Assembly (NCBI RefSeq): GCF_000526995.1
Contig: NZ_AZUI01000001.1
Span: forward strand, 5,374,001-5,438,000
DNA: 64,000 nt
Source of the DNA: Lacrimispora indolis DSM 755
GTDB taxonomy: Bacteria; Bacillota; Clostridia; Lachnospirales; Lachnospiraceae
Direction: 5' to 3'
Shown piece after piece: positions 1 to 64,000 of this stretch. Position numbers and translations under genes: made by a program. Positions within the stretch are counted from its first letter, which is position 1, and every line of letters starts with the position of its first letter. The notes under the pieces are model-generated. The model saw nothing but the letters and a program-made list of their open reading frames with translations, ran no database searches and had not been told where the DNA came from.

Positions 1-319
1 GGTTATATTTGCATTGCGGAGCAGAGCAAGGTTCTCCATTTCTCCACAAATTACGTGAACCGTTTCGTGCAGCTCCTTATTGGAGTTTACCCCGGCCTCA
101 TAATAAAATACGTAACCGGAGCGGACACTCCTTCATGGTATTTTATCTGCTGCCCGTCTGCACCTGCATGCTCATTCGGCATGGGTTATATACTATATCT
201 TTACTCCTTTATTATACAATTTCAGAGAATTTTTGCAATCCTTTTCTCTGTTTTCACAAAAATGTCCCTTATGTCCTCTTTTGATATTACACGTTACAAG
301 ACCATACACTTATTAAAGT
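1..319. other. Left-edge region without a convincing gene
   Basis: I find no supportable complete gene here. On the minus strand there are two short overlapping frames: one starts at ATG 182 and stops after 31 codons, and another open frame runs off the left edge through about positions 1-125. Neither has a well-placed ribosome site and I recognise neither. They may be the start of a gene lying outside the window or a decayed gene. Confidence 0.3.
211..238 (-). promoter_or_regulatory. Candidate sigma-A promoter reading off the left edge
   Basis: On the minus strand TTGCAA (238-233) is followed after 16 bp by a perfect TATAAT (216-211). An AAGGAG lies just downstream (210-205), but no start codon sits at the usual distance. 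It lies downstream of the anti-sigma gene and points leftwards, so it would serve a gene beyond the window. Confidence 0.4.
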
Positions 320-1936
320 TTATGATCCAGCAGGATCATATCCGACCACAGTCCAGATACCGGTATCATCCTTGCGTATAAGACGTTTTAAATAAACGTA
401 CTTTGCAACAGATTTGTCATCCTTGATTTCTGCAACCGCATCAATCCCGTTATTGGAAATGATTTCGATGTTTTCATAAGCAATGGGATAATCTCCCACA
501 ATGCCTTCCGGCGACAAAAGCAGACTTGCAAATACCTGGGACACAAAAACCGGATCCAGCTTCCATGGAGAGTGGCCTGCATCAACGCTCTTCTGCTCAT
601 TCTCTTCCACTGATTGGTCCACTTCAACCTTAATCTGCGGTTCTCCGGTATGTTCACCACGTTCCGGTATCACTACCTTTCCTTGGGACAGGCCCTCTGC
701 AAAAATGGCCAATTTATCTAAGGGTACAGCTCCAAGTATACGGTATTCCATGCCGCCCTCCTGCCAGCGAATTGATTGGGTCTCCTCTATAGTTATGATT
801 TCAGCCTTATTTTCATTCACAGCTCCAAGAATTGCCGCAGAAGACGGCACAAGTGCTTCTGATGCTTCCGACTGGACCAGGAGAATGGTGTCCTCTAAAT
901 CTCCGTTTGAGTAATACAGCTTGATTGCCCCCTGCTCTTTTTCAACGGCAATCCGATTCAATGTGTACCCTTCTGCTGTCTGATCCGGAAGCTCGGGCAT
1001 AAAGCCGGCCAGCCTTTCTGCTTCTTCAAGAGAAGCAACCTCCTGTTCCTCATTCGTATCAACCGTTTCGTAACCCTCCGGCGTATCATAGGCAAGAAGG
1101 TTCCGGGGAATTTCATCAATGAATTCCATTGAGGTGTATTCTGCCTTGATCTGGACTGCATTCTGCATTGCCGAAACTCTTTGCAGAGGCAGGTCTGTCT
1201 CATCATCAACCCAGAGAAAATATGGGTCCCCTCCTTCCGGAGTGATTTGAAGCTTTGTGGCATCTCTTCCACTGATGACCTCCGGACCAATTGTTTTAAC
1301 TGTCTGTGCCCTTGAAACATTGTTAATTTCATTTCCAAGCTCAAAGGTAAACCGGAACCCATCGGGAAATGCAGGTAAAAGGTAAGCTGCCTTTTCCTCC
1401 GGCCGAAGCTGCCACTTCTGTTTCCCATTGTTGGCTGTTACGGTTCCTTTGGAAGTCCCTTCAAGGTCTAAAATATAGTAATTCCCATTCTTATCTGCCC
1501 ACACCTCTCTTTTTGACTGGGTTATGGTTTCCCCTAATCCGTTGGTCTCACTTACTTCTATGATTCCATGATAGGCCTGGATCCCCTTCATTGCCTTTTC
1601 CATCGCATATACGATACCAGCGTCCCTGTTGGGAAGGAAATAGTAGGCTGTCACAAAAAGCAGTATGGCTGCAGCAGCGGAAGTACAGAGCAATGCATAT
1701 TTTCTGAACGGGTTTCTTTTTGACTTTTCTCTCCCTGTTACGGAATTTACAAGACGCTGCTGGAATGAATCATCCGGATATTCGATTTCCCGGAGTGTTC
1801 TGACTTTTCTTACGGTTTCAAACAGAATCTCATCCTCTTTTTCTTCCTCCTGTAATCTGGTTATGTGCTCCCTGGGCGTCTTACCGGCATTTAAATTATC
1901 AATGTATTGGGATAATTTCCTTTCATCCATTCTCAT
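320..1936 (-). CDS. Transmembrane anti-sigma factor with large extracytoplasmic domain
   Basis: 538 residues. A charged cytoplasmic N-terminus of about 80 residues is followed by one hydrophobic segment near residues 80-103 and a long exported part. Residues about 108-280 resemble the RseB/LolA-like lipoprotein-binding fold (a VEVSETNG-type strand region, then a FLWVDDETDLPLQ segment), and the C-terminal half resembles DUF4367-type sensor domains. It starts 14 bp after the stop of the ECF sigma gene, in the same operon, which strongly implies it is that sigma factor's membrane anchor and sensor. AGGAGG precedes the start by 4 bp. There is no clear zinc-binding HxxxCxxC, so the sigma-binding part is not the ZAS type. 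The signal sensed cannot be told from the sequence. Confidence 0.8.
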   Translation of the reverse strand: MRMDERKLSQYIDNLNAGKTPREHITRLQEEEKEDEILFETVRKVRTLREIEYPDDSFQQRLVNSVTGREKSKRNPFRKYALLCTSAAAAILLFVTAYYFLPNRDAGIVYAMEKAMKGIQAYHGIIEVSETNGLGETITQSKREVWADKNGNYYILDLEGTSKGTVTANNGKQKWQLRPEEKAAYLLPAFPDGFRFTFELGNEINNVSRAQTVKTIGPEVISGRDATKLQITPEGGDPYFLWVDDETDLPLQRVSAMQNAVQIKAEYTSMEFIDEIPRNLLAYDTPEGYETVDTNEEQEVASLEEAERLAGFMPELPDQTAEGYTLNRIAVEKEQGAIKLYYSNGDLEDTILLVQSEASEALVPSSAAILGAVNENKAEIITIEETQSIRWQEGGMEYRILGAVPLDKLAIFAEGLSQGKVVIPERGEHTGEPQIKVEVDQSVEENEQKSVDAGHSPWKLDPVFVSQVFASLLLSPEGIVGDYPIAYENIEIISNNGIDAVAEIKDDKSVAKYVYLKRLIRKDDTGIWTVVGYDPAGS

Positions 1937-1950
1937 CTTTCCTCCTTACC

Positions 1951-2460
1951 TTATACTGTTTCCAGGATCTTCGCCAGGGTCTTTACCGCGCGCAGCTGTA
2001 AAACGCGGACAGCTCCTTCACTTTTCTGCATCAGCTTCGCAGTTTCAGCAACCGTATACCCTTTGATGATCCTTAATTCAATAACCGTCTGCTGTTCCTT
2101 GGTCAGACAGCCCATGGCCTCTTCTATCCGGCTCCTTTCGGTCAGTGAATCCGCAAAATCCTCCAGGGCGATCTCTTCCGGCTTCACATCTTCTATATTG
2201 ACACTGCTGTTCCGCCTTTTTTTCGCCCTCCATTGATCTCGAATGACATTCATTGCTATGATCTTTAAATATTTTTTGCATTCAAGGATGGTAACATCAT
2301 TCCTGTTTAAAAAAGAAATCGCCTTTACATAGGTTTCCTGTGTTATATCCTCCGCTTCTTCGCGATTTTGGACTTTATAATAAATGAAGCCATACAGCTC
2401 CCGCCAGGTATCCGCGCAAAGTTTTTCAATCATTTCCCTGTTGTTTTGTCTGTTCCTCAT
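1951..2460 (-). CDS. ECF-type RNA polymerase sigma factor
   Basis: 169 residues from the ATG at 2460, which has GGAGG 5 bp upstream; a start four codons earlier has no ribosome site. Region 2 is recognisable in the YGFIYYKVQNREEAEDITQE part (core and -10 binding), and region 4 as a helix-turn-helix in the C-terminal 50 residues (LTKEQQTVIELRIIKGYTVA, then the EGAVRVLQLRAVKTL recognition part). Sigma-70 group 4. Together with the downstream membrane anti-sigma it forms a signal-transduction pair, probably autoregulated as is usual for this family. No target promoter could be assigned in the window. Confidence 0.9.
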   Translation of the reverse strand: MRNRQNNREMIEKLCADTWRELYGFIYYKVQNREEAEDITQETYVKAISFLNRNDVTILECKKYLKIIAMNVIRDQWRAKKRRNSSVNIEDVKPEEIALEDFADSLTERSRIEEAMGCLTKEQQTVIELRIIKGYTVAETAKLMQKSEGAVRVLQLRAVKTLAKILETV

Positions 2461-2529
2461 TCCTGCCTCCATACTGTTGCAACATGCATCCTATATTTTA
2501 ACCGAATCAGTTAAGGCAAGCTCCACCTG

Positions 2530-2618
2530 ACAAACAGCGATAGCTGCTATTCGGTTATGCCCGGTAAAGCGGGGCAGAGCCTCCCCCGCACTATCGGGGA
2601 CGCTGTGAGCAAGTAACA
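2530..2618. other. GC-rich structured intergenic island
   Basis: Within the gap of about 390 bp between the ECF gene and the next start lies a GC-rich block with several potential stems: AGC-GATA-GCT near 2536; GCGGGG pairing with CCCCGC around 2567-2590; and ACAGCG near 2534 pairing with CGCTGT at 2601-2606. It runs directly into the palindromic repeat at 2619-2641. It has no open frame of note. It could be a small structured RNA or part of a dispersed repeat; the remaining gap is AT-rich and featureless. Confidence 0.3.
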
Positions 2619-2641
2619 AAGCGGATTTCGAATTTCCGCTT
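2619..2641. repeat. Palindromic intergenic repeat, copy 1
   Basis: AAGCGGAT and TCCGCTT arms flank TTCGAAT. A near-identical 23-bp element, followed by the same TTGAC-type flank in the opposite orientation, occurs at 48745-48767. Both are intergenic, which suggests a small dispersed hairpin repeat. Confidence 0.5.
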
Positions 2642-2852
2642 GACTGGCTGTTGTAATCCGGATCATGGTACGTACATACATAAAGACGCTTACGGCATAC
2701 AAAATGTTACGCGCAATTTTATTTTTTTGTAAATTACTATATGCTGAAACAACTTATTTATCAATGTTTATCATACCCCATTCCAAATCTGCAAAATAAC
2801 AAGACTTTTCGTATTCACATCACCGTTGACAAAAACAATGGGAGGAATTAGG

Positions 2853-2954
2853 ATGTCTGTAATGGTGACCGCGGCTGATGTGTTGATCAGAATCGAATCT
2901 ATTGGGGAGTCCTGGCACAGGAAATTGGGAAATCACCAAAACACAAATAAATGA
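2853..2954 (+). CDS. Possible 33-residue ORF upstream of HxlR regulator
   Basis: An ATG at 2853 has an excellent ribosome site (GGAGG, 7 bp spacing) and opens 33 codons ending in TGA at 2952-2954, 19 bp before the HxlR start. I do not recognise the peptide (it begins MSVMVTAADV). It may be a leader peptide, a small protein, or the truncated front of a lost gene. The strong ribosome site is the only real evidence. Confidence 0.3.
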   Translation: MSVMVTAADVLIRIESIGESWHRKLGNHQNTNK

Positions 2955-2973
2955 AAGGTTTGCAGGTGACGAT

Positions 2974-3333
2974 ATGAAAATACGCGATGTATACACTTGC
3001 CCCTTGGAATTGACCCATGATATTACAAAAGGGAAGTGGAAACCCATCATTTTATGGCAGCTTGGAAAAGGCGTTATGTCTTTGTCCCAGCTTGAGAAAG
3101 ACATTAAGGGCATTAATCAGAAAATGCTTCTTGAACAGCTAAAAGAACTGTTGGATTACGGAATGATAGCCAAGCATTCCTTTGAGGGATATCCGTTAAA
3201 AGTTGAATACTATTTGACTGAACGAGGCAAAAAGCTGTTGGATGCCATTACGATCATGCAAACCATAGGCATTGACATTATGAAAGAAAATGACATGGCT
3301 GACTTCTTAAAAGAAAACGGTTTTATAGACTAG
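2974..3333 (+). CDS. HxlR-family winged-helix transcriptional regulator
   Basis: 119 residues from the ATG at 2974, preceded by AGGTGA 4 bp upstream; an in-frame TTG further upstream lacks support. The HxlR signature is clear: a CPLELTHDITKGKWKPIILW start, then an LSQLEKDIKGINQKMLLEQL recognition region and a YPLKVEYYLTERGKKLL wing. This family usually forms dimers that control a neighbouring oxidoreductase or thiol/aldehyde-stress gene. The next gene downstream on the same strand, a PPOX flavoprotein, has its own promoter, so it is a candidate target rather than an operon partner. Confidence 0.9.
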   Translation: MKIRDVYTCPLELTHDITKGKWKPIILWQLGKGVMSLSQLEKDIKGINQKMLLEQLKELLDYGMIAKHSFEGYPLKVEYYLTERGKKLLDAITIMQTIGIDIMKENDMADFLKENGFID

Positions 3334-3357
3334 GCATACCCACAAAAATGTGTGTAA

Positions 3358-3386
3358 TTTACTGTCAGCTTTTTTTGTGTTATAGT
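3358..3386 (+). promoter_or_regulatory. Sigma-A promoter of the PPOX-family gene
   Basis: TTTACT (3358-3363), 17 bp, TATAGT (3381-3386), then AGGAGG about 18 bp further on and the ATG at 3419. The match and spacing are good. Confidence 0.6.
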
Positions 3387-3418
3387 TTTTCCACAGATAA
3401 ATTCAGGAGGGATATAAG

Positions 3419-3841
3419 ATGATGAGAGATGCAGTGCAGACCATCGGCAATTTAATCGATAAGCAGGGAGTTTCTTTTATAAGCTCCTTGGATGAGGATG
3501 GCTTTCCCAATACAAAGGCAATGCTGCCGCCAAGAAAACGGGATGGGATCAAAACCTTTTATTTTACTACAAATACGTCTTCCATGCGGGCCGCTCAATT
3601 TCACAGGAATCCAAAGGCATGTATTTATTTTTGTGACAAACGTTTTTTCCGGGGGGTTATGTTAAAGGGTACCATGGAAGTCTTAGAGGATGAAGAAAGC
3701 AAGGAAATGATCTGGCAAGAAGGTGATACCATGTATTATCCCAAAGGCGTTACTGATCCGGATTATTGTGTTTTAAAGTTTACAGCCCAGACAGGCCGGT
3801 ACTATGCCAATTTCAGTTCTGAAAACTTTGTTATTGACTGA
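3419..3841 (+). CDS. Pyridoxamine 5'-phosphate oxidase-like (PPOX) flavin protein
   Basis: 140 residues, start with AGGAGG 8 bp upstream. The sequence follows the split-barrel FMN-binding family: an early VSFISSLDEDGFPNTKAM strand pair, a TFYFTTNTSSMRAAQF FMN-binding loop with RNPKACIYF after it, and the C-terminal VLKFTAQTGRYYANF strand. Such short stand-alone proteins are general FMN-dependent reductases or heme/flavin binders; true PNPOx activity is unlikely because the PLP-site C-terminus is missing. It follows an HxlR regulator, which may control it. It ends at a bidirectional terminator shared with rpoN. Confidence 0.85.
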   Translation: MMRDAVQTIGNLIDKQGVSFISSLDEDGFPNTKAMLPPRKRDGIKTFYFTTNTSSMRAAQFHRNPKACIYFCDKRFFRGVMLKGTMEVLEDEESKEMIWQEGDTMYYPKGVTDPDYCVLKFTAQTGRYYANFSSENFVID

Positions 3842-3857
3842 TCCCTTTGTACAATTC

Positions 3858-3894
3858 AAAAGAGTCAACCAAAACTATATTAGTTGACTCTTTT
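3858..3894. terminator. Bidirectional terminator between PPOX gene and rpoN
   Basis: A perfect 12-bp stem (AAAAGAGTCAAC at 3858-3869 with GTTGACTCTTTT at 3883-3894) and a 13-nt loop, with T-rich tails on both strands. The last rpoN codons are inside the stem. Confidence 0.85.
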
Positions 3895-5250
3895 ATTGAT
3901 ATCATTTTTCACTTTCCGATCAAAGCTGCCGGGAATGCCTATGTCTTCACGATATTTGGCTATAACCCTGCGGGAAAGGTCAACCCCCTTCTTACCCAGT
4001 AATTCTGCCAGCTTTGAATCACTATATGGCTTTTCTTTATTCTCTCCATCCACCAGTTCCCGTATGAATTGTTTAACACCATCCGAATTAATCAAGCTGC
4101 CGTCATTTCCAGGAACTGGCGCTGAAAACAGATTTTTCATCAGAATGCAGCCTGCAGGAAACTGAAGATATTTATCTTTAACAGCACGGCTTATGGTTGA
4201 AGTACTGACTGACATCCTTTCTGCCGTTTGGGTCATGGTGCATGGTTTAAGCTTCCCTGAATACCGGAAAAACTCTTCCTGCTCTTCCAGTATTATATTT
4301 GTTATTTGAATAATCGTCTTACGTCTCTGTTCCACTGCATGAATCAGAAATCTCGCCCGCTCTAATTTTTTCTTAAAATATTCAAAAAGCTCCGGCTCTT
4401 TTACTTCAGCCATCATCTGGAGATAATAATCATTCAATTGATAACTCCCGCACCAATTATCATTGATTTCTATATTCCATTTCCCATCCGTGTCCATAGT
4501 AACGATAACATCCGGTATAATATATTGCTTTTGGCTCTCTCCGAACCCTTGCAGGGGCCTTGGATTTAATGTGCTGATAAGAGCAACATATCTCCTCGCC
4601 TGCGCAGAAGAGATATCAAGCGCACGGGTAATTGAACTGAGCTTTCCCTGAGATACATCTGTTAAATGATGAGAAATAATATATTTTAAGTTTTCATCAT
4701 CCAATCCCAGTATTCCAATCTGAATTAATAAACATTCTTCCAGATTCTTTGCAAAAATACCGGCGGGTTCCAGCTTTTTTAAATCTATTAAACATTTTTC
4801 GATCACCCGCTCACTTGCACCCGTCAGTTGAGCGATCTCCGGAACCTCTAAATCTATAAACCCATTACTATCCAGGCTATGAATTAAAAAATCAATGACT
4901 TTCAATTCTTTATCCGGGTAACGATCCAAGGCCAGCTGATCATAAACGTGGCTATGAATATTTTTAGTGTTTGAGATTTCCAAATCCTGGTCGTTTGTTC
5001 CTATACCTTCTTCATAAAATCCGGCAGAATTAGTTAAAGGCTTACAGTAATTTGACCGATACCAGGTCTGATATTCTTCTTGATCATAAGATTCGGTCCC
5101 AGTATTAGTCTGTTCCAGCAACGGATTTTCCATATATTCATTTTCCATAAACCGGTTCAGCTCGTAATTGCATAATGCAAGCAATTCCAGGGAAGATATC
5201 TGGTTTTGAGACAATAACTGACGCTGTTCAACAGTTAATTTTTGTTTCAT
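3880..5250 (-). CDS. rpoN: RNA polymerase sigma-54 factor RpoN
   Basis: 456 residues, full length. Region I at the N-terminus carries the activator-responsive leucine/glutamine pattern (LTVEQRQLLSQNQISSLELL). The core-binding domain occupies the middle, the helix-turn-helix that reads the -12 element lies near residues 345-370 (QTAERMSVSTSTISRAVKDK), and the RpoN box near the C-terminus reads SRRVIAKYRED (consensus ARRTVAKYRE). It binds -24/-12 promoters and depends on AAA+ activators. Three such activators and three matching promoters are in this window. AGGGAGG-like sequence precedes the ATG. The gene stands alone and ends in a bidirectional terminator. Confidence 0.97.
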   Translation of the reverse strand: MKQKLTVEQRQLLSQNQISSLELLALCNYELNRFMENEYMENPLLEQTNTGTESYDQEEYQTWYRSNYCKPLTNSAGFYEEGIGTNDQDLEISNTKNIHSHVYDQLALDRYPDKELKVIDFLIHSLDSNGFIDLEVPEIAQLTGASERVIEKCLIDLKKLEPAGIFAKNLEECLLIQIGILGLDDENLKYIISHHLTDVSQGKLSSITRALDISSAQARRYVALISTLNPRPLQGFGESQKQYIIPDVIVTMDTDGKWNIEINDNWCGSYQLNDYYLQMMAEVKEPELFEYFKKKLERARFLIHAVEQRRKTIIQITNIILEEQEEFFRYSGKLKPCTMTQTAERMSVSTSTISRAVKDKYLQFPAGCILMKNLFSAPVPGNDGSLINSDGVKQFIRELVDGENKEKPYSDSKLAELLGKKGVDLSRRVIAKYREDIGIPGSFDRKVKNDINKRVN

Positions 5251-5450
5251 AGCCGCCTCCCTTCTTAATTGATCCGGTATATCACATTATAGTATTGCAT
5301 TACAAATATAATACCATCTAAGTATATTACAAATCAAAATCCATATCAACTTATTTAATCTTGAAAAGAGCGAAGCTGTCCATCGCTCCGCTCATTTTCC
5401 CATCAAGAACGCCGCCTTTTAAAGGACTTGCTCTTATATCGTCCCTTTAT

Positions 5451-6479
5451 TTAACCAAGAATTGTAACTCCATCAATTAATTCCTTTTCAAATTCCACCC
5501 TATGATGCTTCGTATATAATCCCGGCGCCCCTCCTGTATGAATCATGATGATCTTCTCACCTTTTCTGATTTTCCCCTCCTGAACCATATCAATGATTGC
5601 GGCAAAGCATTTACCTGTGTAGCACGGATCGAGTAAAACGGCTTCTTTTCCTGCCATCAGACAAATGGAATCCCTTACCTCCTTTGAAGGAAGATTATAT
5701 CCGCCCCGGACATAATCCTTTTCAATATCAAAATCCTTTTGTCCGGCACTTATTTTCATTCCATATTTTTCTTTTACGCTGTCAAACAGTTCCACAATGG
5801 CCTTCTCTTTATCATCATCAAACGGAGAAATTGCCACACCGGTTAATTTCAGGCCGGAGTCTTCATTATTGAGCCCGCAATACAGTCCCATATAGGTACC
5901 CATACTGCCTACTGCAGAAATAACCCGTGCATCACCGATTCCCATGTCTGCCGCCTGCTTTGTGATCTCCACTGCACATTCATAATACCCAAGAATGCCT
6001 ATATCATCTGAGCCTCCAAGGGGTATGTAGTAAACGGTTTCCCCCTGTGCCTCATATTTTCTGATTGCATCCCTGACCAGTTCTTTATACTGTTCCGCAG
6101 ATGGACGGCCATCATCTTTTTTTATTATTACTTCAGCCCCCATCAACCGGTCCAATAATAAGTTTGCAGACAATTCTCCGGGATAATCCCCTATTGCAGC
6201 AATGGCACACCTCATATTATATTTAGCAGCCACTGCCGCTGTTAAACGTCCATGATTTGTTTGCACTCCGCCTTCAGTAACAAGCATCGTTGCCCCTTTA
6301 TCCTGGGCTTCCTTTAAAATATACTCCAGCTTCCGAAGCTTATTGCCTCCCATGCCCAGACCAGTCATATCATCGCGCTTAAGGTAGAATTTAATCCCTA
6401 ACTCTTCTGAGATATTTTTAAGATACTCCAAAGGAGTGGGTAAATTCAATAATGAGACTTTTTCCTGACCTAAAACCAT
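5451..6479 (-). CDS. dcyD: D-cysteine desulfhydrase / ACC deaminase family PLP enzyme
   Basis: 342 residues from the ATG at 6479; AGGAGG is 7-8 bp upstream, whereas the ATG two codons earlier is too close. It is a fold-type II PLP enzyme: the GGNKLRK motif puts the PLP lysine at about residue 47, the EGGVQTNHGR loop binds the substrate carboxylate, and HTGGAPGLY near the end binds the phosphate side. This subfamily cleaves D-cysteine to pyruvate, ammonia and sulfide, with ACC deaminase and L-cysteate lyase as alternatives. It is the last gene of a sigma-54 operon with a C-S lyase, a neutral amino acid symporter and a glutaredoxin-like protein, which supports a sulfur amino acid substrate. Confidence 0.85.
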   Translation of the reverse strand: MVLGQEKVSLLNLPTPLEYLKNISEELGIKFYLKRDDMTGLGMGGNKLRKLEYILKEAQDKGATMLVTEGGVQTNHGRLTAAVAAKYNMRCAIAAIGDYPGELSANLLLDRLMGAEVIIKKDDGRPSAEQYKELVRDAIRKYEAQGETVYYIPLGGSDDIGILGYYECAVEITKQAADMGIGDARVISAVGSMGTYMGLYCGLNNEDSGLKLTGVAISPFDDDKEKAIVELFDSVKEKYGMKISAGQKDFDIEKDYVRGGYNLPSKEVRDSICLMAGKEAVLLDPCYTGKCFAAIIDMVQEGKIRKGEKIIMIHTGGAPGLYTKHHRVEFEKELIDGVTILG

Positions 6480-6590
6480 AATCATACCTCCTCATACAGA
6501 TGCTATTGCTTTTACTTCTAAACATATAACGAATTGCCTTAGACTTATTACTCAATATTTAAAAACAGAACCAATCACCTTCTATGAATA

Positions 6591-6848
6591 TTACAGCTTT
6601 TCCAGCACTTCAGCCAGGCTTAAAGTTTTCGTTCCGTCTTCTAAAATAAAGAATGGAATCCCAATGCCGCCGCTTTTCTTAACCGCCTCATAAGCCGGCT
6701 CTGTTTCACGGGCAGCAAGATACGCTTTCAAGTCCTTTAAATCCGCTGACAAATTTTTGAAGTCCACATCAGCCTTCCCATCAATCAGTTTATACATTGC
6801 ATACAGTGTGTCCGGACATAAGTGACTTCCGATGATTGTTACTTTCAT
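6591..6848 (-). CDS. Small glutaredoxin-like thioredoxin-fold protein
   Basis: 85 residues (an ATG two codons earlier is also possible; the paralogue at 16002 starts at the equivalent MKVT). The fold begins MKVTIIGSHLCPDTLYA; the active-site motif is CPDT, so only the first cysteine remains, and GIGIPFFILEDG is the cis-proline and GSH-binding region. It lies 13 bp after the symporter gene and before the D-cysteine desulfhydrase. A monothiol disulfide or persulfide reductase role in cystine breakdown is my inference. The paralogue in the window keeps CPDC. Confidence 0.8.
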   Translation of the reverse strand: MKVTIIGSHLCPDTLYAMYKLIDGKADVDFKNLSADLKDLKAYLAARETEPAYEAVKKSGGIGIPFFILEDGTKTLSLAEVLEKL

Positions 6849-6866
6849 GGTCATTCTTCCTTTCCT

Positions 6867-8141
6867 TTATGCGGTAACATCCGGATTTTCAACTAATTCT
6901 TCGCTGCTCCCTGTTAAGTGATTATTAATCCACTTTTTCCCTTCAACCATTCTGGCTACCATCATGGAGGCAATAGCATCACCAGATGAATTTAAGCAGG
7001 TAGCTGCAGGGTCAAACAGAAAACCTAACGTTGCAATCAGCGGAAATGCCTCCGGAGGAAAACCAAAAAGACCGACAATCAACATTTCACCTACCAGGCC
7101 GCCCCCCGGCGCTCCTGACAATACAAACGCAGACAAAATCGCTACAACAATTGACATGGCATAAGTTCCCACACCGGTAAACGGCTGATTAAATACTCCA
7201 TACAAAAATGCAATCTTAACAATGGCGGATAACACCGAACCATCCATATGCATGGTTGCTCCCATGGGAAGAACAATTTCCCTAATATCCTTTGGGACTC
7301 CCATTTTGTCACATGCATCCAGATTCACCGGCAGGGTGGCCATTGAGCTTTGAGTTGCAAAAGCAGTCACTGCCGGAGTAGGAACAAATTTCAGCATACG
7401 GCGAATCCCTTCTTTTCCGCCTGCTATATAGGAATATAATGGAAAGAATATTACCACATAAACCAGGCAGAGCGGATAATACAAGATCATGGAACGGCCG
7501 TAATCACCAATCAGGCTCGGTCCAAACTCGCCTACTAAGTTGGCAAAATATGCGCCCAGGCCAATGGGAGCAAACTTCATGATCAAATTAACCATCTTCA
7601 TGATGATATCATTTAAGTTTATTAGCATTTTTCCAACTGGACTCTCGTCACCGCCGCATGCACTGACACAGAATCCAAACATAACAGAAAAAATGATCAG
7701 CGGAAGCATGTTCTGACGGCTTAAAAGATCCGGAAAATCTGAAACAGTAAGAGCTCCGACAATCATGTCACCAGCCGAAGCGGCTTCTCCGACATCTGCT
7801 GCGCTCATGGCAATTGTGGTGTTTGCAGCAGGCGGAAAAATGTTCACTGCAAACAGAACAAGTACGGCTGCCACTGCGCCGGTGCCGATAAAAACAATAA
7901 TGAGATTTACCAAAATACTCCCAAGGCGTTTCATATTTACCATGCTTCCCACTGCACTTGAAATAGAAACCAGGACCATTGGTACAACGATTGTAAACAT
8001 CAGGTTAAGAAAAATATCACCGAGGGGTTTCACAATTGTAGCTTTCTCTCCTGCAACCAATCCGAAAACTGACCCAATTAAGATTCCCAACACCAATAAA
8101 ATAGGGAACCGATAGCTTTTCCAAATATCACTTTTATTCAT
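6867..8141 (-). CDS. Dicarboxylate/amino acid:cation symporter (DAACS), neutral-type
   Basis: 424 residues with eight hydrophobic segments and two re-entrant loops of the GltPh/TcyP fold. The HP1 serine motif reads TQSSMATLP, TM7 has HMDGS where NMDGT is usual, HP2 has SGAPGGG, and TM8 reads FDPAATCLNSSGDA. By my alignment to GltPh from memory, the TM8 arginine that binds an acidic side chain is alanine here while the aspartate that binds the amino group is kept, so a neutral substrate such as cystine, cysteine or serine fits better than glutamate. It is the second gene of the sigma-54 operon, after the C-S lyase. The ribosome site AAGGAG is 10 bp from the ATG. Confidence 0.85.
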   Translation of the reverse strand: MNKSDIWKSYRFPILLVLGILIGSVFGLVAGEKATIVKPLGDIFLNLMFTIVVPMVLVSISSAVGSMVNMKRLGSILVNLIIVFIGTGAVAAVLVLFAVNIFPPAANTTIAMSAADVGEAASAGDMIVGALTVSDFPDLLSRQNMLPLIIFSVMFGFCVSACGGDESPVGKMLINLNDIIMKMVNLIMKFAPIGLGAYFANLVGEFGPSLIGDYGRSMILYYPLCLVYVVIFFPLYSYIAGGKEGIRRMLKFVPTPAVTAFATQSSMATLPVNLDACDKMGVPKDIREIVLPMGATMHMDGSVLSAIVKIAFLYGVFNQPFTGVGTYAMSIVVAILSAFVLSGAPGGGLVGEMLIVGLFGFPPEAFPLIATLGFLFDPAATCLNSSGDAIASMMVARMVEGKKWINNHLTGSSEELVENPDVTA

Positions 8142-8202
8142 AAATTCACTTCTCCTTTTTACCCCATAATTTTGACTTTAAGTGACTTTCATCATTTTTA
8201 TC

Positions 8203-9378
8203 TCACAGACGGTTTACCGCGGCCTCCAGCTGTTTCATGGCTTTTACAAGCACGCTTCGGGAGCATGCGGCATTTAACCTCATAAAACCTGAAAGACTGC
8301 GGCCAAAGGTATAACCTTCATTTAAGCCCAGCTTTGCTTCCTTGATCATGAACTTTCTTAACTGTTCATTATCCAGCCCCAATTCCCGGCAGTCCAGCCA
8401 TACCAGATAAGTGGCATCCGGTATATTAGGTTTGATTTTCGGAATGTATTTCTCACAATAATCTTTGATAAAATCAAAGTTCTCAGAGAGATATGGGAGC
8501 AATTGCTCCAACCACTCCTCTCCCTCATTAAACGCCGCTTCCATTGCCACTGAGCTAAATGCATTGTTCCTGTGAATGTCTAAATTCATCCAGAACTTAT
8601 CAAAGGCAGCCTTCATTTCCAGATTGGGGAAAACATTGGTTGATGCCTGCAATCCCGCAAGATTAAATGTCTTAGTACCGGAGATACAGCTTATGACATG
8701 ATCTCTGGCTTCGTCAGATATCATGGCTGTCGGAATATGTTTCTTTCCATGAAACACCAGGTCAGAGTGTATTTCGTCAGAAACCATCAGCACATCATTG
8801 GCACGGCAAATTTCAAACATCTTCTCCAGCTGTTCTTTCCTCCAGACGATGCCAAGAGGATTATGGGGACTGCACAGAAGAAAGATTTTTACGTTGGGAT
8901 CTTTTGCTTTCTCTTCGAAATCTGCAAAATCAATGGTCCAGCCTCCCTCCTGTTCAATCAGCTGATTTTCGACCACCTTTCTTTCCCATGCTTCTGTAAT
9001 ATCATAGAATTCAGAATACACAGGAGTCTGAATCATAACAGAGTCTCCCTCGTTAGTAAACACCTTGATAATGGAAGACAATGCAGGTACAACTCCTAAG
9101 CTCCAGCTCACCTTTTCCTTATCAATCTTCCAGCCATGTCTGCGAAGCTGCCAGCCAAGTATTGCATCAAAATAGGAGTCAGGCCGATATGTATATCCCC
9201 AGATCCCTTCCAAGGCTTTTTCCACACATGCATCAATGATTGGCTGTGCTGTCTGGAAATCCATATCTGCAACCCAAAGCGGAATCACATCCATGGTGCC
9301 AAACTTCTTCTGCCTCTCATCGTATTTTCCCGCGCGGTTTTTGCTTCTGTCAATCACGTTGTCAAAATTGTATTTCAT
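8203..9378 (-). CDS. patB: PLP-dependent C-S beta-lyase (MalY/PatB type)
   Basis: 391 residues, fold-type I aminotransferase-like. Typical features are PLWVADMDF at 33-41 (substrate loop of MalY/PatB), CSPHNPLG at 169-176, SDEIHSDL at 200-207 and the PLP lysine in SGTKTFNLAG at residue 236. This subgroup cleaves cystathionine, cystine or cysteine with release of a thiol, ammonia and pyruvate; aminotransferase activity is secondary. It is the first gene of the operon; the ribosome site AAGGAG lies 6 bp from the ATG and a sigma-54 promoter lies about 40 bp upstream. The exact thiol amino acid substrate cannot be read from the sequence. Confidence 0.9.
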   Translation of the reverse strand: MKYNFDNVIDRSKNRAGKYDERQKKFGTMDVIPLWVADMDFQTAQPIIDACVEKALEGIWGYTYRPDSYFDAILGWQLRRHGWKIDKEKVSWSLGVVPALSSIIKVFTNEGDSVMIQTPVYSEFYDITEAWERKVVENQLIEQEGGWTIDFADFEEKAKDPNVKIFLLCSPHNPLGIVWRKEQLEKMFEICRANDVLMVSDEIHSDLVFHGKKHIPTAMISDEARDHVISCISGTKTFNLAGLQASTNVFPNLEMKAAFDKFWMNLDIHRNNAFSSVAMEAAFNEGEEWLEQLLPYLSENFDFIKDYCEKYIPKIKPNIPDATYLVWLDCRELGLDNEQLRKFMIKEAKLGLNEGYTFGRSLSGFMRLNAACSRSVLVKAMKQLEAAVNRL

Positions 9379-9413
9379 ATAAAGCTCCTTTCCATTTTAT
9401 ACTTTTATATTAG

Positions 9414-9430
9414 AGCAACACGTGTGCCAA
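9414..9430 (-). promoter_or_regulatory. Sigma-54 promoter of the C-S lyase operon
   Basis: On the minus strand TTGGCAC (9430-9424), 5 bp, TTGC (9418-9415): an essentially perfect -24/-12 element with correct GG-to-GC spacing. It sits between the terminator of the activator gene and the patB-like start codon. Confidence 0.93.
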
Positions 9431-9459
9431 CTTTTCAGCCTAAAGAAAAATATTAATAA

Positions 9460-9500
9460 AAACGTAGAAAAGATCTGCAAACGCTACCTTTTCTACGTTT
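9460..9500 (-). terminator. Terminator of the PrpR-type activator gene
   Basis: A 13-bp perfect stem (AAACGTAGAAAAG at 9460-9472 with CTTTTCTACGTTT at 9488-9500), with T-rich sequence on both sides. It insulates the activator gene from the sigma-54 promoter just downstream. Confidence 0.8.
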
Positions 9501-9603
9501 ATTTTTTGCTATATCTTGTAACATTTTGGTGAGAAATGCAATTTTCATCTTTTTGGTTATTAATTGGTGGCTAATTGGTTTTAAATGGGTTTTAAATGGG
9601 TTG

Positions 9604-11688
9604 TTAATTAGTTATCCAATCAACTCCCTTTTTGGTAATATTGCTTCCGCCTCTGCCTTTTGTAACAGTTACGTAACCGTTTTCCTCTAACCTGCCTAAT
9701 ATTTTGCGCACCTGAGGCTGAGTTAACTTTATTTCACGCATCTGCGCCTCCAGCAGAATTTTTTCCCGTCCAATGGATTGTCCTCTACGCTCTGCGTCGT
9801 AAAGAATTTCCAGGATCACCTGCTCCTGCTGGGTGGGTGTGTGCAATATAGTTTCATATCGGGAAGGCTTTGTTGAAGTCCGTGGATTCAGCTCTTCCCC
9901 TTTGATCCCGTTTACCTCCTGTCTGTTTTTACGTATACGAAAAACCGGAGGCAGATCATCAATTGTTATTACCGTATGACCGGTAAAACACAAATAATCC
10001 ACAACATTGCGCAGCTCCCGTATATTTCCCGGCCATTCATATTCCCGGAACAGTTCTTTAATATCATCACTTAGCCGAAAGCTTCCCCCCAGCTCTTTTC
10101 GAAAACTGTCCAGAATTAAAAATACATCTTCCTCTCTCTCCCGAAGGGGCGGGATTAACACCGGCAAGGCATTCAGTCTGTAATAAAGATCCTGCCTGAA
10201 AGTGCCTTCCGCTACTTTTTGTTCAAGCTCTTCATTGGTTGCAGCTACGATCCGCACGTCAACATGGATAATTTGATTTCCGCCGACCCGCATAATTTCA
10301 CGTTCCTGCAAAACACGGAGCAGCTTTACCTGCAGGGCCGGGCTCATGCCTTCCACTTCGTCTAAAAACAGAGTCCCCTGATGGGCGAATTCAAACAGAC
10401 CCGGACGGCCTCCCTTTTTCGCTCCTGTAAAGGCCCCTTCTTCATAACCGAACAGCTCACTCTCCAATAAATTCTCCGGCATAGCCGCACAGTTGATCGC
10501 CACAAAAGGCTGGTCCCTTCGCTTTGATGCGTTATGAACGGAGTGGGCAAACAGCTCCTTACCGGTCCCGGTTTCTCCAATTAACAAAACCGGAGATTCC
10601 GTACCGGCCATTTTATTTAAAATAAATTTAGTCTTTAATATGGGGGCAGACTGCCCGATCACATCGTCAAAACAATATTTAGCCCTATGCCCCTGGCCTT
10701 TTTTCATCAATTGAACCCGCAGCTCGTTCTGACGGCGCTCCATCTCATTAAACTTCTGCAAAATGGCAAATGCGCCGACACAGGCATCCCGCCTTAACAC
10801 CGGGCGCACGTAAAGGCTGACTAAATTACCTGCAACTCTTACAACCTGGGGACTCGTTTCCTTTTTCTCTTCTAAGCATCTCCGGAACGGTATATAGGGA
10901 AACACTTCCTCTCCCGCCTTTGAAATGCCGAGATTTTCAGGCACCCGGGTGATATCGGCAGCATTTTTGTTGACCGCATAGATTTCTCCATGTTCATTTA
11001 CAGCGATCACTCCCTGATCAAGTACTTCCATGAGAATATCAAACTGGCTCTCCAGTCTCCTGGAACGGTTAAACATCTCATCAAAATAGTAGGTATTGGT
11101 GCAAACCGACTCCTGATAACGTTTAAATTCAACTTCTTCCAGCAAATCGTCAAAACCAAGCCGGAATGCAGCCTCTATCATTGTATCAGACGAGCAGGTT
11201 CTCTGTCCCAGGTTTATAATTGTGGAAATTCCACTGGGCACATAGCGCTCTTCATCCGGAGTAACAGCAATCTCTGCCATTTCAGTCAGTTTGCTTCCCG
11301 GAGCATAGAGAATAAATTTTAAATGAGTAATTCCCAGCTGTTCCAGCTGCGTCACTGCTTCCCTTGCCATGACCTCAGTGATATTAACGTAAAGGACCTT
11401 CGTGCCCTTTGGAATCTCTTCCAGACGGCGAACAGCTTCCTTTAAATAAGTAACCTGAATTTCCATCCGCTGTGCTTCAGGCGGAATATACCGGTCCGGA
11501 TCCCCCATGGCGTCAAAGGCATCCGTTGAGCCCATAAAAAGATCGCAGGGTTCCATATTTGCTGCCGTTCCATCCATCATGCTGTAGTTTCGTACAACGG
11601 CCCGTTCCCCAAATACTGACCGCACCTGCCTGGCATATGCTTTTCCAGCAAATGGATCCAATGCAATAACCGCAATACTTTTTTTCAT
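9604..11688 (-). CDS. Sigma-54-dependent activator with PrpR N-terminal and PAS domains
   Basis: 694 residues. Residues about 1-190 match the PrpR N-terminal sensory domain, about 210-310 a PAS domain ([18 protein letters not shown]), about 340-570 the AAA+ domain with GETGTGKE (Walker A), [13 protein letters not shown] (sigma-54 contact loop) and [10 protein letters not shown] (Walker B). The C-terminus, after a linker, is a winged-helix region ([19 protein letters not shown]) instead of the usual Fis helix-turn-helix. It lies directly upstream of the sigma-54 promoter of the C-S lyase operon and is almost certainly its activator, comparable in role to C. difficile CdsR. The effector is probably a cysteine-related metabolite (inference). 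Confidence 0.92.
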
Positions 11689-11889
11689 GCTTTACCTTCC
11701 TGTGACAATACAAGCTCCCAACATCAGTTCAAAATACGCTTTTTTTGATGTCTCTAGTATAGCATAGCAAAAAAGGCAGGTAAAGATAGTACCAACACAT
11801 CTTTCAGGCAGCAGGCAGACCGTTTCAGCATCTATCACGCCTGATTGATCCGAATTCCGCCAATGCTTTGATTGTTTCTATCCATTGAG

Positions 11890-12030
11890 GGCATGATCGG
11901 ACTCCAGCAAATCCAGCAGATTCATTTTCAACATGCCTTTCTTGGGGCCAATGGAATTGACGTTTCATTTGGCCTGTCCACGGTAAGGGATATGGAAGCC
12001 AAAGGCAAACGGGCAATTATAAAAAACAGC
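11890..12030 (+). pseudogene. Remnant of a DeoR-family regulator (sensor-domain fragment)
   Basis: Plus-strand frame reading LQQIQQIHFQHAFLGANGID followed by VSFGLSTVRDMEAKGKRAI. This matches the C-terminal sugar-phosphate sensor of DeoR regulators (usual pattern: F-D-K-A-F-L-G-A-x-G-I-D, then G-L-S-T and E-A-x-x-K-R-A-M-I). There is no DNA-binding part and no start. It lies in the gap of about 390 bp between the activator and the SDR gene, so it is a decayed fragment. Confidence 0.65.
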
Positions 12031-12080
12031 CGCAATCCAAAAATGGAATTGCAGCTATTTTATGTTTTCCCTGTGTTTCT

Positions 12081-12980
12081 TTATGATTGCATGGATTGCC
12101 CGCCGTCCACATGGAGGACCTGACCTGTGACAAATGAGGAATCGTTACTTGCAAGATATACGTAGGTCGGGGCAAGCTCTACCGGCTGCCCTGCTCTTTT
12201 CATGGGAGTGTTGGAACCAAACGTGGGAATGTAGTCGGCCGGCCAGCTGGAAGGCTGAAGCGGCGTCCAGATTGGACCTGGTGCAACTGCATTTACCCGA
12301 ATGCCTCTAGACACCAGGGAACGGGCCATTGATCGGGTGAAGCTGACAATTGCTCCTTTTGTGCTGGAATAATCAATCAACTGGTCATTCCCAGCATAAG
12401 CAGTAACGGATGTTGTATTAATTATGGTGCTGCCGTCCTTTAAATGGGGCAGGACTGCTTTTGTCATAATGAAAATACCGAAAAAATTCACTTCAAAGGT
12501 AAGTACCATCTGCTCAACGGCAATGTTCTCTATACCGTCTTGCGGAAACTGCACACCTGCATTATTTACCAGGACGTCAAGTCTGCCTAAGGATGAAACG
12601 GTTTCGGATACTGCGTTTTGACAAAACAATTCGTCCCGTACATCTCCTGAGATCAAAAGACATTTTCTTCCCTGAGCTTCTACATAGGATTTCGTTATTT
12701 GCGCATCATCATGCTCGTCATAATAAACGATGCATACATCAGCGCCTTCCTTTGCAAATGCCAAAGACACAGCTCTTCCAATTCCGCTGTCTCCTCCCGT
12801 TACCAATGCCACTTTATCTTCCAGTTTACCTGTTCCAATATAGTCTGGATTGTCAAAGACAGGTTTCGGAACCATAAGTGTTTCCAATCCTGGTTGTACG
12901 GACTGATGCTGTGGAGGGAACTGGATCGGAACCTGTTGGCATACTTCTTTATAGCCCAAATATGAATAATAATCAGCCAA
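12081..12980 (-). CDS. SDR-family oxidoreductase (YghA/YdaD type)
   Basis: Start taken as TTG at 12980, which has GGAGA 6 bp upstream; an ATG six codons earlier (12998) has none. About 299 residues. The N-terminal extension of about 50 residues before the Rossmann fold, ending in IGTGKLEDKVALVTGGDSGI, is typical of the YghA/YdaD group of general-stress aldehyde reductases. TGGDSGIG binds NAD(P), NNAG is present, and the catalytic S, Y and K are in TTSVTAY, then YSSTKGA. The tail VTGQVLHVDGGQ is normal. It is monocistronic; the neighbours give no pathway hint. Confidence 0.88.
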   Translation of the reverse strand: MADYYSYLGYKEVCQQVPIQFPPQHQSVQPGLETLMVPKPVFDNPDYIGTGKLEDKVALVTGGDSGIGRAVSLAFAKEGADVCIVYYDEHDDAQITKSYVEAQGRKCLLISGDVRDELFCQNAVSETVSSLGRLDVLVNNAGVQFPQDGIENIAVEQMVLTFEVNFFGIFIMTKAVLPHLKDGSTIINTTSVTAYAGNDQLIDYSSTKGAIVSFTRSMARSLVSRGIRVNAVAPGPIWTPLQPSSWPADYIPTFGSNTPMKRAGQPVELAPTYVYLASNDSSFVTGQVLHVDGGQSMQS

Positions 12981-13114
12981 GCTTAATCTCCAATACATCT
13001 AATAACTATTATATGATTATATATTAATCAAACCAATGTCCTGATACACATTTTTTCTAAAATTTTAATCCTGAGCAAAAAACTGTTTTGAGCCATTTGA
13101 AAAAAGGCAGAAAA

Positions 13115-13666
13115 TTAAAAACCGAAATTCTCATAATCGGCTTTAATAAATCGGTGATAAATAGTATGGCAGTCTTCAAATTTTATACAATACCTGTAAG
13201 CATCCGGCTTCCCATCTGTAAAATATATTAAGTAATCAAATTCACCATTGTTCATCTTTTCACAAACAACATTACTTGAGTATTTATAAAATATATTCAG
13301 CAGATCCTCCAGTGAACAATCATGTATGCTTATTTTTTCAATAAAATCTCTTAAAAAATAGTTTTCATCAATGCTTTCATGAACATAGTCAACTCCCTTT
13401 GGAGGAATGGTAAAGCAAAATCTTGTTTCTGTATTGGAGTACTCCACTATTCCTAACCGTTCCTTTACAAATTCACAGAATTGATCCAAAACCTTAAACA
13501 ACTCCGTGACAGTATAAGATGTACCTAACAGATTACAAATCGATTCAATGGGGTAATACAATCTTATTATTTCGCTTCTATAACCAATTTTAATCTGCTC
13601 TTCTTTTATGACTTCAATTATATGATTCTCTAAGCCTTTAAAGGCTGATTCGTATTGAATCTGCAT
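13115..13666 (-). CDS. DUF3877 family protein
   Basis: 183 residues from the ATG at 13666, which has AGGAGG 6 bp upstream. The N-terminal part, with IIEVIKEEQIKIGYRSEIIR then LYYPIESICNLLG, matches my memory of the DUF3877 family found in Lachnospiraceae and relatives; its function is unknown. No signal peptide or membrane segment. The C-terminal half is rich in aromatic and acidic residues. It stands alone. Confidence 0.75.
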   Translation of the reverse strand: MQIQYESAFKGLENHIIEVIKEEQIKIGYRSEIIRLYYPIESICNLLGTSYTVTELFKVLDQFCEFVKERLGIVEYSNTETRFCFTIPPKGVDYVHESIDENYFLRDFIEKISIHDCSLEDLLNIFYKYSSNVVCEKMNNGEFDYLIYFTDGKPDAYRYCIKFEDCHTIYHRFIKADYENFGF

Positions 13667-13718
13667 ATATTTCCTCCTGGCGTTGGTTCTATCAATTTCC
13701 CCTGGAAACAAGGTCCAA

Positions 13719-13744
13719 AGCCACAGGTTTTCACACCTGTGGCT
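13719..13744. terminator. Hairpin upstream of the DUF3877 gene
   Basis: A perfect 10-bp stem (AGCCACAGGT with ACCTGTGGCT) and a 6-nt loop, about 50 bp before the DUF3877 start. T-tracts are weak on both strands. It may be an old terminator of the pseudogene upstream or a leader hairpin. The rest of the 13748-14018 gap shows nothing I can name. Confidence 0.4.
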
Positions 13745-14018
13745 CATTGTTTATAAGAATAATGCAATATTAACACGATCAAATCCCTTTTACAATAGGA
13801 AAAAGTACTTCCTTCCCTAATCCCGGATACGGATATCCGATATTTTTTGCCTGCCATCATAACAATACCGCCTTACTGCCAAAACCATGTACCACAACGT
13901 TTTTGAATTCATACAGTTACAAAGTTTTTACCGGAGCTTCATGGCATAAACGCAAACAGTGTGCAAACTGGTTTCTATTTCTAATAGTATAGTCCGTGAT
14001 TCTGTTTCATCCGCTATA

Positions 14019-14418
14019 TCATGAACGCTTAAACGGACTGCATCCGCTGGCTACACATCCTCCGTCACACAGAATGTCAGCACCTGTTAAATATCCCAGC
14101 CGTTCATCTGAAACGGCAGCATACAGTTGAGCAATTTCTTCCGGCCTGCCCAAACGTTTTATTGCATTGTATTTCATATAGGTCATCGCTTCATCCTTTT
14201 CCAGTAAAAAAACGTTCCAGACTCTCTGTATCAGTCACGTCGCCAATGCATATCTCAACTTCCCCCGGCACACGTGCAGCCGCAGGATCGCCCTTTAAAA
14301 CAAGGCCGCGCACTTTTTTACCATCTTCCAGAAGCCTTGCCGCTACACTGCTTCCCAGATTGCCGGCAATCCCTGTCACAAGGTAAACTATATTTTTTTC
14401 ATTGCTTTGATTATCCAT
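14019..14418 (-). pseudogene. Chimeric remnant: NmrA-like N-terminus joined to SDR C-terminus
   Basis: From ATG 14418 (GGAGG upstream) a 75-codon frame encodes an NAD(P)-binding N-terminus (NIVYLVTGIAGNLGSSVAAR then LLEDGKKVRGLVLKGD) and stops at 14191. In the +1 frame, overlapping at a T-rich junction (about 14205), the DNA continues with an SDR C-terminal end (NAIKRLGRPEEIAQLYA, then LTGADILCDGGCVAS) to a stop at 14019. The two parts come from different families, so this looks like a deletion fusion followed by a frameshift, not one gene. Confidence 0.8.
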
Positions 14419-14621
14419 AATGAATCCTCCGCTTAAAAATTAATGTTATTGAGCTTATCAATTTGATGTTTTTATCATAGCGGCGGAATATGTGTGAGTT
14501 ATTTATGAAATGTTTGAAAATTGTTAAATCAAATTCCCACCAGGAGTTGGGGCCTTAGACAAAACATTGCCGTCATCTGATAATATTTTCTCCTTTCCTG
14601 CAATTATTAAAGGAATTTAAA

Positions 14622-14667
14622 TTGACATATTTCATGGACTCATGTAAATGGGTTATGGTAATATAAT
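14622..14667 (+). promoter_or_regulatory. Promoter region of the yedK-like gene
   Basis: In the 307-bp gap before the gene there is a perfect TTGACA (14622-14627) and a perfect TATAAT (14662-14667), but they are too far apart to be partners. TTGACA would pair with TAAATG at 14645-14650 (17 bp). Which one is used is unclear. Confidence 0.4.
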
Positions 14668-14725
14668 ATTAAAACATGTGCAATACTACCAGATGATTCA
14701 GCAACAGGAAAGGTGATCGAATAAC

Positions 14726-15283
14726 ATGTGCGGCAGATATTATATTGAAATAGACAATATTGAACTGAATTCCATTATTGCAGAAGTCGAAAAAAAAGCG
14801 ACCGTTAAAACCGGAGAAATATATCCAACAAACACTGTGCCTGTTTTGTCGCCAAACGGAACCATGACGGCAATGCGCTGGGGTTTTCCAAGGTATGACA
14901 ATAAAGGGGAAGTCATTAACGCCCGAAGCGAAACAGCGGCGGAAAAAAACATGTTTCGCTACCCCATGATGGAAGGACGCTGCCTGATACCGGCAAGCTG
15001 GTACTTTGAATGGGAAAAACGAGGCTCAAAAAAGATAAAATATGCCCTGGCGGCTCCTGACAATCGTCCTGTATGGCTTGCCGGGCTATCGAGGAGAGAC
15101 GCTAAAACAGGAGACTCGCTTTTTGTTATTCTGACACGTCCAGCCTGGTCCGGCATCTCATTTATTCACGATCGGATGCCGGTGATTTTACCAAAAGAAA
15201 TTCACGATGAGTGGCTTTTTGGCCACGATCCAAAAGGCACCATGAACCGGGCGTCAGATGAAGTTCGCTATAGGCTGGAATAA
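14726..15283 (+). CDS. yedK: SOS response-associated peptidase / abasic-site sensor YedK (HMCES)
   Basis: 185 residues. Met-Cys-Gly-Arg at the N-terminus puts the catalytic Cys2, which crosslinks abasic sites in single-stranded DNA, in place. INARSET (the Asn that stabilises the crosslink), RCLIPASWYFEW (Glu) and FIHDRMPVIL (His) complete the known SRAP active site. The protein is slightly shorter than E. coli YedK (222). It protects abasic sites during replication as a DNA-protein crosslink. The convergent neighbour 63 bp away is also a DNA-repair-like protein. Confidence 0.95.
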   Translation: MCGRYYIEIDNIELNSIIAEVEKKATVKTGEIYPTNTVPVLSPNGTMTAMRWGFPRYDNKGEVINARSETAAEKNMFRYPMMEGRCLIPASWYFEWEKRGSKKIKYALAAPDNRPVWLAGLSRRDAKTGDSLFVILTRPAWSGISFIHDRMPVILPKEIHDEWLFGHDPKGTMNRASDEVRYRLE

Positions 15284-15345
15284 GAGATCGGATAGACCTC
15301 TGCCGTCCCGGCTTATTTACACCGGTGATGAAGCAAAACAGGGAC

Positions 15346-15648
15346 TTACACTCTTTCTCCTTTCCACAGGCAGGCTGCCATATCGACGCGTCCATCCGGG
15401 AGAAAGGGTACTCCTTCGTTTTCCAACATGTCCTTACGGATTTCCGGAAAACCGCCGCCTGCAATGGAGCCGTCAGCCATTACCACACGCTGCCACGGCA
15501 AATATTCCGGGCAAAAACGCATTGCCCGCCCAACCTCCCGCGCAGCACGAGGCCTTCCAAGCATATACGCTATTTGTCCGTATGAAATCACCTTACCGCG
15601 GGGAATTCTCTCCACAACATCATATACCTGAGTAAAAAATTGATTCAT
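15346..15648 (-). CDS. Alkyltransferase-like protein (ATL), MGMT fold without active cysteine
   Basis: 100 residues from the ATG at 15648; the open frame extends further upstream but that part is not homologous. The MGMT DNA-binding core is clear: VYDVVERIPRGKVISYGQIA, then GRPRAAREVGRAMR. The active-site motif PCHR is PWQR here (residues about 64-67), so the alkyl-accepting cysteine is replaced by tryptophan. ATL proteins bind O6-alkylguanine and hand the lesion to nucleotide excision repair. It points towards yedK; a shared repair role is suggested only by adjacency. Confidence 0.88.
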   Translation of the reverse strand: MNQFFTQVYDVVERIPRGKVISYGQIAYMLGRPRAAREVGRAMRFCPEYLPWQRVVMADGSIAGGGFPEIRKDMLENEGVPFLPDGRVDMAACLWKGERV

Positions 15649-15914
15649 AATCCCATTCTCTCTTTCAGTCAAACGGATATTCGCAATGACCAAGGGGCAC
15701 AGCGCCCCACGCACCATCGGGTGGCCCTTCGTTTCGCTGCTTTCTTTAATCATCAGCAATCTTTGTCATTATAATTGCCTCTCAATTATACACTATTATA
15801 AATAAAGTTTGCAACTTGAATGAAATCAACTCGATTAACCAAGGCAAAACAGTGTTTTGAATTATTCACTTAAAAGTATAGAATATCCGGACGGTTTAGA
15901 ATAGGTCGCTCAGA

Positions 15915-15943
15915 TTGACTTAACAAAGAAGTGAGATTATAAT
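15915..15943 (+). promoter_or_regulatory. Sigma-A promoter of the glutaredoxin-like gene
   Basis: TTGACT (15915-15920), 17 bp, TATAAT (15938-15943), then GGGAGG at 15991 and the ATG at 16002. A strong housekeeping promoter. Confidence 0.8.
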
Positions 15944-16001
15944 AAAAGTAGTATCAAAATAATATTAAGCGCTATCTATTGCTGCAGAATGGGAGGTAAA
16001 T

Positions 16002-16325
16002 ATGAAAGTAACCATGTATGGGGCGGAAATTTGTCCTGATTGCGTTAAGGCTAAAAAAAGCTTAACAGTACTTAGTGATATTGAGTTTGAATACAAGAAC
16101 ATTATTGGTGACACAGCTACTTTAAAGGAATTTTTAGCTTACCGGGATAACCATAGTATTTTCCAGGAAGTTAAGGAATCAGGAAGAATAGGAATACCGT
16201 TTTTTATATTGGAAAATGGCGAAAAAACTTTTGAGATCGATAAGTATGTAACTATTCCTGCTGAAGCCGAAAAAATGGAGAGTCCTGTCTCTTTTTGTTC
16301 TATTGATAAAAAAGGGCAATGCTGA
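16002..16325 (+). CDS. Glutaredoxin-like thioredoxin-fold protein with CPDC motif
   Basis: 107 residues, strong promoter and ribosome site. MKVTMYGAEICPDCVKAKK gives a CPDC redox motif at residues 11-14; RIGIPFFILENGEKTF is the cis-proline/GSH-like binding region shared with the paralogue at 6591. The C-terminal tail adds two further cysteines (SFCSIDKKGQC), absent from the paralogue; they may form a resolving pair. A dithiol oxidoreductase role is likely; the partner is unknown. Confidence 0.85.
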   Translation: MKVTMYGAEICPDCVKAKKSLTVLSDIEFEYKNIIGDTATLKEFLAYRDNHSIFQEVKESGRIGIPFFILENGEKTFEIDKYVTIPAEAEKMESPVSFCSIDKKGQC

Positions 16326-16341
16326 TAAAATAAAATCTGAT

Positions 16342-16398
16342 TTTGGGGGAGGGTGCGGATAAAAAGTTTTTTGTCCGCACCTCTCCTCTTCCCCCAAA
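16342..16398. terminator. Long two-part hairpin after the glutaredoxin-like gene
   Basis: Outer arms TTTGGGGG (16342-16349) and CCCCCAAA (16391-16398), inner arms GGTGCGGA (16352-16359) and TCCGCACC (16374-16381). Probably the transcription terminator, although no long T-run follows on the plus strand; the minus side is T-richer. Confidence 0.5.
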
Positions 16399-16569
16399 TT
16401 GAACTTATCGTAACAAAAAAATAAGAATAGGGACATTTTTCCCTACTCTTATATAGTACAAACTGCCTGCTACGTGGCAGTATATTTTTTATGTTGGCAT
16501 AGAGAATTATGGAAGTCAGCATAAATTATAGAGTCTTTTTCACAGACTCTATTCTCAAAATTCGCCAAA

Positions 16570-16776
16570 TTAGCTTATAATACTACATCCAACGTTTTCA
16601 ATACAAGATTTAATCGAATTTTCGTCCGTTGATTCATTATATCCGACTTCAATGGAACCTCTTGCCACATCAATATTAACCATTGAAATTCCTTCTATTT
16701 TATCTAATGCATTTTTAAGCTGAGTTTTAATCTCCGAATTCTGTATTCCTGATATATCATAATGAATTTTGTTCAT
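16570..16776 (-). CDS. Small HMA-fold (heavy-metal-associated-like) protein without CxxC
   Basis: 68 residues; AAGGAG lies 7 bp from the ATG. The length, the beta-alpha-beta-beta-alpha-beta pattern and the phrases LKNALDKIEGISMVNIDVAR and GSIEVGYNES match copper-chaperone-like HMA domains, but the metal-binding loop MxCxxC is replaced by GIQNSE. The protein therefore should not bind soft metals in the usual way. Such degenerate HMA proteins occur in Firmicutes; the function is unknown. Confidence 0.75.
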   Translation of the reverse strand: MNKIHYDISGIQNSEIKTQLKNALDKIEGISMVNIDVARGSIEVGYNESTDENSIKSCIENVGCSIIS

Positions 16777-16893
16777 AAGATAACTCCTTTACAATTTTAA
16801 TTATATTATGAAAACAAAAAGATGTTTTCATAATCGGATGGACGGGGCAAAGAACGTTCCTTTATCCTCACTTGCGTTGCAAGTTCGGATAAG

Positions 16894-17103
16894 TTATATT
16901 TTCTGAACATTTAAAGCGCATAAGCCTTTTTCATCTTGCCTAACGTCAAAATTAACAGACTCGCCCTCGTGTAAATCTTTATTATGAGTCTTTTCTTTGA
17001 CTTGTGAATGATGTACGAAAACATCCTGGCCTTCGTTGGTTGAGATAAAGCCATAGCCTCTTTCGTTATCAAACCATTTAACTACACCAGTATAATTAGA
17101 CAT
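16894..17103 (-). CDS. Cold shock protein (CspA family)
   Basis: 69 residues from the ATG at 17103 (AAGGAGG 8 bp upstream). A single OB-fold cold shock domain with the RNA-binding motifs KWFDNERGYGFIS (RNP1) and VFVHHS (RNP2). It binds single-stranded RNA/DNA and melts structured mRNA. The leader carries a perfect 20-bp palindrome about 45-60 bp before the start. Confidence 0.95.
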   Translation of the reverse strand: MSNYTGVVKWFDNERGYGFISTNEGQDVFVHHSQVKEKTHNKDLHEGESVNFDVRQDEKGLCALNVQKI

Positions 17104-17146
17104 GTTTAAAACCTCCTTTATAAACCTATTAAATCTCATTGATCCC

Positions 17147-17166
17147 ATTTCCATATATATGGAAAT
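17147..17166. promoter_or_regulatory. 20-bp perfect palindrome in the cold shock gene leader
   Basis: ATTTCCATAT followed by its exact reverse complement. It lies 44 bp upstream of the csp start, in the promoter/leader region. It could be an operator or an RNA hairpin. Confidence 0.5.
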
Positions 17167-17225
17167 AGATTCATACTTGTCTGCTTTTTCGGCTGAACGC
17201 GAGATATTTCAGTGAAATTTAAAGT

Positions 17226-17378
17226 CTAAGATTCTTTATCTTTTGAATTATCTGCTTTCAATCCAAATACGGCTCGCGCGCTTTCTGCTTGCGGGTTGTG
17301 ATTAATATGTTTTGAATGAAAAGTACCATCTTCTTTTTTATGATTTTTTGTGCTTTTTTTAGAATTATCTCTGCTCAT
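17226..17378 (-). CDS. Small basic protein, CPC_1213-like
   Basis: 50 residues; CCTCCT on the plus strand gives an AGGAGG exactly 6 bp from the ATG. Very hydrophilic and lysine-rich at the N-terminus, followed by DGTFHSKHINHNPQAESARA and a short VFGLKAD end. The HxNHNPQAESAxxVFGL pattern resembles the small clostridial proteins annotated as CPC_1213 family (from memory). The function is unknown. It probably has its own transcript upstream of the cold shock gene. Confidence 0.6.
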   Translation of the reverse strand: MSRDNSKKSTKNHKKEDGTFHSKHINHNPQAESARAVFGLKADNSKDKES

Positions 17379-17818
17379 GGTTTGCCTCCTTTTATTATAA
17401 AACTATTTTTAGTATGCCATTCATTTAATAATTGCATTCTATGATTGGTTTCCAATTTAAGCCAGAAAATTATATTATATAAGGGAATTACGGAATTAAT
17501 CCAGAGTTCATATCTTCAATTATCCCGCTATTGCTGCAACTCATATGAGAGCGGCATTTATTTTAGTTTAATTAATCTGGGCATTATGACTGGTTTTATT
17601 ATTAACATGCCGCATGCAAATCGCGCAGCACATTTTTAGGCGTGCCCCGGGTACCGGATCCACGCCTATGATTTATCTTATCTTCTTATTCACTATTGTA
17701 AAGCTGTATTACATATTTGAATTCTATTCTTTAAAAATTTTCTCATAATTTTTACAGCTTTTATGCCTCCTCTTTCTGCGATATTATTAACCTGGTTGGA
17801 AATAACCTTCCATTGTTA
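17379..17818. other. AT-rich intergenic gap with a GC-rich hairpin
   Basis: No supportable gene: the longest frame (plus, 17445-17639) starts at TTG without a ribosome site. A hairpin at 17638-17667 has AGGCGTG and CACGCCT arms around a core that contains overlapping CCCGGG, GGTACC and GGATCC sites, which stands out from the surrounding AT-rich DNA. It may be the terminator of the subtilase-like gene, but there is no T-run. Confidence 0.4.
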
Positions 17819-19489
17819 TCATGTGCTTAAAAGCATATTCAATAAATTTTCAATATCTAATATTCCATATCCCCATATTTTATTTGGATAAATTACATCA
17901 GAATCCCGCAGAGCGTTAAAAGTTAATAATCCTCTGATTTGATTCCCATTAATATTGACAAAATTTCTTTTTATACCAGCCCACTCCAAGGCTATGGCAA
18001 TAGCTCCCGCTGCATATCCGACAGCCGCGCCAGTTCCGCTGATCACTCCATACTGGCTCTCTGGAACTGCACACGGTATCTGGTAACCAGGTGCTGCTAT
18101 ATCGGGCTTAACTTCGCCTATTCTGGTATAACCTCTTGACGATTCAATCAATATACTCCTATTAACTTGATTATAGGCAGTAACAGTTATGGGACTCGTA
18201 GTAGTTCCTGGTGAAGATACAGTGGTATCCGGATCTGACTCAAAGAAAAAGGTCTCGTTAGAGATCAGATTTCCAGCTGGTAACCATGTATGAAAAGAAA
18301 ATGGTGTGTTTTCTATGCTTAAAGCCCGAAAATGCCAAACTCCTGGATAAGGATTTCTAAAACGTATTAAAATTAATGGATTCCTGCCTCCACTCTCAAA
18401 AACAAAATTATTAATCAGGAGAATACTCTGACTTTGCTCAAAAGTAAACTCTTTACAAACCAGTGAAGGGTCAACTGATTCTGTAGACTCCCCTAAAGGT
18501 GATATAACCTCAATAGATAAGGTGCTTGGCGCATATGGCCAAATTTCCATGAAAAATAACTTGTCACTGCTCCCTACATTTAATTGGAAGTCATTATAAT
18601 AAGGCTGGGAAAAGGTGCTGTTAAAGTAATGCCTTTCTTTGTTTCCCCCATCCCCTGCTGCAATACAAACTCCTATATTAGGCAATCCTGCAATAATATT
18701 TAAATAAGTACTGATAGGGCTGATTCCATCATGACCACCTTGGTTGCTCTCCAATGCAATGCATATAACTAAAGGACGTTTTAGGTTTTCAGATACAGTA
18801 ACTAAATACCTTATTCCAAGCATTAGATCAGTCTCTTGAAAGCACAGCAAATCATCCGGAACAAAAAACAGTTGTTTAAGATTTTGCTTGGCTTCCTTTA
18901 GTTTTACAATTACAAGTTCAGATTCTGGTACAATACCGCTAAAAGACTGATTTGACTCAGGTCTGCCAGCAATAATGCTGGCAATAGCTGTTCCATGTCC
19001 ATTTATATCCCTGGATGGGACTACAGACAATGGATCTTCTGATACCAATGCTTGATTAATCATGTCTCTGGTATATTCACTGCCAAAGGTAAACCCCTCA
19101 GGAACAACACCGCCTTGCTCTGACTGATCCCACATAGAAATAATACAAGTAGTCTTATCAGCATTAAGAAATACTGGATGCTGATAATCAATTCCTGTGC
19201 TTAAAATACCAATAATAATATCTTTACCATAGAAAGCAGGCTCAGAATGATACCGAAAACTTTCAATATCTGCGTTACCTCTGTCAATGATCGATATCGG
19301 TGTAAATAATTCAGGTAAAGAATAATAAGGAACCTGTCTTTGATCACAGATATTTATTTCATGTGTACTTACATGCAATATGTGATGTGCCTCGTTCAAT
19401 AGAGTCATATTAACATCTTCATTGCGAATCGGATCTATTGAATTTTCAGCAATCAGGTCATAATAATTTTCATCCAGAACCCTTTGCAT
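17819..19489 (-). CDS. Csp-family subtilase-like pseudoprotease (S8 fold, catalytic residues lost)
   Basis: 556 residues, the size of clostridial CspC/CspA germination proteins. The S8 fold is recognisable, but the catalytic Asp block reads GILSTGID (Ser97 instead of Asp), the oxyanion-Asn block reads AAGDGGN (Asp for Asn), and the catalytic Ser block reads SGTGAAVGYAAG (Gly487 instead of Ser). Only the histidine (NGHGTAIA, His165) is kept. A jelly-roll-like insert occupies about 300-440, as in Csp proteases. In C. difficile the pseudoproteases CspC and CspA act as germinant and co-germinant receptors. There is no signal peptide. No active CspB or SleC gene is adjacent. The role in spore germination is inferred from the family. 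Confidence 0.82.
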   Translation of the reverse strand: MQRVLDENYYDLIAENSIDPIRNEDVNMTLLNEAHHILHVSTHEINICDQRQVPYYSLPELFTPISIIDRGNADIESFRYHSEPAFYGKDIIIGILSTGIDYQHPVFLNADKTTCIISMWDQSEQGGVVPEGFTFGSEYTRDMINQALVSEDPLSVVPSRDINGHGTAIASIIAGRPESNQSFSGIVPESELVIVKLKEAKQNLKQLFFVPDDLLCFQETDLMLGIRYLVTVSENLKRPLVICIALESNQGGHDGISPISTYLNIIAGLPNIGVCIAAGDGGNKERHYFNSTFSQPYYNDFQLNVGSSDKLFFMEIWPYAPSTLSIEVISPLGESTESVDPSLVCKEFTFEQSQSILLINNFVFESGGRNPLILIRFRNPYPGVWHFRALSIENTPFSFHTWLPAGNLISNETFFFESDPDTTVSSPGTTTSPITVTAYNQVNRSILIESSRGYTRIGEVKPDIAAPGYQIPCAVPESQYGVISGTGAAVGYAAGAIAIALEWAGIKRNFVNINGNQIRGLLTFNALRDSDVIYPNKIWGYGILDIENLLNMLLST

Positions 19490-19680
19490 ATATCACCATT
19501 TTCCCTGTTCCAGTGGATAATTTATTTAATATTATGCAAAAAATAATGCTGTTATGTAAATTGTTTGGATTTATGATCATATGGAGTCTTTTGAAGTTCA
19601 TCACAACGCCTGGTTACAGCAAATCCGAAGCTTTTGTAACTCCTTCATTTATGCAGGATGATAAGCAGATTATTTACATA

Positions 19681-20535
19681 TCACACGGTTCGCTCCAGAA
19701 ATGTTTGAAAATCCATAAAAAGATGAACCGGACCAGAGGTATCACTATTTGTCTTTCCATCAATTACAGCCTTTGTCATATGCATAAAATTTATTATCCC
19801 ATCCGATGAAAAACCCGCTTGCTCTAACGTACATTTCCATTCATCAGGTGAAATTTGCTGTAATGCAACCTCCTTATTGAATACTTTCCCAAATATTCCT
19901 GCTATATCCAGGGAGCTATAATCACAAGGGCCACAGACTTCGTATATTCGTTCCTGGGGCGCTTCCCGAATCATGACATCAGCTAAAAACTCTGCAACAT
20001 CAATGGGAGAAATCATTGATAATTTCATTTCTAACGGAAAAAAGGTCGGCAAGATCCCCTGCGTTCTTATTAATTCCAGATTTCCCATCCAATTGCTATA
20101 GTAATATGCAGGTCTGACAAAAATCTGCTCCATATGAAGTCCATCAAATGCATGTTCCAATAAGTAAGATGCGATCAGATTTCCTGTACCTGATTCATGC
20201 TGAGCCCCCATAGAAGACAGACCAACAATTTTTTGAATGCCAGAGGCCTTTATGGCCTCCCGATAATTATCGATCACCAGTCGTACTTCCTCCAGTTGAT
20301 TTTCAGCGGCTGGATTTTCAGGCGTTAATAAAAAAGCGGTTTTGCCATTATGAAAAGCCTTTATTAATGCTTCTTTATCATGATAATCTGCGACAAAAAC
20401 TTCAATCCCCATCTTTTTTAATTCCTGGGCTTTTGTCTCGTCTCTAACAACAGCCCGTACCGGCCGGCCTTTCTTAAAAAGGTTATTTGCCAACATGAAC
20501 CCTATCTGTCCTGTAGCCCCTAAAACAATATTCAT
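19681..20535 (-). CDS. NmrA-like NAD(P)-binding oxidoreductase/sensor
   Basis: 284 residues. MNIVLGATGQIG is the Rossmann dinucleotide motif (GxxGxxG); VVRDETKAQELKKMGIEVFV and LIKAFHNGKTAFLLTPENP are typical of the atypical SDR group containing NmrA and QorB. The Tyr-x-x-x-Lys catalytic pair is not evident, so it may be a redox sensor or quinone reductase. It is transcribed divergently from a WYL-domain regulator, which probably controls it through the shared 133-bp intergene. Confidence 0.87.
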   Translation of the reverse strand: MNIVLGATGQIGFMLANNLFKKGRPVRAVVRDETKAQELKKMGIEVFVADYHDKEALIKAFHNGKTAFLLTPENPAAENQLEEVRLVIDNYREAIKASGIQKIVGLSSMGAQHESGTGNLIASYLLEHAFDGLHMEQIFVRPAYYYSNWMGNLELIRTQGILPTFFPLEMKLSMISPIDVAEFLADVMIREAPQERIYEVCGPCDYSSLDIAGIFGKVFNKEVALQQISPDEWKCTLEQAGFSSDGIINFMHMTKAVIDGKTNSDTSGPVHLFMDFQTFLERTV

Positions 20536-20576
20536 ATACTGCCTCCTGTCATATAATAATCATCAACATCGTAAGA

Positions 20577-20633
20577 TTGATTTCTTACAAATATTAATAT
20601 ATAATAAAAACATGCCAATTACTGACATGTTTT
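20577..20633 (+). promoter_or_regulatory. Promoter of the WYL regulator with overlapping dyad operator
   Basis: TTGATT (20577-20582), 17 bp, TATAAT (20600-20605). Directly over the start point is a dyad, AAAACATG (20607-20614) and CATGTTTT (20626-20633), a good candidate for autoregulation and for control of the divergent NmrA-like gene. Confidence 0.65.
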
Positions 20634-20668
20634 ATTTTTATAATTATTAAAATGAAAGGAGTCCGACG

Positions 20669-21601
20669 ATGTCAAAAACAAAATTGCTGTTTGATTTAAT
20701 CATGTATGTGAATACAAAACGGAACTTTACGGCCCAGGATGTCGCTTATGAGTTTCATGTATCACTCAGAACAGCTCACCGCTACCTGATGGAGTTAAGT
20801 GAAATGGGCATTCCTATTTATACAGAACAGGGGCGAAATGGGGGCTATCGGACTCTGAAAAGCAGAACGCTCCCACCTATCCTATTTGATGAAGAGGAAG
20901 CTTTTGCTATATTCTTTGCATTCCGGTCACTCAAATATTTTCAATCATTACCGTTCAGCATAAACATTGATTCAGTATCAAGAAAACTTTACTCAAGTCT
21001 TCCGGATGATATCAAAAGAAAAACTGACCGTTTGGATTCTGTGTTATTATTTTGGAGCAAAAAAAGGAGTGTTCCTTCTCCATATTTAAAGGAAATTATT
21101 GAAGCATCAATAAATGACCATATTGTAATAATTGAATATTATTCCAAAACAGAGAATAAAGTAAAGGAAGTCAAACCCATTGGCGTATATGCGGCCGATG
21201 GATTTTGGTACATGCCTGCCTTTGATATGGAGCATCAAACAATACGGTTATTCAGGGTCGACAGGATCTTATCCTTTGAAAATTCAGAGAAAGTATTTCC
21301 TGTAATGGCGGATTTAGAGAACTGGCTGACCGATCATATTGTTAAGACACCGGTTAAGCTCCATGTCAAATTAACAAGGGAAGGGGTGCGGCAATGTCAG
21401 AGTGAACCTTGGCTTGAGCCTGATATTGTTTTAACCGAAGATGGAAACGGATTTGTCGATATGGAAGTTGATCAAAGTGAGATACCGTTTATATCAGAGT
21501 ATTTTTTCCGTTTGGGCAAAGATGCAAAAGTAGTAGAGCCATATGAAGTAATTGATTATATAAAGCAACATGCCAGGCAATTGCTTAATCATTACCTGTA
21601 A
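20669..21601 (+). CDS. WYL-domain, DeoR-type HTH transcriptional regulator (YafY-like)
   Basis: 310 residues. The N-terminal winged helix-turn-helix covers residues 1-65 (NFTAQDVAYEFHVSLRTAHR, then GGYRTL). The WYL domain lies at about 140-220 (YADGFWYMPAFDMEHQTIRL then FRVDRI), followed by a WCX C-terminal extension. WYL domains bind nucleic acid or small ligands. AAAGGAG lies 7 bp upstream of the start. It is divergent from the NmrA-like gene, with a dyad at its own start point. Confidence 0.9.
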   Translation: MSKTKLLFDLIMYVNTKRNFTAQDVAYEFHVSLRTAHRYLMELSEMGIPIYTEQGRNGGYRTLKSRTLPPILFDEEEAFAIFFAFRSLKYFQSLPFSINIDSVSRKLYSSLPDDIKRKTDRLDSVLLFWSKKRSVPSPYLKEIIEASINDHIVIIEYYSKTENKVKEVKPIGVYAADGFWYMPAFDMEHQTIRLFRVDRILSFENSEKVFPVMADLENWLTDHIVKTPVKLHVKLTREGVRQCQSEPWLEPDIVLTEDGNGFVDMEVDQSEIPFISEYFFRLGKDAKVVEPYEVIDYIKQHARQLLNHYL

Positions 21602-21693
21602 CCCTTAAACAGCATTCAGATGGCCGGAGTTGGGAATTCCGGGAAAAATCATTCTGCTTAAGGATCACGGCAGGCGGACTTTTTTTAGTATAA

Positions 21694-22068
21694 TTATTTC
21701 AAGTTCTCTTCACATTTGGACATCCGTTCTTCATAACCATCCAGCTTCCAATCCAGTCTTTCCAGAACTGCATTTAATTCCTCAATTTTCGAGACAATTT
21801 GTTCCCTCTGTTCCAGAAGGAGCTTTTTCCGGGCGGTAACGGTATCACTGCCCTGATGAAAAAGGGTAACGTATTCCACAAGGGTTTCCACAGAAACTCC
21901 TGCTAAGCGCATACATTTGATATACTCTACCCATCGGCAATCCTCATCAGAATAGTCCCGGATACCGCCCGCGGTTCGTGCAACTTTAGGCAGCAGGCCG
22001 ATACGCTCATAATAGCGCAGCGTATCAGGGGTAAGTCCATGTTTTTTTGCCACTTCTGCAATAGTCAT
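21694..22068 (-). CDS. MerR-family regulator (AdhR-like)
   Basis: 124 residues: N-terminal MerR winged helix (MTIAEVAKKHGLTPDTLRYY ERIGLLP) and a C-terminal coiled coil (about 80-120). It has few cysteines, so it is not a metal sensor; it fits the AdhR/CadC-like group that senses aldehydes. It is the third gene of an operon with an aldo-keto reductase and an iron alcohol dehydrogenase. The operon promoter has the 19-bp spacer and dyad expected for MerR proteins, so autoregulation of the whole operon is likely. Confidence 0.9.
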   Translation of the reverse strand: MTIAEVAKKHGLTPDTLRYYERIGLLPKVARTAGGIRDYSDEDCRWVEYIKCMRLAGVSVETLVEYVTLFHQGSDTVTARKKLLLEQREQIVSKIEELNAVLERLDWKLDGYEERMSKCEENLK

Positions 22069-22127
22069 TGATTTTCACATCCCTGTTTACTTATATTTAT
22101 CCTGTTCTTCGCCGGTATGACTTTCTG

Positions 22128-23309
22128 CTATCCATTAAAGCTGCTTAAACACATTTTAAAAATATTTTCAATATCCTGTTGATTCAAAGGTTTAAAGCCG
22201 GGCAGCGTCCCGCCGTTGCAGGCTTTTTTTGCCATAATCTCAAAGTTTTTATCGTCTATGCCGATTTCGTGGAGGCTGCTTTTCAGCCCCAGCGTCCGGA
22301 AGAAGAAATCGCCTAAAAGCTCAATACTTTTCTTTGCTGCCTCCATATGCGGCTGAGATGCATCGATGCCAAACACGTTGACGCCGAACTGATAAAATTT
22401 AGATGCCGTAGTTTCATCCAGCGTATATTTCATCCAGCGCGGTGTGAGAATGGCCAGGCCCAGACCGTGAGTGATATCGTATATAGCGGAAAGCTCATGC
22501 TCCATGGGATGGCAGCTCCATGCCTGGCGCTTGCCGCCGTTCACAAATCCGTTAATCGCCCAGGAGCTTGCCCACATCAGATTGGCACGGGCCTCGTAAT
22601 TGTCAGGCTGCTCCATGGCGACAGGAGCATATCTGATGATGGTTTTCATCAACACTTCCATAATCCCATCCAGCATCTGCAGATCCTGATCCATGTTAAA
22701 ATAGACTTCCATAATATGTGACATCATATCAGCCGCTCCGCAGGCAGTCTGATATGGATTGACCGTATAGGTGTTGACAGGATCCAGGAAAGAGACTTTT
22801 GGGAGCATGGGAAACTCCATCCGGCCGATTTTGTCCTGGGTTTTTGGATTGCTGATGACTCCTCCGCAGTCCATTTCCGAGCCAGTGGCTGCAAGTGTGA
22901 GAATGGTAACAACCGGCAGCGCTTTTTCAATTGGCGCCCATTCACTTAGAAACTTCCACGGGTCAAAATCCACACAAGCGCCGGCTGCCATGAATTTTGT
23001 CGCATCCAATGTAGAACCCCCGCCTACAGCAAGCAAAACATCGATCTTTTCTCTTTTACAGATCTCCGCACCCTTGCGCACGGAATCAATGTGCGGGTTG
23101 GGTGCAATGCCATCCAGCTCAAACAGCTGGAGACCTGCGGCCTTGATTTCTGCTGTTACTTTATCATACAACCCTATCTTTTTAATGGATCCACCGCCAT
23201 AGGTCAGCAGCACGCGCTTGCCGAAACGGGAAAGTTCCGGCCCAAGATGGGAAAGCTGATTTTCTCCAAAATAAACTTTTGTTGGTATATCATAAATAAA
23301 ACTATTCAT
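22128..23309 (-). CDS. Iron-containing alcohol dehydrogenase (BdhA/YqhD-like)
   Basis: 393 residues, type III ADH. GGGSIKK and GGGSTLDATKFMA form the NAD(P) site, and TLAATGSEMD is the conserved loop. The metal-binding region includes AADMMSHIMEVYF and the C-terminal MEHELSAIYDITHGLGLAIL histidine cluster. Such enzymes reduce short- and medium-chain aldehydes, with NADPH preferred in the BdhA/YqhD group. The operon with an aldo-keto reductase and a MerR regulator suggests aldehyde detoxification. Confidence 0.92.
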   Translation of the reverse strand: MNSFIYDIPTKVYFGENQLSHLGPELSRFGKRVLLTYGGGSIKKIGLYDKVTAEIKAAGLQLFELDGIAPNPHIDSVRKGAEICKREKIDVLLAVGGGSTLDATKFMAAGACVDFDPWKFLSEWAPIEKALPVVTILTLAATGSEMDCGGVISNPKTQDKIGRMEFPMLPKVSFLDPVNTYTVNPYQTACGAADMMSHIMEVYFNMDQDLQMLDGIMEVLMKTIIRYAPVAMEQPDNYEARANLMWASSWAINGFVNGGKRQAWSCHPMEHELSAIYDITHGLGLAILTPRWMKYTLDETTASKFYQFGVNVFGIDASQPHMEAAKKSIELLGDFFFRTLGLKSSLHEIGIDDKNFEIMAKKACNGGTLPGFKPLNQQDIENIFKMCLSSFNG

Positions 23310-23399
23310 TCTGATTTCTCCTTTTATTTTTTATATCAGTCACCAAAACACACTGCCTGAAAAGAATGTATCCCCCTGTGTTCATTCCTTTTATTTCAA

Positions 23400-24362
23400 T
23401 CAGAGCGCGCCAACAACCTTATGGGGAACATACAGTTCTTCAAGATAGGATACATCGTCATCTGCCAGCCTGATATTGAAGGCGCCCACCGCATCATCAA
23501 AATATTTTGCCTTAGTGGCACCGATGATGGGGGCCGCAACGCCCTTTGCAAACTGCCAGGCAAGGGCAACCTGGGTCATGGTAACGTTATATTTCTCTGC
23601 AATTTCATTGACACGCAATACGATTTTGTAATCAGTCTCCTGTGTTCCATCGTATTTGGAAATCGCCGTTTTATCGGTCTTGCTGCGGTTTGTATCGGTT
23701 TTCCATTCAAGCCGGGAAAGTCTGCCTGCCGCAAGAGGGCTGTAAGGCGTACATGCGACGTTCTGCTGATTGCATATGGGAATTAATTCACGCTCGTCCT
23801 CGCGGTAGAGCAGATTGTAGTGGTTCTGCATGGAGACGAAGGGTGTCCAGCCGTTTCTTTCAGCGGCAAGCTGCATGTTGTAGAATTGATATCCATACAT
23901 AGCAGAAGCGCCGAGGGCTCTCACCTTGCCCGCTGTGACCAGGCTGTTAAGGGTCTCCATGGTTTCTTCTATGGGGGTTCCATAGTCAAAACGGTGAATG
24001 ATATAAAGATCCAGATAATCGGTTCCCAGCCGTTTAAGCGTACCGTCAATTTCTCGCAGAATTGCCTCTTTGGAAAGATGCCCCTCGTTAAAATAGACCT
24101 TTGAGGCCAGCACCACTTTGTCACGGGCCGCATTGTTCCGTATAGCCCGGCCAAGGTACTCTTCACTGGTGCCGGCCGAATAAGTGTTGGCGGTGTCAAA
24201 GAAATTTATACCCAGATCAAGAGCATGCCTTATAATCGTTTCGCTTTCCTGCGGATTCAGCGTCCAATCGTGCATTTTGCTGGCAGGATCACCAAAGCTC
24301 ATGCAGCCAACGCAAAAGCGGGAAACCTGAATGTTCGAATTTCCGAGTTTTACATATTCCAT
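23400..24362 (-). CDS. Aldo/keto reductase
   Basis: 320 residues, TIM-barrel AKR. The catalytic tetrad can be read: Asp56 (FFDTANTYS), Tyr61, Lys88 (ASKV) and His123 (YIIHRFD). GATK near residue 285 belongs to the NADPH site. It belongs to the YajO/AKR11-like group that reduces aldehydes and methylglyoxal. First gene of the operon; AAGGAGG lies 8 bp before the ATG; a 22-codon frame in the leader (24390-24450) is probably fortuitous. Confidence 0.92.
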   Translation of the reverse strand: MEYVKLGNSNIQVSRFCVGCMSFGDPASKMHDWTLNPQESETIIRHALDLGINFFDTANTYSAGTSEEYLGRAIRNNAARDKVVLASKVYFNEGHLSKEAILREIDGTLKRLGTDYLDLYIIHRFDYGTPIEETMETLNSLVTAGKVRALGASAMYGYQFYNMQLAAERNGWTPFVSMQNHYNLLYREDERELIPICNQQNVACTPYSPLAAGRLSRLEWKTDTNRSKTDKTAISKYDGTQETDYKIVLRVNEIAEKYNVTMTQVALAWQFAKGVAAPIIGATKAKYFDDAVGAFNIRLADDDVSYLEELYVPHKVVGAL

Positions 24363-24477
24363 TTTTTAGCCTCCTTATTGATTTCTTAACGTTTTCTGCA
24401 GCATGGCTTGTAAGCTGAAGCTCAAAGCCACTGTTTTATTCATGCCGCATTTTCCTTTCCTCATATGTTCTGTACAT

Positions 24478-24508
24478 ATCCTATCACTTGGAGCTAACTC
24501 CAAGTCAA
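24478..24508 (-). promoter_or_regulatory. MerR-type promoter and operator of the AKR-ADH-merR operon
   Basis: On the minus strand TTGACT (24508-24503), 19 bp, TAGGAT (24483-24478). The 19-bp spacer, which needs DNA untwisting by a MerR protein, contains the dyad ACTTGGAG-CTAA-CTCCAAGT (24486-24505). It fits the MerR gene at the end of the operon. Confidence 0.85.
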
Positions 24509-24570
24509 GTGGAATCAGAACAATTTCTGTAAAATGCAAAGGTCTATATAAAATGTAATTCTAATGAAGA

Positions 24571-24613
24571 GAGAGACCGCTTAAATGGCTGCAATCCATT
24601 CAGGCTGTCTCTC
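24571..24613. terminator. Hairpin downstream of the LacI gene
   Basis: Arms GAGAGAC (24571-24577) and GTCTCTC (24607-24613), with an inner AATGG/CCATT pair. No strong T-run follows. It lies in the 344-bp gap between the AKR operon promoter and the LacI-family gene; nothing else is visible there. Confidence 0.45.
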
Positions 24614-24706
24614 ATACTTTTAAATAATATGCTGCAGAAACCTTTCCATCTAAAAGAAATCCCAAGCAATGAAGTAAAATATATCACCAAAGGGTGTTTC
24701 CATTCA

Positions 24707-25723
24707 TTATGACTCCATATTTCTTACGGAATCTCTATAAATAATTGCCGCATTTACAAAGGTAACTCCTCTGCTGGGGGCATTCTCCTGTTCTATTTTT
24801 TCACAAATCAACTCAACGGATTTACCGGCCATCTGATTAATATTCACCTCCGCCGTAGTCAGCTTAGGAACACAAAGCTCCGCATAAATATCATTGTCAA
24901 AGCTTACAATGGAAATGTCTTCCGGCACCCGGTACCCCTTTTCCTTTAACATACGGATAAACTGGTACGCTGTATCATCACAATTGCAGACAAAAGCAGT
25001 AGGCATATGCTCCGGCAGCATAAACTCCACATTTTCATCCTCCATATTCCGGTCTCCGATGATCCACTCATCGCAAATCGGAAGTCCTGCTTTCAAATGC
25101 GCACGGCAATAACCAAGATACCGGTCCATAATGCTGTTCGTCGCTGTGAACGTACCCACAAATCCAATGTTTTTATGGCCGCACTTCATCAAATACGTCG
25201 TCAGTTCACACATGCTGTACATGCTTTCTGTGATCACGCAGTCTATATCAAAATCATTATCATACGTATCTGCCAGAACACAGGGAAGCTGTGTCTGTTT
25301 CACCTCAGCCAGAAACGTTTTTTCAATATCACCCAGAAAAATAACTCCGGCTATGTCATACTTTTCCAGCAGCGGAAGCAGCTTTCCTTTCCTGTCGTCT
25401 TTAGGGGTAAGGGGAAACAAATGAGCCAGATAACCACGTTCGTTTAATTCCATGGAAATCCTCTGATAAAACTTTAAATAAAACCCGGCTTCTCCATGAG
25501 CAAACTTTTCTTTCATAAAAACAGCAATATTTTTTGAACTTCCGGAACATATCTTTGAACTTTCCGGAAGCTTATAATTCAACTCTTTGCTGACTGCTAT
25601 GATTTTTTCTTTTAATTCCCTTCCAACTCCGTCTTTTCCATTTAAAGCCTTGGATACGGTTACTTTACTGATAGACAAATAATCCGCAATATCCTGCATC
25701 GTTACGTTTTTTTTCCTTTTCAC
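24707..25723 (-). CDS. LacI-family transcriptional regulator
   Basis: 338 residues, start GTG at 25723. An N-terminal helix-turn-helix (TMQDIADYLSISKVTVSKAL) is followed by the hinge and a periplasmic-binding-like sensor domain that normally binds a sugar; AVFMKEKFAHGEAGF through VSFDNDIYAE shows the expected pattern. It probably regulates the GH29-GH18-ABC gene cluster upstream on the same strand, with the sugar released from the imported glycan as inducer. Confidence 0.9.
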   Translation of the reverse strand: MKRKKNVTMQDIADYLSISKVTVSKALNGKDGVGRELKEKIIAVSKELNYKLPESSKICSGSSKNIAVFMKEKFAHGEAGFYLKFYQRISMELNERGYLAHLFPLTPKDDRKGKLLPLLEKYDIAGVIFLGDIEKTFLAEVKQTQLPCVLADTYDNDFDIDCVITESMYSMCELTTYLMKCGHKNIGFVGTFTATNSIMDRYLGYCRAHLKAGLPICDEWIIGDRNMEDENVEFMLPEHMPTAFVCNCDDTAYQFIRMLKEKGYRVPEDISIVSFDNDIYAELCVPKLTTAEVNINQMAGKSVELICEKIEQENAPSRGVTFVNAAIIYRDSVRNMES

Positions 25724-25785
25724 CTTCTCGACCTCTGCGCTATTATTATTTGTTCATTTCACTCATTATAATATATATTTCCAGA

Positions 25786-25950
25786 TTATTCTACGCCTTT
25801 CAGAAGTAATTCACCAATTTTCACATGATCAACGGCCCTTGTAAATCTTGCAGTTTTATCTTTGGCCGCGGCATTCTGCCACCTTTTCATCCATTCTTTT
25901 CGCTGAACTGCATCTGCATCATGCTCATTCTGTATTTTATCAGGTTTCAT
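25786..25950 (-). CDS. Small hypothetical protein overlapping the GH29 gene end
   Basis: 54 residues; the ATG at 25950 overlaps the last 11 bases of the fucosidase gene, so translation would be coupled. The sequence is hydrophilic and helical (HDADAVQRKEWMKRWQNAAA, then RAVDHVKIGELLLKGVE). I do not recognise it. It could be a real small protein or the tail of a degraded gene. Confidence 0.4.
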   Translation of the reverse strand: MKPDKIQNEHDADAVQRKEWMKRWQNAAAKDKTARFTRAVDHVKIGELLLKGVE

Positions 25951-27235
25951 TATGAGTTACTGCTTCCCCGGAACTGCCATACATCTTAATTTTTCCTTCC
26001 AGTTCAACTTTTACCACAGTCACCAGATCGTGGCAGTCATCCGCTGTCAGCCTGATCCAGGTGGTTCCCGGAATTTCAAACCAGGGAACTCCGCCATGGA
26101 TTTCATGCGGCAGCTCTTTGCCTGAATGCAGAACGGTAATTTTCTTTATAAGATTGCACAGCCCCTTTAAGCAGATGGATTCCTTTGGATTATCGTACAC
26201 AAACAGATATAAAGTTTCCCTGTCAGCAGATATGGTACTTCCGCCAAGATAATAGCAGGTCCCAATCCCTTCATCTGTTTGATATACAGCCTCCTCATGC
26301 TCCCGTATCCAGGAGCCAAGCCCTGATAAAATTGCCTCCTGCCGGGAATCTATGGTCCCGTCCTGGCGCGGTCCGATATCAAGCAGCATATTTCCGCCCA
26401 TGGAAATGCAGTCGCAAAATATACGTAGGATCTGGCTTAAAGATTTGTATTGATTGTCCCTTGGTTGGTATCCCCAGGAACCGTTAATCGTAGTACAAAA
26501 CTCCCAGTCTCCCTCCGGCCTTGTAATGGGGATTCCCTGTTCCGGCGTCTTATAGTCCCCATAACCTTGCAGTCTGGAGTTGATGATCAGATCCGGATTC
26601 AATGATTTTAAATAATCCTTAAATCCCGGCAGCCCCCATTGGCCGGCGCTGCGTTCCCAATCTCCGTCAAACCAGAGTAAATCTACCTTTCCGTAATTGG
26701 TAAGCAGCTCTCTTAACTGATTGTTATTAAAATCTAAAAAACGCCGCCATTTTTCCGGGTCTTCTTTTCCGTCAACAGGAGATGTAAAAGGGTTTATTTC
26801 CTTTGGATTATCAGGAACCTTCCCAGCCGCATACACGCTGGCGTAATCTTTATGTGACCAGTCAATGAGTGAATAATAAAACCCAAGATGAATGCCGCGC
26901 TTTTTCATTTCTTCTGCATATTCTTTTACAATATCCCGTTTTGCAGGTGTCTTTTTTACCACGCTTAAATCACTGAATCTGGTATCAAATAATGCCACAC
27001 CATCATGATGTTTTGCAGTCAGGACAGCGTATTTCGCCCCTGAGCGCTCAATCAGATCTCCCCAGGCAGACACATGGAATTTATCCGCATAAAATCCATC
27101 CAGCTGTTTCATATAGTCTTCATAGCTGATGGTTCCATTGTAAAAGGACCAGGATTCCCCAATTCCGTTGACTGCATAAATCCCGTAGTGTATAAATATT
27201 CCAAGCTTTGCCTTATGAAACCAACAATTATTCAT
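25940..27235 (-). CDS. Alpha-L-fucosidase, GH29, cytoplasmic
   Basis: 431 residues from the ATG at 27235 (two codons after an alternative ATG); the start overlaps the end of the GH18 gene. GH29 signatures: FHKAKLGIFIHYGIYAV, then AKYAVLTAKHHDGVALFD (His78/79) and KVDLLWFDGDW with the nucleophile at about Asp190-192. No signal peptide, so it acts on imported glycans. The C-terminal domain is short. Co-transcribed with a GH18 enzyme and an Lpl-type ABC importer. Confidence 0.92.
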   Translation of the reverse strand: MNNCWFHKAKLGIFIHYGIYAVNGIGESWSFYNGTISYEDYMKQLDGFYADKFHVSAWGDLIERSGAKYAVLTAKHHDGVALFDTRFSDLSVVKKTPAKRDIVKEYAEEMKKRGIHLGFYYSLIDWSHKDYASVYAAGKVPDNPKEINPFTSPVDGKEDPEKWRRFLDFNNNQLRELLTNYGKVDLLWFDGDWERSAGQWGLPGFKDYLKSLNPDLIINSRLQGYGDYKTPEQGIPITRPEGDWEFCTTINGSWGYQPRDNQYKSLSQILRIFCDCISMGGNMLLDIGPRQDGTIDSRQEAILSGLGSWIREHEEAVYQTDEGIGTCYYLGGSTISADRETLYLFVYDNPKESICLKGLCNLIKKITVLHSGKELPHEIHGGVPWFEIPGTTWIRLTADDCHDLVTVVKVELEGKIKMYGSSGEAVTHNET

Positions 27236-28265
27236 GATCATCCGCCTTTAATTTTTCAGCCATTAGTGGGATCAATGTATGGGTGCCGTCCTGACTGTAC
27301 TCCCAGAACATGATGCCTGCCAGTTTCCGGTCCTTGATATAATTGATTTTATATTGGATAGATTCCTTATCATCGTAGCTGATAAAGCTACGGCCATTAA
27401 ATAAATAAGGCGCCTTTGCTTCCTCATCCCAATATCTTGTGTATCCGTTTTTATCAATATAATCTTTAACCAGTACGCCATAATCCGGCCCATACCCTCC
27501 GGTGGTTTCTGCCATCTGTACAAGTCCCCTGTTCCTGTCAGGCACTCCTTCCCAGATTCTGGAATAAAAGGCCGCGCCGATAACAAGCTTTTCCTTAGCA
27601 ACCCCTGCCTGTTCAAATATTCTTACCGCATTATCCGTGCTGGCTGCAGATAAATCTGCATTACTCGTATATAAATTCGTATGATGCCCTGTCTGGACTG
27701 AAAAACCGCCCCTTAGATCATAGGTCATGAGCATCACATAATCCAGATACTGTACAATCTGATCCATCTGCGTACAGCGGAGATAATAAGAATCTCCGCC
27801 TGCCGCAATGGATAATGTACAAACTCTGTCTGTAATAACATCAAGTTCCTCCCTCAGCCTTTTTATAAGCAGAGTAAAGTTTTCCTTATCATTGTCAGAA
27901 CAGGCAATCCCTGCAATACCAACACAGGGATATTCCCAGTCAATGTCAAGCCCGTCTAAGTTGTATTCTTTCATAAGTGCGGCCGCTGATGCGGCAAATA
28001 CCTCTCTGCCCTCTTTCGTAGAAGCTGCTTCGGAAAAACCGCCGCATCCCCAGCCCCCTATTGACAATACAATTTTTAAATCCGGATTCAGGACCTTTGC
28101 CCGTTTGAGTATGTCTGAGTGCCCCATGGGATCCCATGTTACCCCGTGATCTTTGACCGCGGCAAATGCCAGATTTATTACATCCAGACATTGAATGTCC
28201 CTGTCTCTTAACAGGAAAAGATTTTGGGTTTCTATATATCCAATCACCAGGTTTTTCTGTTTCAT
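27228..28265 (-). CDS. Glycoside hydrolase family 18 protein, cytoplasmic
   Basis: 345 residues. The (beta/alpha)8 catalytic motif DGLDIDWEYP places DxxDxDxE at Asp104, Asp107, Asp109 and Glu111 (proton donor). KIVLSIGGWG at 64-73 and MTYDLRGG are typical of chitinase-like GH18. There is no signal peptide and no chitin-binding module, which argues against an extracellular chitinase and for an intracellular enzyme that splits imported N-acetylglucosamine-containing oligosaccharides. GGGAGG lies 6 bp before the ATG. Confidence 0.9.
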   Translation of the reverse strand: MKQKNLVIGYIETQNLFLLRDRDIQCLDVINLAFAAVKDHGVTWDPMGHSDILKRAKVLNPDLKIVLSIGGWGCGGFSEAASTKEGREVFAASAAALMKEYNLDGLDIDWEYPCVGIAGIACSDNDKENFTLLIKRLREELDVITDRVCTLSIAAGGDSYYLRCTQMDQIVQYLDYVMLMTYDLRGGFSVQTGHHTNLYTSNADLSAASTDNAVRIFEQAGVAKEKLVIGAAFYSRIWEGVPDRNRGLVQMAETTGGYGPDYGVLVKDYIDKNGYTRYWDEEAKAPYLFNGRSFISYDDKESIQYKINYIKDRKLAGIMFWEYSQDGTHTLIPLMAEKLKADDHE

Positions 28266-28288
28266 TCTTTTCCTCCCACAGCTGTTTA

Positions 28289-29839
28289 TTAATTGCTTAA
28301 GTACCGTGCCAAGGCCGCATTATAAATTTCCATATACTTATCCAACCCCACATTGTTTAAAGACTCCAGGTAGCCATCCCAATCCTTGTCAATGTCAGAC
28401 TGATTGGTAGTCCATCTCGCCTTATTCTCATCCACAATCTTTTGAATGTCCACAAACAGGGAGGAAATCTGCTTTGATTCTTCTATTGTCAAGTTAATTA
28501 ACGGAACCGGAGGAGCCAGATATTTAGAATAAAGCTCTATTCTTTCTTTTTTCTCTTTTATGCTTTTGGTTTCAATAATATATGTATCCATAATTTCTGA
28601 ACTTAAATTTGTTGCTACATAGGATTCCGGCGCTTCAGAATTCTTTCCGGGGATGGATGGCATCAGCTCATACTGATCTCCAGCCGACTTTAAATAGTTT
28701 CCAAACCTTAAGCGCAGTGAGTTTTCTGTCTCAAAGAAGGAATCCATATATCTCATGGTGGCTTCCGGATATGGGTTGGAGGTGGTGATCACGCCTCTGT
28801 TTTTATCAATGCTGAAATCAAGAGAACCCCAGAACTGATCTCCATTCGGCCCTTTTAATGGTTCAATGGCAATATATTCTGCCCCATCTGTCTCCAACGG
28901 TCCGTTAGTAAGGTATACACCCACACGGTTGGAACCGATTTTCGACATGTACTGGTTATGGTCCTGAGTAAACAGTTCCACATCAATCAATCCCTCTTCA
29001 TAGAGCCTGGCCGTCCACTTGATATAATCCTTATACCCTTCCTGTATGGGGGTAAATAAAAATTCATCTTCCGATCTCATCAAATAGGAAGAACTGTCTG
29101 TAATCCCAAACGATCCGGAAAAACCTGCGTCACCATTCCAGATGTTATAAGGTGTCTTTGGCTCATAGGTAAATGGAATTACGTTATTTTTTCCATCTCC
29201 GTCAGGAGCCATAGTCTTAAATGCACGAAGCACCTCTTCAAATTCAGCCGTTGTCTTTGGAATCTCCAGTCCCAGCTGATCCAGCCAGGTCTTGTTAATA
29301 TTTAACGTGGTAGACTGCACCGGCTTCTGGTCTTCATTGATTGACGGAATTGCATAAATATGGCCATCCGGAAACGTAATTGCTTTTCGGATCTCCGGGT
29401 TTTCATCTAACACACGCTTAATATTGGGCGCATAATCTTCCATAAGGTCCTCCAGCGGACGAATGATTCCTTTTTCCGCATAAGAAAGAATCTTTTGGGA
29501 AGACAAACCGGAGAATACGGCATCCGGTAAGTTTTTTGACGCCAGCGCCAGATTCAGCTTTTCATCCGCTCCGTCGCCGCTTATGGTCTGGTAATCTACG
29601 AATACATTTGTTTGCCTGGAAATATCCTGGAAAATGGGATAATCATTCCACTCTCCGTTGCCGGGTTTTCCAAAACCAATTGCTTTGATGTGAATTGGCT
29701 CATCCACAACGGGATACCCTGTTTTCTTCACGTCTACTGTTATTGCGTTTGCTTCCTCTGCTTGTTTTCCGCACCCTGACACTGCAAGAGATGCCATAGC
29801 AGCAACTAAAGCCGAGGCAATGACCCTGCTTTTTTTCAT
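28289..29839 (-). CDS. Extracellular solute-binding lipoprotein of an Lpl/YtcQ-type ABC importer
   Basis: 516 residues from the ATG at 29839 (GGAAGGG about 8 bp upstream; the frame extends nine codons further). The N-terminus is a lipoprotein signal (MKKSRVIASALVAAMASLAV, then SGCGK with the lipid-bearing Cys). The size and composition match the large LplA/YtcQ binding proteins of the CUT1 group used for complex oligosaccharides. It is co-transcribed with two permeases and intracellular GH18/GH29. No ATPase is present, so a shared MsmK-type ATPase elsewhere is expected. Confidence 0.9.
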   Translation of the reverse strand: MKKSRVIASALVAAMASLAVSGCGKQAEEANAITVDVKKTGYPVVDEPIHIKAIGFGKPGNGEWNDYPIFQDISRQTNVFVDYQTISGDGADEKLNLALASKNLPDAVFSGLSSQKILSYAEKGIIRPLEDLMEDYAPNIKRVLDENPEIRKAITFPDGHIYAIPSINEDQKPVQSTTLNINKTWLDQLGLEIPKTTAEFEEVLRAFKTMAPDGDGKNNVIPFTYEPKTPYNIWNGDAGFSGSFGITDSSSYLMRSEDEFLFTPIQEGYKDYIKWTARLYEEGLIDVELFTQDHNQYMSKIGSNRVGVYLTNGPLETDGAEYIAIEPLKGPNGDQFWGSLDFSIDKNRGVITTSNPYPEATMRYMDSFFETENSLRLRFGNYLKSAGDQYELMPSIPGKNSEAPESYVATNLSSEIMDTYIIETKSIKEKKERIELYSKYLAPPVPLINLTIEESKQISSLFVDIQKIVDENKARWTTNQSDIDKDWDGYLESLNNVGLDKYMEIYNAALARYLSN

Positions 29840-29879
29840 TTTCACCCTTCCTTTCATCCTTTTCATTCAGATTTATTAC

Positions 29880-30794
29880 TTATCCCTTTACTGCCCCTAT
29901 CATCATTCCTTTGACAAAATGCTTCTGAACAAAGGGGTACATACACAGTGCCGGTAAAGAAGCCACTACAATCACTCCATACTTTATCATTTCTGCCAGG
30001 TAACGCTGCTGCTCCACTGCTTCAAAAGTCATAGCGCTGTTTCCGGCCACCTGCTGCTGTTGAATTAATATTTCACGGAGAATCACCTGAAGAGGAAACT
30101 TGCTTCTGTCCACCAGATAAATCAGCGCGCTGAAATAGGAATTCCAGTGTCCCACTGCATAAATCAGCGTCATTACTGCTATAATCGGCTTGGAAATTGG
30201 AAGCACAATGCGGAAAAAATATTTAAAATAATCACATCCATCCACAACGGAGGCCTCATACAGTTCTTCCGGAATGCTCTGTTCAAAGAAGGTTCTCGCC
30301 ACAATCAGGTTATACACCCCGACGGCCCCAGGGAGTACCAGAGCCCATATGGTATTATCCATATGAAGCGCCTGTACCAAGAGGAAAGTGGGAATCAAGC
30401 CTCCCCCAAAAAACATGGTAAATACAAATAACAGCATGAGCGGTTTGATTCCCGGCAAATCCCTTCTGGAAAATGCAAATGCGGCAGGAATTGTAGAAAC
30501 CAGGTTTACTGTTGTACCCACAGCCGTGTAAATAATGGAATTGCGATACCCTGTCCAAATGTCCTTATATTTAAAAATCTCCTTATATCCGTCCATATTA
30601 AAACCTTTTGGAAACAGAATCACTTCGCCGCCTGCAACGGCAATCGGGGAACTAAATGAGGAAATTACAATAAAATACAGGGGATACAACACAATCATCA
30701 TCAGCGTAAATAATATGATATGGTTTGCAATATCAAACACCTTATTTGCCCGGCTTTGATTTACAAATTGTTTTCCAAATACTTTTTCTATCAT
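29880..30794 (-). CDS. ABC importer permease (LplC-type, CUT1)
   Basis: 304 residues with six predicted membrane helices. The EAA loop that docks the ATPase reads EELYEASVVDGCDYFKYFFR, then IVLPISKP. The C-terminus MMIGAVKG is the typical end of LplC/YtcP proteins. It starts 9 bp after the stop of the partner permease and forms the channel with it. Confidence 0.93.
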   Translation of the reverse strand: MIEKVFGKQFVNQSRANKVFDIANHIILFTLMMIVLYPLYFIVISSFSSPIAVAGGEVILFPKGFNMDGYKEIFKYKDIWTGYRNSIIYTAVGTTVNLVSTIPAAFAFSRRDLPGIKPLMLLFVFTMFFGGGLIPTFLLVQALHMDNTIWALVLPGAVGVYNLIVARTFFEQSIPEELYEASVVDGCDYFKYFFRIVLPISKPIIAVMTLIYAVGHWNSYFSALIYLVDRSKFPLQVILREILIQQQQVAGNSAMTFEAVEQQRYLAEMIKYGVIVVASLPALCMYPFVQKHFVKGMMIGAVKG

Positions 30795-30803
30795 TTCTTC
30801 CCC

Positions 30804-31751
30804 CTACCATAACGACGTCTTTGACATACGTTTTGCAACTTGATTCACAGTAAGCAGTACAATGCAATTTACCACAGAGTTAAAAAGACCAACCGCCGTA
30901 GAAAATCCATACTCACTGTTTACCAGACCGATCTTATAGATATAGGTAGATATAATTTCTGATACTCCCAGATTCAAAGGATTCTGCATCAGATAAGCTT
31001 TCTCAAATCCAATCCCCATTATTGAACCGCAGCTTAAAATTAAAGTAATGACTATTGTAGGTAAAATCATGGGCAAGTCGATCCTGAAAACTCTCTGAAG
31101 CTTGGTTGCACCGTCTATGGTTGCCGCTTCATGCAGCTCAGCGCTTACTCCTGCAAGTGTTGCGATATAAATAACTGCATTCCATCCCATGCTCTGCCAG
31201 ACACCGGACCAGACATAAATATGACGCCAGAACCTTGACTGCCCCATAAATAATACAGGTTCCCGGCCAAAGAGCTTCACCAGCTGATTGATCAAGCCGC
31301 CATCCGTGGAAAGAAAAATATTTAAAATACCGACCAGAACTACAGTGGAAATAAAATACGGTGCATATGTAATAGATTGTACTGCCTTTTTAAATCTCAA
31401 ATTTGCCACATAATTTAATCCCAATGCCAGGATAATAGGAATGGGAAATCCCACAATCAAGGAATAAAAACTGATGGACAGTGTATTAATCAAAAGATTT
31501 TGAAACTGTGGTGAATGAAAAAATCTGGTAAAATTTTCAAAACCCACCCATGGGCTCCCCAGTATTCCTCTTAAGGGGTTATAGTCCCGAAATGCAAGCT
31601 GGATTCCATACATGGGAACATAGGAAAATAAAATCAATCCAGCAAATGCAGGCAGCAAAAATATATATAGCTGCCAATTTTTTTTCAATCGCTTCTCCAT
31701 ACTCATGCTGTATCTGTTTTCTTCTGTCTGCTTTTTTTGGCCTTTTTTCAC
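30804..31751 (-). CDS. ABC importer permease (LplB-type, CUT1)
   Basis: 315 residues, GTG start at 31751 with GGGGG 6 bp upstream. Six membrane helices; EAA loop AELHEAATIDGATKLQRVFR, then IDLPMI. YNPLRGILGSPWVGFENF is a phrase typical of the LplB/YtcP-partner family. First gene of the glycan operon, downstream of a sigma-A promoter. Confidence 0.93.
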   Translation of the reverse strand: MKKGQKKQTEENRYSMSMEKRLKKNWQLYIFLLPAFAGLILFSYVPMYGIQLAFRDYNPLRGILGSPWVGFENFTRFFHSPQFQNLLINTLSISFYSLIVGFPIPIILALGLNYVANLRFKKAVQSITYAPYFISTVVLVGILNIFLSTDGGLINQLVKLFGREPVLFMGQSRFWRHIYVWSGVWQSMGWNAVIYIATLAGVSAELHEAATIDGATKLQRVFRIDLPMILPTIVITLILSCGSIMGIGFEKAYLMQNPLNLGVSEIISTYIYKIGLVNSEYGFSTAVGLFNSVVNCIVLLTVNQVAKRMSKTSLW

Positions 31752-31830
31752 AAAATACCCCCTCTCAGCAATTACCCTCCCTTTATTTGTTAACTTTTGT
31801 TACTTAATTTATATTTAACTTATGCTTAAT

Positions 31831-31859
31831 ATATTACCTTATATTTATTCTAATATCAA
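31831..31859 (-). promoter_or_regulatory. Promoter of the glycan-import operon
   Basis: TTGATA (31859-31854), 17 bp, TAATAT (31836-31831) on the minus strand. A perfect 10-bp palindrome CTGTTAACAG lies just upstream (31887-31896), and a TTGTTAAC-type half site downstream near 31789; either could be the LacI-family operator. Confidence 0.6.
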
Positions 31860-31896
31860 GTTTTATTTTAGCATTTTGTTAGTTTCCTGTTAACAG

Positions 31897-32191
31897 TCCC
31901 TTACATAACTCCTTATTTTTCTATAATTTTCAAGATATATCTTCACTTTATTTAGACATTATGTACACTTCAAATATTTTAAGGAAAAAAAGCGGTATGC
32001 CCCCTCTAAAGGAACATATCGCCTCAGATTACTGACAAACAAAAGTGTGTCCAGGCCATTTATATCGGCAAAATAAAAAGGCCATGCCTTTCGTTTTGAA
32101 AAACATAACCCCAAATTCTTGCATTAAAAAATTACCCCTGTCTTTTTAATTACGAATACCCGCTCACAAATTGCTGAAATCTTCTATCCTA
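31897..32191. other. Intergenic gap, nothing recognised
   Basis: AT-rich sequence between the glycan operon promoter and the end of the GGDEF gene. It holds no gene-like frame and no clear terminator; a loose AAAAGGCC / GGCC pairing near 32055-32085 is too weak to call. Confidence 0.4.
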
Positions 32192-33097
32192 TTATTCTTC
32201 ACTTACTATGCAGTTCCGGTTTGCTTTTGCCCGGTAAAGACATTCATCCGCTTTTGAGATAATGGCATCTGTATCCATTCCCATTTCTAACTTGTATTGG
32301 GCAACTCCAATGCTGATTGTGATTCTGATCAGAGTGGAATTATAATAAATATTTAGCTCTTCCACAGCCATTCTCAGTTGTTCGGCAATGCCTGCTGCCT
32401 CCGGCAACACCGTATCTGCAAGACATACCACAAACTCATCGCCCCCAAGTCTACCTAGAAAATCACGGAAACGCAGTCTGGACTGTGCACACTCCGTAAA
32501 ATGCTTGAGGATAATATCCCCGCCAAGATGGCCATGCTGGTCATTGATCTGTTTAAAATAATCTATATCAATCAAAAGTAAGGACATTGCGATCTTTCCG
32601 AAATGCGCCCGCTCTATCTCTGCTTTTAATTTCTGAATAAAACTGCCCCGGTTAAAAGCCCCCGTCAGATAATCAAAAGTTGCCAGAAAAATAATTTCTT
32701 CATTGCTTCTTATAAGATTTCCCACGCTATGCTTATAGGTAGTGATATCTCGGAAGGTCATTGCGATAAGAGCAAATCCTTCTTCGTCTTTAAAGATTAC
32801 CGACGTACATTCTGCCAGAAACTTACTTCCATTGCTTTTTATGAATGTCAGCTCCACTCTTGTTGATCCCAGCTTGTTTCTTTCTCTCATTGCAAGAGCT
32901 ACCTTCGGATCGCCCAAATCAACAATCGCCGCACGGCCGCCACGGCATAATTCTTCTTCGGTTTTTTCAAATAGTCTGCAGGCTTCCGGGTTTGCCCGGC
33001 AAATTTCACCGGACACTGTAGTAATTAATATGGCATCCATGCTGTTTTCAAACAATAATCTGTAATGATTCTCTTTAAATATAAAATCCGTATCCAT
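32192..33097 (-). CDS. PAS-GGDEF diguanylate cyclase
   Basis: 301 residues from the ATG at 33097 (GGAGGTG immediately upstream, close spacing); the frame extends 24 codons upstream but that part overlaps a leader hairpin and has no ribosome site. The PAS domain lies at about 10-120 (LLFENSMDAILITTVSGEIC); the GGDEF domain at about 140-300, with intact RLGGDEFVV and an RxxD product-inhibition site (RFRD) five residues before it, so an active, feedback-inhibited enzyme making cyclic di-GMP is expected. No membrane helices. It may be regulated by its own structured leader. Confidence 0.9.
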   Translation of the reverse strand: MDTDFIFKENHYRLLFENSMDAILITTVSGEICRANPEACRLFEKTEEELCRGGRAAIVDLGDPKVALAMRERNKLGSTRVELTFIKSNGSKFLAECTSVIFKDEEGFALIAMTFRDITTYKHSVGNLIRSNEEIIFLATFDYLTGAFNRGSFIQKLKAEIERAHFGKIAMSLLLIDIDYFKQINDQHGHLGGDIILKHFTECAQSRLRFRDFLGRLGGDEFVVCLADTVLPEAAGIAEQLRMAVEELNIYYNSTLIRITISIGVAQYKLEMGMDTDAIISKADECLYRAKANRNCIVSEE

Positions 33098-33112
33098 CAC
33101 CTCCGCTTCTTT

Positions 33113-33217
33113 GAAAACTGAAAGGAGCCCGCTCTCTGTTGAAAGAAGGCAAGCTCCTTTGTTTCCCATAGCTGGACAATCATAGGGCTAAGCTCCATAG
33201 ACTCTTAACTTTAGCCC
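33113..33217 (-). promoter_or_regulatory. Structured leader of the GGDEF gene
   Basis: On the minus strand a stem GGGCTAA/TTAGCCC (33217-33211 with 33191-33185) is followed by a hairpin AAAGGAGC/GCTCCTTT (33160-33153 with 33128-33121) and a CAGTTTTC tail, just before the ribosome site. This is the layout of an attenuator or riboswitch. The segment between GGGGCTAAAG and GTCTA loosely recalls the cyclic di-GMP-I core, but I cannot assign a family. The upstream surface-protein gene stops at 33249, so the first stem may also serve as its terminator. Confidence 0.4.
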
Positions 33218-33248
33218 CGACTTTTGATAAGTTTACTTTTTGCTTTCC

Positions 33249-36200
33249 TTATGTTGTTTTCCATACACCGTTTTCATCTACCTCATATTCGCCAACTCTG
33301 GTACTTTTTTCAAGGCAGCCTTCAGCATTGAGGTAATACCATCTGCCGTCGATCTGGAGCCACTTTCCAGCTGCCATGATGCCGTCTTCGGCAAAATAAT
33401 AGGTCTTGTTGTTCCCATTTATACCAAGCTCCCTAAAACCGGTGAGGGCTTTTCCATCTTTGTAGTACAAATACTGTCCGGCATCGTTCAGCGCCCAGCC
33501 CTGGGCAGTTGCAGGATTAATAGTCAGTTTGATATACCGGTGCAGCATGGAGGAAAACTCTGCACGTGTGACACTGGACTTGGGATTAAATTTATTGTCC
33601 TTGCCGCCCATCATAATGCCTTTCTGCTGCATGGCTGTAACCGCAGAACGATAGCTGGTTCCAATTGCAGATGCGTCCGCATAAGCCACGGCTTCGCGGA
33701 TTGCCGGCATAGTACAGCCGGTTGCTGTTTCATAGTTTGCAAGGATCGCTGCGGTTTCTTCACGGGTCACCGCCCTGTCAGGTGCAAACTTGCTGTTGCC
33801 CACATCTTGAATGATACCCTTGCTGTACGCCCATTCAATATAAGGGCGGCAGATACTGTCCGCCTTAACGTCGGTGAAGCTGTTGGTTATGTAATTTTCT
33901 TCTTCCACGCCAGCAAGCGTTCCGAGAGCTGTAACCAGCATCCCCCGCGTCATGGCAGCATCGGGAGAAAACGTATCTTTTGAAGTTTCGGTCAGCAATC
34001 CCCGTCCCGCCACATAGTCAATGCTGTCCTTTGCCCAATGAGAGGAAACATCAGTAAACTGAGCGGTGGGGTCAGTGTAGCTGACTCCATATACAGAAAA
34101 ATGATTGGTGGCAAAAATAATGCTTTGGCTGTTGACATCATAGGCTGAACCGGGAACACGGCTGACAATTCCTTTATCATCCACATACACTGCATATAAA
34201 TAGCCGATTTTCTCGTTTTGGGCCGGTGTATACGGGAGACTCACATAAACGGTTCCGTTGCCGAAGTCCGTCACAGCTCCCATACCCCCTTGATAGCTTG
34301 CCTTGAATTCAAAAACCGGACGGCTGCCGATGGCCTTCTTTGCCGCTGTTCCCAGGGTTGCACTGTCTATTTTTGCCGCGGTCAGCTGAACGTCTGTGTT
34401 GGCCTGTCTGTTAATTTCAGTAATTGCCTCATTGTTCAGTCCCATGACAATATCCGGGCGGTCGATGGTCAGCTCTACAGCGGCAATTTTATTACTGATG
34501 ATCTGCTGCTGGGTCGTTTCAGGCAGATTCACCGTAACGGTGTCCGCATCCAGTCCACTCATGGAAACATGGACTAAAACCGTAATCTCTCCGGCGTTCT
34601 TGCCTTGCTTTGCGGCATTTGCCGCAGCGGCGGCAATGGAATCTGTGATGTTTTTATCTGTCAGAGTTGTACTGGCATTGCCGTTACTGTCCACGGTGGC
34701 CATATTTTCCGTGGTACCGGTAACTGGCGCTGTGGGTTTAACGGATGACACGGAAGAAGAGCTTCCACTGAAGTCGCTTCCACCAGAGCCATTGTTGTGA
34801 GAGCTTTCTCCGGAACTGCTCTGGCGAGTGATGGTGAAGGTATAAACCTGTGTTGTACCATCCTGTGCCCTCACCTTCACATAGGCCGTATTTGAGTTTG
34901 CGTTCAGGGTCATGGTTTTATTTGAGATTTCATTCTGGCAGCCGGCATCACTGTACAGCTTCCATGTCGCATTTGCGCTCACCGTAAGAGTTACGGTCAG
35001 GCTGGTTACGCTGTTTGCAACGGTTGCGGCAATGGTCGTGCCGCTGATCGCGGCGCTGCCTGGAGAAGTAACTCCTGTCACATCCTTTGCACTGCTCTGC
35101 CGGACAACTTCTCCAATTATGATCTCCGTCGAATCCGGGCTTGCATTGTACAGATCATTTGCTGTGAAACGCACTGCATAGGAGCCTGCACTCAGTCCGG
35201 TAATTTCACCGGCAGCATTGGAAGCTGCTTTGGAATAGGAACCGCCGTTCCGTTTATACTCATAATTCGCGTTGGCGGCCAGACCAGTGATTTTTCCGTC
35301 GCTTCCCCCATAAATCGTTGTATCCGCCTTACCAAGTCCTGAAGGGGCACTCTGTATTCCTTTGGTCACAGTAAGCGTAGCAATTACCATGGAACCGGCC
35401 TGATGTGTATCAGTCTCCGCTGTTTCCAGACCGATTCTGATTATTCCTGCCCTAGTGACAGTGAGGCTGCTTCCTGAAATTGTTCCTGTACCGGTACCGC
35501 CGGATTCAACCCTATAGGTTCTTGCACCAGCGTTAGAATCTACAATGAACAAACCGGATACTGAAGTAAGGTCTATGAGGGTGCCGTTGTAGGTCACACT
35601 TCCCGTACCGGATGTGTTGCTTACTGCCGTCTTCAGTTCAAAAATCAATTGCTCGTATATACCAAGGTTTGGAATGGCCTTATAGGCGCCCTTACTGCCT
35701 GCCGGTACGTAAATCACTTCAAGATTACTGCAGCCATAAAAAATTTGAGTGCCTGTCGCCGGAGGAGTCGCACCTTCAAATGTTACCGTTTGCAATGCTC
35801 CGCATGTGGCAAATACATACTCGGAAATCTTTGTCACACTGCCTGGAATTTCAATGGTTGTCAATGAGCTGCAGTTGTAAAAAGCATTAAACCCAATGCT
35901 TTTTACACTGTTGGGGATTTCAACTTCCGTCAATGAAGTGCAATTATAAAATGCCTTATTATCAACGTTTGTCACACCACTGAGAATTTCAACTGTTTTT
36001 ACCGCACTTCTGACTACATCAAACACGTAGATGGAACTCCAGTTTGCCATGCCCGCATCGTTTTTAATCGTCAGCTTTCCGTCGTCATCCAGCGTCCATC
36101 CGGTATCAATGACGATAGGATTAATCTTACTTGCATAGCTTAACATATTTGCTGCCGTCTTGTATGTGTCCGTACTGTCAGCCGGCACATAAATTGCCTC

Positions 36201-37304
36201 AAGCTTGGGGCAGTTGTAAAAGATATCAGGCCCTATTGTTGGCGGCACTTCACCTTCAAAAGTAACCTCAGTCAGCCCGGTACAGCCGGAAAAGGCACAC
36301 ACATTAACCTCCTTTACAGAATCCGGAATGGTGATCTGCGTCAGTGAAGAACAGCCGTCAAAGGCATAATTGCCAATACGGGTTACTGATTGGGGAATAG
36401 TAATACTGCTAAGAGAACTGCACCCCTGAAACATCTGCACTTCAATCGTTGTCAGCAATGGAGGAAGGGCGACGCTTTCCAGAGAGGCACAGTCTCTAAA
36501 TGCCTGCTGCCCAATGCTTGTCACCGTATCGGGGATGGTTATTTGTGTCATATTTGTACAGCCATAAAATGCACTGATTTTTGTTACGTCGTCTTCAATA
36601 ATAACTTCTTTTACCCGCGCTGCATCTGCCGTATGGTTGAATAAGTATCCACTGCAGCCTGACATACCCATATCGCTTGAAATCGTAAGCGTACCGTCCT
36701 CATCCAGCGACCAGCCGGTTCCGCTTGCCAGTGTCATCATTGCCCCCGCAGTCCTGACCGAAATTGCGGATTTTTTTACTGTCACGGTAATTACCGGAAT
36801 CTCTGCGTCCCCGGACAGCGTGTATTCCCGCGTCAGCTCAGGTGCAAAAACATAGCTGCCCGGTGTCTCGCCGTCAAATTCCGGTTCAGCTTCCCATGTT
36901 ACGGGGATGGAAACAGCGGTTTCAACAATTTCTATCCCTTTTGGATCTTCCTGTGTCTTACATATTTGAATCGCCGAGCTGGGAGTTGCCTCGGCAGGGG
37001 CCTCCTCAGCCGGATCCTCTCCTATGTTTTCTTCCTGCTCCGATTCTTCTGAATCCCTATCCTTTATGGGGATTTCTAACCGCACTGTGGCGGTAAGCGT
37101 ATCCGGCAGCTTTACATCCGAAAGATCAGCACCAACCTCCACCTCCTGATTTGCCATCCATGACGGCAATGAGTCAAATTCCGTAATTTCTCCGCCCCCG
37201 CCAATGTCTGTCTTACCCATCGCCGCAAACGGAGCCCCTCCCAGCACCATGGCCGCCGATAAAGTCATGGCCAGTATGCGCCGGGAAAATAAGTGTTTCA
37301 TCAT
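33249..37304 (-). CDS. Large surface protein: BspA-type LRRs, SLH domains and cell-wall-binding repeats
   Basis: 1351 residues from the ATG at 37304 (AAGGAGG, 7 bp). Signal peptide at 1-32 (RRILAMTLSAAMVLGGAPFA). Then an acidic Glu/Pro-rich stretch, two blocks of BspA-like leucine-rich repeats (units such as FYGCTNMTQITIPDTVTSIG) at about 240-370 and 420-560, Ig-like and Ser/Gly-rich linker regions, three SLH domains at about 1090-1250 (FTDVSSHWAKDSIDYVAGRG, FTDVKADSICRPYIEWAYSK, YADASAIGTSYRSAVTAMQQ) and terminal choline-binding-like repeats (GKWLQIDGRWYYLNAEGCLE). It is exported and attached to the wall twice over. It lies downstream of a two-component system with a candidate binding site in its promoter; an adhesin or wall scaffold role is inferred. 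Confidence 0.92.
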   Translation of the reverse strand: MMKHLFSRRILAMTLSAAMVLGGAPFAAMGKTDIGGGGEITEFDSLPSWMANQEVEVGADLSDVKLPDTLTATVRLEIPIKDRDSEESEQEENIGEDPAEEAPAEATPSSAIQICKTQEDPKGIEIVETAVSIPVTWEAEPEFDGETPGSYVFAPELTREYTLSGDAEIPVITVTVKKSAISVRTAGAMMTLASGTGWSLDEDGTLTISSDMGMSGCSGYLFNHTADAARVKEVIIEDDVTKISAFYGCTNMTQITIPDTVTSIGQQAFRDCASLESVALPPLLTTIEVQMFQGCSSLSSITIPQSVTRIGNYAFDGCSSLTQITIPDSVKEVNVCAFSGCTGLTEVTFEGEVPPTIGPDIFYNCPKLEAIYVPADSTDTYKTAANMLSYASKINPIVIDTGWTLDDDGKLTIKNDAGMANWSSIYVFDVVRSAVKTVEILSGVTNVDNKAFYNCTSLTEVEIPNSVKSIGFNAFYNCSSLTTIEIPGSVTKISEYVFATCGALQTVTFEGATPPATGTQIFYGCSNLEVIYVPAGSKGAYKAIPNLGIYEQLIFELKTAVSNTSGTGSVTYNGTLIDLTSVSGLFIVDSNAGARTYRVESGGTGTGTISGSSLTVTRAGIIRIGLETAETDTHQAGSMVIATLTVTKGIQSAPSGLGKADTTIYGGSDGKITGLAANANYEYKRNGGSYSKAASNAAGEITGLSAGSYAVRFTANDLYNASPDSTEIIIGEVVRQSSAKDVTGVTSPGSAAISGTTIAATVANSVTSLTVTLTVSANATWKLYSDAGCQNEISNKTMTLNANSNTAYVKVRAQDGTTQVYTFTITRQSSSGESSHNNGSGGSDFSGSSSSVSSVKPTAPVTGTTENMATVDSNGNASTTLTDKNITDSIAAAAANAAKQGKNAGEITVLVHVSMSGLDADTVTVNLPETTQQQIISNKIAAVELTIDRPDIVMGLNNEAITEINRQANTDVQLTAAKIDSATLGTAAKKAIGSRPVFEFKASYQGGMGAVTDFGNGTVYVSLPYTPAQNEKIGYLYAVYVDDKGIVSRVPGSAYDVNSQSIIFATNHFSVYGVSYTDPTAQFTDVSSHWAKDSIDYVAGRGLLTETSKDTFSPDAAMTRGMLVTALGTLAGVEEENYITNSFTDVKADSICRPYIEWAYSKGIIQDVGNSKFAPDRAVTREETAAILANYETATGCTMPAIREAVAYADASAIGTSYRSAVTAMQQKGIMMGGKDNKFNPKSSVTRAEFSSMLHRYIKLTINPATAQGWALNDAGQYLYYKDGKALTGFRELGINGNNKTYYFAEDGIMAAGKWLQIDGRWYYLNAEGCLEKSTRVGEYEVDENGVWKTT

Positions 37305-37386
37305 ACGTCTTCCTCCTTCTGTCTCCACTTCTGGAATATACAAGAATTCTCCTATTTCTGTCCTTTTCGACAATATTCCAATTATG

Positions 37387-37418
37387 ATTATATCAACTGC
37401 CTCTCAACGAATTCTCAA
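37387..37418 (-). promoter_or_regulatory. SARP-like direct-repeat promoter of the surface-protein gene
   Basis: On the minus strand heptamers TTGAGAA (37418-37412) and TTGAGAG (37407-37401) are 4 bp apart (11-bp period), followed after exactly 8 bp by a perfect TATAAT (37392-37387). No -35 box is at the normal place. This is the geometry of SARP-activated promoters, and the adjacent response regulator carries a SARP-like output domain. Confidence 0.7.
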
Positions 37419-37433
37419 CACAGCGGCGCAAAA

Positions 37434-37488
37434 CAAAAGAACCGGATTAAAATCAGCCTTATCAGCCAACTTTAATCCGGTTCTTTTG
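37434..37488 (-). terminator. Strong terminator after the response-regulator gene
   Basis: An 18-bp perfect stem (arms 37434-37451 and 37471-37488, containing GAACCGGATTAAA and its complement) with T-rich ends. It separates the two-component operon from the surface-protein promoter. Confidence 0.9.
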
Positions 37489-37495
37489 ATCTGCT

Positions 37496-38380
37496 CTACA
37501 CAGCGGTGCTTCTTCCTGCTGCGGACAACCGCTCCTGTAATCTCTGTTGCTTGATTGCGTAACCTGCTCTTTTCTCCCTTGCCCAGTTCCAGTCCTCATA
37601 CGCCAGGTAATCTTCCGTATACAGGGCAGCTGCCTCACATCCTGCAGCAGAACTGCCGGTTGCCATAAACAGCCGGAACGCCTCGTCATACCGCCGCACA
37701 TCCCACTGGGAATCCTTTAAATTGAAGATATAGCTGTCATTTGCATAGGCAATGGACGCGGCAGAAATCCCATATTCCCGCAGACATTTGCGAATGGCCC
37801 AGACCGCTGTCTGCAAATTGCGCAATGCCTGGTTTGGACTGTTTTCCGGCCAGAGGTCATCGCAGATTTTAAACTTATCCAGCCAAATACCTTCGTTTGC
37901 AAGAAAATAAGCCAGCAGTTCCCTTGGCTTGCTGCGGTTCCATTTGACAGCTTCTTTTCCCAGATAAATACTGAATTTTCCAAAAAACTGTATCCGAAGA
38001 GTCTCTGGCGGCTGCGGTATTCCCCGTTTACGCCGTATCCGCTCCATAGTCTTTTCCAGCCGCTCAGGACGGACCGGCTTTAAAATATAGTCAATGGCAT
38101 TGATCTCAAATGCTTCCACGGCATACTGGTTATAGGCCGTCACGAACAACACGTTCAAATCCGGATTTCGCTGCAGCAGCCGCTCGGCAAGCTCAAGTCC
38201 GCTTAAGGTACGCATTTCTATATCCAAAAAGGCCAGCTCTGGCCGTGTTGATTCTATTTCCCTTAGTGCCTCCATAGGATCTGTATAGCTGCCCGCAATC
38301 TCAAGATCCGGATAGCTTGCAAGCAGCCGTTCCATCTCGCGCAGCAGCATCTCCTCATCATCCACTAAAATCGCCCTCAT
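37496..38380 (-). CDS. Response regulator with SARP/BTAD-type DNA-binding output
   Basis: 294 residues from the ATG at 38380 (GGGAGG, 6 bp), overlapping the kinase gene by 23 bp. Receiver domain at 1-120: VDDEE acidic pocket, AFLDIEM with the phospho-Asp near residue 54, VTAYNQYAVEAF and ILKPVRPE (Lys). The output from about 130 is a winged helix (FGKFSIYLGKEAVKWNRSKP, then RELLAYFL) joined to a BTAD-like helical domain (YNDS..WDVRRYDEAFRLF), as in SARP activators and some clostridial regulators, not LytTR. The likely target is the surface-protein gene just downstream. Confidence 0.9.
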   Translation of the reverse strand: MRAILVDDEEMLLREMERLLASYPDLEIAGSYTDPMEALREIESTRPELAFLDIEMRTLSGLELAERLLQRNPDLNVLFVTAYNQYAVEAFEINAIDYILKPVRPERLEKTMERIRRKRGIPQPPETLRIQFFGKFSIYLGKEAVKWNRSKPRELLAYFLANEGIWLDKFKICDDLWPENSPNQALRNLQTAVWAIRKCLREYGISAASIAYANDSYIFNLKDSQWDVRRYDEAFRLFMATGSSAAGCEAAALYTEDYLAYEDWNWAREKRAGYAIKQQRLQERLSAAGRSTAV

Positions 38381-40271
38381 GCAATACCTCCCTATATGGA
38401 ATTTCAAGAGTCACCACCGTTCCGACTCCCTCCGTACTTTCGATCTTCAACCGGGCGCCTTTGTAACTCTCAAGTCTGCCCTGTATATTTTTTAATCCTA
38501 CTCCGGCAGCGGGACAGTCTCCCCGGCGAATTCCATCTAAACGTTCAATTGGAATTCCAACGCCGTTGTCCTCCACCTTGATCACAACAAAATCATTTTC
38601 TCTGCGGATCTGCAGAAAAAGCCTGCCGCCCTCCGCCTGTTTGAAGATACCGTGGCGGACGGCATTTTCCACAATCGGCTGGATGCTTAAAAGAGGCACC
38701 ATGGTGTCCAGACCTTCCTCGATATCATAAACCACCTCAAGTAAGTCCCCAAATCGGGCCTGTTCTATGGAAAGATAGGCTTTTACCGTATTCAATTCTC
38801 CGGATAAGGGAATCATGCCGTCATGTGCTTCAAAGTGAAAGCTGCCCCGCAGATAATCAGTCAGATCATAGAGCAGGTTCTTGGCCTTTTGGGGCTCCTG
38901 GGTTGTCTGCGCAACGATCACGCTGAGAGAATTGTAGAGAAAATGAGGCTTGATCTGTGCCCGCAGAAAAGCAATTTCCGCCTCCTGAGCCTTCTTCATG
39001 GAACGGCGGAGGCGCTCAACCGTATTGCGGTATTCCATGGACAGGTACGCGATCATCACTACGGTGAAAAATAGGATAAACACCTGAATAAAGCCGGAGC
39101 TTTCCTTGATTCCCAAAGAAAACAAAATCGCATCCGCAGAATACAGATTCACCGACAGCAGGGCCACAAACAGTAAAAAGCCTTCCGCATTCCGGACATA
39201 TAGACGAACCGACCGGATCAGAAGCACCAGCAAAACAACCGTATTGCACACCATCACAGCTGCATGGATTTTGTAATACGCATGGATGGGCAGTACCAGA
39301 ATCATCACCAAATAGATACTGTATGCCAGCGAAACCAGACGGGCTAAGCGCAGCTGAAGCAGACCGCTCCTGAATTTACAGAAGATCCAAATCACAACGA
39401 TAAAATCTGCGGACAGGCAGATATCCTTAAGCTTAAAAGCCAACGTAAAGGGAATATCCGGCAAAAGAAGCAGCAAAGAACGCTGATCAGAAAGCCCGTT
39501 TCCCCACGCCAGTAAAAAACAGAACAGGGAAAAAAGCAAAAGCATGGGATTTTTCAGCACACCGTCCCGGGTAATGATAAAAAAAATCATATGTAAAAGG
39601 GCAATTGTGCACAGGGTTGCAAAAATCAAAAGAGACGCCAGATGTTTGCGCTGGTGCCGCTCCAGCATGGTATCCTCCCGCCCAAGCTCCAGGGATGCCG
39701 GAATGCCGGAATTGAGATACTCATAATTGGCTACCTGAACTATGACTTCAATTCTCCCGCTGTAATTTTCAAAAAAAACCAGCTGCGGTGTATTGCCGGA
39801 CCGGTAACTCTCTGCCTGCTGTGCAGGAATTCCATCAGCAAGCAACTCCTGTCCGTTGACATATACCCGGCTGGAAAAGCGCGCGTTGACTTTTTTCAGC
39901 GCCAGTCTTCCCCGAAATGGGACCTGCTCCAGCACCAGCCTGTAGGTTGCGCAGCCAAAAACGGGAAGTGTTGTTCCCTGCACCGTCTTTTTACTCCATA
40001 AGGAGGGGACCTGCATATAAGCGGCGGATTGTGAAGTACTTTCAGCCTGGAAATCTTCTGGCGTTAGCAGCTTATTCCAGTAAAATTCCCATTCCCCGTC
40101 CAGACGCAGGACAGGGTCACGATCTATATTCCACGCGGAGGCATCCATTCTGCCCTGTTTTGCAGTCAGCCGGGTTTCCGGGACATATTCCTTGCCCCAC
40201 AGCATGGACAGCAGAAGCGCCAGCACCCCAACTATGGTGACTGCGCTGATGATCAAAAGCCGTTTTAGCAT
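38358..40271 (-). CDS. Sensor histidine kinase, 7TMR-DISM type with LytS-like kinase domain
   Basis: 637 residues. One N-terminal helix, an extracellular jelly-roll sensor at about 40-200 (DPVLRLDGEWEFYWNKLL, typical of 7TMR-DISMED2, a carbohydrate-binding-like fold), seven helices at about 205-410 and a kinase of the His_kinase/HATPase type: AQIKPHFLYNSLS has the phospho-accepting His, NAVRHGIF is the N box, DNGVGIP the G box. It senses an extracellular ligand, possibly a glycan, and phosphorylates the overlapping response regulator. Confidence 0.9.
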   Translation of the reverse strand: MLKRLLIISAVTIVGVLALLLSMLWGKEYVPETRLTAKQGRMDASAWNIDRDPVLRLDGEWEFYWNKLLTPEDFQAESTSQSAAYMQVPSLWSKKTVQGTTLPVFGCATYRLVLEQVPFRGRLALKKVNARFSSRVYVNGQELLADGIPAQQAESYRSGNTPQLVFFENYSGRIEVIVQVANYEYLNSGIPASLELGREDTMLERHQRKHLASLLIFATLCTIALLHMIFFIITRDGVLKNPMLLLFSLFCFLLAWGNGLSDQRSLLLLLPDIPFTLAFKLKDICLSADFIVVIWIFCKFRSGLLQLRLARLVSLAYSIYLVMILVLPIHAYYKIHAAVMVCNTVVLLVLLIRSVRLYVRNAEGFLLFVALLSVNLYSADAILFSLGIKESSGFIQVFILFFTVVMIAYLSMEYRNTVERLRRSMKKAQEAEIAFLRAQIKPHFLYNSLSVIVAQTTQEPQKAKNLLYDLTDYLRGSFHFEAHDGMIPLSGELNTVKAYLSIEQARFGDLLEVVYDIEEGLDTMVPLLSIQPIVENAVRHGIFKQAEGGRLFLQIRRENDFVVIKVEDNGVGIPIERLDGIRRGDCPAAGVGLKNIQGRLESYKGARLKIESTEGVGTVVTLEIPYREVLHEGDFSG

Positions 40272-40514
40272 CCTTTTTCCTCAATTACTGTAATTTTTTC
40301 ATGATCATTGATTTCCATTTCATTATACTACGAATTTTGTCGAATTTCCAGAAACTTCTTTCCTGGTTTCTTTAAAATTGAGGTCCTGATCTATGCCGGA
40401 AATTAGGATGTTAAATTTTTTCTTTAATTAAGCTTTATCAATGTATTTTCAATGTTTCGAATAACTTTTCCGTTATATGAAATAATAATACAAAAATTAA
40501 AAGCGAGGAATCCT

Positions 40515-41942
40515 ATGAAAAATAAGGCAAAAGGTCTTACTGCAGGCCGCTTAACGATGATGGCTCTGGGAACCGTAATCGGAGGTTCCTTTTTTTTAGG
40601 CTCATCGGTTGCCATACAGGCTGCCGGCCCGGCAATTATTCTTTCTTATCTGATTTGCGCTGTTATGGTTTATTTCATTTTATTTGCGCTTTCAGAAATG
40701 ACGGTATCCAATCCGGATTCTGCTTCTTTCCGAACATTTGCTTCTCAGTATATAAACAGTGGCACAGGCTTTGTGGTGGGCTGGGTCTATTGGACCGGAA
40801 TGGTCATTTCCATGTCCAGCGAGGCTACCGCCGTTGCCTTGCTATTCCGGACATGGTTTCCGGACGTTTCAATCCCAATTCTGGGCACTGCTTTGATCGT
40901 CGGGGTCACGTTATTAAATCTTTTGGGTGCAAAACAGCTAAGTCATCTGGAAAGTGTTCTGTCAGCAATAAAGATTATTGCTATTATCGGATTTATTCTT
41001 TTAGGTTCCATGATCGTATTGGGTGTATTACCTGGCTCCCGTCCCTTAGGAAGCAGCATATTGCGATCAGAGCCATTTCTCCCCGGGGGCTTAAAAAGCC
41101 TGGCAGGAAGCATGCTGATCGTTTTATTCACCTATGCAGGTTTTGAAATCATCGGACTGGCTGCCAGCGAAACAGAAAATAAACAAAAAAATGTGCCCCG
41201 CGCCATCCACTTAACGGTTTTCTGGCTGGTAACACTATACATTCTGTGTATTTCAGTTCTTTTGCTGCTGGTCCCCAGCGATTCGTTAAGCGAAAACGTA
41301 AGCCCCATGGTTACGGCCTTAAACCGCTACCAAATGACCTGGGCCGGCACTGCCATGACAGTTATATTAATCAGTGCAATTTTGTCTACTATGCTGGCCG
41401 CCATGTTTGGAATCGGAAGAATGCTCCGTTCTCTTGTGGATGAACGGCTTGGTCCTGCATTCTTAAAGGACAAAACCGATGTCCCCTACCGGGGAATCTT
41501 ATTTTCCGGCTTATGTATGATGCTGTTTCTGTACGTTGGACTGCTTCTTCCGGGAGTCTATCTGTTTTTGATCAGCTCCGGGGGATTCGCTTTGCTTTTC
41601 ACTTATATTGTGCTCATGTTTACTCATATCCGTTTCCGGAAAAAGAACGGGAAACCGGAAGGAAACTGCCGTCTGTGCGGATTTCCCTACAGTTCCCTGT
41701 TTACCATGGCCGGACTGATCATAGCCATGTTCAGCATGCCATTTTTAAAAGGACAAACCTTGGGGTTCCTTGCGGGTATTGTTCTCGTTGCTTTTTTTAC
41801 GGTCTGCTATGCAATTGTAAAGGCAACAAGCAAACGGAAACTGCCCCAACAGAAACAATATCCGGCGGGAACACAGGAGCATCGGCGTATTTTAACGGAA
41901 TTTTCAGAAGAAATTTATGATCCGGATATGGAGAAGAAATGA
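40515..41942 (+). CDS. APC-superfamily amino acid permease
   Basis: 475 residues from the ATG at 40515 (GAGGA, 5 bp). Twelve hydrophobic segments. The first helix has MALGTVIGGSFFLGSS, corresponding to the GxG substrate-binding break, and TM6 has LFTYAGFEIIGLAASETEN, which matches the F-x-G-[FY]-E-x-x-x-x-x-x-E pattern of AAT/GABA permeases. It is isolated between divergent and convergent neighbours and ends in a good terminator, so the substrate cannot be inferred from context. Confidence 0.9.
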   Translation: MKNKAKGLTAGRLTMMALGTVIGGSFFLGSSVAIQAAGPAIILSYLICAVMVYFILFALSEMTVSNPDSASFRTFASQYINSGTGFVVGWVYWTGMVISMSSEATAVALLFRTWFPDVSIPILGTALIVGVTLLNLLGAKQLSHLESVLSAIKIIAIIGFILLGSMIVLGVLPGSRPLGSSILRSEPFLPGGLKSLAGSMLIVLFTYAGFEIIGLAASETENKQKNVPRAIHLTVFWLVTLYILCISVLLLLVPSDSLSENVSPMVTALNRYQMTWAGTAMTVILISAILSTMLAAMFGIGRMLRSLVDERLGPAFLKDKTDVPYRGILFSGLCMMLFLYVGLLLPGVYLFLISSGGFALLFTYIVLMFTHIRFRKKNGKPEGNCRLCGFPYSSLFTMAGLIIAMFSMPFLKGQTLGFLAGIVLVAFFTVCYAIVKATSKRKLPQQKQYPAGTQEHRRILTEFSEEIYDPDMEKK

Positions 41943-42024
41943 TATTTTTACTCAAAATATAATATTTTTTTCCAGGGTCCTGCCGGTTAGACGTAAATAA
42001 CTTTTGAGCTAAATTATTTATGGC

Positions 42025-42070
42025 AAGCGGTGGTTTTGAAAAGTACGCAATCAAAGCTACCGCTTTTTTT
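42025..42070 (+). terminator. Rho-independent terminator of the permease gene
   Basis: AAGCGGT (42025-42031) pairs with ACCGCTT (42059-42065), extended by TTTTGA/TCAAA, followed by a T7 run to 42070. Confidence 0.85.
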
Positions 42071-42420
42071 GATAAGAAAATAGGAATAAAAGCTGAACAC
42101 AAATGAGATTCTGGAAGAAGCAACAAAAATTGTATTCAATGGATTGGACTTGTGTCAATAACATACATATCAAAAGTTTAACTTTTGCTTCTGATTATCA
42201 GGCGGCCTTAGAATCTTTTCGTATAATCTTTCGGAATATAAGGGAAAAGATATTTTTATTGCAAAGATCATATTATATACATAAAAACTGTGGTTACGAA
42301 AGCAAAATAACAGATATGTGAAACAACATGACAGGGCAGCTTGAAATATCCATAAAAGAACGTTTATTCATAAAAGGCTTGCCCGTAAAAAAGTATGTGT
42401 GTACAGATATAATGATTATA
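42071..42420. other. Intergenic gap, nothing recognised
   Basis: AT-rich, no gene-like frame with a ribosome site. It lies between the convergent permease and cation ATPase genes. Confidence 0.4.
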
Positions 42421-42455
42421 AGAAAAAACGGAAGAGGCCGGGTGATCTCTTCCGT
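42421..42455 (-). terminator. Rho-independent terminator of the P-type ATPase gene
   Basis: On the minus strand ACGGAAGAG (reading 42455-42447) pairs with CTCTTCCGT (42436-42428), followed by a T6 run. It lies about 135 bp after the stop codon; the spacer contains only a short frame without support. Confidence 0.85.
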
Positions 42456-42590
42456 CTGGAAATTGCGTAATTTCGTATTGGTATCAGTTCTTTGTTTCGT
42501 TTAGAGAACAACTGAAGACTTCTGCCTTCCAGTTCTTCTATCATATGATCCGCCGCTGAGGAATCGATCGCACTGACTGATTTAACTCTC

Positions 42591-45248
42591 CTATTTCTTT
42601 ATACATCTCCAGCACAGCCTTACAAGCTCAGACAGCACAACCACGCTGGACGCCGTTCCGAAGAGTTTACCCCACATCATAAGATCAAGTGGAATTGTAC
42701 CAAAGAATGCACCGGCAAACTGAATAATGATTACCTGCAGAATAAAGGTGGTGCCAACTACCAGCAGCATGAGCTTGTTTTTTAATAAATTCTTAAAAAT
42801 ACTGTTGCTATGAAGTTCACGGCAATTAAAAGCATTGAAAAGCTGGAACAATGCAAACAGCGTAAATAAAACTGTCGGCATTTGGTCTGTTGTTGCATCC
42901 AAAAAGTTAAAGAGATACTGACACAGAAAAATGACAGACATATAAACACCTGTGACAGCAATCCGGCCCAGCATCGCTTTTGATACAATGCTTTCGCCCC
43001 GCTTTGTGGGCTGCCGTGTCATCAGATCATCGTAGTTTGGCTCCAAACCCAGGGTCAATGCGGGAGGGCCGTCCATTATAATATTAATCCACAATAATTG
43101 TAAGGCAGTGAAGGGTGCTTTTAATCCCAAAAGAATCGACGTAAATACAACAATGACTGACGAAAGGTTTACAGTCAGCTGGAAGCAGATAAACCGCTTG
43201 AAGTTTTCATAAATATTGCGCCCCCACTCCACTGCCTTGACAATGGTGGAAAAGGAATCATCCAGCAGAACAATGTCGCTTGCCTCCTTGGAAACCTCTG
43301 TGCCGGAAATCCCCATTGCAATTCCCACATCAGCATTTTTTAACGCCGGAGCATCGTTTATGCCGTCACCTGTTACGGCAACCACATTGCCCTGTGCCTT
43401 TAAGAGCTTTACAATACGCATTTTAATCGTTGGTGTGCTCCGGGCGATGACACTAATGGTCTGTATCTTAGCAGACAGTTCCTCGTCGCTCATATCCGCA
43501 ATGTCTTTCGCTTCAACCGCAACAGAACCGTTGTCCAAAATATGCAATTCATTTGCAATGGCTGTGGCAGTTATGATGTTGTCGCCAGTAAGGATTTTCA
43601 ACCCAACGCCCGCCCCACGGCAGGATTTCACCGCTGCATACACATCTGAGCGCAGAGGGTCGGAAATGGCCACAAATCCGTCAAACACCATGCCGCTTTC
43701 CATTGCCTGATGCGCTGTTTCTTCCTCATAATCCCGCATAGAGAGGAGTTCCTTGTGTGCAAAAGCGATCACGCGCATGGCTTTTTCCTGTGCATGTATC
43801 ATATGCTTTTCAATATGGGCTTTTGCTTCATAAGACAGGCTGCACATGGAAAAGATACATTCTGGGCTGCCCTTGACATAGGAAATAATTTTTCCATCAA
43901 CCTTTGAAATTGTGGTCATGTGCTTGAGCTCTGACGAAAACGGAAAGGCGTGCAGGACATTGTGATCGCTGCGTTCATCGCGGTATGATTTGCCGCTGCT
44001 TTTTCGTCCGGACGAATTCTCGTAGAAGTTCAACAGGGCACATTCGGTTGGATTGCCGATAAATGTACCATCCTCGCTGATATCTGCGGTAGTGTTCAGG
44101 CAGATATTATGAATCAGCCAACCGGATACCAGCTCAGCGGTATTCCTGTGCCATTCCGTATCATAAAAAGCACCTACTGTCATTTTATTTTCCGTCAGCG
44201 TGCCGGTCTTATCGGAACAGATAATATTTATACAGCCAACCGTTTCGGAAGCAATCATTTTTTTGACCAGGGCGTTTTGTTTCGACAGCTTGATAATATT
44301 GATAGAGAGGGACACCGCCACAATTGTGGGCAGCCCTTCCGGTACAGCGGCAACGATCAGCACAATACTGGTGACAAAGGCTTCCATAACTTCTTCCAAT
44401 GCCAGCCCTTCCTGTACGGCAAAAGAAATGAGCTGGGCAATAAACACGGTAAAAGCGGCGATCACACCAAGTATTGTGATGGTCTTTCCAAGCCGTGCCA
44501 GTTTTTCCTGTAATGGCGTACTGGATTGCTTCGATTCTGTCAGCTCGCGGGCAATCTTACCAAACTCGGTAGAATCGCCTACAGAGATGGCAACCATCTT
44601 GCAGTGGCCGTTTGTGATAAAATTTCCGCAGTAGAGCATGTTGGCCCGTTCCGCAAGCGGCAGTTTTTCATCCGCTATAATATATTCCGCATCCTTTTTT
44701 GCCGGAACGCTTTCTCCTGTTAATGCCGATTCATCAGCAGTCAGACCGACACTTTCAAGCAGTCTGCCATCTGCAGGAATTTTGTCCCCGGTGGAAAGCA
44801 AAAGGATATCTCCAGCCACGATTTCATTCTGATCCAGCATGACGGTGTTCCCGTCGCGTATTGCCTTAATGACTGTATTATTACTGATTTGAGAAAGTGC
44901 TTCAAAGGCTCTCGCACTTCTTCCTTCCATGACAACAGTAATGATGACCGAAAGTGAAATAGCGGCAAAAATGCCCACACATTCCAAATAATCGGCTTCG
45001 CCGCCTGTTACCCCTCGAAAAATATTGACGGCAAGGGCGATAAGCCCGGCCAGAATCAACATGATAATCATCGGTTCCGTGGCGGATTTCCATATCCGTC
45101 TGAATAATGATTCCGGTTTTTGCCGGGTAAGGGTGTTCGAACCATATAATTGGCGGTTTTCCTCTGCCTGCTGTGATGTCAATCCTGATTCAGAATCTGT
45201 TTTGAGGTGATCCAACAGCACCTCTTTTGTTGTCATAAATTCGTTCAT
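42591..45248 (-). CDS. P-type cation-transporting ATPase (PMCA/YoaB-like; Ca2+ or Mn2+)
   Basis: 885 residues from the ATG at 45248 (GGAGGAG upstream). Domains: N-terminal cation ATPase domain, actuator with LTGES (176-180), AVPEGLP in M4 (301-307, cation-binding Glu), phosphorylation site SDKTGT with Asp346, TGDGINDAPALK hinge, ten membrane helices and a C-terminal domain. The family is annotated as Ca2+-ATPase, but the gene sits behind a yybP-ykoY manganese riboswitch, as does lactococcal yoaB, so Mn2+ export is the better guess. Transcription must pass two terminators in the leader. Confidence 0.93.
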   Translation of the reverse strand: MNEFMTTKEVLLDHLKTDSESGLTSQQAEENRQLYGSNTLTRQKPESLFRRIWKSATEPMIIMLILAGLIALAVNIFRGVTGGEADYLECVGIFAAISLSVIITVVMEGRSARAFEALSQISNNTVIKAIRDGNTVMLDQNEIVAGDILLLSTGDKIPADGRLLESVGLTADESALTGESVPAKKDAEYIIADEKLPLAERANMLYCGNFITNGHCKMVAISVGDSTEFGKIARELTESKQSSTPLQEKLARLGKTITILGVIAAFTVFIAQLISFAVQEGLALEEVMEAFVTSIVLIVAAVPEGLPTIVAVSLSINIIKLSKQNALVKKMIASETVGCINIICSDKTGTLTENKMTVGAFYDTEWHRNTAELVSGWLIHNICLNTTADISEDGTFIGNPTECALLNFYENSSGRKSSGKSYRDERSDHNVLHAFPFSSELKHMTTISKVDGKIISYVKGSPECIFSMCSLSYEAKAHIEKHMIHAQEKAMRVIAFAHKELLSMRDYEEETAHQAMESGMVFDGFVAISDPLRSDVYAAVKSCRGAGVGLKILTGDNIITATAIANELHILDNGSVAVEAKDIADMSDEELSAKIQTISVIARSTPTIKMRIVKLLKAQGNVVAVTGDGINDAPALKNADVGIAMGISGTEVSKEASDIVLLDDSFSTIVKAVEWGRNIYENFKRFICFQLTVNLSSVIVVFTSILLGLKAPFTALQLLWINIIMDGPPALTLGLEPNYDDLMTRQPTKRGESIVSKAMLGRIAVTGVYMSVIFLCQYLFNFLDATTDQMPTVLFTLFALFQLFNAFNCRELHSNSIFKNLLKNKLMLLVVGTTFILQVIIIQFAGAFFGTIPLDLMMWGKLFGTASSVVVLSELVRLCWRCIKK

Positions 45249-45275
45249 TGCAAAATCTCCTCCATTTATTCCAAC

Positions 45276-45313
45276 AAAAAAGACCCAGGCATGGTTTGTA
45301 CCATACATGAGTC
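45276..45313 (-). terminator. Second of two tandem leader terminators
   Basis: Minus strand from 45313: begins GACTCATG, pairs through GGT-ACAA-ACC, closes with GGGTC and a T6 run (45281-45276). About 14 pairs with one mismatch. Its sequence is related to that of the terminator immediately upstream. Confidence 0.85.
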
Positions 45314-45317
45314 AAAT

Positions 45318-45353
45318 AAAAAAGACCATGCATGGGAAAACCACACATGAGTC
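45318..45353 (-). terminator. First of two tandem leader terminators
   Basis: Minus strand from 45353: GACTCATGTGTGG pairs with CCATGCATGGTC around a short T/C loop (one bulged C), then a T6 run (45323-45318). Its 5' arm overlaps the 3' strand of riboswitch helix P1, so aptamer folding and termination exclude one another. Confidence 0.88.
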
Positions 45354-45434
45354 TCGTTTTTTAAGACAAGCCAGACCGCACGGTCAGTATGTTGACTTGC
45401 CACGCGAAAAGCCGCGCAAACTACTCCCTCAATT
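45346..45434 (-). ncRNA. yybP-ykoY manganese riboswitch aptamer
   Basis: Minus strand: P1 5' strand TTGAG followed directly by the conserved GGAGTAG loop; a GCGCG/CGCGT hairpin; AAGTC...GGCTT pairing that encloses the conserved TCAACATACTG and a GACCG/CGGTC hairpin; then CGAGA and the P1 3' strand CTCA. This matches the yybP-ykoY layout (GGGGAGTAG at the start, GAGACC-type end). Mn2+ binding should stabilise P1 and release the ATPase gene from termination. Confidence 0.85.
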
Positions 45435-45456
45435 GAGCATTTTTAGTTGTTTTATT

Positions 45457-45486
45457 AGAATAGCATGTACAGTACCGGTTAGTCAA
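45457..45486 (-). promoter_or_regulatory. Promoter of the riboswitch-ATPase transcript
   Basis: TTGACT (45486-45481), 18 bp, TATTCT (45462-45457) on the minus strand, about 25 bp before the aptamer. Confidence 0.6.
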
Positions 45487-45662
45487 GGATAACCGGAAAC
45501 TTCTGATGAACAGCCTCTAAGGAGCCTCTTCCTGGATCTTTCCAAATGGCTGCGGAAAAGCCACGCAGGCGCCGTACAGGGAAAACTGCCGGCAATTAAG
45601 GGATATCCATGTGAATTTCTTTAAAACTATATGCACTATATCTTTCCCTATGATGTAAATTG

Positions 45663-45703
45663 AAAAAAGGCAGATAAAATGGGCTTGTACAACTTTATCT
45701 GCC
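45663..45703 (-). terminator. Terminator of the PTS-aldonate operon
   Basis: GGCAGATAAA (45669-45678) with its complement TTTATCTGCC (45694-45703), followed on the minus strand by a T6 run. It lies 150 bp downstream of the dgoD-like stop codon. Confidence 0.9.
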
Positions 45704-45856
45704 TCACTACAAAAATGAACATAATACATAGTGGCATTTCCCAACAGCACGTAATATGTCAGGCTTACTTGATACTTTCTCATTGGCGGCAGCTGAGTGT
45801 GGGATCCTTTCCTTTTATATGATTTTATACTCCCCGTATGTCATATATCACGGATC

Positions 45857-47002
45857 TTACCATTCAGCCTTTGTTCCATCATAATGTTTCCAGTTGGGAT
45901 TGGACCAGTTCAGTCCTTCCATAGACACTTCTTTCACCTTTTCTTCGTCGATGATAAGACCCAAACCCGGTTTATCCGGTAAGCCGATAAAGCCGTCCTG
46001 GTACTGGAATATTTCTTTATTTTCTACAAAGTCCAGAAGATCAAAGCCTTTGTTATAATGAATTCCCAGTGACTGCTCCTGGATAAAGACATTGGGGCTG
46101 CAAGAATCAATCTGCAAGGTAGCCGCCAGTGCAATTGGCCCATAGGGAGCATGGGGAGCAGCTGCAATATCATAGGCTTCTGCCATAGCGATAATCTTCC
46201 TGGTTTCCATGATTCCGCCGGCTAAAGCCACATCAGGCTGAATGATATCAATATATCCGCTTTTTAAAATATCTTTAAATCCCCAGCGTGTATAAAGCCG
46301 TTCGCCAGTCGCCAGCGGTGTCACCACATGCTCCGCCACCTCCTTAAACGCCTCCTGATTTTCACAAAGCACAACCTCCTCCAAAAACATCGGCCGGAAT
46401 GGCTCCAACTCCTTTGCCAAAACCTTTGCCATCGGCTTGTGTACACGACCATGAAAATCCACGCCAATATTTAAATCGTTGCCAAAAGTCTCCCGCAGGG
46501 CGGCAACCCGTGCCACCACTTCATCAATTTTCTTAAAATTATCAATATAATGAAGCTCTTCTGTTGCATTCATTTTTACCGAGTCAAAGCCTCTGTCAAC
46601 CCGGTCCTGTGCATCCTTTACCACATCGCTGGGACGGTCTCCGCCAATCCAGGAGTAGACCTTAATCCGTTCCCTGGCGGCCCCACCCATCAAATCATAG
46701 ATGGGGGCATTATAATATTTTCCTTTAATATCCCAAAGTGCGATCTCAAGACCGGAGATGATCGTCATATTAATCGGGCCGCCGCGGAAAAATACACGGT
46801 ATAATTCCTGCCAGAGAGTTTCAATCTCCAACGGATTTCTTCCAATCAGCCGTTTTGCCATTTCCTTTGTACCGGCTACCACTGTCTCGGTCTTCGTTCC
46901 GGAAACCATCTCCCCCCAGCCCTCAATGCCCTCGTCAGTGACTATTTTCACAAAAATCCACCGGGGTTTTACTGTATATACGATTACGTCTGTTATTTTC
47001 AT
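45857..47002 (-). CDS. dgoD: DgoD-like sugar-acid dehydratase (enolase superfamily)
   Basis: 381 residues, close to E. coli D-galactonate dehydratase (382) over its whole length as I remember it. Metal ligands Asp182 (VDFHGRV), Glu208 (FLEEVV) and Glu234 (ATGERL); His184 and His284 (APHAPYGP) are the catalytic acid/base pair of this subgroup. KPRWIFVKIVTDEGIEGWGE at 12-31 and the C-terminal NPNWKHYDGTKAEW also match. It removes water from an aldonate to give a 2-keto-3-deoxy acid. ATG overlaps the IIC stop (ATGA). With a PTS and an aldolase but no kinase in the operon, the true substrate may be the 6-phosphate (inference). Confidence 0.9.
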   Translation of the reverse strand: MKITDVIVYTVKPRWIFVKIVTDEGIEGWGEMVSGTKTETVVAGTKEMAKRLIGRNPLEIETLWQELYRVFFRGGPINMTIISGLEIALWDIKGKYYNAPIYDLMGGAARERIKVYSWIGGDRPSDVVKDAQDRVDRGFDSVKMNATEELHYIDNFKKIDEVVARVAALRETFGNDLNIGVDFHGRVHKPMAKVLAKELEPFRPMFLEEVVLCENQEAFKEVAEHVVTPLATGERLYTRWGFKDILKSGYIDIIQPDVALAGGIMETRKIIAMAEAYDIAAAPHAPYGPIALAATLQIDSCSPNVFIQEQSLGIHYNKGFDLLDFVENKEIFQYQDGFIGLPDKPGLGLIIDEEKVKEVSMEGLNWSNPNWKHYDGTKAEW

Positions 47003-48393
47003 ACTTCTGCTCCTAAACTTACAGCTTCCTTCTGCTTTTTCTCTTCTAATATTCTGGCTCTTTTCTTGTTCAAATTACTCATAAATACCCAGGTACCGGC
47101 GATAGCTGCAAGCAATACCGGAATGCTGATGACCAGATTGCTGATAAATGCTTTGTAAACTAAAAAACTCACAGTCAGGCTGGTTGCCGCAAACGAGGTT
47201 ATGTAACTTCCATCTGCTGCCAGATTTAAGCCAACACTGGTTGCTAACTCGGTAAGAACCGGTGCGGTAGCAGTACCGGCAAGCAATATCACACCAGTAC
47301 AAACAAGCCCCATGATAATATTCTTAAATAAATTGCCCCTTGTAATGGCCACCACCAATGCAACACGGAAGGTTACAACTGCCAGATCAGCAAACGGCAG
47401 AACACGGTTTCCAGGCAGAACAGCTGCCATTAAAATAGTTAAGGGTATAACAATCAACGATGTTGTAATAACATCCGGATTACCAACTACCACTGCAGCA
47501 TCCAGTCCAATAAGAAATTTTCTGCCTTTAAATTTGCTTTGAGTGAATTTTTTTGCCGCCTCGGAAATTGGCATTAAGCCTTCCATAAATAAAGAGGTCA
47601 TCTTAGGAATCAAGACCATAACTGCAGCCATATTCACCCCCAATGCCAGGATTCCTGATACCGGATATTTTGCCAGGGCACCAATGATACAGCCTAATAT
47701 CAATCCCATCATGGTTGGTTCACCGAAAAAGCCTAAATATTTCTTAGCGTTTTTTACATCAAAATTTAGTTTATTAATTCCTGGAATTCGGTCAAGCAGC
47801 CAGTTTAGGGGTGCCGCAATGATCACAGAAGACAATGCGGACATTGTGGGCAGAGAAACACCGGGAATCCCAAAATAGTCTTCTACCAGTGGCGCCGTCC
47901 AGTCAGAGAGTTTAAAGGTAATAACTGCCATTACCACAGTTGCGGCTATTCCCAGAGGTATACTTTTCGTGACATAATAAACCATAATACCGACAATTGC
48001 CATGTGATGATAGTTCCAGATATCAACATCAAGCGTATCCGTTGCCTTAAGTACAAGCATAATAATATTCGTTGCCAGTATACAGAAAATCAAAATAGCT
48101 ATAATTGGTGACGACCAGGTTACCGCTGCAATTGCTCCCCAACCCACATCCAGAATATCAAGTTTAATCCCAAAGTTTTCTACCATGGCCTGGGCAGCCG
48201 GTCCCAGGTTTGATTTCATCATATTGATAACCAGATTAATACCTGCAAAACCGATTCCAATTGTCAGTCCTGAACGAAAAGCTTTTGCTAATTTCACGCG
48301 AAAAATCAAACCGATGACCGTAATAATAATCGGAAGCATCACAACCGCTCCGGCAGCCAAAATCGTATTAAATATAGAATATATAATCTGCAT
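46999..48393 (-). CDS. PTS galactitol-family IIC permease
   Basis: 464 residues from the ATG at 48393 (AAGGAG, 8 bp; a GTG two codons earlier is too close). Around 9-12 membrane segments. Similar to GatC/SgcC: early GLTIGIGFAGINLVINMM, central VVVGNPDVITTSLIVIPLTI. It forms the membrane channel of the PTS with the IIA and IIB genes upstream in the operon; the phosphoryl group passes from IIB. Galactitol-family PTSs take up polyols and some sugar acids. Confidence 0.9.
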   Translation of the reverse strand: MQIIYSIFNTILAAGAVVMLPIIITVIGLIFRVKLAKAFRSGLTIGIGFAGINLVINMMKSNLGPAAQAMVENFGIKLDILDVGWGAIAAVTWSSPIIAILIFCILATNIIMLVLKATDTLDVDIWNYHHMAIVGIMVYYVTKSIPLGIAATVVMAVITFKLSDWTAPLVEDYFGIPGVSLPTMSALSSVIIAAPLNWLLDRIPGINKLNFDVKNAKKYLGFFGEPTMMGLILGCIIGALAKYPVSGILALGVNMAAVMVLIPKMTSLFMEGLMPISEAAKKFTQSKFKGRKFLIGLDAAVVVGNPDVITTSLIVIPLTILMAAVLPGNRVLPFADLAVVTFRVALVVAITRGNLFKNIIMGLVCTGVILLAGTATAPVLTELATSVGLNLAADGSYITSFAATSLTVSFLVYKAFISNLVISIPVLLAAIAGTWVFMSNLNKKRARILEEKKQKEAVSLGAEV

Positions 48394-48417
48394 GATCACT
48401 TCTCCTTAGTTTTATAT

Positions 48418-48696
48418 TTACTTTAACATTGCAATAATTTCATCCAACGTCGCCTCTTCCCCGATTCCGGTCAAAAGAGAGATTGCTCCAATCACCGGGA
48501 TTCCCACATCCCCACCGGTGAACTTTCCTGTCGTAACCAGTAAGTCAAAGTTTTCCGCTTTGGATTCCACTTCCAGAAGCTTACACTGTGTAACTGTAAC
48601 GTCAATACCGCTGTCTTCACATTTCTCTTTTATTTTTGTACCTACCACTGTTGATGTTGCGATTCCATTTCCACAAGCTACTAATATTCTTTTCAT
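48418..48696 (-). CDS. PTS galactitol-family IIB component
   Basis: 92 residues from the ATG at 48696; the frame begins at a TTG four codons earlier, but GGAG spacing favours the ATG. MKRILVACGNGIATSTVV carries the phosphorylated Cys8 in the P-loop typical of GatB/SgcB. Soluble; takes phosphate from IIA and donates it to the substrate in IIC. Confidence 0.92.
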   Translation of the reverse strand: MKRILVACGNGIATSTVVGTKIKEKCEDSGIDVTVTQCKLLEVESKAENFDLLVTTGKFTGGDVGIPVIGAISLLTGIGEEATLDEIIAMLK

Positions 48697-48744
48697 TTCC
48701 TTCTCCAATCTGATCCCGTAATTTTTAAGTACTGCTTTCTGGTC

Positions 48745-48767
48745 AAGCGGATATTCGCAATCCGCTT
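48745..48767. repeat. Palindromic intergenic repeat, copy 2
   Basis: AAGCGGAT and ATCCGCTT arms around ATTCGCA; on the minus strand it is followed by TTGACC. The same element is at 2619-2641. It lies in the 100-bp gap between the IIA and IIB genes, where the hairpin could tune expression within the operon. Confidence 0.5.
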
Positions 48768-48795
48768 CGCTGCTTGATTCGGTTAAATTTCATAT

Positions 48796-49263
48796 TTACT
48801 GCTGTAATAGATGGCTGGATATCATATCGTAAACAGGTTTTGTATCGCTGGCTGTTACGATTTTTTTTAAATTCTCCTGATCTTTTATTAACTCCACAAC
48901 CTTTTGAAGCATCTCCAAATGACCATGTGCCTCTTTTAATGCCAGGATGATGATGATATTCACATCAATTTGATGGTCCGGTTCATCCATCGCACTGAAT
49001 TTTACCGGTTTTTTAAGAATTCCCACACAGATTGCTGCCTGATTGACATAACTTGTATCCGCATGGGGAATTGCTATATTGATTTCACCTGTTGACAGAC
49101 CTGTCGGGAACATAGCCTCACGCTCCAGAATAGCCTCTTTATACCCCTTTTTCACATACCCTTTATCCAGCAAATAATCCGTTAGCTGGGTCAGTGCTTC
49201 GGTATTTTCCTCTATTCCTTCCAGCTCCAGTATCAATGATTCATCAAAAACTATTTCGCTCAT
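48796..49263 (-). CDS. PTS IIA component (fructose/galactitol type)
   Basis: 155 residues, PTS_EIIA_2 fold. INIAIPHAD puts the phospho-accepting His at residue 67; GILKKPVKFSAMD and HLEMLQKVV are typical of the GatA/FruA IIA domain. It receives phosphate from HPr and passes it to IIB. Starts 12 bp after the aldolase gene. Confidence 0.92.
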   Translation of the reverse strand: MSEIVFDESLILELEGIEENTEALTQLTDYLLDKGYVKKGYKEAILEREAMFPTGLSTGEINIAIPHADTSYVNQAAICVGILKKPVKFSAMDEPDHQIDVNIIIILALKEAHGHLEMLQKVVELIKDQENLKKIVTASDTKPVYDMISSHLLQQ

Positions 49264-49275
49264 TCATATTCTCCT

Positions 49276-49893
49276 CTATATCAGCTGCTCTGTCAGCTTC
49301 TGTACAGATGCTTTCAGCCCGGACAGATTTTCACCGATTATATCCTCTTTTTTAAACAATCCGGAACCTATTCCCGCATAAGCAGCCCCGGCATCAAAAA
49401 ACTCCTTGACATTACTGCCGTTTACACCGCCTACTACCATCAGAGGAAGCTTGCCAAGAGGTGCCTGAATATCCTTTAAATAAGCTGCTCCCATAATTCC
49501 TGCGGGAAACAGTTTGATAATATCTGCTCCATCCCTTATGCCCTGCATAATTTCTGACGGAGTCAGAGCCCCAGGGACAGAAATAACCCCCTGTTCTTTG
49601 CATAACTCAATAATTTCCTTACTGAATGTAATGGGAGATAATAAGAATCTGGCACCGGCTGCAATTGCTGCATCGGCCTCCTCATAGGTGGTTACCGTCC
49701 CGGCACCGACCAGTATATCATTACCGAATTCCTTACTGATGCTTTTGATAATCTCAATCGCATCAGGAGTATTCATTGTAATTTCTACTGATTTTATTGC
49801 GGTGCCGAGAAGACTTTTCACCACGGTTCTGATTTGAGAATGGGTATACCCTCTCAAAATGACTGTAATCTTTGGAAAATCTTCCTTTTTCAT
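49276..49893 (-). CDS. KDPG/KDPGal aldolase
   Basis: 205 residues, class I aldolase. Schiff-base lysine in IIKLFPAG at Lys127, catalytic Glu38 in SVEITMNTP, GAGTV at 63-67, and GALTPSEI. The KLFPA form resembles DgoA (KDPGal aldolase) as much as Eda. It splits the phosphorylated keto-deoxy acid into pyruvate and glyceraldehyde 3-phosphate. First gene of the operon; AAGGAG lies 8 bp before the ATG and a sigma-54 promoter about 40 bp upstream. Confidence 0.9.
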   Translation of the reverse strand: MKKEDFPKITVILRGYTHSQIRTVVKSLLGTAIKSVEITMNTPDAIEIIKSISKEFGNDILVGAGTVTTYEEADAAIAAGARFLLSPITFSKEIIELCKEQGVISVPGALTPSEIMQGIRDGADIIKLFPAGIMGAAYLKDIQAPLGKLPLMVVGGVNGSNVKEFFDAGAAYAGIGSGLFKKEDIIGENLSGLKASVQKLTEQLI

Positions 49894-49930
49894 CTTTCCA
49901 CTCCTTTCTTGCCTCTACGCTATTATATAG

Positions 49931-49947
49931 AGCAAGAATCGTGCCAA
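49931..49947 (-). promoter_or_regulatory. Sigma-54 promoter of the PTS-aldonate operon
   Basis: On the minus strand TTGGCACG (49947-49940), then TTGCT (49935-49931): a consensus -24/-12 element. It directly abuts the stop codon of the LevR-type activator gene. Confidence 0.95.
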
Positions 49948-49948
49948 C

Positions 49949-52861
49949 TTAATTGACCGGTTTTGTGTCCAGACGAAGATTTTCCCTGATTTCATTGATA
50001 GAATTGCTGTTTCTTATTAAACTTACCAGGTTTTCGCTGCTTAACATCTGATAAAGCTGTTCAAAATATTTTTTTGAATTTTCATCCAAAGCCAGTACAA
50101 AGATCAGATCGACCGTATTTGTACCATCCCACATCACTGGTTTGTCAAGTTTTGTTATCGATATGACTGGTTTTGTAACACTGGCCGGATCACCGTGTGG
50201 AATGGCTATACCACCTTTTAAATAAGTGGTCATCATTCCTTCCCGTTTATAAACACTTAGTAAAAACCGCTCGTCCACATATCCCTCGCTTGTCATCGTC
50301 TCGATCGCCTGATCTAAAAGCTGTTCCTTTAACCGGAATGGCGGGTTCACAAAGATCAATTCCGGTGTAATGACCTCACCAAGAATGACATGATCCAGCA
50401 ATAGGCTGTTTTTAATGATTTTACGCAGTTTTGAGATACCGGAAGACTGATAGATATCATCCAGGGAAAGAAATGGAATATTTTTTACTTCCGGATTAAT
50501 TGTCCCGACAATCGCAAGGATTTCATATTGAGCCGCTTCCTGCAGAATGATTTGTTCCACGTCTTCATTTTCTATATAGCCTCTGTTTATGATAACAATA
50601 TTGTCCAATACTGATTTTAACCGCTCTGAGATAAAATCCCGAAGCAGCTTTGCTGCTCCCTGTCCGGTGATACACAGACAAAGAACCGCTCTTTTATGCT
50701 GAATTTTATTATATTTAGCTGTTTTAGGCTGCAATGTTTTTTTACTGTCAAGTTCATCTACAATTGTTTCAATTGACTCTTCTGTCCAAAGTACTTTATG
50801 AAGGCACTCGATCACCATTAAGGTGTCCACCCTCCCGCAGACAGCAACCGGAATTTTTGTCTCCTGCCTGATCTTCTCTGCAAAAGTCAGGAGTGATCCC
50901 ATATCTGCAAGCAGGATGCAGCCTCGTCCCTGGTTTCTTTCGATTACCAGTTGTTTTGTTTTCTCATAGGCAGCCGCCGGATCCTCACTCAAAGCCATCT
51001 CCAAAGCTGCGGCGTGGTTTACTCCCAGAATTTTATTGGCAACCTCTGCCATTCCCCCTGCTACTCTTCCATGGGACAGCACAATCACAGCTGTTTTTCC
51101 TTCTGTATCAACCTGTCCTACCTGAAACTTACTGAGATACATTGCCAAAAAGACTGCCTCGTCGGCTGGAAGCATCACATAGAATTTATCATTGACCTTA
51201 TCAACGATATGAGCTGCAACTTTATATTCCTTTGCATGCCGCTTTTTAATTTCTTCAAAACTGCTTCCAAGCGCCACTTTTCTCTCTTTGGTCATATCCA
51301 GTGACGCGCGAATATGAATGGCCATGGGAAAAATAATCGTATCTTTAAGTCCCGGTAATTCTTTCTGCGCTTCCTGATATATATATTCCGTTATCTCCAG
51401 TACATCTTCTCCCACGATTGCGGACAGCTCATGCAGGCTGAATTTGGACTCTTCCATTTTGCGAATCTGCTGAACCAGCGTTGTTTCAACCTCATCTTGC
51501 AAGATCCTGCTGATTTCCTCTGCTGCTACCCCATTTTTCAAAAGCTTTGTATACCTTTCTTCCAGCTGTTCGTAAATACCGGTACCGCTCATCTTGTGTA
51601 AACGTCCTGAAAACTGCTGGTATCCCGCCTCTGAAAAAAGGACATCCCCGCTGATTAAATGCCGTATACCATTAGGAACCGATTGATTGATGCAGCTCTT
51701 TAAGTGCTCCGGAAGGTTATCCGCAACTACATCTATCGCTGTTTTATTATGAAGCTTTGCCTCTAAGAATGCCTTCGCACAGCAAACCTGGATATCTGAT
51801 TTCAGCTGACCGATATTACCTGGAAATTCCGCCAAAAGCAGACAGTTTAATACCGACTGGTTTACACGGATATCACGGCCAAGCCGTTCCCTTTCCATCG
51901 TAAGATAAAACTCGATAAACTGCCATTTTTCCTCCAGAGGCCGTTCTGTCAATGCCGGAATTTCAATGCTCATTGGAATCCGCCGGCGAAACGTTAAAAG
52001 CAGCGAGCTTTCCGGATCCTCCGTCGTTGCCGCTATAATTAAGGGGTGGCTTTCACGGCTGGTTTCTGCTTCTCCCAAACGGCGGAACTTGCCTTTATCC
52101 ATTAAGTAAAACAGGATTTCCTGCCCTTCTGCGGGAAGCCTGTGCACTTCATCCAGAAACAAGATACCGCCGTCACACAACTCAACAATTCCCTTTTTAT
52201 GTTCAGTTGCTCCTGTAAATGCTCCCTTCGTATATCCGAATAATTGAGCCAGGAGCAGCTGAGGATTATCAGCATAATCAGCACAGTTAAACTCGAAATA
52301 AGGAGCCTCTTCCTGGAAATTATCCGTTCTGACTGCAAAATCATGCATCAGCTCTGCCAAAAAACTTTTACCAACACCAGAAGGACCATATAACAACGTA
52401 TGCAGCCCTTTTGGTGGATACATTACTGCCGCCTTTGCCTTACTGATTTGATTTTTCAGACTACCGTCTGAACCGATAATCTTATGGAAAATGTCATCTT
52501 GAAATTCCAGCTTATTATCGCTGACCGGTGTTTCATCCTGAGAATATTTAATCACCGGCTCCCATATTTCAGGGTAAGATTTATGCAGCTGTCCGACGGT
52601 AAATTTTCCGATCTTAAACCCTCGTTGTTTTAGTAATTCTGCCAATTTACGATCTGATACCAATCCCATTTCATAAAATAAACCTTGGATCTCCTGAAGC
52701 AATCGTTCTTTTCTACGTTCCGATGAAGCAGGGATTCCAGTTTCTATCCGGACTTTTGTTATAGTTTCGCGCAGTGTTCCCAATTCATCGGCAATGGCTT
52801 CATCCGTAAGAGGATTCCGCTTATCCTCCTGCCCGATTATTAACTTTATTTTGTCCCTCAT
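49949..52861 (-). CDS. LevR/DgaR-type sigma-54 activator with PRD and PTS domains
   Basis: 970 residues. Order: N-terminal helix-turn-helix region (1-110); AAA+ domain with GPSGVGKS (Walker A), FGYTKGAFTGA (sigma-54 loop) and GGILFLDEVHRL (Walker B) at about 125-370; PRD1 at about 460-570; IIA-Man-like domain (VIVLSHGRVAGGMAEVAN) at about 590-690; IIB-Gat-like CITGQG region at about 735-830; and a C-terminal IIA-Fru-like domain with GGIAIPHGDP (phospho-His). Activity is set by PTS phosphorylation: active when the operon's sugar is transported and PTS proteins are dephosphorylated. It adjoins the promoter it should activate. Confidence 0.95.
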   Translation of the reverse strand: MRDKIKLIIGQEDKRNPLTDEAIADELGTLRETITKVRIETGIPASSERRKERLLQEIQGLFYEMGLVSDRKLAELLKQRGFKIGKFTVGQLHKSYPEIWEPVIKYSQDETPVSDNKLEFQDDIFHKIIGSDGSLKNQISKAKAAVMYPPKGLHTLLYGPSGVGKSFLAELMHDFAVRTDNFQEEAPYFEFNCADYADNPQLLLAQLFGYTKGAFTGATEHKKGIVELCDGGILFLDEVHRLPAEGQEILFYLMDKGKFRRLGEAETSRESHPLIIAATTEDPESSLLLTFRRRIPMSIEIPALTERPLEEKWQFIEFYLTMERERLGRDIRVNQSVLNCLLLAEFPGNIGQLKSDIQVCCAKAFLEAKLHNKTAIDVVADNLPEHLKSCINQSVPNGIRHLISGDVLFSEAGYQQFSGRLHKMSGTGIYEQLEERYTKLLKNGVAAEEISRILQDEVETTLVQQIRKMEESKFSLHELSAIVGEDVLEITEYIYQEAQKELPGLKDTIIFPMAIHIRASLDMTKERKVALGSSFEEIKKRHAKEYKVAAHIVDKVNDKFYVMLPADEAVFLAMYLSKFQVGQVDTEGKTAVIVLSHGRVAGGMAEVANKILGVNHAAALEMALSEDPAAAYEKTKQLVIERNQGRGCILLADMGSLLTFAEKIRQETKIPVAVCGRVDTLMVIECLHKVLWTEESIETIVDELDSKKTLQPKTAKYNKIQHKRAVLCLCITGQGAAKLLRDFISERLKSVLDNIVIINRGYIENEDVEQIILQEAAQYEILAIVGTINPEVKNIPFLSLDDIYQSSGISKLRKIIKNSLLLDHVILGEVITPELIFVNPPFRLKEQLLDQAIETMTSEGYVDERFLLSVYKREGMMTTYLKGGIAIPHGDPASVTKPVISITKLDKPVMWDGTNTVDLIFVLALDENSKKYFEQLYQMLSSENLVSLIRNSNSINEIRENLRLDTKPVN

Positions 52862-53010
52862 AACGCTCCCTACCTCACTAGTATATAATTTTTTGTTCTT
52901 AAAATGATTCTATCACCATGTTATAATATCCGCAACTCTACGCATAGAGAAAGTCTGCACAGATAACTCTTAAAGAGAAACTCACCCTTGTTCAACAGGC
53001 TAATACCCAT

Positions 53011-53053
53011 AAATAAAAGGGACTGTGCACTAATCAGTGCAACAGCCCTCTTT
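53011..53053 (-). terminator. Terminator of the 6-phospho-beta-glucosidase gene
   Basis: GTGCACT/AGTGCAAC core with outer AAAGGGACTG/CAGCCCTCTTT arms; the minus strand ends in TTTTATTT. It lies about 80 bp downstream of the stop. The rest of the gap to the activator start shows only the activator's promoter region. Confidence 0.75.
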
Positions 53054-53132
53054 ATCCCCTTCATAAATAAACACAACCGTCCCTCAGATTTCGCAAGCCT
53101 GTCCTGCCAGCCCTTAAATGGGTCTATCAGCT

Positions 53133-54545
53133 TTAACTCAAATCCTTCCCATTGCTGCTGATCACCTTTTTATACCAGTAAAATGAATCTTTCCGGTAGC
53201 GGTCACAATTTTTCACATCAAATTCATCCCGGTCCACATAGATAAAACCGTAGCGCTTTACCATGCCTTCATGGGTTGAGATCAGATCAATGGCCGACCA
53301 GGGACAATAGCCCATCATCTCAGCACCGTCTGTAATTGCCAACTGAATCTGTTGGATATGTCTCCTTAAATATTCAATGCGGTAAGGATCATGCACTTTT
53401 TCTCCTTCCAGTTTATCGTAAGCGCCAAGTCCATTCTCCGTAACAATCATGGGGAGACGGTATCTGGAATACATTTCTCTTATGGTAGCCCTAAATCCCG
53501 CCGGGTCGATCTCCCAGCCAAATTCTGTAACCGGCAGATGCGGGTTCTTGAACCCTTTATAAAATCCCGCCTCTCCCCTTGCAGTCTGCTGATCCGCTCC
53601 CGGATCCATGGTCTCAGTTCCGTCGCTCGCCTCGCAGGTGGCAGTATTATAATAATTAAACCCGATAAAATCAGGATGTCCGCTCTTAAGCGCCTCCGCA
53701 TCGCCGGGTGCGAACACCGGGCAGGCATTATGCTCCTCCAGATATGCCCATACCAGATTGTTGTACACTCCATAAACCGCCATATCCAGATACAGCCAGT
53801 TGCGAATGGCATTGTAATTCTGAGCCGCCAGAATATCCTCCGGCTTACAGCTGGCCGGATATACCAATGAAATATTAGGTGCCGGTCCTATTTTCCCATG
53901 GGGCAGCATTTCATGACACAAAGCCATGGCTTTCGCCTGGGCAACCAGCATATGGTGATTCTGCTGATAGATCTCCTTTTTCACATTTGTACAGCCTTTT
54001 GGCAGGAACAGGGTCCCGATCACTGGCCCCACCAGCGTCAGCATATTTTGTTCATTTATGGTAAGCCAGTATTTGACACGGTCTCCGAAATTTTCAAACA
54101 GTACTTTGGCATAATTTAAAAACCAGTCAACGGATTCCGGATTTCCCCAGCTGCCCCGCTGATCAAGAGCGGCCGGCATGTCAAAATGAAACATGGTGAC
54201 AAACGGCTCAATATGATATTTCAGGCATTCATCGATCAGATGGTTATAATATTCAATTCCCTTAGGATTGACTCTTCCGGTGCCTTCCGGCAAAATACGT
54301 GACCACGCAATGGAAAAGCGGTAAGTCTTAAATCCCATTTCCGCCATCAATGCCACATCTTCCTTATAATGATGATACTGGTCCGCGCATACATCCAGTT
54401 GGGAGGTTCCTTCCGGTACCTTTTTTACATCCTGACAGGATGGTCCTTTTCCGTCAATCAGATTCGCTCCTTCCACCTGGTAAGCGGAAGTGGAGGCTCC
54501 CCACAGGAAATCCTCCGGAAAATCTTTTAATCTTTTATGCTGCAT
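53133..54545 (-). CDS. 6-phospho-beta-glucosidase (GH1)
   Basis: 470 residues. GH1 signature at the N-terminus (FLWGASTSAYQVEGA); acid/base Glu165 in TINEQN, nucleophile Glu370 in VTENG. Near the C-terminus DLISTHEGMVKRYGFIYVD contains the Ser, Lys and Tyr that bind the 6-phosphate in phospho-glycosidases, in place of the Glu-Trp pair of plain beta-glucosidases. It acts on beta-glucosides phosphorylated during PTS uptake; no beta-glucoside PTS is adjacent. It is transcribed from its own promoter across a gene remnant. Confidence 0.9.
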   Translation of the reverse strand: MQHKRLKDFPEDFLWGASTSAYQVEGANLIDGKGPSCQDVKKVPEGTSQLDVCADQYHHYKEDVALMAEMGFKTYRFSIAWSRILPEGTGRVNPKGIEYYNHLIDECLKYHIEPFVTMFHFDMPAALDQRGSWGNPESVDWFLNYAKVLFENFGDRVKYWLTINEQNMLTLVGPVIGTLFLPKGCTNVKKEIYQQNHHMLVAQAKAMALCHEMLPHGKIGPAPNISLVYPASCKPEDILAAQNYNAIRNWLYLDMAVYGVYNNLVWAYLEEHNACPVFAPGDAEALKSGHPDFIGFNYYNTATCEASDGTETMDPGADQQTARGEAGFYKGFKNPHLPVTEFGWEIDPAGFRATIREMYSRYRLPMIVTENGLGAYDKLEGEKVHDPYRIEYLRRHIQQIQLAITDGAEMMGYCPWSAIDLISTHEGMVKRYGFIYVDRDEFDVKNCDRYRKDSFYWYKKVISSNGKDLS

Positions 54546-54587
54546 TCTTTTCTTCCCCCTTCATACGTTTCCTTTGGATCAATAAAA

Positions 54588-54788
54588 TCAAACATTCCCG
54601 CCAACTGAGAAGGTAATTGGACTGCAAACGGCAAAGGCTGTGTCCAGGTCTTTCCGTTGACCACCCGTTATTTTAAAGACCTCAATCTGATCACTGTCAG
54701 TACCGGTGACAAATACAAACTCATTCTTAATCAATAACTCTCTTGGTATTTCCCCTATGCCACAGCATGGGCTGGGTAATGTGCAGGA
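54588..54788 (-). pseudogene. C-terminal remnant of a lactonase-family beta-propeller protein
   Basis: A minus-strand frame reads GEIPRELLIKNEFVFVTGTD, then SDQIEVFKITGG and VCSPITF before a TGA at 54588. This resembles the last blade of YbhE-type 6-phosphogluconolactonases (P-R-x-x-x-x, N-x-x-S-D-x-I-x-V-F-x-I, V-P-S-P-V-C-I). There is no start codon after the AAAGGAG at about 54793-54799, so the gene has lost its front part. Confidence 0.55.
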
Positions 54789-54811
54789 GCTGCACTCCTT
54801 TCAATACTTTA

Positions 54812-54840
54812 ATGATACGATAAATTAAGTTGATTTTCAA
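54812..54840 (-). promoter_or_regulatory. Sigma-A promoter upstream of the remnant and bgl gene
   Basis: TTGAAA (54840-54835), 17 bp, TATCAT (54817-54812). A GTGCAG/CTGCAC dyad (54781-54795) follows the likely start point and could be an operator. The promoter now serves the 6-phospho-beta-glucosidase through a leader of about 250 bp. Confidence 0.6.
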
Positions 54841-54957
54841 CATATTTTACCACCAAATATTCCTGGAATCTATTAATTGAAATAGTGCTCCATGTATTTT
54901 CTAAGGAAGGAAAGTATGCAATTCAAAGTTATAGTCCGCCCACATTTTCCTCCCAAA

Positions 54958-55578
54958 TCAATCCCCGCACAAAGCTTCAAAAATCAGCCTTCCAACAACA
55001 GCTCCTCCGTCTAAGTACCCCAGGTTTTTTTCTCCATAATAAGCAGCTCTTCCATGTACAGGTTTCATCTGCTTCGTGGCTTCTGCCCCTACAGCCGCTA
55101 TCCTGGCCGCTTCTTTCAGAGCCTTATACAAATCTCCATTTTCCTCTTCAAGCTTTTTCCCTAAGGTTTCCACCGCCGGATACAGGGAATCCAAAATGGT
55201 TCTTTCCCCCGGCCTGGAACCTGCTTTTTCCATAATTTTATCCACCCCTGCATGCAGGGCGTCTGCAATCTGCCGGGGGGTAGCGTCCATTGTTCCTTTT
55301 AAGCTCCTGGCCATTCCCATAAAACCAAAGGAAAGGATGGTTCCCAGGCTGGATGGCGCCGCTTCATTGAACGCATTTCCAGCCTTCATAAGCAGCTTGC
55401 CTAAATCCTTTTCTTCTGATAATTCCATGATCATACACACTGCTTTAAAACCGTCATTCATGGAAATTCCCAAATCTCCATCGCCGTTTTGCTGATCCAG
55501 TTTTACTAGATAATCTTTATTTTCTTCTATCTTCCGGCTAATCCGGCCAATGGCCCGTGCTAATCCCTGTGCATCCAT
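54958..55578 (-). CDS. dhaL: Dihydroxyacetone kinase subunit DhaL
   Basis: 206 residues, all-helical nucleotide-binding subunit. LDQQNGDGDLGISM supplies the ADP/Mg2+ ligands Asp28, Asp33 and Asp35; GSRPGERTILDSLYPAV and HGRAAYYGEKNLGYLDGGA are the other conserved loops. Last gene of the operon, 16 bp after dhaK. No DhaM (the PTS-linked phosphoryl donor) is present, so either ATP is used directly or DhaM is encoded elsewhere. Confidence 0.93.
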   Translation of the reverse strand: MDAQGLARAIGRISRKIEENKDYLVKLDQQNGDGDLGISMNDGFKAVCMIMELSEEKDLGKLLMKAGNAFNEAAPSSLGTILSFGFMGMARSLKGTMDATPRQIADALHAGVDKIMEKAGSRPGERTILDSLYPAVETLGKKLEEENGDLYKALKEAARIAAVGAEATKQMKPVHGRAAYYGEKNLGYLDGGAVVGRLIFEALCGD

Positions 55579-55594
55579 GCCTTATCCTCCCGGT

Positions 55595-56605
55595 CTATTT
55601 ATTGAAATTTGTGTAGAATGGCGACTGGGCCGGCTGCTCTAACAGAGCCTTCAGCTCATCGTCCAGTTTCATGACTGTAAGCGATAAACCGGCCATTTCC
55701 ATGGAGGTCGCATATTCTCCTATATGGGGCATATAAATGCTTATCCCCTGCTCACTCAATATCTGATGCACCCTGCGGTAGACAATGAATTGCTCTTCCA
55801 ACGGTGTGGCACCCAGACCATTCACCATAACAGAAACCTCATCTCCCGGCTTCAAAGGCATATCCTCTGTAATCTTATTCAGCAGTACTTCAGCCACTTG
55901 ATCCGCAGTCATCATTTTTCGGACTTCCACTCCTGGTTCTCCATGGATTCCCATGCCAATTTCGATTTCATCTTCAGCAATTGTAAAAGTAGGCTTCCCA
56001 ACCTGAGGCACGATACAAGACGACAGGGCTGCTCCCATTGTACGGATATTATCCAGCGCATGCCGGGCCGCTTCTGCCACTTCTTCCAGCGTGCCGCCAT
56101 TTTCCGCTTTCCCACCGGCAATCTTAAAAGCATAAACCATTCCAGCCACCCCGCGGCGTCTGTCCCTTTTCTCTTTGGGAGCACTGGCTATGTCATCCCT
56201 AACCAGTACCATTTCAGTCCGGATGTCATCCTCCATATCTACGGTTTCACAGGCCAGTTCAAAGTTCATCCTGTCTCCGCCGTAATTTCCCAACAAAACC
56301 AGAACGCCGTTTCCTTTATCACATGCACGAATCATACCCGCCATCTTAGACGCTGCCGGAGAAGCAAATACATTACCCACCGTACATCCATCTAAAAGCC
56401 CCTGACCCACATAACCTAAAAATACAGGAAGATGCCCGGAACCTCCTGCCGTTACGATGCCTACTTTTCCTTCTCTGACTTTATAATTGTTTAGTAAAAT
56501 CCGATAGTCACCGTCTAATAATTTCACTTTATCTCCATAGGCAGCAATAATGCCTTCCATGGTCTCTTTTACAAAATTTTCCGGTTGATTAATCAGTTTT
56601 TTCAT
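55595..56605 (-). CDS. dhaK: Dihydroxyacetone kinase subunit DhaK
   Basis: 336 residues. TAGGSGHLP (51-60, His58) and [10 protein letters not shown] (Asp111) form the active site; GMGIHGEPG contains His221, which binds the ketone covalently as a hemiaminal. In E. coli the GGGSGHEP motif has Glu where this protein has Leu. It phosphorylates dihydroxyacetone or a related short ketose (erythrulose-type paralogues exist). It follows the Liv-type importer genes and a dehydrogenase in one operon, which suggests it phosphorylates the oxidised import product. Confidence 0.93.
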
Positions 56606-56635
56606 TATTAACCCCTTTCTATCTACTCCATAGAA

Positions 56636-57394
56636 TTAGCCTGCCGGCGCTTTCTGGCTCCTCCTGCCCTGCCCCGCACGATTACCCAAATAGGCTTCCG
56701 CAATTCTCGGATCACTTCTCATTTCAGACGATAAGCCTTGCATTTTAATCTTCCCCTGTTCGATCACATAAGTGTAGTCAGAAATCTTCATTGCAAGCCT
56801 TGCGTTCTGTTCATTCAATAGAATCGTAATCCCTGTTTTATTGATTTCTGCTATTTTCTCAAACATTTCTCCTACTAATAGCGGTGATAATCCCATCGAT
56901 GGCTCATCCAGCAAAAGGATTTTAGGCCTGGCCATCAATGCCCTTCCTATAGCCAGCATTTGTTGTTCTCCGCCGCTCATGCTCCACGCCAGCTGTTTAC
57001 GTCTCTCCTTTAGCCTCGGAAATATCTCATATACCATTTCCAGCTCAGCAGCATAAGATTTATTTCCGAAATATCCATGCCATACAATAGTCCCTGTCTG
57101 AAGATTTTCTTCCACAGACAGCCCCGGGAATACATGTCTGCCTTCCGGTACCTGGATAATCCCCATTCTGGCGATCTGACGGGAATTTTTCTTTAATATT
57201 TCAATCTCATCATTCACTATAATAGAGCCTTTGCGGGTGATTGTCCCGGAAATTGAATTCATGAGAGTGCTCTTTCCTGCTCCATTGCTTCCGATCAGAC
57301 AGGTGATTTTTCCTTTGCCGACTACCATCTGGATTCCCTTGAGAGCTTCAATCGGACCATAATATGCATATAAATTATTTATCTTAATCATCAA
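56636..57394 (-). CDS. livF: Liv-type ABC importer ATPase LivF
   Basis: 252 residues. Walker A GSNGAGKST, signature SMSGGEQQML, Walker B KILLLDEPS. The family (HAAT) imports branched-chain or other amino acids, urea and small amides; the substrate here is not set by homology. It overlaps livG by 11 bp. Confidence 0.94.
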   Translation of the reverse strand: MMIKINNLYAYYGPIEALKGIQMVVGKGKITCLIGSNGAGKSTLMNSISGTITRKGSIIVNDEIEILKKNSRQIARMGIIQVPEGRHVFPGLSVEENLQTGTIVWHGYFGNKSYAAELEMVYEIFPRLKERRKQLAWSMSGGEQQMLAIGRALMARPKILLLDEPSMGLSPLLVGEMFEKIAEINKTGITILLNEQNARLAMKISDYTYVIEQGKIKMQGLSSEMRSDPRIAEAYLGNRAGQGRRSQKAPAG

Positions 57395-58145
57395 AGTCCC
57401 TCCCTAAGTAGGCTTCCAGAACAATCGGATTCGCAGCAATTTCTTCCGGCACACCTCTGGCAAGAATTTCTCCAAATACCAGGACATCAATATTCTCACA
57501 ACTGCTCATAACCAGATCCATCTGATGTTCAATTAATAAAATACCGATGTTTCTCTTTTTGGCAGCAAACAGCAGCAGGTTTCTGGCCTGTTCTATTTCC
57601 TGTGTTGTAAGGCCTGCGGCAGGTTCATCTACTAACATCACTTTGGGATGACCTAACATGGATCTGACAATTTCCAAAATTTTTCTTTGACCAAAAGGTA
57701 TCGCTGTAATATCCTCATCCCAGTCAAATGTAAATCCTGCCAATTCCATTAACTGATCCAATTCCTTCAAAAAATCACTTCCCCGGGTACCGATGAAACT
57801 TTTAAAATACCCCAGCTGATCATGAAGATCCACTCCCAGCATCAGATTATCTCTTATATTTGACCTGTATAAAAACCGGGGTGTCTGAAAGGTTCTTCCG
57901 ATCCCATTTCTTGCCCGTATATGCGAAGGTACTTTTGTGATCTGCCCGCCATTAAAAAATATGGACCCATGATCTACATCGTAAATTCCGCTGATCAGGT
58001 TCATCATTGTACTCTTTCCTGCTCCATTGGGTCCAATCAGTCCATGAACTTCTCCTGGCATCACTTTAAGATCCACATTTTTTGCTGTTACGACACCGCC
58101 GAAGCTTTTACATACGCCTTCCAATTTCAATATTGCTTCGCCCAT
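57384..58145 (-). CDS. livG: Liv-type ABC importer ATPase LivG
   Basis: 253 residues. Walker A GPNGAGKST, Walker B KVMLVDEPAAGL; the signature loop reads IPFGQRKILE instead of the more usual LSYGQQR. LivG-specific HIRARNGIGRTFQTPRFL is present. Partner of LivF under the two permeases. Confidence 0.94.
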   Translation of the reverse strand: MGEAILKLEGVCKSFGGVVTAKNVDLKVMPGEVHGLIGPNGAGKSTMMNLISGIYDVDHGSIFFNGGQITKVPSHIRARNGIGRTFQTPRFLYRSNIRDNLMLGVDLHDQLGYFKSFIGTRGSDFLKELDQLMELAGFTFDWDEDITAIPFGQRKILEIVRSMLGHPKVMLVDEPAAGLTTQEIEQARNLLLFAAKKRNIGILLIEHQMDLVMSSCENIDVLVFGEILARGVPEEIAANPIVLEAYLGRDFDD

Positions 58146-58167
58146 AATTTCCTCCTCAGATCTCCAG

Positions 58168-59160
58168 CTACTTTAGTTTACGTCTTCTTCTCATATTTTT
58201 GAGAAGATCTGAAACCGCACCGCCGATTCCCATTGGCATGAAAATCATCATGACAATGACTGCAATTCCATATATGAACATCAGATATTTATCAAGCCCT
58301 CTGAGAACCTCCGGCAGGAAGGTAACGATCAATGCGCCTATAAAAATACCCGGAGTACTGTTAATCCCTCCAAGCATAGACATAATGACAATGGTCGTGC
58401 TCTTAGCAAAACTAAACTGATCGCCTGAGATAAAACGGTTATGCTGTGCCAGCAGGGCACCCGACAGCCCGGCAAAGGTTCCTGCAATCACAAATGCAAT
58501 GACCCTTGTCCGATAAATATTTACACCCAGCGTCTGCGCAGCAATTTCATTATCCCTGATGGATGCAAGGGAACGTCCCAGGCTGGTACGCCGGATCCTC
58601 TCCACTGAAAATGCAATCAGTAAGACCAAAGTAATCAATAAAAAATACCACTTTTTATAGCTGTCAAATACAAAAGTGCCTATAGCCAATGTACGTATCT
58701 CCGGTATCCCCTTAGGTCCCCCAAAAGCTGGTTCATAATTTAAAAACAAGGTGTACAATACCTGCACAAATCCCAGGGTCGCAAAGGTACAAAATGAACT
58801 TTTTAAACGAAGAAATAAAACACCTGTTGCAAGAGAAAAAAGAGCTGTAAAGGCAACTGACAGTAAGACAGCCCCAACACCGGGGACTACAAAACCCAAA
58901 CGTCCGGAGCAAAGGTTCGCTGCGGTATAGGCCCCAATTCCCATAAATGCCACTCCTGAAAATACCAGCTGTCCGCACATTCCCAGCATGATAGAAAGCC
59001 CATATGCCGTAATCATATTAATCAATGCAATATTCACAACCAAAATCGTATAATTATTCATTTTCAATGCCACAAACATGGAAAATAGTATCAGGGTGCC
59101 TGCTGTAATCCAGTTTTTGGGGTCAGCAAACCGCCCCCTGCTTATCATTGTTTTATCCAT
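58168..59160 (-). CDS. livM: Liv-type ABC importer permease LivM
   Basis: 330 residues, eight to ten membrane helices. GPKGIPEI and RTSLGRSLASIRDNEIAAQT, then LGVN (the ATPase-docking loop) are typical of LivM. Spaced 13 bp after livH. Confidence 0.93.
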   Translation of the reverse strand: MDKTMISRGRFADPKNWITAGTLILFSMFVALKMNNYTILVVNIALINMITAYGLSIMLGMCGQLVFSGVAFMGIGAYTAANLCSGRLGFVVPGVGAVLLSVAFTALFSLATGVLFLRLKSSFCTFATLGFVQVLYTLFLNYEPAFGGPKGIPEIRTLAIGTFVFDSYKKWYFLLITLVLLIAFSVERIRRTSLGRSLASIRDNEIAAQTLGVNIYRTRVIAFVIAGTFAGLSGALLAQHNRFISGDQFSFAKSTTIVIMSMLGGINSTPGIFIGALIVTFLPEVLRGLDKYLMFIYGIAVIVMMIFMPMGIGGAVSDLLKNMRRRRKLK

Positions 59161-59173
59161 TCTGATTCCCTCC

Positions 59174-60067
59174 TTAAGCTTTATCAGCGACTTTGTCTAC
59201 AATCAGTCCCTGAGGTCTGAAAATCAGGAAAATGATCAGAATCAGAAAAACAATCGCATCTTTATAAGAAGAAAATTTCACAGTTGCAAAAGATTCCACT
59301 GTCCCAACCAGAAGACATCCGATAATTGCACCCTTAATGCTTCCAAATCCACCTATTACCGTACCTGCAAAGGCACGGAGCTGCAGCGCTGACAAAGATG
59401 TTGTAACTGTGTAGATTGGTGCTACCATGTAACCGCCTATGGATACCAGAACTGTTACCAGTATATATGTAACTGCAGTTGTCATCAGCGTAGAAATACC
59501 CATAAGTTCAGCAGCCGGCTTATCCTGGGCAGCGGCCTGCATCATGATACCAATATAGGTTCTTTCAAACAGCAGATAGATCAGGGACATTACCACCACT
59601 GCAACTGCTATAATTAATAAAAATTGGGCCTGCAGCCTTGTCCCAAATAAATTGATCGTCAAAGCGCTTCCCTTGGAATTACTCAACAGGGGAACAATCG
59701 TCCTGGGCCAGGAACCAAACAAAATCATGGTTCCTTCGGACAGCACCAGAGAAGCTCCCATAGTTGCAATAATCGGCGCCACAACATAAGAGGCTCTCCT
59801 CAGCGGCCAATAGGTAACCATCATGAATATCAATCCTATTAAACCGTAAAATACCAATGCCAGCGGCATTGCAACATAAAACGGAAGTTTAAAATCCATA
59901 AACAGGACACAGGCTATGTATGCACCTACCATCAGTAAGTCACCTTGTGCAAAATTAAGGACCCCAACCGCTCTGATTAATAGGATCAGCCCCATAGCTA
60001 TCATTGCATAAATCATTCCCATTGACAGTCCATTTACCAACAATGAAAAAAACAAACTAAAAGTCAA
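59174..60067 (-). CDS. livH: Liv-type ABC importer permease LivH
   Basis: About 297 residues from the TTG at 60067, which has GGGGGT 6 bp upstream and gives a normal LivH N-terminus; an ATG at 60118 would add 17 polar residues. LVNGLSMGMIYAMIAMGLIL and AVGVLNFAQGDLLMVGAYIA are typical LivH helices, and the EAA-like loop QAAAQDKPAAELMGIST is present. Confidence 0.92.
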   Translation of the reverse strand: MTFSLFFSLLVNGLSMGMIYAMIAMGLILLIRAVGVLNFAQGDLLMVGAYIACVLFMDFKLPFYVAMPLALVFYGLIGLIFMMVTYWPLRRASYVVAPIIATMGASLVLSEGTMILFGSWPRTIVPLLSNSKGSALTINLFGTRLQAQFLLIIAVAVVVMSLIYLLFERTYIGIMMQAAAQDKPAAELMGISTLMTTAVTYILVTVLVSIGGYMVAPIYTVTTSLSALQLRAFAGTVIGGFGSIKGAIIGCLLVGTVESFATVKFSSYKDAIVFLILIIFLIFRPQGLIVDKVADKA

Positions 60068-60148
60068 TTTAATACCCCCAATTCTGCCGTTCCGCTTGTC
60101 AGCGCAGAGGCGCATCATCTGCGCCTTCTGGCTGAAAAGCCTGTCTTA

Positions 60149-61384
60149 TTATCTGAAGTTAACCTTTCTTATGGGTGTTGCAGCTCCATCTGTTGTTTTA
60201 CAGAGCAGGATGTATGTTGACATTACATGAAAAGTGTCTTCATAATTCTTATAATAATTGTTGGCGCCCTGCATATCCGTATCCTTCATAGCTTCGTTAA
60301 TCTTTTCCCTGTCCTCAGTGGTTCCAGCCCGTTCACATGCTTCTTTGAACAGATAGACACAGTCATATCCCCATGCAGACTGCATGGCACTCATACCGTC
60401 AAATAACTCCTCATAGAGTTTTTCAAAGGTTACCGCCTGATCCGGCACATCCAGATCACCCTCCAGAATGTTAGGTGACCAATCTGCTATGGTGTACCAG
60501 CCATTTGCAGCTTCCCTCGCCACTTCAATAAATGGAGCACTTGCAAAACTGGATGAACCCATAAGAGGAATGTCACAGCCTGCGGACTGAAGCTGCTGAG
60601 CCAGGGCAACATCCCAAGCCTCACTGACTCCCATCACTACCAAACCGTCCACTCCAGAATTTAAAATCTGATTAATGATGGAACTGAAATTTGATTCATT
60701 TTCAGGGGCACCATATATATTTTTTTCAGATACAGCATTCCCCTTGGCTTCCATTGCTTTAACAAAATTGTCCTTCTGAATCGTGGTAGAAGATGCTGTT
60801 GTATAAAGAACAGCCGGATTTTTCATATTTAATTCATTCATTGCTATATCGGCCATAATCGGCCCGGTAAAATCATCTGTTACACGTATCTGCCATACAT
60901 ATTCATTGTTTGCTGCTGATATATCCGGATTTGATCCATTGGCAAAATAGGGAACTTTATTTTTCTCTATTTCAGGAAGAACCGCCATGCAGTTTGTTGA
61001 GAAATAAGAACCAATGACGGCTGGAACCCCGCTTTCAATCAGCTTAATGGTTGCATTAATGGCTATGGACTGGTCTGTGCCTTCGTCCTGGACATCCAGT
61101 ACCAATTCTTTACCAAGTATCCCACCGGCCGCATTAATCTCATCCACAGCCATCTTCATTCCATTTACATAATAACCGCCTGTCAACTGGTTAGGGCCAG
61201 TTAAGGGGGCAGTTGCTCCCAACACCACCTTTCCATCAAAGGAAGCAGCTGGTGTGGAACTTTCTGTTGTTTGTGCCTGTGTACTGACTGCTGAGGATGC
61301 CTGTCCTCCGTTATTTCCTGAACATCCGTTAAGCAATCCCGCCAATAATGCCATACTTAAAGCTAACCCCATAACCTTCTTCAT
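60149..61384 (-). CDS. Liv-type substrate-binding lipoprotein
   Basis: 411 residues with a lipoprotein signal (LLAGLLNGCSG). Two-lobed periplasmic-binding fold of the LivJ/AmiC group: VLGATAPLTGPNQLTGGYYV, then GMKMAVDEINAAGGILGKEL. The ligand pocket cannot be assigned by eye; this family binds amino acids, amides, urea and aromatic acids as well as branched-chain amino acids. It follows the dehydrogenase gene by 26 bp. Confidence 0.92.
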   Translation of the reverse strand: MKKVMGLALSMALLAGLLNGCSGNNGGQASSAVSTQAQTTESSTPAASFDGKVVLGATAPLTGPNQLTGGYYVNGMKMAVDEINAAGGILGKELVLDVQDEGTDQSIAINATIKLIESGVPAVIGSYFSTNCMAVLPEIEKNKVPYFANGSNPDISAANNEYVWQIRVTDDFTGPIMADIAMNELNMKNPAVLYTTASSTTIQKDNFVKAMEAKGNAVSEKNIYGAPENESNFSSIINQILNSGVDGLVVMGVSEAWDVALAQQLQSAGCDIPLMGSSSFASAPFIEVAREAANGWYTIADWSPNILEGDLDVPDQAVTFEKLYEELFDGMSAMQSAWGYDCVYLFKEACERAGTTEDREKINEAMKDTDMQGANNYYKNYEDTFHVMSTYILLCKTTDGAATPIRKVNFR

Positions 61385-61410
61385 AATACGACTCCTTTTC
61401 TTTTTGTTTT

Positions 61411-62421
61411 TTATGATTTCAGCATCACTTTACATGCATTTGGATCTTCACATGATACCCTGAAAGCCTCTGGTGCATTATCAAGACTGAATACATGGGA
61501 AATCAATGGATCAATATGTATCATTCCGTTGGCCACATTCTGCAGGGTCTTTTCAATCCACCAAATACGGTCAATTTTAATGCGGTGCATAAGCGCCAGT
61601 GTACGAATATCAAAACCATCATTATGCCATCTGTTAATGTATAGGCTTGTTGGCTCCAGGACCCAGCTGTAAAGTCCCATGATTCCTCCATGTTTCAGCA
61701 CATCACTGCAAAGCTGGATGGCCTTATCATTTCCAGCCACTTCAATTACCACATCTGCGCCCAAGTTGTTTGTCTCTTTCATGACAACACCCTCTACGTC
61801 ATCTTTGCTGGCATTTAACACAATATCAGCTCCCATTTTCTTAGCCAGCTCCAGCTTTCCATCAATAATATCAACACAGATAACTTTTGCAGCACCCATC
61901 TTTTTAACAACCTGTGCGATAATCTGTCCGGCAAAGCCAACACCTACAACAACTACAACATCACCAAGCTCCACACCTGACTGCATACCTGCATAAATTG
62001 CGCAAGCAGTCGGCTCACCTAAAGAGGCCGATTCCATACTCATACCTTCCGGCACCTTCACCACACCATATCCGTTATGTACAACTGGAGCCACAAAATA
62101 ATCTGCCATGGTATTATACCAGCCAAAAGACATTACCTTGTCTCCCACTTTAAAGTCAGTTACATTTTTACCCACTTCAACAATTTCACCAGCTGCTTCA
62201 TGACCCATTTTCAAAGGATAAGCATGATGTGCCTCATTGTTACTTGCTGCCTGTTCAATCAGAACCTCCCGGGGCATCTTTCCAAGGGAATAATTTTTAT
62301 CAGTACCGCAAATAGATGACATATACGTTTTCACCAGTACTTCATTGTCCCCCACCTCCAAATCAACGTTCTCCAATACAACTTCATTTGGTTTTTTTGT
62401 TACTACAATTCTGCTCTGCAT
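61411..62421 (-). CDS. Zinc-dependent alcohol/polyol dehydrogenase (MDR) without structural zinc site
   Basis: 336 residues. Catalytic-zinc ligands can be read as Cys38 (SSICGTD), His74-Glu75 (KMGHEAAG) and Glu136 (LGEPTA); GVGFAG near 159-164 is the NAD site. The four-cysteine structural zinc loop is missing: that segment reads AWYNTMADYFV-like without cysteines. First gene of the operon behind a consensus sigma-54 promoter; AGGAGG lies 6 bp before the ATG. It probably oxidises the imported compound to a ketone for DhaK/DhaL. Confidence 0.9.
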   Translation of the reverse strand: MQSRIVVTKKPNEVVLENVDLEVGDNEVLVKTYMSSICGTDKNYSLGKMPREVLIEQAASNNEAHHAYPLKMGHEAAGEIVEVGKNVTDFKVGDKVMSFGWYNTMADYFVAPVVHNGYGVVKVPEGMSMESASLGEPTACAIYAGMQSGVELGDVVVVVGVGFAGQIIAQVVKKMGAAKVICVDIIDGKLELAKKMGADIVLNASKDDVEGVVMKETNNLGADVVIEVAGNDKAIQLCSDVLKHGGIMGLYSWVLEPTSLYINRWHNDGFDIRTLALMHRIKIDRIWWIEKTLQNVANGMIHIDPLISHVFSLDNAPEAFRVSCEDPNACKVMLKS

Positions 62422-62482
62422 AATTTCCTCCTGTACTTATAAAATTGATAAAGGTTAATCAATTACCTTTGTCAATATATAC

Positions 62483-62499
62483 AGCAATTTCCGTGCCAA
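62483..62499 (-). promoter_or_regulatory. Sigma-54 promoter of the adh-liv-dhaKL operon
   Basis: On the minus strand TTGGCACG (62499-62492), 4 bp, TTGCT (62487-62483): consensus -24/-12 element with correct spacing, about 60 bp before the dehydrogenase start. Confidence 0.95.
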
Positions 62500-62565
62500 C
62501 TTATTTTCCACGGTTTTTATGCAAAAAGCAGGGGTATTTTTCTCATTTTTCTCAGATCAAGGTTT

Positions 62566-62606
62566 AAAAAATTCTCATAATGAAAATTTTTTTCATTATG
62601 AGAATT
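62566..62606 (-). terminator. Terminator of the right-edge activator gene
   Basis: A 17-bp perfect stem (arms 62570-62586 and 62590-62606, with TTCTCATAATGAAAA) and a 3-nt loop, T-rich tail on the minus strand. The TCTCAT-containing arms lie 70-120 bp upstream of the sigma-54 promoter, so an additional role as enhancer site is possible. Confidence 0.8.
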
Positions 62607-62610
62607 CTGT

Positions 62611-64000
62611 TTAAACTTCTTTATTGAGACGCCTGTACAGAGTAGCCAAACTAATTCCCAGATTCTTAGCCGCCACCTTCTTCCCCTCTGTCGTATTTCC
62701 GTATTTTTTGATTGCTTCCTTTATCTGAGCCATTTCTACGGTTTTCAAGTCGCATCCCCCGCTAATCTGTTTTGTCACAGGAACAGACGGTGTTTTAACT
62801 TCCAATATCTGAACCGGCAATGAACTGATTCCTATACCACCAGACAGATTATCCGCGCTCATGGATATCATATACTGAACCACATTTTCCAGTTCCCGTA
62901 TATTGCCCTTCCACTGGTAGCGGCAGAGATAATCCATGGCTTCCTTCGAAACCTCCTCCACATTAACCCCAAAAAATGAACGGTATTTATTCATAAAATA
63001 TCGTACCAGGAGAGGAATATCCTCCGGACGTTCCCGAAGAGGAGGAAGGTGAATTTCAAAAATATTAAGTCTATAATACAAATCCTCCCGGAACTGTCCT
63101 TCATCCACCATTTTTTCAAGATCCTTGTTAGTAGCTGATATAATACGGATATTTAAGTCAATCTGTTTACTACTGCCCAATCGATCCAATTTACGTTCCT
63201 GAAGGACCCTGAGAAGTTTCGCTTGAAGATGGAACGGCATATCCCCTATTTCATCCAATAAAATCGTTCCCGTATTAGCCATCTCGAATTTTCCGATTTT
63301 TCCGCCTTTTTTTGCGCCTGTAAATGCTCCCTCATCATAGCCGAACAATTCTGACTCCAGAAGTTCCATGGGAATCGCAGCACAATTTACAGTAATAAAC
63401 GGATTCCCGCAACGGTCTGATGCATTATGTATGGCTCTTGCAAACATTTCCTTTCCGGTTCCGGTTTCACCAGTCAATAAAATATTGGGCATGGTCTTGG
63501 CCACCTTATTTGCAATATCCTTAAGGCGCCTCATATGCATGCTTTCTCCCAGAATATTATCAAAAGTGATCTGATTTTCACGATACGCCTCGCCAGCAAC
63601 CCGGCTCCCCACATTCTTAATTGTTTTAAAATTCAGGATTTTAGCCAAATCCTCACGCCCGTTAGCCACCTTATAAAATAAGGCACCATAGCTTTCTTTT
63701 CCAATTGTTATATTTTCATATATATTGACACTTTCTTCCATAATCATATTATGGAAGACCGGATCAGGTATTAAGTCCAAAATATTCTTTCCAATAGCTT
63801 CCCCTTGCTCCATCTTAAAAAGATTCATTGCCTTTTTATTGATATTACATATGATATTATTTGCATTTAAAAGTACATATCCATCTGATATCTGCTCCAG
63901 CACCTGATTTAACACTTGATTCTGGTTATCTAACTTCCTGTAAATGACTTGTTCTTTACGGCGCACATCTTCTTCTTTTAATTTGAGTTCAATCAGTTCA
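62611..64000 (-). CDS. Sigma-54-dependent activator, PAS-AAA+-Fis (5' end outside window)
   Basis: The open frame continues through the right edge (codons ahead of the GTG at 63966 are in frame: E-L-I-E-L-K-L-K-E-E-D), so the N-terminus is missing; what is visible starts with a coiled coil and a PAS domain (QISDGYVLLNANNIICNINK). AAA+ domain: [31 protein letters not shown]-terminal Fis-type helix-turn-helix (AKNLGISLATLYRRLNKE). It lies directly upstream of the sigma-54 promoter of the adh-liv-dhaKL operon and is its probable activator. An additional N-terminal sensor is likely. Confidence 0.93.
   Translation of the reverse strand, partial: ELIELKLKEEDVRRKEQVIYRKLDNQNQVLNQVLEQISDGYVLLNANNIICNINKKAMNLFKMEQGEAIGKNILDLIPDPVFHNMIMEESVNIYENITIGKESYGALFYKVANGREDLAKILNFKTIKNVGSRVAGEAYRENQITFDNILGESMHMRRLKDIANKVAKTMPNILLTGETGTGKEMFARAIHNASDRCGNPFITVNCAAIPMELLESELFGYDEGAFTGAKKGGKIGKFEMANTGTILLDEIGDMPFHLQAKLLRVLQERKLDRLGSSKQIDLNIRIISATNKDLEKMVDEGQFREDLYYRLNIFEIHLPPLRERPEDIPLLVRYFMNKYRSFFGVNVEEVSKEAMDYLCRYQWKGNIRELENVVQYMISMSADNLSGGIGISSLPVQILEVKTPSVPVTKQISGGCDLKTVEMAQIKEAIKKYGNTTEGKKVAAKNLGISLATLYRRLNKEV

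Follow-up and report, generated by a model that had tools for sequence, protein, structure and literature searches.

How might a sugar acid be consumed by an operon that encodes a PTS, a dehydratase, and an aldolase, and no sugar-acid kinase? Six genes on the minus strand of the window (the whole 64-kb stretch of DNA that we analyzed) raise this question. The gene content, the promoter, the PTS-linked clade of the dehydratase, the changes in its lid with the catalytic residues kept, and a valine in the aldolase can all be read from the sequence. From these features we infer that the phosphate is added at C6, that the dehydratase acts on the 6-phosphate, that the acid is D-galactonate, and how the operon is regulated. 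Specifically, the operon probably encodes a PEP-dependent PTS that imports a hexonate (most likely D-galactonate) and adds a phosphate at C6. The DgoD-like dehydratase would then act directly on the aldonate 6-phosphate, so that no KDGal kinase would be required. The LevR-type activator would sense phosphorylation by the PTS and, with sigma-54, switch the operon on. An earlier note on this DNA had already suggested that the PTS phosphorylates the acid and that a DgoD-fold enzyme dehydrates the 6-phosphate, and the comparison of related loci supports this idea.

The location and the families that the earlier note gave for the six genes were all borne out by the open reading frames and by profile matches. 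The first gene (49949..52861) encodes a LevR/DgaR-type sigma-54 enhancer-binding activator of 970 amino acids, which contains GAFTGA and matches the profiles Sigma54_activat, PRD, EIIA-man, and, at the C terminus, PTS_EIIA_2. Against the DgaR equivalog (NF047795), it scores 482.9 bits, which is below the cut-off of 1400. Next are a 2-keto-3-deoxy-6-phospho-aldonate aldolase (49276..49893); a PTS IIA that matches EIIA_2/galactitol-like profiles (48796..49263); a galactitol-like IIB (48418..48708, although by eye an ATG at about 48696 is a likelier start); a GAT-family IIC (46999..48399); and the dehydratase (45857..47002), an enolase-superfamily protein and putative aldonate-6-phosphate dehydratase, whose start overlaps the stop of IIC by 4 nt. 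We take the His in AIPHAD to be the phosphorylation site of IIA and the Cys in VACGNG to be that of IIB. With an AAA+ domain with GAFTGA, a PRD, EII domains, an adjoining -24/-12 promoter, and PTS genes, this is a LevR-type sigma-54/PTS operon, and the same genome has two sigma-54 (rpoN) genes.

Is the link between this kind of dehydratase and a PTS general? We compared the loci of the best 80 of 459 dehydratase relatives, of which 46 belong to the same clade as the window's enzyme (the PTS clade) and 34 belong to a neighboring clade. Among these 80, the fetched flank contains a PTS IIC in 42 of the 46 PTS-clade loci and in 0 of the 34 neighboring loci (Fisher P ~ 1e-18, with the window counted and the kinship of the loci ignored). 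Three of the four PTS-clade loci without a IIC (L059, L064, and L065) are cut by contig ends, and the fourth (L024) has no PTS in 4.4 kb. In a quick tree with loop columns masked, the PTS-linked enzymes form one side of a branch with an SH-aLRT of 100. The set of aldolase, PTS, and dehydratase was found across many Firmicutes, and PTS-clade relatives that are labelled as galactonate dehydratase include proteins from Enterococcus, Clostridium, and Trichococcus.

The promoter also recurs. The earlier note described a consensus -24/-12 promoter, and the site TGGCACGATTCTTGCT (49931..49946, minus strand), which closely follows the activator's stop codon, does match at 10/10 scored positions. (Across both strands of the whole window, 7 sites score 9-10 and 3 score 10/10.) All 22 of the LevR-preceded operons that we scanned, including the window's, have a site that scores 8-10/10, and in 20 of the 22 the site lies 1-33 nt past the LevR stop; the exceptions are L022 and L055. 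Among 19 scanned operons without a LevR gene in front, 17 lack any site scoring at least 8. The other two are L061, which has a 9/10 site and a LevR-like gene on the opposite strand, and L032, which has an 8/10 site. Two details of the transcription unit had to be revised. The activator had been placed in the same unit as the other genes, but its gene stands 5' of the sigma-54 promoter and is therefore outside that unit. A terminator had also been reported, but there is no clear one directly 3' of the dehydratase gene, where the stretch 45870-45740 is no more stably folded than its shuffled versions (z = -0.17). The closest terminator-like site downstream is at 45350-45326, and a strong hairpin at 53000-53080 (z = -3.16) comes after the upstream gene.

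If the sugar acid is phosphorylated during import, then a kinase would not be needed. We did not find a DgoK- or KdgK-like gene (the two kinase types that we sought) within any PTS-clade operon, while 18 of the 34 other-clade loci among the best 80 of 459 relatives have one nearby. Three PTS-clade loci (L033, L034, and L039) have a glycerate-kinase-family gene about 1 kb downstream. The claim that there is no sugar-acid kinase holds for the six genes of the operon, and indeed for DgoK- and KdgK-like matches in the entire 64 kb, but not for the genome: a search for a KDG kinase elsewhere, which the earlier note had proposed, turned up both DgoK and a KdgK-like PfkB kinase. DgoK is at 1.10 Mb, while the operon is at 5.42 Mb, and the KdgK-like gene is closest to a model for bifunctional KDG/KDGal kinases (258.5, below the cut-off of 440). 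Since these genes are present, a kinase could serve the operon in trans. The genome also has a second DgoD-like gene, which is beside an ABC transporter, an aldolase, and DgoK.

This leads to an alternative in which free D-galactonate is the substrate of the dehydratase, as it is in E. coli. The PTS would then either move the acid unphosphorylated or deliver a substrate that later loses its phosphate, and KDGal would be phosphorylated by DgoK or KdgK. The dehydratase does score 611.1 bits against the model for D-galactonate dehydratase (NF010624), well above the cut-off of 311, and besides the kinases in the genome, six loci (L022, L023, L028, L033, L034, and L039) have a gene for a HAD-family hydrolase after that for the dehydratase. 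However, to phosphorylate the substrate and then dephosphorylate it would waste PEP. The contrast between the two clades in nearby kinases, the restriction of the lid changes to the PTS clade, and the relatives of phospho-lactonases in 11 loci (both described below) also argue against free D-galactonate, and we consider it quite unlikely as the substrate.

We also surveyed kinases across 31 PTS-clade genomes (32 of the 46 loci, with L040 left out, and including the genome of L024, whose locus shows no PTS) and 25 other-clade genomes (26 of the 34 loci; L071 and L079 are from one genome). DgoK is missing from 29 of the 31 PTS-clade genomes, and also from 22 of the 25 other-clade genomes, so we dropped the genome-wide absence of kinases as proof. 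KdgK-like genes were found in 15 of the 31 PTS-clade genomes versus 20 of the 25 others, in a search that missed one in G030. When we looked more closely at six of the genomes in which KdgK had given no match, G030 had a KdgK-like gene (91 bits), G014 had a PfkB relative (47.7 bits), G006 had a split PfkB relative (35 and 19 bits), and G004, G010, and G024 had no match above 16 bits. We regard G004 (S. parasanguinis) as doubtful, since its locus, L025, agrees with the Enterococcus locus L026 in gene order and encodes an identical dehydratase, which may reflect contamination or transfer.

As the earlier note had claimed, the metal and histidine residues of the dehydratase are complete: D182, E208, and E234 (presumably the metal ligands) and H184 and H284 (presumably the catalytic histidines) are invariant in 47 PTS-clade and 35 other-clade sequences. 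In contrast, residues 34-38 are S-G-T-[KR]-T in the PTS clade (residue 34 is G in one sequence) and [VI]-E-G-[RK]-A elsewhere. In the window these residues are S-G-T-K-T (codons at 46889..46903, minus strand, counted manually from the start of the gene), so residues 35-38 are G-T-K-T instead of the capping-loop motif E-G-[RK]-A, whose use as a membership criterion is our own. The second DgoD-like gene in this genome keeps E-G-R-A. So does the DgoD of Ralstonia pickettii (PDB 3rr1), which, unlike the window's dehydratase, also has a longer loop before F71. In the database, where 7919 relatives were matched, the best 120 have SGTKT in 117 cases and SGTRT in 2, and 1 was not scored. The PTS clade also has K12 where the other clade has mostly P, a one-residue deletion before position 70, and A285/Y287 beside H284 where the other clade has C/L. 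Of 15 near-fixed differences between the clades, 5 lie within the 29 capping-loop residues (P = 0.003, with loops that were picked after the alignment had been seen), and at 13 of the 15 the outgroup 3rr1 agrees with the non-PTS enzymes. In a structure model, the 34-38 loop leads into a helix at 38-49, and the loop at 312-318 is poorly modelled. The lid is altered in capping loops like those that the earlier note had pointed to, and the catalytic residues are kept. Clade-specific differences in a lid can also arise from ancestry alone.

Which acid is consumed? The earlier note left open whether the product is KDPGal or KDPG. According to the relevant passage of a published study, the stereoselectivity of these aldolases is determined at the V154/T161 site (PMC4915726). 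The window's aldolase has valine at this site (the second V of MVVGGV), as in KDPGal aldolases, and so do the aldolases of 41 of 42 PTS-clade loci from the best 80 of 459 relatives, while on four of those contigs, the aldolases that neighbor KdgK-like genes have T. This favors KDPGal. But the window's aldolase scores just 150.5 bits against the KDPGal aldolase (DgoA) model NF006600 (cut-off 207), and it falls below every NCBIfam cut-off. Also, other-clade aldolases near DgoD-like genes have T in 17 of 22 cases, so the galacto configuration does not follow from the presence of a DgoD-like gene by itself. The PTS might instead phosphorylate another hexonate, such as D-gluconate or another epimer, whose 6-phosphate would be dehydrated to KDPG or KDPGal. 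Besides the aldolase scores and the T residues, the strongly differing IIC types and altronate/galactarate-dehydratase-like genes in six PTS-clade loci (L055, L058, L059, L062, L064, and L066) fit this alternative. Of those six loci, four have a SAF-domain gene and five have 2-hydroxyacid dehydrogenase genes; relatives of the altronate/galactarate-dehydratase-like gene also flank 11 of the 34 other-clade loci, so its link is not specific to the PTS. Against another hexonate are the D-galactonate-specific annotation of the dehydratase family, the near-universal valine, and the similarity of IIC to galactitol carriers. The end of galactitol that is phosphorylated by the PTS corresponds to the C6 end of D-galactonate. 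Overall, we think that a hexonate other than D-galactonate is unlikely.

The IIC is clearly a member of the GAT family (288.6 bits for the EIIC-GAT Pfam domain, cut-off 24.2), but its 428.8 bits against the galactitol model (TIGR00827) are below that model's cut-off of 542.2. In a tree, the IIC proteins of the PTS-linked loci split into four groups, and the branches to three of these are 2.3 to 4.0 changes per column long. The carrier thus varies while the PTS mechanism stays constant, and some of the carriers may import other acids or lactones. Could the PTS carry an unrelated polyol such as galactitol, with the dehydratase and the aldolase as bystanders or acting later? In a passage of a 2018 genome paper on E. 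faecalis, PTS-Gat genes are listed with dgoD and taken as galactitol metabolism (PMC6042284). Consistent with this, the IIC matches the galactitol subfamily model, and a zinc dehydrogenase is encoded in L058, L061, and L066, which all have the same type of IIC. In the latter two its gene is directly before IIB-IIC, and the protein matches galactitol-1-phosphate 5-dehydrogenase among others (126, cut-off 550). Because this gene recurs, that one IIC type may import something other than an aldonate. However, none of the other 43 PTS-clade loci has a relative of this dehydrogenase (in the window, the only match is a zinc dehydrogenase 9 kb upstream), the IIC in the window does not reach the galactitol cut-off, and the set of aldolase, PTS, and dehydratase is kept across many Firmicutes. 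We consider an unrelated polyol to be very improbable.

One IIC type comes with its own accessory gene. A PTE-family gene is present in all 11 loci of this type and in 0 of the 32 others (including the window, where there is none within the 64 kb). No convincing sigma-54 site was found in front of these 11 genes; the best is an 8/10 site in L050. With the L049 protein as the query, the best match in the PDB is 3pnz, and the score against NCBIfam's phospho-furanose lactonase is 138.3 bits (cut-off 630). We take 3pnz to be the Lmo2620-type phospho-sugar lactonase, an enzyme reportedly described by Xiang et al. in 2012.

Taken together, these comparisons lead us to lean towards a broader view, in which anaerobic and lactic Firmicutes share a widespread and unrecognized route. 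The lid of DgoD would have been rebuilt once into a phosphate pocket, giving an enolase-superfamily counterpart of 6-phosphogluconate dehydratase. This enzyme would then have been coupled with three or four divergent PTS carriers, of which one would import a lactone and come with a dedicated phospho-lactonase, and galactonate and related acids would be burned without any sugar-acid kinase. A search of the open-licence literature in PubMed Central turned up no description of a galactonate PTS or of a phosphogalactonate dehydratase, and to our knowledge, an enolase-superfamily dehydratase that acts on a phosphorylated aldonate would be without precedent. If so, many "galactonate dehydratase" labels name an incorrect substrate, and in metabolic models such bacteria are given a transporter, an energy yield, and a kinase requirement that are wrong. 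It would also be a clean switch of substrate, with one clade's lid changed and the catalytic core untouched.

The proposed route resembles several known systems. In the classical D-galactonate pathway of E. coli (DgoT, DgoD, DgoK, and DgoA), the dehydratase fold, the KDPGal-type aldolase, and the end products are the same, but that operon encodes a KDGal kinase and a non-phosphorylating transporter, while the window's operon has neither and has PTS IIA, IIB, and IIC instead. The order of phosphorylation and dehydration would be reversed, and the lid of the dehydratase is changed. If a gluconate PTS feeds the Entner-Doudoroff pathway, a 6-phospho-aldonate is dehydrated by Edd and cleaved by Eda, a KDPG-type aldolase, which is the same sequence of reactions that we propose; however, Edd is an iron-sulfur enzyme of the IlvD/Edd family, while the window's dehydratase belongs to the enolase superfamily. 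Among solved structures, the Lmo2620-type lactonase (3pnz) comes closest to the PTE-family gene of the 11 related loci, and it has no counterpart in the window. In the Salmonella dga operon for D-glucosaminate, the lyase is a PLP enzyme, and the PTS was reportedly assigned to the mannose family by Miller in 2013; the window's PTS is of the GAT family, and the dga substrate is an amino-sugar acid. What the dga operon (PMC4987338) shares with the window's operon is a LevR-like activator, sigma-54, and import of a sugar acid by a PTS.

The operon is on the minus strand and encodes, in this order, a LevR-type activator of 970 amino acids (52861-49949), a KDPG/KDPGal-type aldolase (49893-49276), PTS components IIA (49263-48796), IIB (48708-48418), and GAT-family IIC (48399-46999), and a DgoD-like dehydratase of 381 amino acids (47002-45857), whose start overlaps the stop of IIC by four bases. 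The family of each protein is clear, so the gene set is as the earlier note had claimed. The -24/-12 promoter that it described is present as well: a 10/10 site lies directly after the activator's stop. The claimed terminator did not hold up, as the 131 nt spanning the dehydratase stop fold like shuffled sequences, and the nearest terminator-like site is ~500 nt downstream. The gap between IIA and IIB (48709-48795, minus strand) contains an 8-pair hairpin with no T run, and folding of the 101-nt stretch as a whole is no stronger than that of shuffled versions (z = 0.49). The genome is a single contig of 6.38 Mb. The best-scoring named relative of the dehydratase is from Lacrimispora celerecrescens (97%).

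A scan of genome contigs gave 459 proteins related to the dehydratase; the 80 best were retained, and they form two groups. In the first group (L022-L067; 46 loci, at least 66% identity), the fetched flank includes IIC in 42 cases, and most loci have the aldolase, IIA, and IIB too. Three of the other loci are cut by contig ends (L059, L064, and L065); no IIC was seen in the flank of L024, from Caldibacillus, whose dehydratase starts late. In the second group (L068-L101; 34 loci, at most 63% identity), none of the 34 flanks includes IIC. In a tree made after masking of the loop columns, a branch of length 0.46 (SH-aLRT 100) separates the PTS-linked dehydratases from the rest. We will call the PTS-linked side, which includes the window's protein, the PTS clade. 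The sigma-54/PTS operon is genuine and conserved. Two of its loci, from S. parasanguinis (L025) and Enterococcus lactis (L026), have a common gene order over ~15 kb and identical dehydratases, which may reflect transfer or a contaminated assembly.

All 22 of the scanned operons that are preceded by a LevR-type gene (including the window's) have a sigma-54 site scoring 8-10/10, and in 20 of them it is 1-33 nt past the LevR stop. Among 19 scanned operons with no LevR-type gene in front, just two have a site of at least 8: L032 and L061, the latter with a LevR-like gene on the opposite strand. In 15 loci, the aldolase is preceded instead by a gene for an Mga/PRD/EIIA-type regulator (domains were tested on the one from L025). 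Table 1 of a sigma-54 survey of Clostridiales (PMC6615313) has no regulon of the kind found in the window.

The window's genome has two genes for sigma-54. One is within the window (3880-5250, minus strand) and scores 346.9 bits against TIGR02395 (cut-off 277.35); a gene for an enhancer-binding activator and a short metabolic cluster lie upstream of it. The other is at ~2.01 Mb. The window has two more 10/10 sites. The site at 9429 is directly after a sigma-54 activator gene (9604-11688, minus strand; best match PrdR, below cut-off) and precedes aminotransferase-family, dicarboxylate-symporter-family, and PLP-enzyme genes. The site at 62498 follows, by eye, a sigma-54-activator-like gene (62611-63966, minus strand) and precedes a zinc dehydrogenase gene, branched-chain-type ABC transporter-like genes (by eye), and a Dak1 gene.

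The catalytic core of the dehydratase is unchanged. D182, E208, E234, H184, and H284, whose roles we take to be those usual for the family, are constant across the alignment (47 proteins of the PTS clade, 35 others). Residues 34-38 are S-G-T-[KR]-T in the PTS clade (with one G at 34) versus [VI]-E-G-[RK]-A in the other clade, and residue 12 is K in 45/47 PTS-clade proteins (one R, one gap) versus P in 29/35 others. The PTS clade also has a one-residue loss before position 70, A285 and Y287 beside H284 (replacing C and L), and L at 260 in 44/47 (replacing H). Of 15 near-fixed differences between the clades, 5 are within the 29 residues of the capping loops, or lid (P = 0.003, with the loops chosen after the alignment was seen). 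The outgroup 3rr1, DgoD of Ralstonia pickettii, has the non-PTS state at 13 of the 15, which identifies the PTS clade as derived. In an AlphaFold2 model (37 sequences, mean pLDDT 88.7, loop 312-318 poorly modelled), S34-K37 form the loop leading into helix 38-49, and anions often bind at such positions. Of 7919 database relatives, the 120 best were compared at this motif: 117 have SGTKT, 2 have SGTRT, and one was unscored.

The carriers are divergent. The IIC proteins form four groups, and three of these have long branches (2.3, 2.9, and 4.0 changes per column), whose joins the program flags as unsure; all four adjoin one dehydratase clade. Carriers have been exchanged, because in Enterococcus malodoratus (L037) the dehydratase clusters with those of other enterococci while its IIC belongs to a different group. 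What the loci have in common is phosphorylating import as such. Because it is common to divergent carriers, phosphorylation presumably matters to the dehydratase; this is our strongest argument.

Some loci have additional genes. All three loci of one IIC group encode a zinc dehydrogenase (L058, 216-1268; L061, 10808-11860; L066, 10918-11967), directly before IIB-IIC in L061 and L066. The protein scores under all NCBIfam cut-offs (126 of 550 bits for galactitol-1-phosphate 5-dehydrogenase), and this group's carrier may import something else. A PTE-family gene is in 11/11 loci of another group versus 0/32 others, including the window; it lies between IIC and the dehydratase in L063 and overlaps the dehydratase stop in L037. 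Both proteins tested have PF02126, and the match to NCBIfam's "phospho-furanose lactonase" is 138.3 bits (cut-off 630). The best PDB match for the protein from L049 is 3pnz, which we take to be Lmo2620, an enzyme that reportedly hydrolyzes phosphorylated sugar lactones (Xiang et al. 2012). Such a gene fits a carrier that takes in a lactone and delivers it as the 6-phosphate. Six PTS-clade loci (L055, L058, L059, L062, L064, and L066) have a galactarate/altronate-dehydratase-like gene, most with SAF-domain and 2-hydroxyacid dehydrogenase genes, and perhaps feed a further acid to the same aldolase. Relatives of this gene are near 11/34 other-clade loci.

Which sugar acid is consumed? The V154/T161 site affects stereochemistry in the KDPGal and KDPG aldolases of E. 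coli (PMC4915726). The window's aldolase has V. Among 48 aligned aldolases from PTS-clade loci, those that go with the dehydratase have V in 41/42 cases (I in L050), as does one located at a greater distance in L065. T is found in five: the second aldolase of L058 and four that adjoin KdgK-like genes (L028, L033, L034, and L039). Elsewhere in the window's genome, V is present in the aldolase linked to DgoK, and S in the one adjoining a KdgK-like gene. A DgoD-like gene alone does not predict V, as other-clade aldolases have T in 17/22 cases and V in 5/22, including three adjacent to DgoK (L086, L097, and L098). The aldolase's sequence points to the galacto configuration, at C4 only, since dehydration erases C2 and C3.

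The earlier note also described catabolism without a sugar-acid kinase, which is true of the operon and not of the genome. We looked for DgoK-like and KdgK-like kinases near the loci. Five PTS loci have a KdgK-like gene in the flank, outside the operon (L028, L033, L034, L039, and L056), and in four of them it is located upstream of the activator gene, with an aldolase gene of its own alongside. In L033, L034, and L039, the dehydratase is followed after ~1 kb by a glycerate-kinase-family gene. In the other clade, 18/34 loci encode a kinase of the KdgK or DgoK type. Another DgoD-like gene in the window's genome is at 1.09-1.10 Mb, beside an ABC transporter and with a divergent aldolase-DgoK pair, and a KdgK-like PfkB kinase gene adjoins an aldolase at 5.64 Mb (258.5 bits to the bifunctional KDG/KDGal kinase model, cut-off 440). 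A kinase could therefore act in trans here, and the absence of kinases across genomes is weak support for a kinase-free route. The second DgoD-like protein (L102, 9002-10168, minus strand) keeps E-G-R-A, has a very long branch, and deviates at otherwise invariant places (such as YRSIHGD and HDASD). It may act on a substrate other than D-galactonate, despite the adjoining DgoK and aldolase.

Overall, the PTS linkage of the whole clade, and the changed lid over a retained core, favor the earlier proposal that the acid is phosphorylated on import and then dehydrated. Judging from these sequences, the substrate that the DgoD-like enzyme dehydrates is most probably an aldonate 6-phosphate, and our best guess is D-galactonate 6-phosphate, which would yield KDPGal. 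That the substrate is phosphorylated and the acid is galactonate seems to us a good bet. A search of the open-licence literature in PubMed Central yielded no publication about a galactonate PTS or a phosphogalactonate dehydratase. In a 2018 study of Enterococcus faecalis (PMC6042284), the blood-specific genes include dgoD, PTS-Gat EIIA-C, and eda, with the dehydratase and the PTS assigned to galactose/galactitol metabolism. These are probably the same genes as here, and the 120 top-scoring database relatives (of 7919) include E. faecalis proteins of the PTS clade. Because it lacks the kinase and the non-phosphorylating transporter, the operon does not belong with the classical galactonate operon. 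Rather, it would work like a galacto version of the lower branch of the Entner-Doudoroff pathway.
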